Assembly (NCBI GenBank): GCA_005116965.1
Contig: SWDG01000026.1
Coordinates: forward strand, 143,027 to 192,459
DNA: 49,433 nucleotides
Direction: 5' to 3'
From: Nitrospira sp.
Lineage (GTDB): Bacteria > Nitrospirota > Nitrospiria > Nitrospirales > Nitrospiraceae
The number at the start of each line of letters is the position of its first letter. Within the stretch, counting starts at the first letter, position 1. Shown here in pieces: positions 1 to 49,433 of the stretch. The notes below the pieces were generated by a model. That model made no database searches. It saw only the letters and a list, made by a program, of their open reading frames with translations, and had not been told where the DNA came from. The position numbers and the translations under genes were made by a program.

Positions 1-3000
1 GGTTTCCGAGGCGGGAGGTACGCCCAGCTTGGTGTGGAGCGCCTGACTGAATCGTTGGTAGACGCCGACGGCCTCGGCCCGGCGGCCCAACTTCCCGTAG
101 ATCATCATGACACGACGGCACATCCCCTCGGCCACAGGCTCCACGTCGAGCGCACGCAGATAGGTTTGGGCCGCGTCACTGACCTCTCCCTGCTCTTCCA
201 ACAGCACGCCCAACCGCTCGGTGAGATCTAAGAATCGGGCACGCAATTGTTCTCGGACCGGTAGAATCCACGGTGCGGACTCCCCTTGCAGAAAATGCCC
301 GCGATAAAGGCCCAGCACCCGTTCAAGCGCCGCCGCATCCGTTCGGTTGACGTGTTGGGCCGTCTGCTCAAACACAACGTGGTCCATGGCCACCAGCGAT
401 GGATCGAGCATGACATACCGGTCAGCATACTGAACCGCGTCGTCCTGGCAAAGGAGCTTGCGCAGTCGGTGCAGTGTCGTGCGAAAAGCTTGTCCCGCCG
501 CTTCGCCATCGGCTTCCGGCCAGAGCACCTCTTCGATGAGGTCCTGATGCGCGCCCTGCGCGCCGGTGGCACTGAGATACTTCAACAGCTCCAGTGGTTT
601 ACGTTGTGTTTTTCCTGAACAGCTCAGCGCGACATCCTGAATTGTCGCTCCAAAGTGGCCGAGCGTGTGGATTGTCACCGGATAGGGCCACTGGGCAGAG
701 GGCCGAGCAGGAGCACGAAGGCCGCGCCGACGAATCACGCTGCGGACGAACTCGACTTCAATGCCGGCCTCCAAGGCATGGGCAAAGAGTTCAGCCATCA
801 CCGTCGGCCTCCACCAATAGTCCAACGTCAGACAGTCCAGATCTCGAGCGATGCGCAACCCTTCTCGCAACGACGCCTCGGCCTCCTGCACCTGCCCGTC
901 CTTGATCAATACTTGCGCCATCGTGAGGTGACCATGGGCCTCGATCATCCGACTGCCCGTGAGTCGGGCACTTTCCAACGCCAGATGCAGCTGCTCACGA
1001 GCCGTGATGGTCTCGCCTACGTCGGCCAATATCTTCGCTAATCCCACACGACAAATACTCGTGAAGGTCGGCAAACCTAAGGGAATCATCGTATCAAGGG
1101 CGCGGGACGCATGATCACGGGCAGAGTGATGATCGCCTCTCATGAGCGCAATTCCCGCTCGATAATAGCTATGCTGCCCCAGTCCAAGCCGCTGATGACC
1201 CTGCGTCACGGTGCGCGCACAATCCGCGAGTCGTTCCGCTTCTTGACCATCCCCTGCTGCCAACGCGGCGTAGGCTTGGAGTCCCCAGACCATCGGCTTA
1301 AAGACATGAATGCCAAACGTCTCGATGACGGACAAGGCCTCTTGGAGTTTTTCCCTGGCCTGTTCCCAGTTACCCGTATTCCAAGCATAATTCCCCTCGA
1401 TCACTCTCCAAGTCACCAAGGAGCGTGGGGACAGGGCCGACCCTTGAAGAGACGGAGTCAGCTCGTTCAGAAGTTGGCGGATGCGAGGAAATTCTCCTCT
1501 CCAGACCGGCAGATACAGGAAGGCCGCAGCCACACCAAGCCGGCTCGCTGGATTGTCCAGCACAGGCAGAATTCGATCGACATCTCGTTCAAGCTCTTGA
1601 AGCAGTGGATGATGGGGGCAGGCGAAGATGAGCCCCAGCAGATTCATCATCACCCGGGCTTGGATGGCGACCGATGGAAACCCCTGATGCTGAGCGAGCA
1701 GACGATGCAGCCGATCTCCCCAGGGAATGGTGGGGGCCATCTCATCTACGCCACAGTAGTACGATTCAATGATTCCACTGGCGGACAGCAATAATCCGGC
1801 GAGGTCCTGATCGGTGCGCTCAAATTGCCGATACGCCGCTTCCAAATCCGCCCGAGCCCCCAGCGGATCGAATACCAATCGGCTCACACCGGACCAATAC
1901 AGCAACCATGGCCGCTGCTCCCGTTCGTTCGGCGGCAGTCGCGCGATCGAGCTTTGGAGCGTCTGATATCGGCCTTGGGCCAACCAGGTCTCGCTCATCG
2001 CACAGATGACGCGGCTGAGATCGTCCCACGCCTGGATCTCCACGTACAGCGCGATGGCCGTCTCCTTTTGTCCGGACCGCTCCGCCACTCCGGCGGCGAT
2101 CCGCTTGAGATTCGTCAGGGTCTCCCCCTCAAAATGGACGGGGTATTGCTCCAGCAAAAACTCGCGGAAAAGATCGTGATACTGATACGCGACCTGCGTA
2201 TCGACACGCCGGTCCACAAACAGTCCGCGTCGATACAGCTCCCGCAGCACGTGCCCCGCGCCGGTATGGCCGCTCACCTCCGCCGCCATGCCCTCTGTGA
2301 TCCAGGGGAGCAGCGCGGTCCGCATCAGGACCTCTTGGGTACGCGCATCCATATTCACAAACACCTGAGAGGCAAAATAGGGGAAGACGCCGGCTCTCGC
2401 GTCGGCTGGTTGTGGCGCCGTCCACGCCTCATTCGCCTGATAGCGTTCCAACATCAGCACCGTGCCGGCGGCCCAGCCGTTCGCCTGAGCATGCAGCGTC
2501 TGGAGCCTGTCGTGATCCACGCCTGGCACCGTTGAGGCGATCGCTTGGGTCTCCTCAAAGGTAAGCCGCAAATCTTCCCATCCAAGATGACCCACCCTGC
2601 CGTGGGCAAGGTCTCTGGCCAATTGCGTGGGTGGATCGTTCCGACTGATCGCGATAAGCGTGGCGCCTGGCGGGAACTCCGCGAGCGCGACCGACAGCAC
2701 ATCGTGAAGCCCCGCCTCCGTGGGAAGGTCATGATAATCGTCCAGCACCAGCACCGCGGGCAACGGAACCTTCGACCAGAGCTCACGCATGAAGCGCCTC
2801 GTATACCCCGGCACATCGGCCAGAAACTCCGCGGTCAACGCCGGCACGCGTAAACGCCGTCTTCCAGCCGCTGTCTGCCCCGCTTGCGCGAGGTAATGGA
2901 AGAATGCGGCGACATCGGCATCACCGGGATCCAGGTGGTACCACAGGCTGCGCGGCTTGTGTTCTGTGAGATAGCTGGCGATGAGTGTGGTCTTTCCCGC

Positions 3001-3108
3001 TCCCGGGGGGCCGGCGACCCAGACCAGTGGATGGTGCTGACAGCGTTCTGTCAGGAGCGAGTAGAGGCGCTCACGACGCGCCACTTTATGGAGGCGTGGA
3101 GCGGTCAA
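1..3108 (-). CDS. MalT-like STAND ATPase with C-terminal BTAD domain, transcriptional regulator (3' end outside window)
   Basis: One reading frame on the minus strand stays open from about 3138 to the window edge, about 1,036 residues from the TTG at 3108. A P-loop (VAGPPGAGKTT, about residues 28-38) is followed by a Walker B-like VLVLDDYHD, as in MalT-type STAND NTPases. Next comes a long helical, TPR-like middle. Near the end are a winged-helix segment (starting VTIHTLGHFGA) and a bacterial transcriptional activator domain with the typical RKPLELLKYL, LIEEVLWPEADGE and FRTTLHRLRKLL stretches. The family normally works as a ligand-gated ATPase that activates transcription; the ligand and targets are unknown here. 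The start is uncertain: no ATG or GTG lies between the in-frame stop at 3139-3141 and the P-loop region except a GTG inside conserved sequence. TTG at 3108 and ATT at 3138 (GAGG six bases upstream) are the candidates. The last residues are missing. Confidence 0.85.
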   Translation of the reverse strand, partial: MTAPRLHKVARRERLYSLLTERCQHHPLVWVAGPPGAGKTTLIASYLTEHKPRSLWYHLDPGDADVAAFFHYLAQAGQTAAGRRRLRVPALTAEFLADVPGYTRRFMRELWSKVPLPAVLVLDDYHDLPTEAGLHDVLSVALAEFPPGATLIAISRNDPPTQLARDLAHGRVGHLGWEDLRLTFEETQAIASTVPGVDHDRLQTLHAQANGWAAGTVLMLERYQANEAWTAPQPADARAGVFPYFASQVFVNMDARTQEVLMRTALLPWITEGMAAEVSGHTGAGHVLRELYRRGLFVDRRVDTQVAYQYHDLFREFLLEQYPVHFEGETLTNLKRIAAGVAERSGQKETAIALYVEIQAWDDLSRVICAMSETWLAQGRYQTLQSSIARLPPNEREQRPWLLYWSGVSRLVFDPLGARADLEAAYRQFERTDQDLAGLLLSASGIIESYYCGVDEMAPTIPWGDRLHRLLAQHQGFPSVAIQARVMMNLLGLIFACPHHPLLQELERDVDRILPVLDNPASRLGVAAAFLYLPVWRGEFPRIRQLLNELTPSLQGSALSPRSLVTWRVIEGNYAWNTGNWEQAREKLQEALSVIETFGIHVFKPMVWGLQAYAALAAGDGQEAERLADCARTVTQGHQRLGLGQHSYYRAGIALMRGDHHSARDHASRALDTMIPLGLPTFTSICRVGLAKILADVGETITAREQLHLALESARLTGSRMIEAHGHLTMAQVLIKDGQVQEAEASLREGLRIARDLDCLTLDYWWRPTVMAELFAHALEAGIEVEFVRSVIRRRGLRAPARPSAQWPYPVTIHTLGHFGATIQDVALSCSGKTQRKPLELLKYLSATGAQGAHQDLIEEVLWPEADGEAAGQAFRTTLHRLRKLLCQDDAVQYADRYVMLDPSLVAMDHVVFEQTAQHVNRTDAAALERVLGLYRGHFLQGESAPWILPVREQLRARFLDLTERLGVLLEEQGEVSDAAQTYLRALDVEPVAEGMCRRVMMIYGKLGRRAEAVGVYQRFSQALHTKLGVPPASET

Positions 3109-3138
3109 CTTCGCGAGAGGTGAAACAGGGCGTGGAAT

Positions 3139-3445
3139 TCAAGACCTCACGGATGGAATTATCGCATGAGCATGCTGCACACCTGTGCACTATAGTGGTC
3201 TCACGTACGTATATCAACCAAATCCACATGAAGGCGACCGATCCTACATCTCGCTTGGAATGTATCCCAGTGTGCGACACCCATCGTAGAGGCAGACACT
3301 GGGATGCGCCAGCCCGGTACAGTTTAAAGATACCCGCTTGCTTTTCCAGGAAGAGATTGTAGGCGGGGGTTCTTCGACCGCGTGCCTGGGGTCGGATCTT
3401 GTATTGTGCATGAACAAATCATGAAACTGCTGTCCTGCGGAATGC
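3139..3445. other. Intergenic region without a gene
   Basis: This stretch lies between the regulator and the HEPN-like gene. It carries the regulator promoter. The leader also holds a four-codon frame (ATG CTC ATG CGA TAA, around 3160-3175, minus strand). I see no credible coding sequence, repeat or terminator in the remainder. Confidence 0.5.
3189..3217 (-). promoter_or_regulatory. Sigma-70-type promoter for the STAND/BTAD regulator
   Basis: On the minus strand a TTGATA box (3212-3217) and a TATAGT box (3189-3194) are separated by exactly 17 bases. Transcription would start near 3182, giving a leader of about 45-75 nt before the regulator. The spacer contains the palindrome ACGTACGT, which could be an operator. 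Confidence 0.6.
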
Positions 3446-3835
3446 TTACCCCTTCGTCCGTCGTGTCAGCTCCCCGAGCGTCTGATGAATGAGCCTCGCG
3501 TACGTCGGCAGATGGGAGTAGATCGTCTCGGCCGTGGCTTCGTTGTAGGTGTGGCTGGTGAGATTGCGATCCTCGAGCATGCGAAACCACTCAGCATCCT
3601 CTTGGATTACGCCCAGATGAAAGGCGACGCGCAGACTATCGCGCGGTGAGAAGGCTTCGAGTCCTGATTCTTCCGCATACGCCTTCAGACTCTTCCAAAA
3701 CAACTCGAAGGTGAATTCAAACCGTTGAATGGCCGAATCGCGGACGAACTCGTTGACCGGCTGAGCCAAGGCGAAGTCCAGACGTGAGAGTGCCAGGCCC
3801 AGCAGACGCAGCAAGTTACGCAGCTTGTCGCTCAT
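3446..3835 (-). CDS. HI0074-type nucleotidyltransferase substrate-binding / HEPN-like protein
   Basis: This 129-residue, all-helical protein resembles the HI0074 family (HEPN superfamily), the usual partner of minimal nucleotidyltransferases. The family-like FELFWKSLKAY segment lies near residues 43-53, and RNLTSHTYNE (about 89-98) fits the HEPN Rx4-6H pattern. The start overlaps the end of the upstream nucleotidyltransferase gene by 20 bases, so the two are translationally coupled. In known HEPN-MNT pairs the HEPN protein is a toxin or RNase and the MNT protein neutralises it by AMP transfer. Whether this pair is a toxin-antitoxin module or the HI0073/HI0074-like enzyme pair of unclear role cannot be decided from sequence. 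Confidence 0.8.
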   Translation of the reverse strand: MSDKLRNLLRLLGLALSRLDFALAQPVNEFVRDSAIQRFEFTFELFWKSLKAYAEESGLEAFSPRDSLRVAFHLGVIQEDAEWFRMLEDRNLTSHTYNEATAETIYSHLPTYARLIHQTLGELTRRTKG

Positions 3836-4154
3836 ATATGCTCTTGATCTTCTGAAGTGCTACGGCTTTAAAGGTTTCATCCACCGAGGAAAAATCGACC
3901 ACGTCCACCCGTTGCAAGATCGGCAGATCGTCGAATGCCTCACGAAGAGCGGCCAGAACTTCAGGGGAGATCGGATGTCCCAGATCAACGCCAAGATCGA
4001 TGTCGGATCGAGGCACCGACCGACCAGTGGCACGGGAGCCAAACACAAACACGTTGACGCATGGTTCGGACGCCAGCAGAGTGTGAGCCAATTCTCCGAC
4101 CTTTTGTTCGACCAACGACAGTGCGCTCAGTCTTTCAACCCGACCGACTTCCAT
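3816..4154 (-). CDS. MNT-type minimal nucleotidyltransferase, partner of the HEPN-like protein
   Basis: The frame carries the polymerase-beta-type nucleotidyltransferase signature FVFGSRATGRSVPRSDIDLG, which holds the GS motif and the D-x-D metal-binding pair. A third acidic position may be provided by VDVVDFS. From the ATG at 4154 the protein is about 112 residues, the usual size of the family, and an AAGGGA Shine-Dalgarno-like box lies about nine bases upstream. The frame stays open upstream to 4298 and an ATG at 4229 is an alternative start, but nothing there looks like a ribosome site. The gene overlaps the following HEPN-like gene by 20 bases. The likely role is AMP transfer to the HEPN partner or to a small substrate. 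Confidence 0.78.
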   Translation of the reverse strand: MEVGRVERLSALSLVEQKVGELAHTLLASEPCVNVFVFGSRATGRSVPRSDIDLGVDLGHPISPEVLAALREAFDDLPILQRVDVVDFSSVDETFKAVALQKIKSIYERQAA

Positions 4155-4254
4155 CCGAACAATTCCCTTGGAAGAGATCTTCACTTCCCGCGTATCCTGG
4201 TCGGTCTCAATAGGCTCATCTGAGACCATCGGACAAAGGGGATCTACACCTGGA

Positions 4255-5031
4255 TTACACCGACTCCCCCACTTCCAGATCAGACTTTTTCGCTTCACTC
4301 AGAGCCGACAAGCTTTCCGTTGCCGGTTCTCCCTCCCAGTACAATATCCGCCGACAGTAGGGGCAGATCTGTAGATCATCGGAGCGCTTGACTTGCGCAA
4401 TGAGCTGAGGCGGGATCTGGAGACGACACCCAGCGCACATCCCATCGCGCACCGCCGCCAGCGGTTGATCTTTCCGCGAGGCCTTCACCTGGTTATACCG
4501 ATCGAGTAGACCCTTCTCAATCCGCCCGGCCGCCTCTCGATGGCGGAGTTCGAGTTGAGCCAGCTCTGTCGCCAGCTCCTTATCCCGTGCGTCCAGTCCC
4601 TGCTTCTCCCCGGTAAATACTTTCTCCAACGTGGTCTTTTTCTCCTGAAGCTCTTGGATGGTCTTCTGAAGTTGATCGACCTTGTCCATGGCCAAGAGAA
4701 TTCGCTCTTCAAAGTCTCCCCGCTTCTTATTCGCCAACTCGACTTCGAATAAATGCGCTTGATACTCTTTATTGGTCTTCAGACTCGCCGCGTGCGATTT
4801 CATCTTCTCGGTGTGCGCTTCATGCGCTTCGAGATCTTTTTCGTGAGCGCGCCGTTCCTTGACGGCAGCCTCACCGGCGGCTTTCGTGTCATTCAGGAGC
4901 TGGGTTGCTTCTCGAAGAGGCACTTCCGCAGTGTTTAGACGTTCGGGGATTTTTCGGCGGATCTCATTGATCTCCGTGATCCGGAGATCGAGTTTTTGCA
5001 AGTCAATGAGCGGGGACAGCTTTTGGTTCAA
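4255..5031 (-). CDS. C4-type zinc-ribbon, coiled-coil protein (COG1579-like)
   Basis: A long charged coiled coil (from LSPLIDLQKLDLRITEINEI to about residue 185) is followed by a C4 zinc ribbon: CAGC and, some twenty residues on, CPYC. This is the architecture of the COG1579/CT398 family, proteins of poorly known function sometimes linked to secretion or RNA metabolism. I chose the TTG at 5031 because GGAAAGG lies five bases upstream; the result is 258 residues. An ATG at 5076 would add 15 residues but starts only 11 bases after the tRNA 3' end and has no ribosome site. The gene probably shares a transcript with the upstream tRNA-Ile2. Confidence 0.85.
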   Translation of the reverse strand: MNQKLSPLIDLQKLDLRITEINEIRRKIPERLNTAEVPLREATQLLNDTKAAGEAAVKERRAHEKDLEAHEAHTEKMKSHAASLKTNKEYQAHLFEVELANKKRGDFEERILLAMDKVDQLQKTIQELQEKKTTLEKVFTGEKQGLDARDKELATELAQLELRHREAAGRIEKGLLDRYNQVKASRKDQPLAAVRDGMCAGCRLQIPPQLIAQVKRSDDLQICPYCRRILYWEGEPATESLSALSEAKKSDLEVGESV

Positions 5032-5086
5032 CGTATCCTTTCCAGCACTGCTGATGCACCGACATGGGTCAGACACCGGTCCCGAC

Positions 5087-5163
5087 TGGTGGGCCCACTA
5101 GGACTTGAACCTAGGACCAGCTGATTATGAGTCAGCCGCTCTAACCACCTGAGCTATGGGCCC
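5087..5163 (-). tRNA. tRNA-Ile2 (anticodon CAU, lysidine-modified)
   Basis: The minus strand folds as a full 77-nt tRNA. The acceptor GGGCCCA pairs with TGGGCCC, CCA is encoded, the D-arm is AGCTCAGGTGGTTAGAGC, the anticodon arm is GCTGACTCATAATCAGC and the T-arm contains GGTTCAAGTCC. The anticodon is CAU. The anticodon loop CTCATAA and overall sequence resemble tRNA-Ile2, whose C34 is changed to lysidine by TilS to read AUA, rather than elongator or initiator Met tRNA. An elongator Met identity is the alternative. Confidence 0.88.
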
Positions 5164-5264
5164 GATCGGAATGGTTCGGACTCAGGCTGATGTCTTGTTG
5201 GGCCAATCATTCCTCACGGCTTCCGCCAGCCTCAGCCTCAACAGGTGTCGCCACCCGAACCGTG

Positions 5265-5294
5265 ATTTTAGGCCGCCGTTCTGAGTAGAGTCAA
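5265..5294 (-). promoter_or_regulatory. Promoter upstream of tRNA-Ile2
   Basis: TTGACT (5289-5294) and TAAAAT (5265-5270) are separated by 18 bases on the minus strand. The predicted start near 5258 gives a leader of about 95 nt before the tRNA. It lies between the end of rpoD and the tRNA, so it could drive the tRNA and the zinc-ribbon gene. Confidence 0.55.
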
Positions 5295-5320
5295 TTCACG
5301 CTGCCTTCTCACTCTGCAAG

Positions 5321-7135
5321 CTAGACGCTCTCGACAAAACTCCTCAGCTTTTTGCTGCGGCTCGGATGTCGCAATTTCCTCAGGGCCTTGGCTTCGATTT
5401 GCCTGATGCGCTCGCGCGTCACTTCGAAGTCCTGTCCGACTTCTTCGAGGGTATGGTCCGTCGCCTCTCCAATGCCAAACCGCTTGCGCAGCACCTTCTC
5501 CTCGCGAGGCGTCAAGGTCTCCAAGGCACTGTTGATCTGCCGCTGCAAGTCGTAGCGAATGGCTGCTTCCAGCGGAGACACGGCCTTCTTGTCTTCGATA
5601 AAATCGCCCAGATGGCTGTCTTCCTCTTCACCGATCGGCGTTTCGAGCGAGATGGGCTCGCGGGCAATCTTCAGAATCTTCCGAACCTTGTCCAACGGAA
5701 GGTCCATACGCTCGGCAATCTCTTCGGGAAGCGGCTCACGACCCAGCTTCTGCACAAGATGCCTGGAGGTTCGAATGAGTTTATTGATGGTTTCGATCAT
5801 GTGAACCGGGATCCGGATCGTTCGTGCTTGATCCGCAATCGCTCGAGTGATCGCCTGCCGAATCCACCACGTGGCATAGGTACTGAACTTGTACCCGCGC
5901 TTGTACTCGAATTTGTCCACCGCCTTCATCAGCCCGATGTTCCCTTCCTGAATCAAATCGAGGAACTGCAGACCGCGGTTCGTGTATTTCTTGGCGATGC
6001 TGACCACCAGCCGTAAATTCGCCTCGACCAACTCCGCCTTCCCTCGCTTGACCTTTTCTTCGGCAATATCCAGATGCTTGACGGCATCCTTAATCTCTTC
6101 AGCCGGAACCAGCGCCTCTTCCGTTTCCAACTGGCGAATCTTTGCTTTGGCGTTTTGGTAAACCTTTCGAATCTCCACTAGCGCTTCTTCTGACACTCCG
6201 GTCTTCCGCTTGACCGCCAAGAAGTCCGGCCGGCTCCGGCACATCTTCCTCAGCAGTTCAGCGCCTGCCTCTCCCCCCACGCCGATCCGCCGTTGGCAAC
6301 TGATCGCTTCCCGTTCGGCAACCCGGATCTGCACCGCCAGATCGCGGACACGCTGTACCATTCGATCTTTCAGCACACCATGGAGGTTGACGGATTCAAT
6401 TTTGTCCACCACTTGCTGACGGATCGCTTCGAACTGCTTCTTGAACTTCTTCTGCTTGACCGGATCACTGCCGAGATGCTTGCCTTTTTCGGCCAAGGCC
6501 TTCAGTACAAGCGACACTTTCCGCACGGCATTGAGCGACTCGAGGGTCTTGACCCGCAACTCCTCGTAATCCCGTTCCACCGGTGGCTGGTCTTCTTCAA
6601 ACTCCTCTTCGGTCTCCTGGATCGGCACAATCTCACGCACGTCGATCTTGGCGTTCTTGAGCTGATCCCGGAGAGCCAGGACGAATTCGATGGTCATCGG
6701 CATGCCGTAGATTACCGACGCGATATCTTTTTTCCCCTCTTCAATCCGTTTGGCGATTTCGATCTCGCCTTCGCGGCTGAGGAGAGCCACACTCCCCATT
6801 TCCTTGAGATAGAGCCGCACGGGATCGTCGGTGCGGCTGAGCGCACCCGGCGTCAGGTCGATGGCTTTCTCGTTTTCCTCCTCGGCCTCCGACTCAGCCT
6901 CTTCCACCTCTTCACCCGCTTCACCTTCAGATCGCTTCTGCGGCCGATCCCCATCGCCTGCCTCGACGATTTCGATATCCATTTCACCGAACATCGCCAT
7001 GATGCTCCCAAACTGATCTGATGCCACGACTTCAGCAGGCAAGGTGCTATTGAGCTCGTCATACGTCAGAAAGCCTTTTTCCTTCCCGATCGTAATCAGC
7101 TTCTTCACCTCACTGAGCAACTCTTGTTTCGACAT
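5321..7135 (-). CDS. rpoD: Primary sigma factor RpoD (sigma-70)
   Basis: This 604-residue protein has the full primary sigma architecture. Region 1.1 ([20 protein letters not shown]) is followed by a very acidic linker (about residues 55-90), region 1.2 ([11 protein letters not shown], about 103), a non-conserved insert, region 2 ([20 protein letters not shown] and the [14 protein letters not shown] stretch, about 370-430), region 3, and region 4.2 with the helix-turn-helix [20 protein letters not shown] near the C-terminus. It directs RNA polymerase to housekeeping promoters. The gene starts two bases after the end of dnaG, so the two are co-transcribed, an arrangement known from many bacteria; rpsU is not present here. 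Confidence 0.98.
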
Positions 7136-7137
7136 GA

Positions 7138-8994
7138 CTACTCCTTCACCAATGAAACCACACCGGCGGTCGGCGTGCCGGCTTTCCGCATCCGTACCTC
7201 GTTGATCTGCATATTCAGCATCCCTGCATCATCCACACGGCCTTCGCGCTCAGCCGTTTTTAGCTTGGCAATCAGCTCTCTCAGAACCTGCTCCGATCGC
7301 TTTCGGTCCAGGCAATCCAAACAGGCCATAATATGCGCCGGCGCGTCGTCGAAATGATCGTCACGAAGCGACAACTCCGTCGCCAGGCCGCCACACGCAG
7401 GGTCGTCCACTGACGCATCCAGCAGCGACTGGACCTGAATGCGCCCATCGCGATCCAGATGGGTGAGCGCAAGCTCCGCAAGCTTGCGACAGGCTTCGAC
7501 CGAAAACTTCTCAGGCTGCAGTCGCCGTACATCGGCTGAGGACAGCGTGCCCCGCAACAGAAGAAGTATTAAGTCTCGTTCCTCGGGGATTCCCTTGAAG
7601 AGGGAGTCCCCCGACTTTCCGACAGCGGCTGGTCGAAGTGTTCCCGGACCTGGCTTTTGTTGAGCCATGAGTGCGGGGTACCGTTCGATCAGCCGAGATT
7701 GATTGATCCCCAGACGTTCCGCGACGAGCTTGAGACGCTCTTCCCGCTCAATGGGATGCTCGCTCTTCTGTAAAATACGCAGCACTTCATCCACACTTCG
7801 AATCCGCCCTTCGATCGTACTTGCCTCTGTGGCCTTCAAACTATATTCCAAGGCAAAGTCCAACAGGCTAGGCGCTTGCTCTTCCAGGCGCACAAACGAT
7901 TCTGGCCCGTGTTTCCGCACATAGGTGTCGGGATCGTCCCCAGACGGTAGCGTCACCACCTTGACACCCAACCCGCTGTTCACAAACAAGTCCAACCCTC
8001 TCAACGCCGCTCGGACGCCGGCCGCATCAGGGTCGAAGAGCAAGATGACCTTTGACGCGAACCGCCGGAGGACTTGGATATGTTCAGGCGTCAAGGCCGT
8101 ACCCAAGGTGGCCACCGTATGCGTCAACCCGACCTGATGAAGCGCAATCGCATCGAAATATCCTTCGACCACAATGACCGTCTTCGTCCGGGTAATCGCT
8201 TCCCTGGCGTGATCGAGCGCAAACAGCGTCTGCCCTTTCTTGAAGAGCGGCGTATCAGGAGAGTTCAGATATTTGGGCGTCCCCTCGCCCAGCACGCGCC
8301 CGCCGAATCCCACCACACGTTTCCGCAAATCCGTGATCGTGAACATGACACGGTCGCGGAACCGATCGTAGAACCCCGTCTTGTCGGTTCGGGCGATCAC
8401 AAGACCCGCCGACGCAACCTCGTTTTGGGAAAACCCCTTCCTGACAAGACCCCTCAACAACCCATCCCATTCGGCCAATGCCACTCCGATTCCGAACTGA
8501 TCGATCGTACGAGGAAGGAGCTCCCGGCTCGTCAAATACTCGCAAGCGACAAGGCCTGCACGTTCATCACGTAAGTTCTGTTGAAACCAGGCGGCGGCGG
8601 CTTCATTCACTCGCTCAACCGTCTGGACTAGGTGGGCCTGCGGCCCAGAACGAGCAGCCGCCTCCTCAATCTCAATCCCGACCGTTCGTCCGAGGTCGCG
8701 CACCACTTCAGGGAACGTTCCTCCCGTGACCCGAGTCAAAAATGTGAAGACATTTCCCCCGGCCCCACAGCCGAAGCAGTGAAAAATTTGTCGGGATGGG
8801 CTGACCGTGAACGACGGAGTCTTTTCAAGATGGAACGGACATAAGCCCTTAAGGTTCTGTCCAGCCTTGCTCAAGGACACATGTCGGTTGACAATGTCGA
8901 CGATGTCGAGACGGTCCTTAATTAAGGTAAGGGTCTCGTCTGAAATCAAGCTTCGGCCCACCAGAGTCGCAGCTCCTACGTTCCCGTCGCGCAC
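7138..8994 (-). CDS. dnaG: DNA primase DnaG
   Basis: This 618-residue primase makes RNA primers at the replication fork. The N-terminal zinc finger has Cys52, His55, Cys73 and Cys76 (CPFH...HCFGC). A TOPRIM core includes [11 protein letters not shown] (about 270-280) and the acidic FDPDAAG motif. The C-terminal third is the helicase-binding region and is less conserved. The chosen start is GTG at 8994; conserved primase sequence begins at [16 protein letters not shown], so a start up to 16 codons later is possible. rpoD follows after two bases. Confidence 0.97.
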
Positions 8995-9041
8995 GACCGG
9001 ACGAGTCGGTTACTAAGTAATAGGAATAATTGACCGTTCAG

Positions 9042-9069
9042 ATTAACAGACGGGTGGAAAAGCTGTCAA
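9042..9069 (-). promoter_or_regulatory. Promoter for dnaG-rpoD
   Basis: A perfect TTGACA box (9064-9069) is followed after 16 bases by GTTAAT (9042-9047) on the minus strand. Transcription would start near 9035, about 40 nt ahead of the GTG start of dnaG. The -10 match is only four of six. Confidence 0.45.
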
Positions 9070-9083
9070 TTCAGCGAATTCCC

Positions 9084-9428
9084 TCACCCTGGAGGCCACG
9101 CCATAGGCCGGCCACCCATCACGTGGAAATGGAGATGGAAAACGGTTTGTCCAGCATCGCGACCGGTATTCGTCACCAACCGATAGCCGGACTCCCCCAG
9201 CCCTTTCAGCGCGGCGACCTTCGTACAACTCAGGAGCAACCGCGCCAGCAACGACTCATCCTCCACCCCTACATCTTGAACGGCCGAAACATGCCGCTTA
9301 GGTATCACCAACGTATGGACGGGCGCCTGGGGATTGATATCATCAAACGCCACCGTGTGCTCATCCTCTTGAACCAGCTTCACGGGAATCTTCTTTTCCA
9401 CAATCTTGCAAAAGAGACACTCACTCAT
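9084..9428 (-). CDS. HIT family hydrolase, HinT-like
   Basis: This 114-residue protein begins MSECLFCKIVEKKIPVK and ends with the histidine triad FHLHFHVMGGRPM. It is full length for the HinT branch, nucleoside phosphoramidases acting on AMP-linked substrates. An AAAGGTG box lies just upstream of the ATG. It is the last gene of the his cluster, starting eleven bases after the stop codon of hisIE. A HIT gene after hisIE is a common arrangement, but the functional link is unclear. Confidence 0.93.
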   Translation of the reverse strand: MSECLFCKIVEKKIPVKLVQEDEHTVAFDDINPQAPVHTLVIPKRHVSAVQDVGVEDESLLARLLLSCTKVAALKGLGESGYRLVTNTGRDAGQTVFHLHFHVMGGRPMAWPPG

Positions 9429-9438
9429 GACGCACCTT

Positions 9439-10104
9439 TCACGTATCTCGTAGGCCAGACTTGCCGAACCGCTTTCCCAATTCCTGAAAAACCTCCTGAA
9501 GACTGATCTCGTGATATCCCAGCGCCATGAGGGTATGAAAGAGCAGATCAGCGACTTCGTACACGATCTCCTCTTTCTTGCCACCTTTGGACGCCAACAA
9601 GACTTCTCCGGCCTCCTCCGCCACCTTCTTCAGAATCTTGTCATGCCCCCCCTCAAACAACTTCGAGGTATAGGAACCAGCCTGGGGATTGGCGCGGCGC
9701 TCCTGAATCGTCCTGAGAATACCCTCAAGAATTCCACCCTGTGCATCTTGCGCATTCCGCTGAACAAGGTGGCCTTGTTCAGCGAGCCTAGAAAAAAAAC
9801 AGGCTCGCTCGCCTGTATGACAAGTCGGTCCGACTGGCTGCGCCTTCACCAGAATGGCATCTCGATCACAATCAACAAAGAGTTCCTTCACGTGCAGCGT
9901 ATGACCGGAGGTTTCGCCTTTTTCCCAGAGTTGGTTTCGAGACCGACTCCAAAAGTGCACTCTCCTTGTGGCGACCGTCTTTGCGATGGCCTCTTGGTTC
10001 ATATATCCGAGCATCAACACCGTCCCATCAAGCCAATCCTGAATAACAGCCGGAAGCAGGCCTTGCCCATCGAATTTCAACTGATCTGCCGATCCTTGAC
10101 TCAT
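9439..10104 (-). CDS. hisIE: Bifunctional phosphoribosyl-AMP cyclohydrolase / phosphoribosyl-ATP pyrophosphatase HisIE
   Basis: This 221-residue fusion covers two consecutive early steps of histidine synthesis. The N-terminal HisI half has WSRSRNQLWEKGETSGH and the metal-binding DCDRDAILV and CHTGERACFF stretches. The C-terminal HisE half has GSYTSKLFEGGHDKILKKVA and the acidic EEAGEVLLA and YEVADLLFH helices of the MazG-like pyrophosphatase fold. The ATG at 10104 lies four bases after the hisF stop. The frame extends further upstream inside hisF, but homology starts here. Confidence 0.96.
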   Translation of the reverse strand: MSQGSADQLKFDGQGLLPAVIQDWLDGTVLMLGYMNQEAIAKTVATRRVHFWSRSRNQLWEKGETSGHTLHVKELFVDCDRDAILVKAQPVGPTCHTGERACFFSRLAEQGHLVQRNAQDAQGGILEGILRTIQERRANPQAGSYTSKLFEGGHDKILKKVAEEAGEVLLASKGGKKEEIVYEVADLLFHTLMALGYHEISLQEVFQELGKRFGKSGLRDT

Positions 10105-10108
10105 CGTG

Positions 10109-10888
10109 TCATGCCACTCGAAAAAGACTCTCTGATCGAACAGGGACGCCACGTTCCTGTAAGTATGCTTTCGCTTGGGAGATCGTATAGGTCCGAAAAT
10201 GAAAAATCGAAGCGGCCAAGACCGCGTCCGCCTTCCCCTGCACAAAGCCCTGGTAGAGGTGGTCAAGCGTGCCGACTCCACCCGAAGCGATCACGGGAAT
10301 CGATACAGCCCCAGACACCGTCGCCGTCAGGTCCAGATCATACCCGGTCTGCCGGCCATCCTGATCCATGCTGGTCAATAAGATTTCTCCGGCACCATAC
10401 TGTCCCATCCGCGTAGCCCACTCCACCACATCAAGTCCCGTCGCCTGGCGCCCGCCATGCGTGAAGACCTCCCAGCGATCGCCCACTGCGCGCTTGGCAT
10501 CGATGGCCACAACAATGCATTGCGTCCCAAACCGCTGAGCAGCCTCTTTCACAAACTCAGGCCGTCGAACTGCCGCAGTATTGATGCTCACCTTGTCCGC
10601 CCCAGCATTCAACAAGGCCCGAATATCGTCGAGCGTTCCCACGCCCCCACCGACCGTCACCGGCATAAATACCCGGGCAGCCGTCCGCTCCACGACATCA
10701 ATGATCGTCTTCCGGTTTTCATGCGAAGCGGTGATATCGAGAAAGCAGAGCTCGTCCGCTCCTTCGTGATCATACCCCACCGCTGCTTCAACCGGGTCTC
10801 CGGCATCGCGGAGATTCACAAAGCTGACGCCCTTGACCACGCGGCCCTCTTTGACATCCAGACAGGGAATGATGCGTTTGGTCAACAT
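10109..10888 (-). CDS. hisF: Imidazole glycerol phosphate synthase cyclase subunit HisF
   Basis: This 259-residue (beta/alpha)8 barrel has the catalytic aspartates of the family in PCLDV (about residue 11) and VAIDAKR (about 130), plus the phosphate-binding [10 protein letters not shown] and [10 protein letters not shown] loops. HisF uses ammonia delivered by the glutaminase HisH to form imidazole glycerol phosphate and AICAR. No hisH gene is present in this cluster, so the partner must be encoded elsewhere or replaced. Confidence 0.97.
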
Positions 10889-10933
10889 AGTCGTACTGAC
10901 GTGAGGGGGAGAGCTTGTTCTGCGCCTAACCCT

Positions 10934-11659
10934 TCACTCCTTACCAAGAGCCGTCACTGTGGCCCTCAGATCAAGTTTCCCATCATAAAAAGCTTTCCCC
11001 ACGATCGCCCCCTCGATTTTAGGGCCAAGTGATCGTACAGCTAGCAGATCTTCCAGACGAGTGATCCCTCCCGAGGCAATCACCGGAAACGAAGAGCATT
11101 CGACGACTTCTTTCAATGCAGGAATATTTGGCCCGTTCAGCATGCCATCCCGCGCGATATCCGTATAGACCACGGCGGCAATCGCGCAGCCTGACAATTC
11201 CTCCAACAAATCGATCGCTTTCACATCGGATACCGTTGTCCAGCCTTTCACAGCGATTCGACCGTCACGTGCATCGAGCCCAAGTATGATCCGGTGCGGA
11301 AACTCCTGGCAGGCCTGATCAAGCAGCGCCCGGTTCGTGAGCGCTGCCGTGCCGAGCACAACGCGCGACACCCCAGCATTGAGATATCGGCGGACCGTTT
11401 CAATGGTCCTGATGCCGCCGCCGACCTGAACTTTGACGCGAACCGCTTTTATGACGGACTCGATGTGGGACAGATTCTTGGGCTCGCCGTCAACCGCGCC
11501 GTTTAAATCCACGACGTGAATCAGACCGGCTCCCTGTTGTTGCCACCTACCGGCAACCTCCGTCACATCGTCAGAATAGACCGTTTCCGCCGCCATATCG
11601 CCTTGACGTAACCGCACACAACGCCCATCTTTCAAATCAATGGCAGGAATAACCAGCAC
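10934..11659 (-). CDS. hisA: ProFAR isomerase HisA
   Basis: This 241-residue TIM barrel begins MLVIPAIDLKDGRCVRL, the HisA signature, with catalytic Asp8 in AIDLKDG and a second Asp in YTDIARDGM. The phosphate loops VQVGGGIRT and ASGGITR are present. It isomerises ProFAR to PRFAR. It starts one base after the stop of the lipoprotein gene and is followed by hisF after 45 bases, as part of a his operon. Confidence 0.97.
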   Translation of the reverse strand: MLVIPAIDLKDGRCVRLRQGDMAAETVYSDDVTEVAGRWQQQGAGLIHVVDLNGAVDGEPKNLSHIESVIKAVRVKVQVGGGIRTIETVRRYLNAGVSRVVLGTAALTNRALLDQACQEFPHRIILGLDARDGRIAVKGWTTVSDVKAIDLLEELSGCAIAAVVYTDIARDGMLNGPNIPALKEVVECSSFPVIASGGITRLEDLLAVRSLGPKIEGAIVGKAFYDGKLDLRATVTALGKE

Positions 11660-11660
11660 C

Positions 11661-12383
11661 CTACTTACCCTCCCCTACACCGAATGGAAAGTCTTTCAAG
11701 ACCTCATCAACCCCGTATTCTGCGAGTTCCGCCGCCGTCACGAAAGCCCATCGTTGCAAGAATCCCATGAGGTCCTCGGTCATGGGCCGTTGCCGTTCAT
11801 AATAATCACCGACCCAGAGCACTTGCCCATCAGCTGCCACGACCTTGACCTCAAAGCCGACCGTCGCCGACGGGTCAGCGCCCAGTCGACTACCTACCCG
11901 CTCTTGGTACACCGATACAAGGCCGATTAATGCCGCATCCGCTTTCAGTCGCTTCGCAACCACAGCAGCAGCCTTTTCCATCCCCATGTTGACCAGCTCT
12001 CCGTCGGCTGAAGAGACTCTGACCGCATCACCGGGAGATAATACGAGAAGGCCTTTCCGATCGCGAAGGCGCCCCCAGAACAATTCCGTCACTGTCTCCG
12101 CCGCGTGTCCCGGCACCACCATGGTCTTCCTGGGCAGGGGTTGCCCTCCCGGAGGAACTCCCATGGAAATATCAGACCGACGGATACTGTCAGGGGTCGG
12201 AAGGAAAAGAGCGTCTTGATCGTGCGCTTGGGGCGTGGCAATCGATGTAAACGGGATTAAGGCAATGGAGTGAATCCGGTATCGGGCGAGTTCCGGAGCC
12301 GATTTCGTCGCGACCTTCGATCCGCTGCACCCTGTTGCCATGGCGGCCAAGGCAACAGCACTTATCATCAGGATTACGCGCAT
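11661..12383 (-). CDS. Predicted lipoprotein of unknown function, inside the his operon
   Basis: This 240-residue protein has a lipoprotein signal: a hydrophobic stretch ILMISAVALAAMATGC with Cys19 at the lipobox. The mature part contains HSIALIPFTS and later VVAKRLKADAALIGLVSVYQ, which resembles outer-membrane lipoproteins of the GNA1162/LpoB-like type, small proteins that assemble in the periplasm. That comparison is tentative. The gene sits five bases after hisB and one base before hisA, exactly where hisH is usually found. It has no glutamine amidotransferase motif and cannot replace HisH. Confidence 0.8.
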   Translation of the reverse strand: MRVILMISAVALAAMATGCSGSKVATKSAPELARYRIHSIALIPFTSIATPQAHDQDALFLPTPDSIRRSDISMGVPPGGQPLPRKTMVVPGHAAETVTELFWGRLRDRKGLLVLSPGDAVRVSSADGELVNMGMEKAAAVVAKRLKADAALIGLVSVYQERVGSRLGADPSATVGFEVKVVAADGQVLWVGDYYERQRPMTEDLMGFLQRWAFVTAAELAEYGVDEVLKDFPFGVGEGK

Positions 12384-12388
12384 CAGGC

Positions 12389-12997
12389 CTACAACATCCC
12401 CTTCGTCGACAGCACTTTCCCGGCCAGTCGCTCTTCCAACGTCGTCGCCTGGTCGAGCGCCTTGGCGAGCGCCTTGAAGATCGCTTCCATGATGTGGTGC
12501 GGATTGCGGCCGTACATGAGATTTACGTGCAAGTTCAGGCCTCCGTGGGTCACAAAGGCCTGGAAGAAATCCTCGAACAGACCGAGATCGAACGCCTTGA
12601 TCTTCCGGTCCGGCAGATTCACGTTATAGACAAGAAATGGCCGACCGCTCAGATCCACGGTAATCTGGGCCAAGGTTTCATCGAGCGGCGCCGAGGCAAA
12701 CCCAAATCGCTTGATGCCGGCCTTTTCTCCCAGAGCCTGATGGAATGCTTTTCCCATTACGATACCGACGTCTTCCACCGTGTGATGTTCGTCGATATCA
12801 AGATCGCCCTTGGCCTTGACCGTCAGGTCAAAAAACCCATGCTTCGAGAGCAGTTCCAGCATATGGTCGAAGAATCGGATGCCGGTGTCGATCTTCCCTT
12901 TCCCACCCCCATCCAGAGTCCACTCGACATGGATATCGGTCTCTTTGGTAGCCCGATGAATGCTCGCCTGTCGTGGGGCAGATCCGTTCTTCTTCAT
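12389..12997 (-). CDS. hisB: Imidazoleglycerol-phosphate dehydratase HisB
   Basis: This 202-residue monofunctional enzyme carries the two metal-binding motifs of the family, DEHHTVEDVG (about residues 70-79) and NPHHIMEAIFKALA near the C-terminus. It starts with basic residues and the typical ATKETDIHVEWTLDG strand. There is no fused histidinol phosphatase. The start overlaps the hisD stop by four bases (ATGA), implying coupled translation. Confidence 0.97.
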   Translation of the reverse strand: MKKNGSAPRQASIHRATKETDIHVEWTLDGGGKGKIDTGIRFFDHMLELLSKHGFFDLTVKAKGDLDIDEHHTVEDVGIVMGKAFHQALGEKAGIKRFGFASAPLDETLAQITVDLSGRPFLVYNVNLPDRKIKAFDLGLFEDFFQAFVTHGGLNLHVNLMYGRNPHHIMEAIFKALAKALDQATTLEERLAGKVLSTKGML

Positions 12998-14277
12998 GAA
13001 AACCTAATGTTCGCCGACTTGGCATGGGCGTCGAACCCTTCGATCTGCGCAAGTCGAATCAAAGGATCTTTGACTTTGGCTAATTCTTGTTTCGTGTAAT
13101 GCACGATGTTGCTGACCTTCACATAGTCATTGACCGAGAGCGGCGAGAAGAACCGCGCCGTTCCTCCGGTCGGCAGCACGTGATTCGGCCCTGCAACATA
13201 ATCGGCAACCGACGGCGGCGTATAGCGCCCCAGGAATAGCGCACCTGCATGGCGGATCTTTTCCAAATAATCGAACGGATTATCCACCGAGAGCGTCAGG
13301 TGTTCGGCCGCAATTTCGTTCGCCACCTCGATCGCTTCGTCCATAGTGGTCACGACGAAGGCTACTGAATGACGGGCAATTGATTTCGATGCGATCTTTT
13401 CACGTTGGAGCCCTTTCAGCTGACTCTCGATCAGTTTCGACACATCCTTCGCCAATCGCTCCGAGGTCGTCACAAGGAACACCTGCGCGTCTTCATCATG
13501 CTCAGCTTCGCAGAGCAGATCTGCCGCCACATGGGCCGGCGTTGCCTCATCATCGGCCACTACCAGCAACTCACTGGGACCGGCAACCATGTCGATTCCA
13601 ACCGTGCCGTAGAGCAATCGTTTGGCTGTGGCCACGTAGATATTTCCCGGCCCGACGATCTTGTCGACCCTCGCAATGGTATTTGTCCCATAGGCAAGGG
13701 CCGCGACTGCTTGCACGCCGCCGACACGATAAATCTCCGTGACTCCTGCGATATCGGCTGCGACCAGCAAATAGGGATTAATCCCGTCCTTCTGGGGCGG
13801 GGTGACCATCACAATACGTGGGACACCGGCAACCTTGGCTGGAATCGCGCACATCAGCACGGATGACGGATACACGGCCTTGCCCCCAGGGATATACACC
13901 CCCACCGCGTCAACTGGGCCAACCAGCTGTCCTAAGGTGGCATCCCCATCCTGGTACATCCAGGTCTTGGTCCGTTGCCGCTCATGAAACGACGTAATCC
14001 GTTGAGCGGCCAGCCGCAGCGCATCGCCCTCATCCTTTCGGATGTGGAAATAGGCATTCTTGACCTCTTCAGGAGTCACACGCAGCGCGTCCGGCTTCAA
14101 CACAACCTTATCGAATTGCTTAGTGTAGCGGAGGATCGCTTTATCTCCTCCCTGTTCAACCCCTTTCAGAATGGCCTGCACGGTTTTTTCAACCACCGCG
14201 CCGGTTGCCCGTCCGCGAAGCACAACTTTTTTTAGAGATGGGAGGAAGCTGCGATCCGCTTGCGTCACGATTTTCAT
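12994..14277 (-). CDS. hisD: Histidinol dehydrogenase HisD
   Basis: This 427-residue NAD-dependent enzyme catalyses the last two oxidations of histidine synthesis. Recognisable motifs are DAVGVYIPGGKAVYPSSVLM, VAGPSELLVVADDEA, the zinc-binding and catalytic CEAEHDEDAQ and IAAEHLTLSV, and the C-terminal VADYVAGPNHVLPTGGTAR. Length is normal. It overlaps both hisG and hisB by four bases. Confidence 0.98.
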   Translation of the reverse strand: MKIVTQADRSFLPSLKKVVLRGRATGAVVEKTVQAILKGVEQGGDKAILRYTKQFDKVVLKPDALRVTPEEVKNAYFHIRKDEGDALRLAAQRITSFHERQRTKTWMYQDGDATLGQLVGPVDAVGVYIPGGKAVYPSSVLMCAIPAKVAGVPRIVMVTPPQKDGINPYLLVAADIAGVTEIYRVGGVQAVAALAYGTNTIARVDKIVGPGNIYVATAKRLLYGTVGIDMVAGPSELLVVADDEATPAHVAADLLCEAEHDEDAQVFLVTTSERLAKDVSKLIESQLKGLQREKIASKSIARHSVAFVVTTMDEAIEVANEIAAEHLTLSVDNPFDYLEKIRHAGALFLGRYTPPSVADYVAGPNHVLPTGGTARFFSPLSVNDYVKVSNIVHYTKQELAKVKDPLIRLAQIEGFDAHAKSANIRFS

Positions 14278-14972
14278 GAGCGAGCTGCCTTCCGTTTACG
14301 CGCGAGTACCGTCGAGGAGCGACCATTGCGGGAGGGAACGCTCTGACTCCGCACCGCTACCCTAAGTTTACGAATCAACTCCATCAGTGGCTTCTGTTTG
14401 AGCCGAAAACTCGCCCGATTGACGATGAAACGGGCTGTCGATTGAGTAATGACCTCAATCTCGGCAAGATCATGGGCTTTGAGTGTGCTGCCGGTTTCGA
14501 CCAAATCCACAATCCGATCTGCCAGCCCCACTACAGGAGCCAACTCGATAGAGCCATACAACTTGACGATCTCGACCGGAATTCCTCGCGTATTAAAATA
14601 GCGCTCGCTGATCCGTGGATACTTCGTCGCAATGCGAATCTTTGACGAGAGGCGATCATGTGCTCCCTCTCCCCGGAGCGCGGCGACGGAGATTCTACAC
14701 GCTCCGAATCCTAAATCCAATGGTTCGTATACATCACTTTCCTGCTCTAGCAAAACGTCTTTCCCGACGATTCCGGCGTCCGCTCCCCCATATTCCACAT
14801 ACGTCGGCACATCGCTGGGCCGAACGATGAGAAAGGTCATCTCGTTCTCGGGGCTGACAAATATCAGCCTCCTGCTCTCGCCTGATAGCCCCGGAATGTC
14901 GTAGCCGGCTTGTCGGAAGAGGGCCAGCGCGGACTCCATGAGTTTCCCTTTTGACAGAGCGATCGTCACCAT
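14274..14972 (-). CDS. hisG: ATP phosphoribosyltransferase HisG, short form
   Basis: This 232-residue catalytic subunit of the first histidine enzyme begins VTIALSKGKLMESALALF and contains the PRPP-binding VDLVETGSTLKAHDL loop. It lacks the C-terminal ACT-like regulatory domain of long HisG proteins. Short HisG normally works with HisZ, which is not in this window. The last 25 residues (SQSVPSRNGRSSTVL and a lysine/arginine-rich end) form a basic tail not expected from the core enzyme. It follows murA by nine bases. Confidence 0.95.
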   Translation of the reverse strand: MVTIALSKGKLMESALALFRQAGYDIPGLSGESRRLIFVSPENEMTFLIVRPSDVPTYVEYGGADAGIVGKDVLLEQESDVYEPLDLGFGACRISVAALRGEGAHDRLSSKIRIATKYPRISERYFNTRGIPVEIVKLYGSIELAPVVGLADRIVDLVETGSTLKAHDLAEIEVITQSTARFIVNRASFRLKQKPLMELIRKLRVAVRSQSVPSRNGRSSTVLARKRKAARS

Positions 14973-14981
14973 GTGTAACCC

Positions 14982-16250
14982 CTAGTGTATCTTCGTCGGC
15001 GACTTTTGGCGCTGAACCTCAGCCCCCAGAGCACCTAACTTTTCTTCAATTCTCTCGTATCCCCGATCAAGATGGTACACACGTTGGACGTGCGTCACTC
15101 CCTCTGCCGCCAGCCCAGCGACGATCAACCCGGCACTCGCTCGAAGATCTGACGCCATGACTGGCGCGCCAGTCAGCTGCTTGCGTCCCGTCACTACCAA
15201 CCGGTTCCCTTCAACGCGGATATTAGCTCCCATCCGCCGCAATTCCTCGACATGCATGAACCGGCTTTCAAACACCGTTTCAGTCACGACACTCGTGCCT
15301 TCGGCGAGACTCAGCAGTGCAACCATTTGGGCTTGCATATCAGTGGGAAATCCTGGGAAGGGCAACGTCCTCAGATCAGTGCCTCGCAATGTGTCAGGCA
15401 TGGTCAGCCGCACATAGTCGTTGCCTTCCTGCACGTCGGCCCCCGCCTCACGCAACTTCATCAGCACTGCCTCAAGATGACCTGGACGGCAATGTGTCGC
15501 TGTGACATCCCCTTGGGTCACAGCTGCTGCCGCCAAGTATGTGCCAGCCTCGATACGATCAGGAATGACGTCATGATCCCCACCATGAAGTTCTCGCACT
15601 CCCTCAATCACGATCTCATCGGTTCCCGCTCCTCGAATTCTCGCGCCACGCTTGACGAGAAATTCGGCCAGGTCCACGATTTCTGGTTCCTTTGCCGCAT
15701 TTTCTAGCGTCGTCACTCCCTCGGCCAATGTCGCCGCCATCATGAGATTTTCAGTACCGGTGACGGTCGGCGTATCACTGTAGATCCGCTCACCTCTCAA
15801 TCGTTTCGCCCTGGCCGTGATATAACCGTGCTCAATGGAAATGTCAGCCCCTAATTTTGCCAATCCCGCTAAATGAAGGTTCACTGGCCTGGATCCGATC
15901 GCACAGCCCCCGGGAAGGGACACTTTGGCCTCTCCCCAACGAGCGACCAACGGACCAAGGACCAATACCGACGCCCGCATCGTCTTCACGAGATCGTAGG
16001 GAGCTTCTGTCGATTCAATGGCATCGACCTGGATGACCGCCCGATTGCCCTCATGAGATACCTTGGCCCCGAGAATCCCTAAGAGCTTTCCCATCGTGAG
16101 CACATCCACAACCCTTGGAAGATTGGTGATGACGCACTCCCCGCCTCCCAGAATGGTCGAGGCCAAGATCGGAAGAGCGGAATTTTTCGCGCCGCTAATG
16201 CGAACGTCTCCGGCGAGTCTCTTACCGCCTCTGATAAGAATCTCATCCAT
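14982..16250 (-). CDS. murA: UDP-N-acetylglucosamine 1-carboxyvinyltransferase MurA
   Basis: This 422-residue enzyme adds enolpyruvate to UDP-GlcNAc, the committed step of peptidoglycan synthesis in the cytoplasm. It starts [20 protein letters not shown] with GAKNSALP close behind. [15 protein letters not shown] contains the catalytic, fosfomycin-target cysteine at about residue 115. [10 protein letters not shown]-like sequence ([15 protein letters not shown]) and [15 protein letters not shown] complete the set. It lies between prmC and hisG in the same direction. Confidence 0.98.
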
Positions 16251-16259
16251 ACCGTGCCC

Positions 16260-17153
16260 CTAGCTCACCCGCCGCGCGATCATCACCCGTTCGATACCGG
16301 CCTCATCCTTGATGGTCTGAAGTCCGGTGTAGCCCCCTGCTTGTTCTGCCGCCAGTCGCACAATTGGAGCTTGCCCCTGACCAAGCTCCATGACGAGCAA
16401 TCCACCAGGCACAAGAAATTGGCGTGCATCGTGGAGCAATCGTTCATGGAACTCCGTTCCGCTCTGTCCGGCCACCAACGCCAACCGCGGCTCAAAATCT
16501 CGGACCTCTGGTTGCAGACCAGCCCAGACCTCTTCGGCGATGTACGGGGGATTAGACACGATCGCATCCACGGCTCCGATTAACTGGCATTCATGCAAGG
16601 GGAACAATAGATCCCCTTCCTTCCAAGTAATTTTATCGCTGACGCCGTGTCTCTCCGCATTACCCTTGGCAACCGTCAACGCTTTCCCGGAGCAGTCCAG
16701 GGCAAAAATTCGCATGCCGCCCAGGATGGTCGCCAAGGTCACCGCCACACATCCAGACCCTGTTCCCACATCAACCACTACCGCACCTTCTGCGAACCTA
16801 CCCTCCCTGAGAGTCTCCTGAACAAGGAGTTCGGTCTCAGGCCGAGGAATCAACACCGCCGGGTTCACATCAAAGTCGAGACCGCAAAATTCCTGTGTGC
16901 CCAGAATATACTGGAGGGGTTCGCACGCCATCCGCCTCGATACGACTGATTCGGCACGAGCGAGTCCTTCGGCTGACACCGCTTGGTCTCTCCGACTCGC
17001 CAACTCGTGATGTTTCAGTCCAAATGCGTAGGCCAATAACCAGATCGCTTCTTGAGACGTATTGGTCGATCCAGCTCTTTCCAAAGAGCGTTGGGCCCAC
17101 GTAAGCACCATGCCAATCGTTTTCGGATCTGCGGTAATGGGGACGACCATCAT
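16260..17153 (-). CDS. prmC: Peptide chain release factor N5-glutamine methyltransferase PrmC (HemK)
   Basis: This 297-residue class I methyltransferase has the SAM-binding VVDVGTGSGCVAVTLA (about 122-137) and the catalytic NPPY motif in VSNPPYIAEEVW (about 199). An N-terminal helical release-factor-binding domain precedes them, with PLQYILGTQEFCGL before the catalytic domain. It methylates the Gln of the GGQ motif of release factors. Its start overlaps the stop of prfA, its substrate gene, by four bases. Confidence 0.97.
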   Translation of the reverse strand: MMVVPITADPKTIGMVLTWAQRSLERAGSTNTSQEAIWLLAYAFGLKHHELASRRDQAVSAEGLARAESVVSRRMACEPLQYILGTQEFCGLDFDVNPAVLIPRPETELLVQETLREGRFAEGAVVVDVGTGSGCVAVTLATILGGMRIFALDCSGKALTVAKGNAERHGVSDKITWKEGDLLFPLHECQLIGAVDAIVSNPPYIAEEVWAGLQPEVRDFEPRLALVAGQSGTEFHERLLHDARQFLVPGGLLVMELGQGQAPIVRLAAEQAGGYTGLQTIKDEAGIERVMIARRVS

Positions 17154-18232
17154 GACACGTTGGCGGTTTCGGCCTGCTGTTGTTGCGCCTTCAGCGCTTG
17201 AACGAATTCATCTAAGTCGCCTTCCATAACCAACTCAAGCTTGTGCAACGTCACCCCGACCCGATGGTCGGTGACACGGTTCTGAGGAAAGTTGTAGGTG
17301 CGAACCTTTTCGCTCCGCTCGCCCGTTCCGACCTGGGATTTCCGGTTTTTGGCGATCTCTGCTTCGTGTTTTTCCCGCTCGGCTTCCACGATGCGCGCGC
17401 GCAAAGTCCGCATGGCTTTCGTGCGATTCTTCAGCTGCGAACGCTCGTCCTGGCAACTCACCACGACTCCGGTGGGAATATGGGTGATGCGCACGGCTGA
17501 TTTCGTCGTATTGACACTCTGACCGCCGGCGCCGGAGGAGCAGAACGTGTCGATCCGGAGGTCTCCGGGATCGATCTTCACATCGATTTCATCCACTTCA
17601 GGCATGACCGCCACGGTGACAGTAGAGGTATGGATCCGGCCCGCCGCTTCCGTCACCGGCACCCGCTGCACACGATGCACGCCGGCTTCGTACTTGAAGT
17701 GGCTATAGGCCCCCTTGCCTTCGATCAGCGCCGTGATGTTCTTATATCCTCCGACACCATTCTCTGCCGCCTCGACCGTATCGACCTTGAAGCCTTTCTT
17801 CTCCGCATATCTGATATACGAACGGAATAACTCCCCGGCGAACAGCCCCGCTTCATCTCCGCCGGTGCCGGCCCGGATTTCCAGGAGCAGACTCTTTTCA
17901 TCCCGTGGATCTTTCGGAATCAAGAGCTCCTTGACCTGCTCTTCCATGACTTCCTGCTGCCTCCGCAACTCCGCGGTTTCGTCAGAGGCCATCTTGTGCA
18001 TGTCACTGCCGGCTGATGGATCGGCCAGAATCTGCGCGGTCTCTTCCAGCTGACGGGCATTGCTACGATAGACTTCGAACAACTGAGCCGCCGGCTCAAG
18101 ATCGACACGTTCCTTGCTGAGCTTATGAAGCTGCGCTGGCTGACTGACAACAGAGGGATCCATGAGCTGATCGATCAACTCTTGGAATCGTGACGCCACG
18201 GATTCCCATTTCTTGAGTAACGCGGCTTCCAT
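17150..18232 (-). CDS. prfA: Peptide chain release factor 1 (RF1)
   Basis: This 360-residue class I release factor reads UAA and UAG. The peptidyl-tRNA hydrolysis loop SSGAGGQSVNTT is at about residues 231-242. LLLEIRAGTGGDEAGLFAGE and VHRVQRVPVTEAAGRIHTST are family hallmarks, and the C-terminal TYNFPQNRVTDHRVG is typical of RF1. The coding region lies just downstream of a strong intrinsic terminator following rpmE, so it needs read-through or its own promoter. Confidence 0.98.
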   Translation of the reverse strand: MEAALLKKWESVASRFQELIDQLMDPSVVSQPAQLHKLSKERVDLEPAAQLFEVYRSNARQLEETAQILADPSAGSDMHKMASDETAELRRQQEVMEEQVKELLIPKDPRDEKSLLLEIRAGTGGDEAGLFAGELFRSYIRYAEKKGFKVDTVEAAENGVGGYKNITALIEGKGAYSHFKYEAGVHRVQRVPVTEAAGRIHTSTVTVAVMPEVDEIDVKIDPGDLRIDTFCSSGAGGQSVNTTKSAVRITHIPTGVVVSCQDERSQLKNRTKAMRTLRARIVEAEREKHEAEIAKNRKSQVGTGERSEKVRTYNFPQNRVTDHRVGVTLHKLELVMEGDLDEFVQALKAQQQQAETANVS

Positions 18233-18267
18233 CGTGGTCGGTCCTCGATGCGCGACTAATCCAGGCC

Positions 18268-18307
18268 GAAAAACAAAGGGACCCTGCTCCAGGCGAAGCA
18301 GGGTCCC
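18268..18307 (-). terminator. Rho-independent terminator after rpmE
   Basis: On the minus strand an 11-bp perfect stem, GGGACCCTGCT paired with AGCAGGGTCCC around an eight-base loop, is followed by TTTGTTTTT. It lies 20 bases after the rpmE stop and about 35 bases before the prfA start. It should end rho-rpmE transcripts or act as an attenuator for the downstream genes. Confidence 0.9.
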
Positions 18308-18327
18308 TTCTATGGCATCTAGAGTGG

Positions 18328-18534
18328 CTACTTGTCCTTCTTCGCGTACTTCTTTTTGAACCGCTCAACACGTCCTTCAGTATCGATGATCTTTTGTGTG
18401 CCGGTGAAGAACGGATGACAATTGGAGCAGATATCAACGCTGATATCACCAATGGTGGTACGCGTCTTAAACGAATTTCCGCAGGCGCAGTGAACTGTTG
18501 CCTCGCGGTATAGCGGATGAATACCCTTCTGCAT
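18328..18534 (-). CDS. rpmE: 50S ribosomal protein L31, zinc-binding form
   Basis: This 68-residue L31 begins [19 protein letters not shown] and keeps the four zinc ligands Cys16, Cys18, Cys36 and Cys39 of the C+ type. [20 protein letters not shown] is the conserved core. AAGGAG lies upstream of the ATG. It follows rho by about 96 bases, a common pairing. Confidence 0.97.
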
Positions 18535-18630
18535 GACCTACAACTCCTTACCCATGAATGACAAACGTGCGTAGTCTCTTCCCAAGGGCCAACACTTTAA
18601 CCGAAGGAAGCTTAAGAAACAAGCACCACA

Positions 18631-19902
18631 TTACCGATTCATCGATTGCAGAAACTCCTGATTGGTCTTGGTACCGCCGATCTTATCCATGAGGAATTCC
18701 ATGGCCTCCATCGTCCCCAACGGACTGAGCACTTTCCGGAGGATCCACATCTTATTAAGGCGATCTTTATCCACCAACAGTTCTTCTTTTCTCGTACCCG
18801 ACTGACTGATATCGATCGCTGGAAACAGGCGCTTGTCCGCCAAGCGGCGATCCAAATGAACCTCCATATTACCGGTCCCTTTGAACTCTTCAAAGATGAC
18901 GTCGTCCATGCGACTACCGGTATCGACCAGCGCCGTTGCCATAATGGTGAGGCTCCCGCCGTTCTCGATATTGCGGGCCGCTCCAAAGAAACGTTTTGGC
19001 CGCTGCAGTGCATTGGAATCCAAACCGCCAGAAAGTACCTTGCCGCTGGGCGGCGCAATGGTGTTATAGGCCCGGGCGAGACGGGTGATACTGTCCAACA
19101 AGATGACGACGTCCTTCTTGTGTTCGACAAGCCGCTTCGCTTTCTCCAGCACCATTTCCGCCACCTGGGCATGTCGCTGCGCCGGTTCATCAAACGTCGA
19201 ACTGATGACTTCCGCCTTTACCTGCCGCTGCCAGTCGGTGACTTCTTCCGGTCGTTCGTCAATCAACAGCACGATGAGTGTGACTTCTTTGTGATTCCTG
19301 ATAATGGCCCGAGCGATCGCTTGGAGAAGCATCGTCTTACCAGTACGAGGAGCCGCTACGATCAGTCCTCGTTGGCCTTTGCCGATCGGAGTTGTCAAAT
19401 CCATGACGCGGGTACAATACTCTTCTCGGTCGAACTCCAGATTGAGTCGTTCTTCGGGGTACAACGGAGTGAGGTTATCGAAGAGAATCTTATCGCGTGC
19501 CACCTCGGGGTCTTCATAGTTGACCTTCTCAACCTTGAGTAAGGCAAAATACCGTTCACTCTCTTTCGGGGGACGGATCTGACCCGACACAATGTCGCCG
19601 GTACGAAGGTTGAACCGGCGGATCTGTGACGGGGAGATATAAATGTCGTCGGGACCCGGCAGATAATTTGAGTCCGGCGCGCGGAGAAAGCCGAATCCAT
19701 CGGGAAGAGTCTCTAGCACCCCTTCCCCAAAGACCACACCGTTTTTTTCAGTCTGAGCCTGGAGGATCGCAAAGATCAGCTCCTGTTTTCTCAGATTGGC
19801 GGCTCCGTCGATCTTCAGCTCACGAGCCACATCATTCAAATCGGCGATGGACTTCTGTTTCAGTTCTGCAAGATGCATTACTTCACCCCTATCTACTGAC
19901 AT
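18631..19902 (-). CDS. rho: Transcription termination factor Rho
   Basis: This 423-residue hexameric RNA helicase has an N-terminal helical domain ([20 protein letters not shown]), a cold-shock-like RNA-binding fold ([20 protein letters not shown], about 60-105), the P-loop in [17 protein letters not shown] (about 180-190), the Walker [17 protein letters not shown], and the Q-loop/R-loop region around [15 protein letters not shown]. Two starts are possible: ATG at 19902 with GAGAGGAG upstream, and ATG at 19878 with AGGGGTGAAG upstream, the latter matching the usual Rho N-terminus. The leader is long and may allow autoregulation. Confidence 0.97.
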
Positions 19903-20414
19903 AGAACTCCTCTCAAGCCGTGGGTTTGTTATTTTCCAGAATACACTCGAACTGATTGGTCATGCGAAACGCGCTTTTATCGTAGCGATGAGCTTATTTA
20001 GATCTTGGTCAGTTTGGGTTGGAATTGCTTGCGGAAGATTTCGTTGTCCGCTTCTTTATTGAATTGTCTTTTTATGAACTGCAGGAATTATGGTCACCCC
20101 TAAAAATCTCCGAGGTCTACAGCGCAAGCAGGATCTTTGATGGGCTCACTATACGTTACGCTCGCTGCTAGATTTGTTTCGGGACAGGTTCCGGATTTGA
20201 ATTCTTCGGTGGAGAGAATCAGCCCAGCCTTAGATGATACGCCGATGATACCCAGGCATCGACCGGTTGTCAACTAGCATCCAGAGTTTTGTTTTCTCTA
20301 CATCATGAGAACAATTCCTTCCTAGTTAATCTCGCTCACGGGTTGTTCCCTGAATTTAAAGTGTGTTACACAGGAGAATATCGAATCTAACACCGATGAG
20401 ACAGCGAGTACGAC
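19903..20414. other. Intergenic region: rho leader and upstream of the DUF2203 gene
   Basis: This region separates divergent genes. The part from about 20238 to 19903 would be the rho 5' leader. I see no credible gene. No clear plus-strand promoter for the DUF2203 gene stands out. Confidence 0.5.
20245..20273 (-). promoter_or_regulatory. Promoter for rho
   Basis: A perfect TTGACA (20268-20273) is followed after exactly 17 bases by TATCAT (20245-20250) on the minus strand. The predicted start near 20238 leaves an untranslated leader of about 335 nt before rho. Confidence 0.65.
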
Positions 20415-20831
20415 ATGGCGCGTGACGAAAACGAAACTAGCCCGGGCCGCGTATTTTCACTTCTGGAAGCCAATCAGCTTATCCCTCAGCTCCAGTTGCA
20501 TCTGTCAACCGTGCAGGAAGGCAAAACCGTCTTGATGCGAACTCGCGAGGAAGTGAGCAAAGCATCGGCCAATGCATGTTTCGGCGGTGGAACACCAGCA
20601 GGCGTATCCTACGTGAAAAGCCTTCAGGACATCAGTGCCAACCTTCATGCCATCCATGAGCTGGGAGTCGCTGTAAAAGACATCGATCTTGGGCTGTGCG
20701 ACTTCCCTCATATTCGTGACGGTCGAGTCGTCTACTTATGTTGGAAACTTGGCGAAAAAGAAATCCGTTGGTGGCACGAAGTCACATCCGGATACGAGGA
20801 TCGTTGTCCCATCGAAGACGACCCTGCTTAG
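20415..20831 (+). CDS. DUF2203 family protein
   Basis: This 138-residue soluble protein matches the DUF2203 pattern: an N-terminal FSLLEANQLIPQLQ helix, then AVKDIDLGLCDFPHIRDGR, VVYLCWKLGEKEIRWWHEV and a final GYEDRCPIED. The family has no established function. It is the first gene of a small plus-strand group divergent from rho. Only a weak ribosome site precedes the ATG. Confidence 0.85.
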   Translation: MARDENETSPGRVFSLLEANQLIPQLQLHLSTVQEGKTVLMRTREEVSKASANACFGGGTPAGVSYVKSLQDISANLHAIHELGVAVKDIDLGLCDFPHIRDGRVVYLCWKLGEKEIRWWHEVTSGYEDRCPIEDDPA

Positions 20832-20877
20832 TCGCATACCTCCTTAACCAGGATCGGCGCACAGCAGTTTATACGGC

Positions 20878-21177
20878 ATGAAATTCGTCATCATCGGCTA
20901 CGATAGCCCACAGGGGGAAGCCAAACGAAAAATCCATCGGGCTGCCCACTTAGCAAACCTCGAACCGCTGGATAGGCAAGGGCGAATCGTTCTCGCAGGC
21001 CCTCTGACAGATAAAACTGGGAGCCTCCTGGTGCTAGAGTTTGAGACGCAAGAGGAGGCTGAAAACTTCGCCCATCATGACCCCTATACGGTTTACGGTG
21101 TCTTTGAGCGAGTTGAAATTCACCCGTTCCTGCAGGTTTTCCCCAAATCCCCCTCCTCAACTTCTCTCACTCCTTAG
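20878..21177 (+). CDS. YciI-like protein
   Basis: This 99-residue protein has the small alpha/beta ferredoxin-like pattern of the YciI family: MKFVIIGYDSPQG, a conserved HLANLEPLDRQGRIVLAGPL segment with the family histidine, and the AENFAHHDPYTVYGVFERVEI end. YciI-like proteins include dehydrochlorinase-type enzymes, but most have no known substrate. It starts 46 bases after the DUF2203 gene and is probably co-transcribed. Confidence 0.85.
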   Translation: MKFVIIGYDSPQGEAKRKIHRAAHLANLEPLDRQGRIVLAGPLTDKTGSLLVLEFETQEEAENFAHHDPYTVYGVFERVEIHPFLQVFPKSPSSTSLTP

Positions 21178-21201
21178 GATTTAGCCTCCTCTTTCGAAGC
21201 A

Positions 21202-21230
21202 TTGTCCGATACGACCCAGAGCGGTATAGT
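21202..21230 (+). promoter_or_regulatory. Promoter for the exported TPR protein
   Basis: TTGTCC (21202-21207) and TATAGT (21225-21230) are separated by 17 bases. The predicted transcription start falls at about 21237, on the ATG of the next gene, which suggests a leaderless mRNA. Confidence 0.5.
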
Positions 21231-21236
21231 TCTCTT

Positions 21237-22502
21237 ATGAATTTTCGACGTGTATTAAGAATACTTCCCGTCGTCGCCTTTTTCCTTCTCCTCTATCAAC
21301 CGGCAAGTGCTTCAGAAACCACGGTAGTCACCGAGGGGCGTTATGTAATGGGAGATGGCGACACTCTCGCAAGAGCTGAGGAACAGGTCCTCCGATTGGC
21401 TCAGCGCAGAGCGGTTGAAGAGGCCGGACTGTATATCGAGTCTACCTTTCACGATATAGAAAAAACCTCCTCCGGCAAAAGCTTCCAATCCAGCTCATTG
21501 GAGATTCGTACTATTGCGGCCGCGATAACAAAAACCGAAATTCTGGAATCACGGCGTTCCATCGAAAATGATCGACCAAGCTTCTATATCCGAATCCGCG
21601 CAGTCGTCGATCTCGACAATCTTCAAGCAGTCGTTCGACGATGGCAATCCGAAGAGCGACTTGCTGAACATTTCCGTCGACTGCAGAGCGAGAATGCGGA
21701 ACTCAAGGCCCAGCTCCATGAGTTACGAACCGCTCCGACGGGCGTGCGAACCCTCACCGTTGAGCCGTTTAGCCACACAAAAAGTCGAGAGCAGGCTCGA
21801 ATATTGGTCGAGAAAGCGATTCTTACTCATCACCTTCCCCAGAAACTCGATTTAACCTCACGGGCGGCTGCTCTAGACCCTCAGTCTGTGGAACCGTTGA
21901 TTGTGCGGGGGCAAACGTATTTACGGCTCGCCTCCGCAGCCTACTCCAACAAATCCAGACAGAGTGAATACTCCGAATATATCGACAGTGCCCGAATGGA
22001 TTTCGATCGAGCCATTCGCATTGATCCAAAGAATACCTGGGCTCTTCTTGGTCAAGGAGACGTCAACACATGGCTACAGCGGCCCATCGAGGCAGTCCAC
22101 GCATTCGAACAAGTACTTGAATTGGATCCTTTTTTTGATTTAGCACGTTATCGCCTCATCAATCTGTATACTGCCGAGGCTCGCAAATTGGTTTCCCTCA
22201 AGCAATTGTCGCCTGCACTTACCATCTTACAAAAGTGTTTACCCCCGCAAACGCCTGAGAGTTGGACCCCATATCAAAAGGAGGCCTATTTGCTCAGGAG
22301 CGAGATCTACAAAAACTTGAACCTCCCCACCCAAGCAATTGACGACCTTAGTGCGATCCTGCGAACCGATCCCACTGATAGACAAGCCTTGCTCGCAAGA
22401 GCCGCGCTTTACCAAGAAGAGCTACAAGGGCGTGCCGCAAAAGATGACCTTGAGCATGCGTGCATGCTCGGGGCAACAGCGGCCTGCGAACAGCTTCCGT
22501 AG
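21237..22502 (+). CDS. Exported TPR-repeat protein
   Basis: This 421-residue protein has a signal peptide (hydrophobic VVAFFLLLYQP, cleavage likely after PASASE). The first mature domain, about residues 28-130, contains EGRYVMGDGDTLARAEEQVL and RAVEEAGLYIES, resembling the N-terminal domain of FlgT/LPP20-like periplasmic proteins. A short coiled coil (about 140-165) follows. Then TPR units include AARMDFDRAIRIDPKN-like sequence, PIEAVHAFEQVLELDPF and TQAIDDLSAILRTDPTD. It probably acts as a periplasmic scaffold; no specific role is visible. No Shine-Dalgarno sequence precedes the ATG. Confidence 0.8.
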   Translation: MNFRRVLRILPVVAFFLLLYQPASASETTVVTEGRYVMGDGDTLARAEEQVLRLAQRRAVEEAGLYIESTFHDIEKTSSGKSFQSSSLEIRTIAAAITKTEILESRRSIENDRPSFYIRIRAVVDLDNLQAVVRRWQSEERLAEHFRRLQSENAELKAQLHELRTAPTGVRTLTVEPFSHTKSREQARILVEKAILTHHLPQKLDLTSRAAALDPQSVEPLIVRGQTYLRLASAAYSNKSRQSEYSEYIDSARMDFDRAIRIDPKNTWALLGQGDVNTWLQRPIEAVHAFEQVLELDPFFDLARYRLINLYTAEARKLVSLKQLSPALTILQKCLPPQTPESWTPYQKEAYLLRSEIYKNLNLPTQAIDDLSAILRTDPTDRQALLARAALYQEELQGRAAKDDLEHACMLGATAACEQLP

Positions 22503-22869
22503 TCGTCGCACTTCTCACTCTCTCGCCAGGTTTGCCTGCAGCCCAGCTGCGCACACATCATCTCGGCATTTCGCCAACCATCTCATACAGCCTGACCCCA
22601 CATACTCATTTGACAATGCAAAAGGGCGACACCTATAATAGCTTGGGTTTTATTAAGCGAGGCTTGAGTAGCTTCCACCTAACACGCAGACGAAGAGCAA
22701 AGGGCCTACACAATCTGCCCGATAGTGACCCAAAATTTCTTTGAGTTGGGTCTTCTGTGGTCTTGAACACGAGTAGGAAAACAGCTTAGAGTAGCTGAAG
22801 AACTAAAAGTATTTTAAAAATATAAACGCTTCTTCCATTAACCATAATTTTCACGGAGTGTAGGTTGTG
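22503..22869 (+). other. Intergenic region: promoter and long leader of the oxidoreductase operon
   Basis: No credible gene lies here. It contains a full-consensus promoter (22610-22639), a predicted leader of about 224 nt, and within it a 7-bp perfect stem, GACCCAA at 22727-22733 paired with TTGGGTC at 22746-22752. The last 80 bases before the start codon are AT-rich. Confidence 0.55.
22610..22639 (+). promoter_or_regulatory. Full-consensus sigma-70 promoter for the 2-oxoacid:ferredoxin oxidoreductase operon
   Basis: TTGACA (22610-22615) and TATAAT (22634-22639) both match the consensus at six of six positions, with an 18-base spacer. Transcription would start near 22646. Confidence 0.75.
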
Positions 22870-23505
22870 ATGAGTGACTATCGTGTGCTTCCAGGGCCAG
22901 AACACTTTCTCCCGCCAGCTGCCGCCAGTATGGGGATTTGCTTGCCAAATCCAGGAGAAGCCCATATCAATGGCGTGATCGCTCCAGAAGAAAAGGCTTA
23001 TGAAGAAGCGGCGCGTCAATTCTTAATGGCGAAGGTGCCGACAATTTTCCCAGGGCCCCTCGTCTTGTGGGCCTGGAATGAAAAGGCCGCTAAGAAAGCC
23101 ACCGCCGTTCGACATCTTTTTAATACGCTTATCGAATGTGTTCAGCCTGGCCAAAAACCAATGCTGATCCCTATGCCTGACTACCGTCCAAAATATCCAA
23201 AGATTAACCCCGAAGTCGAGATTAATCCCAACCATCCGAATTTGACGATCTGGCACAATAGAATCGACTGCTGCATGTTTATCGGAGTGCATTGCCATCA
23301 AGCCAACCTCTCGCTGAAGATCATTCGCGGAGGCACTTCTTGCTATACGATCGCAATGTGCGCACAAGCCGGGCATGAAGATGCAATGCTTTCATTTCGG
23401 GATGCGTCGGTTGAGAAAATCATGAAGTTGGCCGATACAGTCAAGCGATTGAAAGGAACCGTCCAACCACGGCTGGCATCAGCTAAAAATGGGGTTTCAA
23501 GTTAA
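22870..23505 (+). CDS. Accessory (E-type) subunit of 2-oxoacid:ferredoxin oxidoreductase
   Basis: This protein of about 211 residues opens a five-gene oxidoreductase operon. It matches what I recall as the carbon monoxide dehydrogenase beta subunit-like accessory protein (PorE/ForE) found with reductive-TCA enzymes of Hydrogenobacter and Nitrospira. Visible features are PAAASMGICLPNPGEAHING, a C-H-C-H cluster in CCMFIGVHCHQAN, and CYTIAMCAQAGHEDAM. These Cys and His residues could bind metal. Its role in the complex is not settled. Either ATG at 22870 or the preceding GTG may start it. Confidence 0.75.
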   Translation: MSDYRVLPGPEHFLPPAAASMGICLPNPGEAHINGVIAPEEKAYEEAARQFLMAKVPTIFPGPLVLWAWNEKAAKKATAVRHLFNTLIECVQPGQKPMLIPMPDYRPKYPKINPEVEINPNHPNLTIWHNRIDCCMFIGVHCHQANLSLKIIRGGTSCYTIAMCAQAGHEDAMLSFRDASVEKIMKLADTVKRLKGTVQPRLASAKNGVSS

Positions 23506-23547
23506 CCACCTGAGACCGTTCGGGCCTGTAAAAAGGAGGCTGGATCC

Positions 23548-24759
23548 ATGGCGGATATACACTCAGTCATCGGCACGAAAAATAAAAAAGGTCAGACCTA
23601 TACAGACACGTGGAAATTGATGAACGAGGCTCCACGAACCCCATCGTTCTATACAGGCTCAGAGGTCATCAAGGAAGCGCTTCGCCGGGCCAGCTGCGAT
23701 GTGATGATCGCCTATCCCATCACACCACAGAGTGAAGCCGCCGCATTGATCGGCGAACTATTCGCTGAAGGCTATATCGGAGACTATTTCCGTGGTGAGA
23801 GCGAATTTGCCGTCATGTCGCAGTGCGCCGGTGCTGCGTTTGGCGGAGCCCGTGTATTTACGACAACTGCGGGACCTGGCACGATGCGTGCGATGGAAAA
23901 CTTCCCGATGTGGTCTGGTGCAAGATTGCCGATCCAAATGATCGTCACTTGCCGCGGTATTAACTCACCTCTCTCGATTCAGCCAGACACGCTTGAGATT
24001 GCCTATTTACTGAATACTGGCATGTTGGTGTGGCATGCAGAAACGGCTCAGGACTTCTTTGATTGGATTTTAAAGGGCTACATGGTGTCCGAGGAGCCGG
24101 ATGTGCACCTTCCGCTTGCACTGTGCTGCGACGGATTCTTCGTGACGCATACGAAGGACGTCGTCAATCTCACACCGGCCGACATGTGCTTGCCACCATA
24201 CGATCCCTATCGCTCACCGGTGCCCTGCATGGATATGGAATGTCCACCAGTCCGCATGATGCGCGATCCGTTCGTGATGAAGAGCAACTACATCAGCTAT
24301 GCAACCCACGCGTCCTGGCAGCAAGAAATCTGGGCCGCAGTAGAGCGCTCGCGCAAGCATTCGATCCACTGGCTGAACGGCCTCATCGACGCAGAGAACA
24401 CCGACGCGGAAATCATGATCGTGGCATCCGGCACTGCCGTTTCGCAGGGCCGCGAAGCAATCCGCCTCTTGGAAGATGAAGGGGTGCGCTGCGGACTTGT
24501 CAAGGTGAAGACATTGCGTCCCTGGCCGGAAGAGGAAATCCGAGAAGCGACGAAGAACGCTAAGCACATCTTCGTTCCTGAATTCAATGTAACCGGCTGG
24601 CTGGCAAAAGAGATTAAGGCGACGATTCCCAATCCTGAACGAGTACATGCAGGCCCCCGTGTCTGCGGAGGCATGACGATGCCGCCAGAAATCATCGTGT
24701 CCGAAATTAAAACAGCCCTGGGGATGAAGACCTTCTCCTTGGCTGGTCGTGGAAGCTGA
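23548..24759 (+). CDS. porA: 2-oxoacid:ferredoxin oxidoreductase alpha subunit (pyruvate or 2-oxoglutarate)
   Basis: This 403-residue subunit has the pyrimidine-binding domain signature IAYPITPQSEAAALIGEL (about 52-69), followed by FRGESEFAVMSQCAGAAFGG and TTTAGPGTMRAMENFPMW. The C-terminal half has ASGTAVSQGREAIRLLEDEG and VKVKTLRPWPEEEI of domain II. With the beta and gamma subunits it forms the core that interconverts an acyl-CoA plus CO2 and a 2-oxoacid using ferredoxin, a key carboxylation of the reductive TCA cycle. Sequence alone does not separate the pyruvate and 2-oxoglutarate versions, so the por symbols are provisional. AGGAGG precedes the ATG. Confidence 0.88.
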   Translation: MADIHSVIGTKNKKGQTYTDTWKLMNEAPRTPSFYTGSEVIKEALRRASCDVMIAYPITPQSEAAALIGELFAEGYIGDYFRGESEFAVMSQCAGAAFGGARVFTTTAGPGTMRAMENFPMWSGARLPIQMIVTCRGINSPLSIQPDTLEIAYLLNTGMLVWHAETAQDFFDWILKGYMVSEEPDVHLPLALCCDGFFVTHTKDVVNLTPADMCLPPYDPYRSPVPCMDMECPPVRMMRDPFVMKSNYISYATHASWQQEIWAAVERSRKHSIHWLNGLIDAENTDAEIMIVASGTAVSQGREAIRLLEDEGVRCGLVKVKTLRPWPEEEIREATKNAKHIFVPEFNVTGWLAKEIKATIPNPERVHAGPRVCGGMTMPPEIIVSEIKTALGMKTFSLAGRGS

Positions 24760-24813
24760 GTTGTACTGACTTCAAACCTATGTCGTTCTTATGAACGATA
24801 TTGAGGAGGCGAT

Positions 24814-25722
24814 ATGAGCAAAGAGCGTATACAAATCTCCGAAGACTTATACGATATCATGCCATCGGATTATCAAGACCTCGTAAAGAGTGCCACATAT
24901 GGCAAGGAAGATCGTGGCTGGAAAGATATAGGCACATCGAAGGAACTGATTGAGCAACACTCACTCTGCGCTGGCTGTCCTGAGTCGATGGCCTTCCGAT
25001 ACATATTGGCCTCGCTCCCGAATCCTGAGGATACGGTCATGGTTGGATCAACCGGTTGTACCAGCCTGGTATTCCCGATGGTCGCCGTGCATAACATCCA
25101 CTCGCTATTCGGGAACCAGAACGCCATTGCATCAGGTCTCAAGCGTGCCCTGAGCGTTCGATTCCCCGGTCGCGTAAAGGACGTGGTCGTCCTCGCTGGC
25201 GATGGTGCAACAGTCGACATCGGCTTGGACATGACGCTGCAGGCCTGGTTCAGACAAGAGAAATTCACAACGATTTGTTTTGACAATGAACTGTATGCCA
25301 ATACAGGCGGACAGGAAAGTGGATTGATGCAAAAGGGCTTTGTGGCCAAGATGGCACCAGTCGGAAAATTATTCGATAAGGTGCGGCTGCCTGAAATTGC
25401 TCGTGAATCCGGCTGCCATTACGTGGTCAACTGCACGGTCAGCAAACCATCACTGGTCGAGAAAGTCATCCGCAATGCCGTGCATATTGCCCGTGAAATT
25501 GGCCCAACCTATCTCCAGCTCTACACGCCATGCATTCTTGAAATCGGCAAGAACAGCATGGAAGGTCTCCAAGAGATGCGTGATTCTGAAAAGCCGACCG
25601 AGCGGTTCGCCTACAAGGAATACGTCAGCGAGCCAGCCAAACAATTGCTCGCTGAATTGGCAGCGAAGGATAAGGAACGGAAAGCAGCCGCCAAACAGCT
25701 AGCAGGACAAGTATCAGCATAG
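24814..25722 (+). CDS. porB: 2-oxoacid:ferredoxin oxidoreductase beta subunit, TPP-binding
   Basis: This 302-residue subunit binds thiamine diphosphate and an Fe-S cluster. HSLCAGCPESMAFRYIL holds the CxxC near the N-terminus; VGSTGCTSLVF adds a cysteine; VVVLAGDGATVDIGLDMTLQ is the TPP/Mg-binding motif (GDG...D), completed by DNELYANTGGQESG. LQLYTPCILEIGKNSMEG provides a later conserved Cys. It lies 54 bases after the alpha gene, with TTGAGGAGGC as a strong ribosome site. Confidence 0.92.
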   Translation: MSKERIQISEDLYDIMPSDYQDLVKSATYGKEDRGWKDIGTSKELIEQHSLCAGCPESMAFRYILASLPNPEDTVMVGSTGCTSLVFPMVAVHNIHSLFGNQNAIASGLKRALSVRFPGRVKDVVVLAGDGATVDIGLDMTLQAWFRQEKFTTICFDNELYANTGGQESGLMQKGFVAKMAPVGKLFDKVRLPEIARESGCHYVVNCTVSKPSLVEKVIRNAVHIAREIGPTYLQLYTPCILEIGKNSMEGLQEMRDSEKPTERFAYKEYVSEPAKQLLAELAAKDKERKAAAKQLAGQVSA

Positions 25723-25739
25723 TCAGACCGGAGGCAGAC

Positions 25740-26447
25740 ATGATTAAGAGACGATTGAATATCCGGATGTCAGGCCTGGGCGGACAGGGTGCGGTCACCG
25801 CAGCACATGTCTTGGCTATGGCTGCCAACCGGGACGGAAAGTTCTCCATCTCCAACCCGTTCTTCGGCGCTGAGAAGCGCATGGCACCGGCGGAAAGTTA
25901 TTGCCGCATTGGCATCGAGAGAATCTATGACCGCGGCGAGTTGGTATTTCCCGATGTCATCCAGGTTTTCCATCCACAAGTCATCACTATGGGCAAAAGC
26001 TACACCATGCCCTTCTATTCTGGCGTGAAAGAAGGCGGCCTCGTGGTTATCAACTCTAATCAAGAGCTTCTATCCGCCGATGACATTGAACGGCTCAATG
26101 ATCTGAACGTAAAGGTATTTTACATTGCAGGAACCGAACTCGCGATCGAGGTGGCTGGCACTGAGTTATCGACGAATATGTCGATGATCGGATCGGTCGC
26201 GGGCATCACCAAGTGCGTCTCAATGGAAGGTCTGGATGGCGCCTTACAGGAACGGTTCGGGAAGAAGTTCGTCGCCTCCGGTGGAACCGCCTCCTTGGAT
26301 GAAGCGATCAAGAAGAAATTCGCCAAGAAAGAAATGTTGCTGGCCAAGAACCTGGCAACCGTGAAGGCGGCTTATGACATCGCCAGCGCGTGGGCCGAGA
26401 AGAATCAGTATGAGCTGCGAGTCGGCAATCCTGCCGTGGCGGCTTAA
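25740..26447 (+). CDS. porG: 2-oxoacid:ferredoxin oxidoreductase gamma subunit
   Basis: This 235-residue subunit begins with the family motif IRMSGLGGQGAVTAAHVLAM and keeps NPFFGAEKRMAPAESYCRI and TNMSMIGSVAGITKCVSMEG, where CoA-interacting residues of the family lie. It completes the catalytic core with the alpha and beta subunits. GGAGG occurs before the ATG, and the delta subunit follows after 23 bases. Confidence 0.92.
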   Translation: MIKRRLNIRMSGLGGQGAVTAAHVLAMAANRDGKFSISNPFFGAEKRMAPAESYCRIGIERIYDRGELVFPDVIQVFHPQVITMGKSYTMPFYSGVKEGGLVVINSNQELLSADDIERLNDLNVKVFYIAGTELAIEVAGTELSTNMSMIGSVAGITKCVSMEGLDGALQERFGKKFVASGGTASLDEAIKKKFAKKEMLLAKNLATVKAAYDIASAWAEKNQYELRVGNPAVAA

Positions 26448-26470
26448 CGAGAGAGAAGGAACCAGCTCGC

Positions 26471-26749
26471 ATGTATAACGTAGCTCAAGTCATCGACGAA
26501 AAATGCGTGGCACAAAAGGGATGTCGGCTCTGCATCATGTATTGCCCTGAGGCCAACACCCTTGATCTCAATCCGAGCAAGATGGTGGCAGAAGTGATCA
26601 TCGACCGCTGTAAGGGCTGTGAACTCTGTGTAATCGTCTGTGACGCAGCCAAGCACAATGCCATTACCATGCAGGCCGTCAGTGCCACTGGACAGCTCAT
26701 GTCCAATAAAGGTGAGTCTGCGGCTTTGGGACAAGCGTATCAGGGATAG
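26471..26749 (+). CDS. porD: 2-oxoacid:ferredoxin oxidoreductase delta subunit, 2x[4Fe-4S] ferredoxin-like
   Basis: This 92-residue ferredoxin-like protein has two cysteine sets: CVAQKGCRLCIMYCPE (the first Cys is separated by five residues rather than two) and CKGCELCVIVCDAAKHN. These would hold two [4Fe-4S] clusters that carry electrons between the catalytic core and external ferredoxin. It is the last gene before the operon terminator. The unusual C-x5-C spacing in the first set is the oddity. Confidence 0.9.
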   Translation: MYNVAQVIDEKCVAQKGCRLCIMYCPEANTLDLNPSKMVAEVIIDRCKGCELCVIVCDAAKHNAITMQAVSATGQLMSNKGESAALGQAYQG

Positions 26750-26775
26750 TTCGTCACGGGCTAAACTACTCAAAA

Positions 26776-26808
26776 CCCCATGGCGTTCGCGCTATGGGGT
26801 TTTTCTTT
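26776..26808 (+). terminator. Rho-independent terminator of the oxidoreductase operon
   Basis: A 10-bp stem, CCCCATGGCG with CGCTATGGGG (one G-T pair) around a TTCG loop, is followed by TTTTTCTTT. A run of A residues on the left arm would let it work in the reverse direction as well. Confidence 0.92.
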
Positions 26809-26824
26809 AGGCACGAGGTAACTG

Positions 26825-27094
26825 ATGGAACACGAGGACAATATGATCGATGAGCTGCTCGGCCAGATTTCCGGCTTGATCACCCAATACCCCAAAGCCA
26901 TCGAGCGACAGGCGGCGATCATTCAAGCGACGGGCAAAGACCCTGATCTTGTTGACAAGCTGGTCAAAGCGGCAGACACAATGCGTGATAGCGGCAACCT
27001 CTATCTGACATGGGCCAAACATTACGCCGCTGTCGCTAAAGGCAACACAGACGCTTCTTCCGACGAAGACGAGACCGAAGATTTCGACGTCTAA
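26825..27094 (+). CDS. Small acidic protein of unknown function
   Basis: This 89-residue protein is mostly helical, with an acidic tail (ASSDEDETEDFDV). GAGG lies seven bases before the ATG at 26825; ATG at 26843 is a possible alternative. I recognise no family. It begins 16 bases after the oxidoreductase terminator, so it probably depends on read-through or a promoter overlapping that hairpin. Confidence 0.6.
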   Translation: MEHEDNMIDELLGQISGLITQYPKAIERQAAIIQATGKDPDLVDKLVKAADTMRDSGNLYLTWAKHYAAVAKGNTDASSDEDETEDFDV

Positions 27095-27121
27095 AAAATC
27101 TCCCTATTCCTTGAAAACTTT

Positions 27122-27130
27122 TGCTAAAAT
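27122..27130 (+). promoter_or_regulatory. Extended -10 promoter for tRNA-Asn
   Basis: TGCTAAAAT fits the extended -10 pattern TGnTATAAT with one mismatch. It lies 27 bases before the mature tRNA. No good -35 box is visible. Confidence 0.4.
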
Positions 27131-27157
27131 ACAACTCGCTTTGACTGAAATCTCTGT

Positions 27158-27233
27158 TCCCCGGTAGCTCAGTTGGTAGAGCAGCCGGCTGTTAACCGGC
27201 TGGTCGCAGGTTCGAGTCCTGCCCGGGGAGCCA
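27158..27233 (+). tRNA. tRNA-Asn (anticodon GUU)
   Basis: A complete 76-nt cloverleaf: acceptor TCCCCGG pairing with CCGGGGA, D-arm AGCTCAGTTGGTAGAGC, anticodon arm CCGGCTGTTAACCGG with GTT, T-arm GCAGGTTCGAGTCCTGC, discriminator G and encoded CCA. Confidence 0.96.
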
Positions 27234-27475
27234 CCACCCTACTCCAAGTCTCCCCTCTTTCAGAGTCGAGACAAGTAACAATTTCATCTCCAGATTTGAG
27301 CAGATTAAGACAGTCTGCAATCACTCAATCAAGATCTTACGGGACCACCGTCTGCATGATTTCTCTGTGATAATGATCGTGTGGTTTTGCATCGAATGTT
27401 TTTCCTGTGAGGTCTTAGACTTGAACCGCACAGCCATCAGGAGCCCATTCTAGTTCTCCGCATCGCATACCCGAC

Positions 27476-28480
27476 ATGACAAGTACGTCCAACAAACTTG
27501 ATATCGCCTCATCATTTCAACCTCCGATCCCCCTACGGAACGCACATCTCATGACCCTCCTCCCTCGCTACGTGCCCCGAGACACATCCTTGATGGGATT
27601 GCCACAGGAGGCTCGACTCTTTCCCGTTGAACCACAGACACAGCTTCAGGGATTCTGTCATTGGCAAAACGATCGCATGGCGTCTCCCACAGCAGTCCTG
27701 GTTCATGGCCTCGAAGGTTCCAGCGAATCGCGATACATGCGCGGCATTGCGGCAAAGGCCTATCGGGCCGGCTTCAACGTCATTCGCATGAATCAGCGTA
27801 CGTGCGGAGGAACCGAGCATCTCACTCCGACACTATATAACAGCGGTTTGAGCGGAGACTACCGTACGATCCTGAACGAACTGGCCCACCGGGATGGACT
27901 CGACCGCATATGGCTGATCGGGTACTCCATGGGTGGGAATCTCGTCCTGAAAGCGGGAGGCGAGCTGGGCCAAACCGAGCCCGCCCTAGCCGGAGTGGCA
28001 GCAGTATGCCCAAATATCAACCCGACTGCTTGCGCTCGTGCATTGGAGGAGCCTCGTAACTTCATCTATCATCGCCACTTTCTGACTCGCTTGAAGTCGA
28101 GGCTGCTGAAAAAGGCAGCGCTATTGCCAGGGAAATGGGATCTTTCCCAACTCGATCGGATCACCACGATCAGCGAGTTTGATGATCGCTTCACCGCTCA
28201 CGACGGAGGCTATCGAGGCGGTGCCGATTACTACAACAGAGCGGGCGCACGCCATGTGCTCGATGCCATTGCGGTTCCTACGCTCATCATTACGGCACAA
28301 GACGATCCGTTTATTCCCTACTCGATGTTTACCGTACCGACCATTCAGCGGCACCCATACATTCGTGTGGTCGCGCCTCGCCATGGAGGCCATTGCGGGT
28401 TTTTTCACAGAAGCCAAAATGGAGAAGACCCGTACTGGGCGGAAAACCGAATCGTAGACTTTTTGCTGGGTCGGTTATGA
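27476..28480 (+). CDS. Alpha/beta hydrolase, YheT family
   Basis: This 334-residue hydrolase has the COG0429/YheT pattern: N-terminal FQPPIPLRNAHLMTLLPRYV, the oxyanion region AVLVHGLEGSSESRYMRG, the nucleophile elbow IGYSMGGNLVLK (Ser about 151), Asp in TAQDDPFIPYSMF (about 275) and His in PRHGGHCGFF (about 305). The family contains esterases and lipases with poorly defined substrates. It stands alone after tRNA-Asn. No signal peptide is visible. Confidence 0.9.
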   Translation: MTSTSNKLDIASSFQPPIPLRNAHLMTLLPRYVPRDTSLMGLPQEARLFPVEPQTQLQGFCHWQNDRMASPTAVLVHGLEGSSESRYMRGIAAKAYRAGFNVIRMNQRTCGGTEHLTPTLYNSGLSGDYRTILNELAHRDGLDRIWLIGYSMGGNLVLKAGGELGQTEPALAGVAAVCPNINPTACARALEEPRNFIYHRHFLTRLKSRLLKKAALLPGKWDLSQLDRITTISEFDDRFTAHDGGYRGGADYYNRAGARHVLDAIAVPTLIITAQDDPFIPYSMFTVPTIQRHPYIRVVAPRHGGHCGFFHRSQNGEDPYWAENRIVDFLLGRL

Positions 28481-28517
28481 CGGACGCCGCGTAAAGCTTG
28501 TCCCCTGAGTAGAACGC

Positions 28518-29021
28518 CTACGCAACTTTGCGAAGTTTGCGAGACTCCATGGCTGCGACAAGCGGAGCACACTTCCAAACCCAGCTGAGGATGAGCCAGA
28601 CACTATCGGCAACGATGGCCACGATGAAGACCCAGTTGTAAATTGCCTTGCCCACTTTCCCAAGAAACGGATCAAGCGCAAAGAGCAGCACCCCGTACGC
28701 AATGGTGATTGCGAGCAGCGTCGCGCAAGGTACGACCAGACCTTGAAACGGTACCATCCACTTCCATTCTACTGGCGGGTTTCTCGCCAACGCTCTGGCA
28801 CCCAGCCACCCGATCACCACTGAACCACTGTAGCCCACGAATTGGACAAGGTCTGACGCCCGAAGTTTTCCCAGCGAGTTTTCTCGAAACAATGACACCT
28901 GTCCAAGGATCATCGCAAAGAGAAATGCCAGAACCAGAGCGACGCCATATTCCATCATCCATCGTCTGGCCCCCATGACCCAACCTCTCATGCAGCCTAG
29001 CCGTCGGTATTCACCGTTCAC
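28518..29021 (-). CDS. Small integral membrane protein at the end of the proteasome operon
   Basis: This protein of up to 167 residues has about four hydrophobic segments: VALVLAFLFAMILGQV, VGYSGSVVIGWLGA, a segment around CATLLAITIAYGVLLFAL, and WVFIVAIVADSVWLILSWVW. The C-terminus is short and basic (ESRKLRKVA). I recognise no family. The start is unsure: GTG at 29021 or an internal ATG about ten codons on. It follows pafA after 71 bases in the same direction and may be the last gene of that operon. Confidence 0.65.
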   Translation of the reverse strand: MNGEYRRLGCMRGWVMGARRWMMEYGVALVLAFLFAMILGQVSLFRENSLGKLRASDLVQFVGYSGSVVIGWLGARALARNPPVEWKWMVPFQGLVVPCATLLAITIAYGVLLFALDPFLGKVGKAIYNWVFIVAIVADSVWLILSWVWKCAPLVAAMESRKLRKVA

Positions 29022-29092
29022 CTTATGTGCCAGAGCTTAGCATGAGGGGATTCCGACTGAGAAACAAACCGTCATTCCTGAATCTGACTAGC

Positions 29093-30580
29093 TTAGACGA
29101 TCACGCTGTCGAGGTGTGTCCGCACATCTTCCAGATAGGTCTTAAACGGGTCCGGCATGGGAAACGGGGCGCGCCCCCGCACTTGGAAGATCGACCAATT
29201 GATGACATAGGCAGGGAACAAGCCATCAGAGGCTGGAAGCTGATCCGCCACTGAAGCGGGCCGCTCACTCAAGAGAGATCTAACCAGCTCACTGCGGCCG
29301 TAGGCACGCGTGTTTTTGGGCGCAGTGTCCATCGCGAGATCAATGAGGCGGTCCGTCGTCACACGAGGGACACGTCCCTCTTCCAATAATCCGTGATACA
29401 GCCCCTTCGCTGGATTCAGATTGTGATACTCCAAGTCTAAACTCTTCAGCATAGGATCGGCCCACTCGACACGTTCCGCTTCCCGGAAGCAGTCCAGCAA
29501 CCACAGCTTGGACGCCCAATCAACACGCCCGATGAGCTTCTGATAATCGCCGCGCAGATCATGGAGCACTGATGCCCATTGGGCGAGAACCCAATCGGTT
29601 TCTTCATCCTGCCCTCTATAATGCCGGACGGCACAGTCAAGAAACCGTTCTTGAATATCCACAGCCGACATCATCTTGTGAGACTGTAACCGGACCAGCC
29701 AGCGCCGTTCTTGATCCTGTGAAATCTCTTGGAGCGCTTCCACCGGTTCGTCGATCTCTAATTCTTGAGGCGCATGTCCCTCCTCAATCAGCTGCAGCAC
29801 CAGCCCGGTCGTACCCAGCTTCAATGCTGTCGCATATTCGGCCATATTAGAATCGCCCAGCAGCAGATGAATCCGTCGGTATTGATTGGGGTCCGCCAAC
29901 GGTTCATCCCTCGTATTCACAATCGCCCGATTATGCTGCACCCATTCGAAAAAATCGTTCACGATATAATCGGCACGTTGAGAAATTTGAAAGGGCAACT
30001 CCGATACATGTTGCCCACCGAAACTCGAACGTGGAACAAGTAACCGATCCACCTGAATCCAGGCGTCTTGTGGGGCTGCGGAACCGACACGCCCAGAGCC
30101 GGTAAAAATCTGCCTGGTCACAAGAAACGTCACAAGCGGAACCATCCCGCGTCTCGAAAAAGGAAACCGTCGAGACACCAGGTAATTCTCATGCGAACCG
30201 AAGGTCGCATCCGTCTCATGATCGATGTTGTTCTTGATCAACGACACCTGGTCAGAAAACTCGAGAGCTTCGATCGTTCGCTGCAACAAAAGATCCCCTG
30301 CACGGTCCGACGCCACGACATCCATGAGAGAATGACATTCCGGCGAAGCATACTCCAAGTGCCCCATGTCCAAATACATTCGTCCGGCGTTGGTCAGAAA
30401 TCCCCCATTGCCAGGAGGCTCATCATGGCCCCGATGGTGCAAATCCAGCACGCCACGCCGCTGAACCTGGAACAGATGATCACGAATCTTCTGCGCAAAC
30501 CACGCCGGAGAATGGTCCGGTCGATCCTCGTGGATCAAGAGTCCGTATTCAGTCTCTAAACCGAAGATACGATTCAACAT
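29093..30580 (-). CDS. pafA: PafA-type ligase for the UBact/Pup modifier
   Basis: This 495-residue carboxylate-amine ligase of the PafA/Dop fold attaches the C-terminal Glu of the modifier to target lysines using ATP. The N-terminal IFGLETEYGLL carries the nucleotide/Mg-binding Glu. MYLDMGHLEYASPECHS contains the catalytic Asp (Asp71). KNNIDHETDATFGSHENYLV, NTRDEPLADPNQYRRIHLL and LDLEYHNLNPAKGLYHGL are the other shared motifs. It lacks the long loop that marks Dop, which is why it is called PafA rather than Dop. It starts four bases after the proteasome alpha gene. Confidence 0.93.
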   Translation of the reverse strand: MLNRIFGLETEYGLLIHEDRPDHSPAWFAQKIRDHLFQVQRRGVLDLHHRGHDEPPGNGGFLTNAGRMYLDMGHLEYASPECHSLMDVVASDRAGDLLLQRTIEALEFSDQVSLIKNNIDHETDATFGSHENYLVSRRFPFSRRGMVPLVTFLVTRQIFTGSGRVGSAAPQDAWIQVDRLLVPRSSFGGQHVSELPFQISQRADYIVNDFFEWVQHNRAIVNTRDEPLADPNQYRRIHLLLGDSNMAEYATALKLGTTGLVLQLIEEGHAPQELEIDEPVEALQEISQDQERRWLVRLQSHKMMSAVDIQERFLDCAVRHYRGQDEETDWVLAQWASVLHDLRGDYQKLIGRVDWASKLWLLDCFREAERVEWADPMLKSLDLEYHNLNPAKGLYHGLLEEGRVPRVTTDRLIDLAMDTAPKNTRAYGRSELVRSLLSERPASVADQLPASDGLFPAYVINWSIFQVRGRAPFPMPDPFKTYLEDVRTHLDSVIV

Positions 30581-30584
30581 GCTA

Positions 30585-31394
30585 TTACGAGAGTGATGGG
30601 CTCAGCTCATTGGGGAGCAGTGTTTTCAGTTCATCAACCCCAAGGGCTCGATACTTGGAGGGTCCTTGCACATGGCGATCAAGCAAGGCACATTCGACCG
30701 TCTTTTCAGCAATACATCGCCGCAGATAGGCATAGAGTGTCTCAGTATCCGTCGCTAGCTGATCAGGGCTGGTCCTCGCCTCGTCATGGCCTTCTCCCTC
30801 GTCCAGGGCTCGTCGCTGCGCTTGATCACCGACCGCCCACGTGCGAATCGCCGCACCGACAGCGTCCGCAAGAGACGCAAGAGACTGCTCTCGGAGATAT
30901 CCCGCCATCTTCTGCTCGACCGCCGACGTCGCAGCAAGCACTGCGTACTGGCTCTTTTCCTCAAACGTCCCGTCGTAGTTGATCGTCAAGAACCCGTCTT
31001 TCCCGGCTTTCTGTCCGAGCTCTGCCAGCAAGATTTTCACGATGAAGGGGGCCTTGAATACCTCTTCAAACGCCTGTTTGATTGCCGGCGCCATCCCGTA
31101 CTTCACCAGACGGCCTCCAGTCACATCGGACGCTGAGCGATTGAATCCTTCGACGTGAGCCATCTCCAACAGATTGAATCGCAGCTTCTCAAGATCAGCT
31201 GGGTGGCCCATCCCACCCAGGGCTAGACGATCGTAAATCTCATAGAGTTTGGGTGTGCCCTTGCTCATCGTCATGAGCAGAATGCCGCGCTCACACGTGA
31301 CACCGACAACAGGGGCCCCCTCCTTAAACTGCTCATCGAGATAGGTCCGACGATTACCAACTGCTTCGACCCATTTATATGGTTCTTCATACAT
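30585..31394 (-). CDS. prcA: 20S proteasome alpha subunit
   Basis: This 269-residue subunit forms the outer, gating rings of the 20S core. The proteasome fold is seen in VVGVTCERGILLMTMSK, LYEIYDRLALGGMGHPADLE and GRLVKYGMAPAIKQAFEEVF. There is no processed N-terminal Thr, as expected for alpha. The N-terminus (MYEEPYKWVEAVGNRRTYL) is the predicted gate region. The C-terminal third is charged and variable. The start overlaps the beta subunit gene by eight bases. Confidence 0.92.
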   Translation of the reverse strand: MYEEPYKWVEAVGNRRTYLDEQFKEGAPVVGVTCERGILLMTMSKGTPKLYEIYDRLALGGMGHPADLEKLRFNLLEMAHVEGFNRSASDVTGGRLVKYGMAPAIKQAFEEVFKAPFIVKILLAELGQKAGKDGFLTINYDGTFEEKSQYAVLAATSAVEQKMAGYLREQSLASLADAVGAAIRTWAVGDQAQRRALDEGEGHDEARTSPDQLATDTETLYAYLRRCIAEKTVECALLDRHVQGPSKYRALGVDELKTLLPNELSPSLS

Positions 31395-32160
31395 GGCGGC
31401 TGACCTTTGCCTCGAACAAGGGCTTCAATTGCGCGTCCGGCATCGTGCGCACACCGGAGGCGGTGATGAATTTGATCACCGGATAGAGACCAGCTTCTCG
31501 ATTGACCCCTCCGGTCGCGCTGTCGAATTCTGCGGCACTCGTCAACAGTCTCAATGCCTGAACAGTCGCCTGCTCTTCCAGCATCGCGCTCAACGGCTGT
31601 TCGCCCCATGTATTCACGTAATGGAGGATTCCGCGAATAGTCGGTGAACCGGACCCGGATACTGCATAATCCACTCCTTCGAACTCCGCACCAAGAATGT
31701 CGTAAAAATAGATCTTTGCCGCTTCCTGCTCGAAGTCGTACCCGGCAAAGATCGGCACCACAGCACCCGTCCCCGCCAGCGCCGCCGGGACGTTGTCTTT
31801 CAGCAACTTTGAGAGGGCCCTGAGTTTCCCCTCAAAACTGAGTTCCTGAAGCTGCGTCCGCCGAAAATACTTGAACGAATGTTCAAGGATGCGCGCCATT
31901 TCATACGCCGTTGCTGGCACTCCGGCGATCGCCATGACACTATGCCGATCGATCTCCAACACCTTATCAGTGCGGTCGTACATCACCATATTGCCGGCGG
32001 TCGCACGCCGATCCCCGGCGACCAACACTCCATCGCGGTACTTGAACGCGAGGATCGTCGTAGCCGTTGTCAGTTCCTGCCCTCGCGCAGCCTGCCCCAG
32101 CACGCCAAACACATACCCCTGTCCTTTCAACAGCTGATAGAAATCGCTCTGCATACCCAT
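31387..32160 (-). CDS. prcB: 20S proteasome beta subunit (catalytic)
   Basis: From the ATG at 32160 (AGGTGA just upstream) this is a 257-residue precursor with a 33-residue propeptide ending ELTTA. Cleavage would expose TTILAFKYRDGVLVAGDRRA. Counting from that Thr1, Asp17 and Lys33 are in place, so the full catalytic set is present. The mature subunit would form the inner proteolytic rings. An in-frame TTG at 32196 would lengthen the propeptide by 12 residues but has no good ribosome site. The downstream alpha gene overlaps it. Confidence 0.95.
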   Translation of the reverse strand: MGMQSDFYQLLKGQGYVFGVLGQAARGQELTTATTILAFKYRDGVLVAGDRRATAGNMVMYDRTDKVLEIDRHSVMAIAGVPATAYEMARILEHSFKYFRRTQLQELSFEGKLRALSKLLKDNVPAALAGTGAVVPIFAGYDFEQEAAKIYFYDILGAEFEGVDYAVSGSGSPTIRGILHYVNTWGEQPLSAMLEEQATVQALRLLTSAAEFDSATGGVNREAGLYPVIKFITASGVRTMPDAQLKPLFEAKVSRHV

Positions 32161-32240
32161 TGGTTCACCTAGTGCTGAATGCTGATCCCTAATCAAAGCG
32201 CTGTTTCCTCCTCAGCGCTCGGGAGTCAACACGTCTTCGA

Positions 32241-32435
32241 CTATTCACCCGTCCGCTGCCGATACCGCTCTGCCTGTTTGGGATCGACCTTGCGCATCCG
32301 CTTCATGAGGCTATCCTTCTCAGGTGATCCCGTATCCGGCCGTCGCGGCCCGCCGCCTTCTTCCTGTGGACTTGGCGATTTCGGCATAGGATCAACTGGC
32401 CCCTCACGTCGTTCCGGCGTCATACCGTGTGTCAT
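32241..32435 (-). CDS. ubact: UBact/Pup-like protein modifier
   Basis: This 64-residue, hydrophilic and probably disordered protein ends KQAERYRQRTGE. It lies directly between dop and the proteasome beta gene, the position of Pup in actinobacteria. Its N-terminal half is rich in Pro, Gly and Glu, and its C-terminal half is helical and basic. The C-terminal R-T-G-E matches the UBact family described from Nitrospirota and other gram-negative phyla. Pup usually ends Gly-Gly-Gln or Gly-Gly-Glu. The terminal Glu is genome-encoded, so it should be ligation-ready. The start overlaps the dop stop (ATGA). Confidence 0.92.
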   Translation of the reverse strand: MTHGMTPERREGPVDPMPKSPSPQEEGGGPRRPDTGSPEKDSLMKRMRKVDPKQAERYRQRTGE

Positions 32436-33958
32436 GCGTCACCATCCTTCCTGTGTCGCCAGGTTGCCAGCGCATCAGCCGGTGAATGGGCACACTGGAA
32501 GACACCCATGCATCGTCGGACTTCCTGTGGATCAAAGAGATCTCCCATCTCCAGACTGTGCGCGCGCAACCTACCTACGAACTGAATCCGTTCCCATTGC
32601 ATCGATTGAATCTGATCAGGAAAACGCTGTACGCAGAGCCCGCGCAGCCCGCCACGGGTATCGCTTGGACCATTCCGAATCGCCTCGTCAATTGTCTCGT
32701 CGGTCGTCATCCGCCAAGCTTTCCCCTCGGCTTCCAATCCTAGGTACAGCCCTTGTTCAGGATTGATATTGTGATACTCCAAGTCCAAGCTTGCCAACCA
32801 GGGATCGTCCCAGCCAAGCCGCTCTTCTCGTAGAAACGTCTCGAGCAACCACTGTTTCGTGATCCAATCGAGCTTCCCCACTAACTGTGAACGGTCTTGC
32901 GACAATAGACGCAAGGTATTACTCCACTCATTCAATAGCCAATCCGACTCTTCGTCTGATCCGGCCAACTCGTGGCATGCCGCCTCACAGTAATGCGCTT
33001 GAAGTTCCACGGCAGAAAGCCTCTGTCCATTTTTGAGACGAACCACTGCTTTCAGGTCCGGATCGCGTGACACCTGTTTCACGGCGGCCACCGGCTGATC
33101 CAAAACAAGATCAGGCGCAGCCCCTCGCTCGATGAGATCGAGCACGAGCCTGGTCGTCCCGACCTTGAGCGCCGTCGCATACTCGCACATGTTGGCGTCG
33201 CCGATGATGAGATGGAGCCGCCGATACTTCTCACGATCCGCATGAGGCTCATCTCTGGTGTTGAGAATCGGTCGGTTATGCATCGTATCGACGCCCAACT
33301 CAGCCTCCATAAAGTCGGCGCGTTGAGAGAGCTGATACGCTCCGGGAACATGCCCGGACTCCTGCGCTTCGGTCCCGACCTTCCCCGCACCGGCAATGAC
33401 CTGTCGGCTCACCAAGAACGGCATCAAGCCGGTAACGAGAGCCGGGAAGGGAACGGCCCGCGAGACGAGATAGTTGTCGTGACAGCCATAACTGTGACCG
33501 TGGAAATCTGTGTTGTTTTTGTACAGCCGGAGGTGCGGGCCGCCAAGTGTCCGATTACGTCGCTGAGCAGCGCGGAGAACGATACGCTCACCCGCACGAT
33601 CTTGAGCCAGCAGGTCTCGAAGTGTTCGGCACTCAGGCGTTGAATATTCCGGATGCGTATGGTCGTTATAGAATCGTGCGCCGTTCGGCAACACGAGGTC
33701 ACTCTTCATGTCATGGAACGAAAAGGGACGATGGGCATCGCGTTGTGCGAACTCATCCTCCTCTCGATCCTGCTGCAAGCCCGAGGCACGAAAGCCGCGA
33801 ACGTCCTCATGTGGATCCTCACCCGCATAGTCCCAACGCCTCTCAAAGGAAGCATCCAGATGGGCCCGCACCAATTCCATCGACTCGACGACTGGATCCA
33901 CTTCCGGCACGTCATCGCGCGTGATCCCGTATTCAGTTTCAATACCAAAAAGACGCAT
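32432..33958 (-). CDS. dop: Dop-type depupylase (UBact-specific)
   Basis: This 508-residue PafA homologue has MRLFGIETEYGIT at the start, the catalytic Asp99 in ARFYNDHTHPEYSTPECRT, YKNNTDFHGHSYGCHDNYLV, NTRDEPHADREKYRRLHLI and LDLEYHNINPEQGLYLGL. Between about residues 45 and 88 it carries an insert (GEDPHEDVRGFRASG onward) corresponding to the Dop-loop, which PafA lacks. Dop removes the modifier from substrates and in actinobacteria also deamidates Pup. Deamidation should be unnecessary here because the modifier ends in Glu. It starts 63 bases after the ARC gene. Confidence 0.93.
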   Translation of the reverse strand: MRLFGIETEYGITRDDVPEVDPVVESMELVRAHLDASFERRWDYAGEDPHEDVRGFRASGLQQDREEDEFAQRDAHRPFSFHDMKSDLVLPNGARFYNDHTHPEYSTPECRTLRDLLAQDRAGERIVLRAAQRRNRTLGGPHLRLYKNNTDFHGHSYGCHDNYLVSRAVPFPALVTGLMPFLVSRQVIAGAGKVGTEAQESGHVPGAYQLSQRADFMEAELGVDTMHNRPILNTRDEPHADREKYRRLHLIIGDANMCEYATALKVGTTRLVLDLIERGAAPDLVLDQPVAAVKQVSRDPDLKAVVRLKNGQRLSAVELQAHYCEAACHELAGSDEESDWLLNEWSNTLRLLSQDRSQLVGKLDWITKQWLLETFLREERLGWDDPWLASLDLEYHNINPEQGLYLGLEAEGKAWRMTTDETIDEAIRNGPSDTRGGLRGLCVQRFPDQIQSMQWERIQFVGRLRAHSLEMGDLFDPQEVRRCMGVFQCAHSPADALATWRHRKDGDA

Positions 33959-34021
33959 AATCGTCAGCTGACAGGCTCAAATCACCTATGTTTTGTCAGC
34001 GTGTTCCCTATCAGCCTTTCC

Positions 34022-35758
34022 TCAAATGATCTGATTGACCAGGCGCTCTTCGGTCTGACGCCCACGCCGGAACGACGAAACCCCAACAACCTGTTCCGGG
34101 TGATGATCCAGCAGCTTCAGCCACTCCTCCGCCGCATCGTCCGGCGGCAACATGTTACCCTCTCGAAATTCCTCTGAGACGGAATCCAAGAAGTCTTTGG
34201 TCTGCAAGCCAGACGGCTGCCCCGACTGAACCGTACGGTCGATCGCCTTTTCCTTGGCACGCTGAACAATCGACGCCAAGATGGCTCCGCTCACCAGATC
34301 GCCACGGTACAGCACCTTGTGTTGCCCGCTCCTGAGCCTGATGGACAGCAGCCGATTATCCTCCGTTCGACGGAAGATGGACTCGATGATGTCTGCAACG
34401 AGCGAAGCCACCGCTCGCACGTGCTCACCGCCTCGTTCCTGTATCAACGCCGGATCCAGCGGCAGATCCACTGTTAAATAGACCCTCATAATATCAGCTG
34501 CAGCATCTCTGCTCGGTCGGCTGACTTTGATTTTCCGATCAATGCGGCCTGGGCGCAGCACCGCCGGATCGATCAAGTCAGGGCGGTTAGACGCCAGGAT
34601 GATGACGACGTCGTGCAGCGACTCGATCCCGTCCATTTCACTGCAAAACATTGGCACGAGCGTGTTCGAGATATTGAAGGATCGCATGGCGCGTCGCGTT
34701 CCCAAAATCGACTCCGCTTCGTCGATAAAGATAAACGGCAAGGCGCCATCCCTGCGTCTCGCCCTGGCTTGCTCGAAGAGGTCACGAACCATCCGCTCCG
34801 ATTCCCCCAGCCACATGTTGAGGATTTCAGGCCCTTTCACATGCAGGAACGCTCCGCTTGTCACAGGCGGATGCTTGTCCCGATCTGGCTGGTGCTCTGG
34901 CTTGGATTCGCTGACCAGCTTGGCCAAGCTACCGGCGGCCGCTTGCCCGATAAGGGTCTTCCCGCATCCGGGCGGCCCGTAGAGAAGAAAACCCTTGGGT
35001 TGTGAAAACTTGAACCGCTCAAATGTCTCGGCATGAAGCAGTGGATACTCAATCGCCTTTCGAATAGCAGCGATCGCCTCGTTCTGTCCGCCAATCTGCT
35101 CCCAAGTAATGTTCGGTGTTTCGTCAAGGACATGTCGGCTCGCTTTGCGATCGCCCAGTTTTTCGATCGCCACACGGTGGCTAGGATCGATGCGGATCTC
35201 ATCACCCGCCTTGAGCTCCACGTCGACGAGATCGGTCGACCGCTGTAGAATCAACGATTGCCGGCCCATCTCCTGCTCAAACCGCAATCGTCCATCAAGC
35301 ATGGCTTCCGCCAGCTTCAAGATGGGTCCATTCCGATCGTACCCGAGCGTCTTAATCACGGCGTAGGCTTCGTTGACCAGAATCTGACTTCCGATCTTCA
35401 GATCCGTCTCGGGGACGCGGGGGTCCACATTGGCATAGTACTCAGCCCCACCGACGACGATGCGGGCGAGTCCCGCCCCTGGGACATCCAGCAAGATACC
35501 GATTCGACTAGCCGGTGCCGTCAGTTTGGCAACGACCTCGCCGACTTTCTTGAATTCCAGTTCGCGTTGTTGCTGGGCGGCTTGAGACAGCGTCACCGCA
35601 TGGCGCAGCTTATACAGCAGCTTCTGCCGAGCATCTCCCTCTGGAAATGAGGCTAGACATTGCTCAATCAATTCGAGCGGATCGGTCCCCGTCTTCAACG
35701 ACGGGTCATCGTTCCGATTGTTGGGTTCATCCTGTTCAGGAGTTCTACGATCACTCAT
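34022..35758 (-). CDS. arc: Proteasome-associated AAA ATPase ARC/Mpa
   Basis: This protein of about 578 residues has an N-terminal coiled coil (ARQKLLYKLRHAVTLSQAAQ), OB-type domains (about 85-210), and one AAA module with Walker A YGPPGCGKTLIGQAAAG, Walker B LPFIFIDEAES and the arginine-finger region RPGRIDRKIKVSRPSR. ARC/Mpa rings capture tagged proteins through the coiled coil, unfold them and feed the 20S core. The C-terminus reads RLVNQII and lacks the Tyr of the HbYX motif usual for docking. ATG at 35758 has GGAGG seven bases upstream; an in-frame GTG at 35782 is less likely. Confidence 0.93.
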   Translation of the reverse strand: MSDRRTPEQDEPNNRNDDPSLKTGTDPLELIEQCLASFPEGDARQKLLYKLRHAVTLSQAAQQQRELEFKKVGEVVAKLTAPASRIGILLDVPGAGLARIVVGGAEYYANVDPRVPETDLKIGSQILVNEAYAVIKTLGYDRNGPILKLAEAMLDGRLRFEQEMGRQSLILQRSTDLVDVELKAGDEIRIDPSHRVAIEKLGDRKASRHVLDETPNITWEQIGGQNEAIAAIRKAIEYPLLHAETFERFKFSQPKGFLLYGPPGCGKTLIGQAAAGSLAKLVSESKPEHQPDRDKHPPVTSGAFLHVKGPEILNMWLGESERMVRDLFEQARARRRDGALPFIFIDEAESILGTRRAMRSFNISNTLVPMFCSEMDGIESLHDVVIILASNRPDLIDPAVLRPGRIDRKIKVSRPSRDAAADIMRVYLTVDLPLDPALIQERGGEHVRAVASLVADIIESIFRRTEDNRLLSIRLRSGQHKVLYRGDLVSGAILASIVQRAKEKAIDRTVQSGQPSGLQTKDFLDSVSEEFREGNMLPPDDAAEEWLKLLDHHPEQVVGVSSFRRGRQTEERLVNQII

Positions 35759-35823
35759 GGGAGGGCCTCCACAAGACGGCACCGCATGATCCTACCATAC
35801 GCGCACGTTGGATTACCGGTTCA

Positions 35824-36934
<1,111 letters not shown>

Positions 36935-36942
<8 letters not shown>

Positions 36943-37360
36943 CCAAGACCTGCACGACGAGTTCACGCATTCTGGCACGGGTATCGAAATCCACCAGCAC
37001 GATTTGTTGCCAGGTGCCGAGCAGAAGCGCACCGGCCGCAAACGGAATGGTGACCGACGGCCCCTGGAGTTGCCCTCGAAGATGGCTGTGGCCGTTGTCT
37101 TCACCAGGATTCACCGTGTTGTGCTGCCATCGAGGATCAGGAGGAACGAGACGATCCCAAAACGTTTTCGTGTCTGCGCGAATCCCCGGTTCATCCTCAA
37201 TAATCATGACGGAGGCGGTGGTGTGTTTGACGAAGACCGTCACGATTCCGGCCTTGAGGGTAGAACCAGCCAACGCATCGGCAACGGATTTGGTGATGTT
37301 GTCGACCTGCGTCTCACCTTCCATGCGAATCGTCAGCAAAACGGTATGGATACCCATCAT
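36935..37360 (-). CDS. YjbQ/UPF0047 family protein
   Basis: This 141-residue protein matches the YjbQ family: VFVKHTTASVMIIEDEPGI, NTVNPGEDNGHSHLRGQLQGP and GTWQQIVLVDFDTRARMREL. The conserved His residues line a putative active site. Members have weak thiamine-phosphate synthase activity, but their real role is not settled. Its start overlaps the stop of the HD-domain gene and its end overlaps the HtrA start, so all three are translationally linked. Confidence 0.93.
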
Positions 37361-38238
37361 ATACTCCGGCCTGTGAGGTTTCGAAGGTAGCGGCGCTCGC
37401 TTCGGGCCAGCGGCTCGCCTCGTGCTTCTTCTAGAATTGGATCGAACACCCCTTCTGCTGTCAACGCCCTTACGGCGCCCAAAACCTCGCTGCTCAGAAT
37501 GCCTTCTTGTCCAAGCTTGTCGAGATAGGCAAAGGCGTCCGACAAGCTTTCTTTTTTCCGAGCATAATAATCACGCCCCCGGCGCTGATTACTGTAGGCC
37601 TCAAACTGTTCGCAGGCGACAAGAATCTCCGCCAATTGCCGCACCCATGCCGTCGCCTTCGCCAACCGTTCCGGGTAATAGTAATACAGCATCACCTGTT
37701 GCATCCAAGGTGTCCACTCAACGCCCAGTGCCTTCAACGTCGGCTTCACCGCACGCAATCGCCTGGCCAGGCGCCGCGCATAGCCCAACCGCATTTCGAT
37801 CTGCTCGACAGCCCATGAGTCCATGGCCACGCCGGAGGCCATCAGATCCTGGCGATACAACGACACGAAGGCTTCTGTCTCCCGGCCATACATCGTCCTC
37901 GGGTGAAGGGCGCGCCATTCACGAGGCCTCGTCGGAATACCCCGTTGCTTGGCCCAAGACCAAATGGTTCCAAAGAGTTGCCGATCAAGGCCGGCGCGGC
38001 CCAAGTCATGCAGTAGGCATGCAACGTGATAGAGCCGCACCCGATCGCGTGGATGTCCGAGGCGGTCGGCGACGGTCACACACATCTTCGCCGTTCGCAC
38101 GGCATGTGGCCGGTCATAGCCGCGGATTGTGCGCCCCGGTCGACGGGGGTGCGGATAATCATAGAGTGTCATGAGGGCCTTCGCGAGGGGACGGGAGACT
38201 TCCAGAGGTTTCGATCGACGAGAATCAGATAGAGCCAT
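37357..38238 (-). CDS. HD-domain protein, predicted metal-dependent phosphohydrolase
   Basis: This 293-residue protein has an HD signature: an upstream His in YDRPHAVRTAKMC, then LYHVACLLHDLGRAGLDR containing the HD pair (about 76-77), and a later His in EWRALHPRTMYGRE. These fit an HD or HD-GYP-like metal site without the GYP motif. The C-terminal half is helical and charged. The substrate is unknown; nucleotides or cyclic dinucleotides are common in this superfamily. It is the first gene of the long minus-strand operon ending in the proteasome genes. Confidence 0.82.
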   Translation of the reverse strand: MALSDSRRSKPLEVSRPLAKALMTLYDYPHPRRPGRTIRGYDRPHAVRTAKMCVTVADRLGHPRDRVRLYHVACLLHDLGRAGLDRQLFGTIWSWAKQRGIPTRPREWRALHPRTMYGRETEAFVSLYRQDLMASGVAMDSWAVEQIEMRLGYARRLARRLRAVKPTLKALGVEWTPWMQQVMLYYYYPERLAKATAWVRQLAEILVACEQFEAYSNQRRGRDYYARKKESLSDAFAYLDKLGQEGILSSEVLGAVRALTAEGVFDPILEEARGEPLARSERRYLRNLTGRSI

Positions 38239-38278
38239 AGTTCACCGTGCGAGCTGAACAACCGAACAGACCGTGGCG

Positions 38279-38308
38279 AGAATATCGTCGGCCGAAACAG
38301 TGTGTCAA
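38279..38308 (-). promoter_or_regulatory. Promoter of the HD-YjbQ-HtrA-proteasome operon
   Basis: A perfect TTGACA (38303-38308) and TATTCT (38279-38284) are separated by 18 bases on the minus strand. The predicted start near 38272 gives a leader of about 35 nt before the HD gene. No terminator-like hairpin was seen between this promoter and pafA. Confidence 0.6.
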
Positions 38309-38401
38309 GGCGACCCGAGAGAATCGGCTCGCTCCAATCCTACGGACTTTGCCCACGGACTTTGCTATGCTCAGCCATAGGACGCATATGAGAACATTCA
38401 G

Positions 38402-39043
38402 ATGATGAGTTGGGTACGACCATGGTGTCTCGCAGCGGCTTCAGCCATTGCCACGGAGCCGCTGTGCAGCTTCGCCGCATCACCGGACCATGCGACCGAT
38501 CTGACCGGACGCGTACAGGCCATCGTGACCTTGAAAAGTCGCGACAACTTCGTCAGCGAATATCGCTACGACGTGAGTGTCAGGAATCTCTCCCCGGACG
38601 CAATCATCGGAGACTCACTGGTCATCGTGCTGGACAAGATTACCAACTTGGCCGGCGAAGACCGAGAGGGGCTGACGGGAGAATCCTTCCTGAAACGATT
38701 CGACGTGCTGGACCAAGATGGCCAGACAGACGATGGGAAGCCATATTTCCGCATTCCAGCTGGGACTTCCCCCGACCTCGTCCCGCAAACCGATAGTCTG
38801 CCCGCCGTGGTCCGAATCAGGAATCGGGATTACGTGGCGGTCTTCACTCCTTCGTTCAAAGTGCTGGGACAGAAGCGGCCCCCTCCAGAGGCGAAGCGTG
38901 TGGAGTCCCCTCTATCTCCCACATCTCCGGCTCTTGGACCGTCTACCGCCACCAGTCGCAATGCCGTCGACAAGCTGATTCAGCTGCTGATCAAAAAAGG
39001 TGTGTTGACGGAAGAAGAGTGGCGCAAGGCCAATCAGCCATGA
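38402..39043 (+). CDS. Exported protein of unknown function
   Basis: This 213-residue protein has a plausible signal peptide (WCLAAASAIATEPLCSFAAS). The middle contains TGRVQAIVTLKSRDNFVSEY and YRYDVSVRNLSPDAIIGDSL, a predicted beta-rich domain. After a Pro-rich linker the C-terminus reads DKLIQLLIKKGVLTEEEWRK, similar to the short SHOCT-like helical motif. I recognise no specific family. It overlaps the next HIT gene by four bases. Confidence 0.7.
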   Translation: MMSWVRPWCLAAASAIATEPLCSFAASPDHATDLTGRVQAIVTLKSRDNFVSEYRYDVSVRNLSPDAIIGDSLVIVLDKITNLAGEDREGLTGESFLKRFDVLDQDGQTDDGKPYFRIPAGTSPDLVPQTDSLPAVVRIRNRDYVAVFTPSFKVLGQKRPPPEAKRVESPLSPTSPALGPSTATSRNAVDKLIQLLIKKGVLTEEEWRKANQP

Positions 39044-39468
39044 CGGACGCACCATGCAGGGCCTGCCAAGGAACCTGGCCGAGACAAGACCATTTCATCG
39101 CAGACCTCGGATTGTCGAAGGTCTATCTCCACGATGACCAGTTCTTCCCCGGATGGGCCGTCGTCGTGTTTCAACGTCATGCGACCGAGTTATTCCACCT
39201 GGCACTCACCGAGCGTTCTCAACTGATCGAAGAGGTCAGCCGAGTGGCTGAGATCTCGGCCACAGTCCACCAAGCAAAGAAAATGAACTACGAACTCCTC
39301 GGCAACCAACTCCCTCATATCCATTGGCATATCATTCCTCGTCTCGCGGGCGATCCCGCCCCACTGGAACCAGTATGGCGGGTACCGCACAGCCCCCTTC
39401 TTCTGACGGGAGCCGCACTGCATGAAGCTATCAACCGTCTAGCGCACCTTCTTCGCCTGGCCGGGTAA
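39040..39468 (+). CDS. HIT family hydrolase (second copy)
   Basis: This 142-residue protein ends its core with the histidine triad PHIHWHIIPRLAGDP, following NYELLGNQLPH. An N-terminal CRACQGTW pair of Cys may bind metal. The sequence differs from the HinT-like protein of the his cluster and is closer to Fhit/diadenosine-hydrolase-type members. The ATG at 39040 overlaps the upstream stop (ATGA). Confidence 0.9.
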   Translation: MTDAPCRACQGTWPRQDHFIADLGLSKVYLHDDQFFPGWAVVVFQRHATELFHLALTERSQLIEEVSRVAEISATVHQAKKMNYELLGNQLPHIHWHIIPRLAGDPAPLEPVWRVPHSPLLLTGAALHEAINRLAHLLRLAG

Positions 39469-39549
39469 ACCCGTTCGTCCCGCATCCCCCGCATAGATGA
39501 TATAATTGAACACCATCATGGCTCTCTGTCGAGGCGTGAAACTTTTCTG

Positions 39550-40761
39550 ATGCGTCCCAGATCCATACTGTTGGTCGTCACTGTCGCCGCGACTGTGTGC
39601 TCTTCGTCTCTCGCCCGTTCTCATTCACCGAGTGAACACAATCCCTCCGAATCATCCGAAGCGTCTGGGTCAATTTCCGGATTAGGGTTCAACAAGCCAG
39701 CCGATGCGATGACAGAGATTGCATCATTGCGTCGAACGGTCCGTCTCTTACCGAACGACCCAGACTACCGGCTACAACTCGCCGGAGCCCTTCTTCGTGT
39801 CGGCGATCTGGATGCCGCCGTTGAGGAATGTCGAGCGGCTATTACATTGCAACCGGATGATGGAAACGCCCATCTCCAGCTTGGCCTCATGCTCATGGCG
39901 AAACAAGAATGGCGAGCCGCCGCTTCCGCTCTGGGAGAAGCCATCCGACTGGAACCGGACCTATCCCACGCTCACTACAGCCTTGGAAGCGTACAGTACT
40001 CACTCGGCAATGTGACGGCTGCGGTTGAGTCCTATCGACGAACGCTTGAGCTGCGCCCTCTGTTCCCTGACGCACACTACCGACTTGCGTTGTTACTGAG
40101 AGTGACTGGACGCACACGAGAAGCCGCGCAACATCTAGAAACGGCAGCGGCCGGTGGGGTACCTCAGGCCCGATTATTCCTCGGCAATGCCTACCAAACC
40201 GGACAGGGCGTCGAGAAAAACCTCGGTTTGGCGTTTTTTTGGTGGATGCAGGCAGCCGACCTTGGCCAGCAAACCGCCGCCAACTCGTTGTCCAAGGTGC
40301 GGCGCCAAGCGCTGTCCTCTGAATCGACGAAACAGCGACGCGTGGAATTCCAAAGCGCATTGCAGATCTACCGCAACACACTTTGGAACGACTTTCCTGA
40401 TATCAGTCGTCCGAGTGAGCCGCAATCGTTGGGGGAAATCCTTCTCGAACAGAACCGTGCGGAAGACGCGGTTCCAGTACTTTTAAAGGAATGCTTCGCA
40501 TTGAGTGAAGAGGCCCATGCTGAACTCGCCACACTCTACGAAGCCGGATGGGATCAGTATTTGAAACCCTTCGATAAAAACATTCTGACTTGTTTTCAAA
40601 CGACTTCGGCAGACGGCTTCACCCCGGCGAAGAAAATCCTGGCTCGTATCTATGCCAAGGGGCTCGGTCTCGATGCCGACATCCCGAAAGCGAAGGCTCT
40701 CCTCAAGGGTCTCCCGAAACAAGACACACAATTCTTGCTCGATGAGCTAGGATTCCACTAG
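39550..40761 (+). CDS. Exported TPR/Sel1-repeat protein
   Basis: This 403-residue protein has a signal peptide (ILLVVTVAATVCSSSLARS). It has several TPR units: DPDYRLQLAGALLRVGDLDA, GNAHLQLGLMLMAKQEWRAA, SHAHYSLGSVQYSLGNVTAA and DAHYRLALLLRVTGRTREAA. Sel1-like repeats follow (ARLFLGNAYQTGQGVEKNLG and later AKKILARIYAKGLGLDADIP). It ends four bases before the CHASE2/sigma-54 activator gene, so the two are co-transcribed. It may sense or relay an envelope signal for that regulator, but this is inference from position. A TATAAT box at 39501-39506 lacks a good -35 partner. Confidence 0.85.
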   Translation: MRPRSILLVVTVAATVCSSSLARSHSPSEHNPSESSEASGSISGLGFNKPADAMTEIASLRRTVRLLPNDPDYRLQLAGALLRVGDLDAAVEECRAAITLQPDDGNAHLQLGLMLMAKQEWRAAASALGEAIRLEPDLSHAHYSLGSVQYSLGNVTAAVESYRRTLELRPLFPDAHYRLALLLRVTGRTREAAQHLETAAAGGVPQARLFLGNAYQTGQGVEKNLGLAFFWWMQAADLGQQTAANSLSKVRRQALSSESTKQRRVEFQSALQIYRNTLWNDFPDISRPSEPQSLGEILLEQNRAEDAVPVLLKECFALSEEAHAELATLYEAGWDQYLKPFDKNILTCFQTTSADGFTPAKKILARIYAKGLGLDADIPKAKALLKGLPKQDTQFLLDELGFH

Positions 40762-40765
40762 CCGT

Positions 40766-43417
40766 ATGCTGGACCGGCAGAAATTCTGGCGCCTGTTCAT
40801 CTCGTCGCTTCCTCTGCAAGCGTTAGGCATCGGCTTGCTAACCACGCTCCTATCGGCGATGCTGTGGTCCGCCGCCCCTGCTACCTTTACGGCGCTGGAT
40901 TACACCGTCTACGACACCTGGCTTCGCCACCGCACGACCACCCAGGTGAGCCCCTCGCTGACTATCGTGACTCGCGACGTAGCCAGTGAAGAACGATTCG
41001 GGAGGGGTCTTTGGGATCGCGGCATCCTCGCTCAGTTGATTGTGACGATCCATGAGGCCGGCGCCGCAGTCATCGGCCTAGACCATCGCCTAGACTATGC
41101 AAGCCCTGCTCAACTTGGGGGAGCCGCAAGCGATGCGCTCTTCCTTGAAGCGCTCCGTGCGGCATCTCCCGTTGTCCTAATTCAGGATCCCGATTCAGTT
41201 CTGTTGGCCGACTCCGCAATCTATGGACACGTCACAGTCACGAGTGATCTCGATCACATATCCCGTCACATTCCATCGTCTATCAGAATCGGAGCTCAAA
41301 CCGTTCCGGCGTTCAGTTCGATCCTGTCCGATATCTTTCACCGACACACCGCCACACTCCCACAGTCTTTTTCGAGCCACTCGGATGCCGACGTTCTGAT
41401 CAACATCGTCGGCGACGGATCGCTGACGGCCCTTCAGCCGATCCCTTTATCATCAGTTTGGAGCGCCGTCGAACGGCACGACGAACCACTGTTGGCCTCC
41501 TGGTTCAAGGACAAAGCCGTAGTGATCCGATCAAGTCCTGAAGGCTCGGAGACATGGCTCTTACCCTCCAACTCCACAGTCGACGGTTTGACCGCCCACC
41601 TCCATGTCGTGAATGCCTTCCTCAACCATAAACGGATCAACTCACTCGGCTGGTTCGGCTGCTTCACCGTCACCATCGTGCTAGCCTCACTGGCTTCCTG
41701 GAGCCTCTTACAGTTTCGTGGGATGATGGGCCTCTTGCTTGCCGGTGCCATCGTTGTTGGGTATGGGGCACTGGCCGCCGCGATGTTGAACTGGGCATCT
41801 CTCGTGATGCCGATTGCCACCCCGCTCGCCGCCTCATTCTCCGTCTTCATCAGCGCCGCTGTATGGGTGAATCTAACGGCAAGCCAACGTCTGATCCTGC
41901 TTGAACGTGACATGATCCGCATCCAACAAGAGTCTGCTGCCGTGAGAGAAGCGTTTGTTCTGCATGAGGATCGAGCGGAAGCTCTTCAAGAAGATTTAGA
42001 CACCGCTAACGCGGCCATAGCTTTTTCGATCGGCCAACAGGAAGAGTTGACCAGAACGACCGACTTACTGCGCCTCCAAATCGCCGAAGCTCAGAGTCAG
42101 GAACAGAATGCTCGTCTACACCTACAGGAACTGGAACGACAGCTCGGCGATCTCCGGGCAGCAAGCACCGTCTCAAGCACCATCGGCGATGCAGAACTCA
42201 ACCGCCTTCAAGTCGAATCCCGCCAATTCGGCATCCTCACCCAGGATCGCTCTCTGCTGCGGTTGTTTCACGACGTGAAGAAAAGCGCCAAGTCTCCGTT
42301 GACCGTCCTCCTTCTCGGAGAACCAGGCACCGGGAAAGAGCTCTTCGCCCATGCCATCCACCGGCTCAGTCCACGATCGGGAAAGACCTTCATCGCCGTC
42401 AACATGGCCGCCATTTCTCCTGAGCTGTTTGAGAGTGAGCTCTTCGGCCACATGAGAGGCAGCTTCACCGGGGCGACGGGTGACCGTCGTGGCTATTTCG
42501 GTCTCGCCGACCATGGCACGATCTTTCTTGACGAGATCGGCGACCTTCGGATGGATCATCAGAGCAAACTGCTGCGAGTGCTTCAGGACAAATCATTCTA
42601 TCGAGTAGGCGCCACCACCCCGACGACGGTAGACGTTCGCATCGTGGCCGCGACTAATCGCGACTTACAGAAAGGCGTGTCGGAGGGATGGTTTCGAGAA
42701 GACCTGTACTTCCGGCTGAACGGGATGGTCTTCCATCTCCCACCGCTGCGTGAGCGTACCGGAGACATTCCGCTGCTCGCTGACATCTTCCTCAACCAGC
42801 TTGCCGAGCAAATCGGGAAACCTGTTTCTCAGCTGAGGAATGAAGCACTTCGTGCATTGACCGAGCATGACTGGAAAGGAAATGTGCGGGAGCTCCGCCA
42901 CTGTTTGGAACAGGCCATCACGCTGAACGATGGACCACTATTAAGCAGAGACTCACTCAGGCTTAGCGACGAGCACGGACAAGCCAGAGGACGTATCGGC
43001 CAGACGGTTCCCGACCTAGCCGGTGATGCCGCAGTCCTGACCTGTCTGCGCCGACATGGCTTCGACATGCAGTCCACGGCCAAAACGCTTGGATGGGACC
43101 GCAGCACAGTGACACAGCGTTTAAAGGGGCTCTGCTTCCAGGCGCTCGTTGAAGCCAACGGCGATCAGGCCAAGGCTGCGCTGACCATCGCAGGCGACTC
43201 TAGTCACCTGCGAACCGTTGAGCTCAAACTGATGGACTACTATGATCACCTACGATCCGTCATCGAACCATTCCCGACCGCCGAAGACGCGCTGGTTGAT
43301 TGCAGACGGCGTTTCAAGAACCTTCCGGAACGCCACTTCTCATCGGTCGAAACACTGGTGCGGCGACACTTCCAACAGAATCGACCGGTTCCGCATGGAC
43401 AAACACAACGAGCCTAG
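40766..43417 (+). CDS. Membrane-anchored CHASE2 sensor fused to a sigma-54-dependent transcription activator
   Basis: This 883-residue fusion begins with one TM segment (about 17-35), then a periplasmic CHASE2-like domain (TALDYTVYDTWLRHRTTTQ onward, to about 295), then three TM helices (about 298-372) and a coiled coil (about 375-475). The AAA+ sigma-54 interaction module follows: Walker A LLLGEPGTGKELFAHAI (about 520), FGHMRGSFTGATGDRRG, Walker B GTIFLDEIGD and an arginine-finger region FREDLYFRLNGM. A Fis-type helix-turn-helix is near 755-790 (MQSTAKTLGWDRSTVTQRLK). The sigma-54-contact loop is GSFTGA instead of GAFTGA (565-570). It would activate sigma-54 promoters from the membrane. No kinase or receiver domain is present. 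Confidence 0.9.
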   Translation: MLDRQKFWRLFISSLPLQALGIGLLTTLLSAMLWSAAPATFTALDYTVYDTWLRHRTTTQVSPSLTIVTRDVASEERFGRGLWDRGILAQLIVTIHEAGAAVIGLDHRLDYASPAQLGGAASDALFLEALRAASPVVLIQDPDSVLLADSAIYGHVTVTSDLDHISRHIPSSIRIGAQTVPAFSSILSDIFHRHTATLPQSFSSHSDADVLINIVGDGSLTALQPIPLSSVWSAVERHDEPLLASWFKDKAVVIRSSPEGSETWLLPSNSTVDGLTAHLHVVNAFLNHKRINSLGWFGCFTVTIVLASLASWSLLQFRGMMGLLLAGAIVVGYGALAAAMLNWASLVMPIATPLAASFSVFISAAVWVNLTASQRLILLERDMIRIQQESAAVREAFVLHEDRAEALQEDLDTANAAIAFSIGQQEELTRTTDLLRLQIAEAQSQEQNARLHLQELERQLGDLRAASTVSSTIGDAELNRLQVESRQFGILTQDRSLLRLFHDVKKSAKSPLTVLLLGEPGTGKELFAHAIHRLSPRSGKTFIAVNMAAISPELFESELFGHMRGSFTGATGDRRGYFGLADHGTIFLDEIGDLRMDHQSKLLRVLQDKSFYRVGATTPTTVDVRIVAATNRDLQKGVSEGWFREDLYFRLNGMVFHLPPLRERTGDIPLLADIFLNQLAEQIGKPVSQLRNEALRALTEHDWKGNVRELRHCLEQAITLNDGPLLSRDSLRLSDEHGQARGRIGQTVPDLAGDAAVLTCLRRHGFDMQSTAKTLGWDRSTVTQRLKGLCFQALVEANGDQAKAALTIAGDSSHLRTVELKLMDYYDHLRSVIEPFPTAEDALVDCRRRFKNLPERHFSSVETLVRRHFQQNRPVPHGQTQRA

Positions 43418-43458
43418 ACCTTCTCCCCCACACGAACAGTCCACGCGGACAGCGCAGA

Positions 43459-43875
43459 TTAAAACGTGTTGCATACAGTGGTTTTGACGCGAAGCACCGC
43501 TTCCTGCTGGAAGCGTGATTTGTAGGATGCGATAATTTCCTGAACGGCCTTGTTCGGTATTGGATCATCCGGATGAACAAGGCTCAGGACATACGATGGC
43601 TCGCGAATAATCTGACCTGAAGCTAAACGCCATTGGCCGGACGCCGGCCAAGTCGAGAGGCCTTCTGGGAAGCGCGGAGTCACCGTTTCGCTCAGGAATT
43701 GTGTCCACTCTTCAGGCGTCACGTGACCGGATGGCGTCTCTGTCCCGAAGTACAGTAACTCCTGCATCGCCCTCCGACCGTCGTCGCCGCACTGACTCGC
43801 CTGCATTGCCCCACAGCCCACAAGCGACACGAGAAGAAATAGAGCCACCACCAAAGTTCGATACCGGTTTTGCAT
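43459..43875 (-). CDS. DUF3574-type lipoprotein
   Basis: From ATG at 43875 this is a 138-residue lipoprotein precursor (TLVVALFLLVSLVGCG, lipobox LVGC). The mature part matches DUF3574: LLYFGTETPSGHVTPEEWTQ, VTPRFPEGLSTWPASGQWRL and REPSYVLSLVHPDD. Function is unknown. The frame stays open to 43959, but the added residues have no signal character. It follows the DUF2235 gene closely, by 4-88 bases depending on the start. Confidence 0.85.
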   Translation of the reverse strand: MQNRYRTLVVALFLLVSLVGCGAMQASQCGDDGRRAMQELLYFGTETPSGHVTPEEWTQFLSETVTPRFPEGLSTWPASGQWRLASGQIIREPSYVLSLVHPDDPIPNKAVQEIIASYKSRFQQEAVLRVKTTVCNTF

Positions 43876-43962
43876 GGTTATCGCAGTTCTGCGATCGCCG
43901 TTCTCCGATACAGATGAATAATAAGATCTCATCGTCCGCAGCTGTACTGACTCCGTCACGCA

Positions 43963-45546
43963 TCACCCCACTCTTGCCACCTTATGTGCTGGTTCAGACC
44001 CTCGTTGAATTTGGCTGTCGGAGAAGATTGTTCGTAGCGCTTCCCGACGGCGTTGCCAATAGTTCTGAGCCGCCGACTCCATTCTCGCATCGACTCGCTT
44101 GGACCATCCCCATACCAATAACCCGACACAGGCATAGATGGCGCCAATGATGAGATTGGGATACGAACACCATTGAGCAATAGCCTCGGTAACCTGTGGA
44201 AACGGTGGCAACGCATGCCACCAACCGACGGCTGGTATCGAGGCCGCGACGAAGGTATAGTATGACATCTTCCCACTTCTGACTGTTCCAGCCATGCCCT
44301 CAAGTAACGATTCGTTTTTCGGCGGACCAGCGACCGAATGTGCACCGTGCGGCACCTGTCTTTCAATCGCCCACAGAGTCTGATCCGACGGCCATGACCG
44401 CTCATCGTTCGTCCGGACCACCTCATAGTGATGCGGAAGGTTGATCGGCGCATACCTTCCGGTTCCGTTGGCGACACGCTCGAATACACTGATGTGGATC
44501 TTCGGGCACGCGATGTTGTGGGCGTGACAGAGTTTGACGAGGTCGCGCGGTTCCCACCGATAATACACACCTAATCCAGCGCGGGCGTCATAGAGCTCGT
44601 CGTGGACATCCTGATGCGTGTGCACGTATTCGCGATCAGCCTTGATAAAGCGTAACCCGCACCGTTCCGCCTCGGCCATCATCCAGTCCAAGGCCACGAG
44701 AGACATGCCGTGCTTCACATAGCCGCCGCCCACATTGGAATGCACGCCTGCGAACCACACCTGATCCACTTGAGCCGCCGGAATCCCCTTCTCGTTCCAC
44801 AATTCCGGGTAGAAGGTTCGGCGGTCATCGTCGATCGATAAGGCATGACAGGCTCGTTTAATGCGGCTGCTTGGCGTCAATTCGGAAAACCGCATGGGGT
44901 AGATCCAGTTGAAGAGGGCGCGCAGTTCCTCAAACGGCATTCCGACCGCCCCGACCGTATCCCACACTCCGACAAAATCTATGGTCACCGCCCCATCAGG
45001 GACATATTCATCGTGGATAATAGCGCCACACGCTTCGCGCCGCGTGCGGTCTTGCTTGGCCATATCGGACGACGGCTGATTTTTTCGTCGCTCCCCTTCG
45101 GTCACCCGCTGGAACGCCTCTCGACGAAAGGCTGTCCAGCATTCATTCACACGATTCGTGAGTACATCATGATCCACCTTCTTGAGGTCTAAAATGCCGC
45201 AGTACTGAATAAGCCCCGAGAGGGCCCGGACCGTATAGGCACCCCGGCTAAATCCGAAGAGGAAAATGTGATCGCCAGGCTCATAGACATGGATTAGCTC
45301 CGTGTAGAGATCCTTGACGTTCTTGCGAAAGCCGTAACCGAACGCCCCACCGATCAGCTTGACTGGAGCCAAGCTCGAGGTACCCACTCCATCGTCATAA
45401 AACGCGACCTGCGGCGTTAAGCTCTCATCGTACTTATGCCCTTGAATGTCGATGGCCTCGTACAGCTTAAAGACGTTGGTCCCTCGCGCCTTGATCGCGG
45501 TATTACCTGTTCCATCCGAACACAGGACGATGTTTTTTCCTGACAT
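43963..45546 (-). CDS. DUF2235 alpha/beta hydrolase (Tle1-like)
   Basis: This 527-residue protein starts KNIVLCSDGTGNTAIKARGT, the DUF2235 signature, with FLFGFSRGAYTVRALSGLI holding the GxSxG nucleophile (about residue 99). Asp and His candidates lie in IDFVGVWDTVGAVG and VWFAGVHSNVGGGY. A hydrophobic segment near the C-terminus (PNLIIGAIYACVGLLVWGW) probably anchors it in a membrane. DUF2235 includes the type VI secretion phospholipase Tle1, but no T6SS gene is nearby, so an effector role is unproven. GGAGG lies upstream of the ATG. Confidence 0.87.
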   Translation of the reverse strand: MSGKNIVLCSDGTGNTAIKARGTNVFKLYEAIDIQGHKYDESLTPQVAFYDDGVGTSSLAPVKLIGGAFGYGFRKNVKDLYTELIHVYEPGDHIFLFGFSRGAYTVRALSGLIQYCGILDLKKVDHDVLTNRVNECWTAFRREAFQRVTEGERRKNQPSSDMAKQDRTRREACGAIIHDEYVPDGAVTIDFVGVWDTVGAVGMPFEELRALFNWIYPMRFSELTPSSRIKRACHALSIDDDRRTFYPELWNEKGIPAAQVDQVWFAGVHSNVGGGYVKHGMSLVALDWMMAEAERCGLRFIKADREYVHTHQDVHDELYDARAGLGVYYRWEPRDLVKLCHAHNIACPKIHISVFERVANGTGRYAPINLPHHYEVVRTNDERSWPSDQTLWAIERQVPHGAHSVAGPPKNESLLEGMAGTVRSGKMSYYTFVAASIPAVGWWHALPPFPQVTEAIAQWCSYPNLIIGAIYACVGLLVWGWSKRVDARMESAAQNYWQRRREALRTIFSDSQIQRGSEPAHKVARVG

Positions 45547-46116
45547 AGGGCCTCCCCCCTCTTTGTTTATCTGTTCACGAAATAGCTCCGTCGCTGGCTC
45601 CCCATGACAATAGAACGTTCTACTTACAGTGGCAGCAAGCCTTGTACCAGTCGGAATGGGGCAAGAATCTCCTTGTATGCTGAAACCTTACGAAACGAAG
45701 CGGCAGTGAGAAACCAACTTGACCGCCCAGACTGTATCGATACAGATAAAGGGGTGTATCGGAATGGATTCACCACTAACCTGGGTGGAAGATCAGGGTT
45801 ACTGTATCGTCCAACAGATTTCTCGATCGCTTCTTACGGGTACTCTTGAAAACTATCGATCATTCACGAAACGGCTGGCAAACGGGAAGGCAGCCGCTTC
45901 TCTGTCTATCACTACCATGGTATGGGAGAAAAGGTCGGCTAGCGATGGAGTGCGAGATAATCACATCCGGATAACCTGGACAATCGCCCTCAAATAGCCG
46001 AGAACGGAGCTGCTCACGACAACTGATAGGCTACCGTTCCCAAATTCACGACGCCTGGCTGGCAAGAATGATGTGGTCTGAGTGTGGGGTGCGGTTTCCC
46101 GAAGTGAATGCGGATA
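45547..46116. other. 570-bp non-coding region with palindromes
   Basis: This stretch lies between the DUF2235 gene and the end of the sulfatase-like gene. It has perfect palindromes TAGAACGTTCTA (45611-45622) and CTGTATCGATACAG (45732-45745) and two further TGTATCG copies (45755-45761, 45803-45809). A weak plus-strand frame from ATG 45764 to 45997 (77 codons, AAAGGGG upstream) resembles nothing I know and is probably not a gene. It should also hold the promoter of the DUF2235 gene, which I could not place. Confidence 0.5.
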
Positions 46117-47817
46117 CTACTGAACAGCGGCGGGGCTGTCAGGTGAGTTCAGAGGGTGCCAGGGCATATCCACGAGCAGCAGTTGTTTTCGATGCCCATT
46201 ATAGAGATACGCAAACGGTTCTCCTCGTGGGAGTGAAAGAGGAGGGGGCTTACCGACGGAGTTGCCGAGCGTTTGAACAAGAAGTTCGTTGATAGCGTGC
46301 AGTGAGGGATCGTACTTGCCCGGCTTCCCAGGGACCTTGGTGGCAAACAGCGTCACCAGCCCATCCGCATAATCGGTGGCCGTCAATCCGTCTTGCTCCT
46401 TTGACCTCGGAAGTCGGAGACCCAAGCGTCCACCATGGTCTCCATGAACAATAACGATCGAATCACCGAACACTCCGGACGATTCCATCGCCCGGAATAA
46501 TTTATCCAACCTGACATAGAGACACTCCACCTGCCTCAAATATTGGTCGAAGCGCACCTTTCTATCTTCAGGTGTGCGCGACTCCAGAGAAACCATCTCC
46601 ATGTCATCCATTGATTCCGGAATCGCCCGCGCCGAGCAATCCTCCCGATACACGTAGGGGAAATGCGGAAGCATGAGATGCGCAAAAAGCATGTGGCCGG
46701 GAGTGAGTTGCTGAATTTTCTCCGATACCGCGTCCATCGCCGCCATCGCATTCACCGAAAAGGGATGGAGACCTCGCTTTGTCCAGAGAGATTGACGATC
46801 AATGACCGGAACGACCACCCCACGCGAGAGCAAGAACGGACGTGCCCGCTGTTCGTAGAGATCCAGAATAGCTTGATATCGAGTGTAACTGGCCACGAAG
46901 CCAGCTAGAGCCGTCGTCGTCTTCGTAAGTACGGGGATGTCCAGCTTCGCCACATTGCTCAAGGTAAACCATCCAAATTTCGTGCAGGACTGCGGCTGCG
47001 CATCCGGGCTCGAACAAAAGTCTACATAGTCCCCGTGTATAACATGGATGCGATACCCCATACTTTTCAGCCATTGGAAGTAGCGGTTCTGCTGCAATGC
47101 GTACGGAGGACGCTCACCCGTAAGAAATACCTTGTTGACGCTTTCCGCTGAGAAGTTCACCAGATTCGGGATCGAGTCTTCCGTGTCGAGGTAATAGCTA
47201 TATGCCCCTCCGTATAGCTCAAACCCATAGCGTTGATAGAATTGTTTGATCTTGCGCTTCAGCGCCTTGGCGTAGTCGGTATCGTCGGGGATTCCCTCGA
47301 TGCCAAGATGTTCATCCAGGATGAGATGGATGAGCCGCGGCGGACCATCGGTCGTCGCATCCATGTGCGGCACGGCCAAGGCAGGATCGGATTCGCTCTC
47401 AAATCCATTGCGCAGGACTGTCGAAATTATAAACACGCACAGAAACACCGTTACTGCCAAGGTCGTGGTCTTTTCGAAACGTCGTACCAGAGCCACGAGT
47501 ATTCCAAACATGACAAGGAGCGTAATGGTGCGACCCTGTGCAACCCACTCGAATAGATAGTCGGCAGCAACTGTGAGAAGTCCCCCCACACTAATTGCGT
47601 ATATTCCCCTTCCTCCGGCCCAACGGAGCAACCCGATCACGGTTGACACACAGAACATCCCCGCAAGGATAAGCAAGATCTCGGGACTCATCAGAGGATA
47701 GTCCCGTTTCGTCAGGTAGACCATAAAGGGAGTGAGTACCGCGAGGAAAGGGAAGATGATCGCAAGGTGAACTCTATGGTCCAGCCAGGCAGCTTCCGAG
47801 GACTGCACCGGCTTCAC
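46117..47817 (-). CDS. Integral membrane sulfatase-like (alkaline phosphatase superfamily) enzyme
   Basis: This 566-residue protein has about five N-terminal TM helices (residues 18-155, for example LAIIFPFLAVLTPFMVYL and AVTVFLCVFIISTVL), then a catalytic domain. Sulfatase/phosphotransferase motifs are RLIHLILDEHLGIEG (first metal Asp, about 169), PHFPYVYREDCS and IVIVHGDHGGRLGLRL (metal-binding DH). This resembles membrane phosphoglycerol or phosphoethanolamine transferases and sulfatase-like proteins of surface-polysaccharide loci. The substrate is unknown. Its start overlaps the methyltransferase stop by four bases. Confidence 0.8.
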   Translation of the reverse strand: MKPVQSSEAAWLDHRVHLAIIFPFLAVLTPFMVYLTKRDYPLMSPEILLILAGMFCVSTVIGLLRWAGGRGIYAISVGGLLTVAADYLFEWVAQGRTITLLVMFGILVALVRRFEKTTTLAVTVFLCVFIISTVLRNGFESESDPALAVPHMDATTDGPPRLIHLILDEHLGIEGIPDDTDYAKALKRKIKQFYQRYGFELYGGAYSYYLDTEDSIPNLVNFSAESVNKVFLTGERPPYALQQNRYFQWLKSMGYRIHVIHGDYVDFCSSPDAQPQSCTKFGWFTLSNVAKLDIPVLTKTTTALAGFVASYTRYQAILDLYEQRARPFLLSRGVVVPVIDRQSLWTKRGLHPFSVNAMAAMDAVSEKIQQLTPGHMLFAHLMLPHFPYVYREDCSARAIPESMDDMEMVSLESRTPEDRKVRFDQYLRQVECLYVRLDKLFRAMESSGVFGDSIVIVHGDHGGRLGLRLPRSKEQDGLTATDYADGLVTLFATKVPGKPGKYDPSLHAINELLVQTLGNSVGKPPPLSLPRGEPFAYLYNGHRKQLLLVDMPWHPLNSPDSPAAVQ

Positions 47818-49280
47818 AAGGGTCGCTCTTGGCGGATCCCCTCATGTCCGTGCCGGATGTAACTCACAAGGGTGCGACCATGTTGCCCGACTTGCAGAAC
47901 ACGGTCGATCCGTGCCTTCTGGGCGATGCGGTCAGTGAAAAACCCCCACGTATAGTCTTCGAAAATATCGGCTCGAAGCGCCAAAAGTTTCCGCACCATA
48001 GGATCGGTTTTGGGGACGAACTCAATCACGCCACAAGGAGCAAGATCCACGAGCCAATCTAAGAGATCTCCGAATGGAATGTTCCGCGAAATAGCCAGGT
48101 GATGCACCACTGCAAGGGCCACGAGGGCATCGGCTGATCGACGGGCACCAAGCCCTTCCCGTTCGATTCCCATCCACCCTTGGTCAGGACTGACATTGGC
48201 CATGTCCATCACAACCGATTGAATGGGCAACTGATTTTTATGCGCCTCTGCATAACACCCGTCGAGTGCCCCTTGATCGAAATCAAACCCGACTACGTAC
48301 TCGGCGCCGCCCTCTAAGGCAGCCTTGGAGAAGACGCCGACATTGCAGCCAAAATCCCACAGCTGCCGGGGGCAATGCAGCGCGGCAAAGTCCCGCACGA
48401 AGGCCACTTTCTCCCCCAACTCGCTGGCTTGGTAAGAGTTATCCTTGGCATAATCTTGCCAGGTCGACTTGCTGGTTTGAAGAGGCTCAAGACTGCTAAT
48501 CCAATTACGCAAGCCGATGAGTAGCTTACGATAGGCCTCCACGGGGAGGCCCCCCTTTCTCACCGTGGTCTTATCGAGATCCTGCCCCTGTAAGGTAAAC
48601 TCAGTCGATCGTTGCAGCCAAGACTGGAAGACAATATGCGTTAACAAATCTTTCTTGAGGTAGTGTCGCCAGGAAAGTAGCCGGCTGAATTCAACGACTG
48701 AAATACCTTCCAGATTTCCGCGATACCATGCATTGTGGGAAATGCCAAACAAAGACCTCAGCAAGAGAGGGATGAGAAATTGCTCACAAAACTGTCGATG
48801 CCCCGCCCACATCTCGCCCTGTTCATATCGACGAAATGAGAGATGGTCAATAAATGTGGGGGTAGCACCGATAAACTGGACATTGTATGCGGAGGCATCC
48901 GACAACGTCACGTTACGGTCAATCGCAGTCAGCTGAATCTCCAAATGCAGAAGAGCCGCAGCCTTGAGCGCGGGGAATGGCCATTCGTACGGGAACGTGA
49001 CGAACCTGAGCTTCGGCACTTCAAGCACATAGGACACTGATTCATCAAATCCATCAGGTAGGAGAGCTCCCTCACTGAGCTCGAAGGGCAAGAGACGTTT
49101 ATCTTGCATGAGCGACTCAAAGAGTCCGGACCGGCGCACGAAGTCGAATTGCTCTTTCCCCGCACTGGTGACGGTTCTGAAAATGCGGTCACCCTGGCGA
49201 TAGACGTATCCACTTGGATCACGGAAAGACCCACCTACCCGAGCAGATCGCGCAGTGTGTGCCGTTGTCAGCTTATTCAC
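47814..49280 (-). CDS. Class I SAM-dependent methyltransferase
   Basis: From GTG at 49280 the protein has 488 residues. An N-terminal domain of about 290 residues (SGYVYRQGDRIFRTVTSAGK, SLSDASAYNVQF-like and GATPTFIDHLSFRRYEQGE) precedes a Rossmann methyltransferase domain with RQLWDFGCNVGVFSKAALEG (about 305-322), VVGFDFDQGALDGCY and ALVALAVVHHLAISRNIPF. The GTG overlaps the stop of a small upstream gene and the gene's end overlaps the sulfatase-like gene, so all three form an operon. The frame remains open to the window edge, but the upstream part is read in another frame by the small membrane protein. Polysaccharide modification is a reasonable guess only. Confidence 0.85.
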   Translation of the reverse strand: MNKLTTAHTARSARVGGSFRDPSGYVYRQGDRIFRTVTSAGKEQFDFVRRSGLFESLMQDKRLLPFELSEGALLPDGFDESVSYVLEVPKLRFVTFPYEWPFPALKAAALLHLEIQLTAIDRNVTLSDASAYNVQFIGATPTFIDHLSFRRYEQGEMWAGHRQFCEQFLIPLLLRSLFGISHNAWYRGNLEGISVVEFSRLLSWRHYLKKDLLTHIVFQSWLQRSTEFTLQGQDLDKTTVRKGGLPVEAYRKLLIGLRNWISSLEPLQTSKSTWQDYAKDNSYQASELGEKVAFVRDFAALHCPRQLWDFGCNVGVFSKAALEGGAEYVVGFDFDQGALDGCYAEAHKNQLPIQSVVMDMANVSPDQGWMGIEREGLGARRSADALVALAVVHHLAISRNIPFGDLLDWLVDLAPCGVIEFVPKTDPMVRKLLALRADIFEDYTWGFFTDRIAQKARIDRVLQVGQHGRTLVSYIRHGHEGIRQERPL

Positions 49281-49433
49281 CCTTTGTGCTTTCCCCTCGA
49301 CCGAATAGCGATCGGCACCGCGTCTTGTCTTGCTCCCAGTACAACTTGGCGACAACACCGATGCCGGCGATCCCTCCGAGAAGGAGCTGGAGCAAGACAC
49401 TCCCGCTTCCGGGATCAATATACGCATGCGCAC
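49273..49433 (-). CDS. Small membrane protein, C-terminal part (5' end outside window)
   Basis: A minus-strand frame in a different phase from the methyltransferase reads AHAYIDPGSGSVLLQLLLGG followed by IAGIGVVAKLYWEQDK and stops at TAA 49273-49275. The YIDPGSGS motif and one hydrophobic helix are typical of small membrane proteins found next to such methyltransferases in polysaccharide loci; the family has no assigned function. The stop overlaps the GTG start of the methyltransferase, which supports both assignments. Confidence 0.7.
   Translation of the reverse strand, partial: AHAYIDPGSGSVLLQLLLGGIAGIGVVAKLYWEQDKTRCRSLFGRGESTKGE

Follow-up and report, generated by a model that had tools for sequence, protein, structure and literature searches.

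A conserved tyrosine-free C-terminal tail on the proteasomal ATPase of a UBact system in Nitrospira, and its probable docking in a divergent alpha ring

The proteasomal ATPase encoded in the window (the whole stretch of DNA analysed, 49,433 nucleotides) ends in RLVNQII, without Tyr. Tails of this kind are conserved across phyla in one of two ATPase types, ARC2, and absent from the other, ARC1; in the alpha subunits that accompany ARC2 a pocket lysine is retained, and the residue equivalent to R26 is lost in most lineages. From these comparisons we consider it probable that ARC2 docks in its own alpha2 ring through a Tyr-free, GQYL-like tail and a co-adapted pocket. The window is best read as encoding the ATPase of a second, UBact-type proteasome, which would stand beside a Pup-type system in one cell.

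The locus has the order ARC2–Dop2–UBact–β2–α2–PafA2 and is paralogous to the canonical Pup-proteasome locus. Its relevant features are as follows.

34022..35758, minus strand: ARC2, proteasomal AAA ATPase of the UBact system, 578 aa from the ATG at 35758
34805..34819, minus strand: ARC2 pore loop 1, NMWLG (ARC1 counterpart NK[YF]VG)
34025..34045, minus strand: ARC2 tail RLVNQII (Ile-Ile codons 34025-34030; stop 34022-34024)
32432..33958, minus strand: Dop2, Dop-like (TIGR03688, 472 bits, slightly under the cut-off of 492.3)
32241..32435, minus strand: UBact tag, C-terminus RYRQRTGE (NF033388, 77.9 bits, cut-off 35; PF20513, 75.5 bits, cut-off 27.8)
31387..32196, minus strand: 20S beta2, with the Thr1/Asp17/Lys33 pattern
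30585..31394, minus strand: 20S alpha2, divergent (TIGR03691, 68.4 bits, under the cut-off of 139.05)
31320..31322, minus strand: alpha2 Glu25, at the position of Mtb R26 (alignment, codon checked)
31248..31250, minus strand: alpha2 Lys49, equivalent to Mtb K52 and archaeal K66, the putative carboxylate-binding Lys (alignment, codon checked)
31203..31205, minus strand: alpha2 His64, at position 67 (H in 45/48 alpha2, K/R in 41/41 alpha1)
29093..30580, minus strand: PafA2-like ligase of the same operon (TIGR03688/TIGR03686, about 315-326 bits, both under cut-off; fixed operon position)

ARC2 exceeds the Pfam cut-offs for the AAA domain and both Prot_ATP_ID_OB domains (PF17758, PF16450, PF00004), with the architecture of tandem OB domains followed by AAA, and scores 436.4 bits against the TIGR03689 equivalog, under its curated cut-off of 504.75. 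Pore loop 1 reads NMW[LV]G in all 80 ARC2 sequences where it was found, and NK[YF]VG in 65 of 66 ARC1 sequences. The beta-grasp region aligns through in sequence, and AF2 places two strands near residues 468-483, at a monomer pTM of only 0.52. The AF2 model of ARC2 reaches only moderate confidence, with disorder in the last residues, which fits a free tail but carries no information on docking. The tag belongs to UBact by its NF033388 and PF20513 matches and its RTGE end, of the form R[TS]G[EQ]; the catalytic Thr1/Asp17/Lys33 pattern is present in 41/41 beta2 sequences. Two details of gene order may be recorded: a gene for an HtrA/DegP-like trypsin-PDZ protease lies directly upstream of ARC2 (35824-37104), and a Nitrospinaceae UBact operon (L108) carries two beta genes, in the order Dop-beta-alpha-UBact-beta-PafA.

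The ARC2 reading frame is open further, to a GTG at 35782 (ORF 34022-35782, minus strand), and the ATG at 35758 is its likely start, where a conserved MSD is seen in the alignment. The protein ends in RGRQTEERLVNQII, followed by the stop. Translation of the 3' end in three frames gave no alternative end containing Tyr, and ARC2 of 29 other members of the genus (83-99% identity) ends at the identical position, mostly with [VIT]N[QH][IV]I; the DNA past the stop is unlike between these genomes. Since the relatives share the end and differ in the DNA beyond it, the stop is real. A frameshift near 34030 hiding a Tyr-containing end, raised in an earlier sequence-only reading, is ruled out by the three-frame translation and the relatives' common end; nor do close relatives end in HbYX. 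That reading's observation of a Tyr-free ARC tail therefore survives, with Tyr at -2 in 0/84 intact ARC2 sequences. A small correction concerns Mpa, whose tail is GQYL, with Q and no hydrophobic residue preceding Tyr, and has been described as differing from HbYX proper (PMC8142254). In one draft genome (L056:7498-9285) an in-frame stop cuts ARC2 slightly short of its expected end, and the frame beyond it reads I-I-stop.

The ARC2 sequences compared came from Nitrospirota (the class and a distant family, f22), Verrucomicrobia, Poribacteria, Armatimonadota, Nitrospinota, a Gemmatimonadota bin and Acetothermia; the counts hold a few duplicate copies (the window is L008, L044 is L091, and L098 is L169). 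The 84 intact tails end in II (52), VI (16), IE (8), VV (4), IV (3) or AI (1), and never contain Tyr, the IE ending being confined to one family. ARC1 tails, by contrast, have a penultimate Tyr or Phe in 66/66 sequences (YL 60, YF 3, FL 3). In a set of 43 ARC2 sequences thinned to <75% identity, position -2 is I or V in 42, compared with 13% I/V in the protein body, and entropy is about 1.1-1.2 bits at -2 and -1 against about 3 bits per position in the preceding linker. Conservation of the dyad on a drifting linker is the signature of a functional tip carried flexibly, an arrangement known from Mpa. In an ML tree of ARCs built without the tail, a single change accounts for the split in tails and falls on a branch with SH-aLRT 100. 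The neighbouring tag genes divide in the same way, R[TS]G[EQ] tags lying beside ARC2 and GG[EQ] tags beside ARC1. Two variant groups were also seen. ARC2 of a distant family of the phylum (L058-L064, L086) ends in I-E, with Arg at alpha2 position 26 in the seven read, and in Poribacteria (L124, L139, L158) ARC1 ends in GTFL, with Phe for Tyr and Gln at alpha position 26.

A 20S beta gene was present in 11/11 genomes checked, most of which have ARC2 away from beta; none of them has the tail but no core. For ARC2 genes detached from the tag, 10 of the 11 genomes have a UBact-like gene next to the distant beta gene, and in the eleventh the contig is cut at that point. Occurrence of ARC2 in proteasome-less genomes was rejected on the same 11/11 count.

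A whole-genome profile search placed ARC1 of the source genome on another contig (G000:C6), at 738 bits against TIGR03689. It ends in VNTGHYL, is only about 37% identical to ARC2, and has a locus of its own with Dop1, β1, α1 and PafA1. A canonical Pup gene lies at G000:C6:793977-794165, about 55 kb from that locus. Among 79 genomes of the genus, several of them incomplete, 63 carry both ARCs, 8 only ARC1, 5 only ARC2 and 3 neither, and where loci were read each ARC type heads its own alpha/beta operon. The tails of ARC2-only genomes are equally Tyr-free; one of these genomes (G096) is a single 2.56 Mb contig with one ARC, ending in RQIE, and no ARC1. Bacteria of the orders discussed have been said to carry one alpha and one beta subunit, R. 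erythropolis apart (PMC13022661), a statement corrected by the presence of both ATPase types in 63/79 genomes of this genus. PafA1 at L007:14607-16001 ends in RFYR, which is HbYX-like and is not conserved in other genomes. The end occurs in four loci and is absent elsewhere; provision of HbYX by another operon member was accordingly rejected, and the RFYR end judged a coincidence.

In the complex of Mtb 20S with Bpa, alpha R26 is the contact of the GQYL Tyr, and K52 that of the terminal Leu (PMC11953334); archaeal K66 is required by HbYX-dependent and HbYX-independent activators alike (PMC12352868); and the GQYL tip of Mpa, on a flexible linker, binds between alpha subunits (PMC8755798). The AF2 model of alpha2 (pLDDT 91.6) has the alpha fold with an N-terminal H0 helix at 4-23, superposes on Mtb PrcA across residues 8–262 (Z 27), and agrees with the sequence alignment in its N-terminal register, where model residue 8 falls on chain residue 9. 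Lys at the K52 position is found in 48/48 alpha2 (47 distinct) and 41/41 alpha1 sequences, a spurious alpha match (L144) being left out of the alpha2 set. Positions 28 and 29 are R/K and S/A/E in alpha1, and S/T/other and Pro in alpha2. Alpha2 His64 we take to lie opposite archaeal L81, a pocket residue, a placement made by way of the Thermoplasma sequence.

Position 26 varies with the tail. It is R/K in 38/38 alpha1 paired with Tyr tails and Q in 3/3 paired with the Phe tails of Poribacteria; in alpha2 it is non-basic in 31/33 with aliphatic-aliphatic tails (His counted as non-basic), two lineages of this type retaining Lys, and R in 7/7 with I-E tails. In seven further alpha2 sequences, whose loci are detached, the residues there are P, T, T, A, E, G and H. 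Because these associations follow the main clades and provide only two independent comparisons, the covariation is suggestive and not significant: a sign test of tail against position 26 had two informative independent pairs on the tree (p 0.5) and no power. Comparison of ARC C-termini and alpha pockets across UBact phyla, the check proposed in the sequence-only reading, is clear as to Tyr-free tails (84/84) and the kept K52 (48/48), and limited as to position 26, where covariation amounts to only about two independent changes.

These observations are most easily reconciled with a docking scheme of the following kind. Flexible ARC2 C-terminal tails would insert between alpha2 subunits; the free carboxylate of the aliphatic dyad (Q-I-I here) would pair with alpha2 K49, the equivalent of Mtb K52; and the Ile/Val side chains would fill a pocket remodelled by loss of R26 and R28 and by the change from K/R to His at 67. 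The tail would enter the pocket and open the gate, and two tail/pocket pairs would keep the systems apart. The proposal that docking uses another contact is supported in that an aliphatic, Tyr-free tail appears to replace the motif, and needs restriction in that the carboxylate-binding Lys of alpha is retained. Changed tail and changed pocket together suggest a distinct docking code that could separate two proteasomes sharing a cell. A broader formulation, on which we are evenly divided, is that at least two docking codes exist, in which either Tyr-Leu goes with R26 and K52 or an aliphatic dyad goes with K52 and a pocket lined by His; that Phe/Gln and Ile-Glu/Arg combinations are sub-variants; and that the two codes occur side by side in Nitrospira, insulating two complete proteasomes in one cytoplasm. 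Proteasomal ATPases have in general been taken to plug in through a penultimate Tyr, and here an entire branch of bacterial proteasomes is without it; a constrained tail together with a retained pocket Lys separates the carboxylate-lysine role from the tyrosine role, and the presence of both tail/pocket pairs within a single genus opens docking specificity to direct test by swapping tails.

Other explanations of the tail are less probable. One is coupling of ARC2 to the core by a separate adaptor, the alternative offered in the sequence-only reading. With wild-type 20S, Mpa itself shows poor degradation in vitro, and extra factors have been proposed (PMC8142254). However, a family search of the window's genome found no Bpa homologue, so a Bpa-type adaptor is not required; a conserved C-terminus with the Tyr motif is seen in none of the other operon members; the ARC2 tail is itself strongly constrained; and ARC2-only genomes exist. 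We consider this alternative unlikely, and the earlier suggestion is not supported. Equally unlikely, in our estimate, is that the aliphatic tail serves as a ligand of another partner, such as a PDZ protein of the kind encoded by the HtrA-like neighbour, or as a turnover signal, with docking left to the beta-grasp hairpins alone. C-terminal aliphatic residues are typical PDZ ligands, and the HtrA-like gene lies directly upstream in the window's family. Among loci with upstream sequence, however, that neighbour was confined to the ARC2 loci of the window's family, on which ground it was set aside as partner, whereas the tail is conserved across phyla; position -3 matches no single PDZ class, and the alpha lysine is invariant in alpha2. 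The hairpins of Mpa do also contact the H0 helices of the alpha ring (PMC8755798).

Mixed hexamers of ARC1 and ARC2, resembling Rpt1-6, in which only ARC1 tails need the Tyr motif, are more doubtful still. The two ARCs do occur together in most genomes of the genus (63/79), and eukaryotic ATPase rings combine HbYX and non-canonical tails (PMC13022661). Since some genomes have ARC2 alone, among them the single-contig G096 with a tail just as Tyr-free, a mixed ring is not required, and an obligatory one was rejected; moreover, the low identity between the ARCs (about 37%) and a tail that is conserved and not decaying argue against this arrangement. Finally, an artefact at the gene end, whether frameshift, mis-assembly or wrong stop, was raised earlier as something to check and can be virtually dismissed, as independent genomes with unlike downstream DNA, and other phyla, give the same end.

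Docking of ARC2 through its own tail, the reading we prefer, has precedents in part. Among the open papers we found no description of a docking tail/pocket signature for ARCs of UBact systems. Like Mpa/ARC of Actinobacteria (TIGR03689, GQYL), ARC2 has the OB-AAA architecture, the operon order ARC-Dop-tag-beta-alpha-PafA, a flexible linker with a short C-terminal tail, and an alpha Lys to meet the tail carboxylate. It differs in its aliphatic tail, (I/V)-(I/V/E) in place of Tyr-Leu, in a pore loop of NMW[LV]G and not NK[YF]VG, in its score below the equivalog cut-off, and in its pairing with a divergent alpha2 and UBact. The locus shares with the UBact conjugation system (NF033388/PF20513) of Nitrospirota, Verrucomicrobia, Armatimonadota and others the tag, Dop-like and PafA-like genes beside the 20S. 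Two proteasome/pupylation systems were noted earlier in Leptospirillum ferrooxidans (PMC3511204, Fig. 2 legend), where a Nitrospirae genome likewise holds two complete systems of divergent sequence, and the tag of the second locus (L2) lacks GGE, a likeness to the UBact locus. In the text consulted we found no discussion of ARC C-termini or alpha pockets, and the present case differs in that the pairing is genus-wide and extends across phyla. HbYX-independent activators (11S/PA26) and non-canonical Rpt tails are precedents for a tail that is free of the Tyr motif and may still depend on the alpha Lys; unlike the non-ATPase 11S/PA26 or the mixed rings of Rpt, ARC2 is an ATPase of which every subunit would bear the aliphatic tail.
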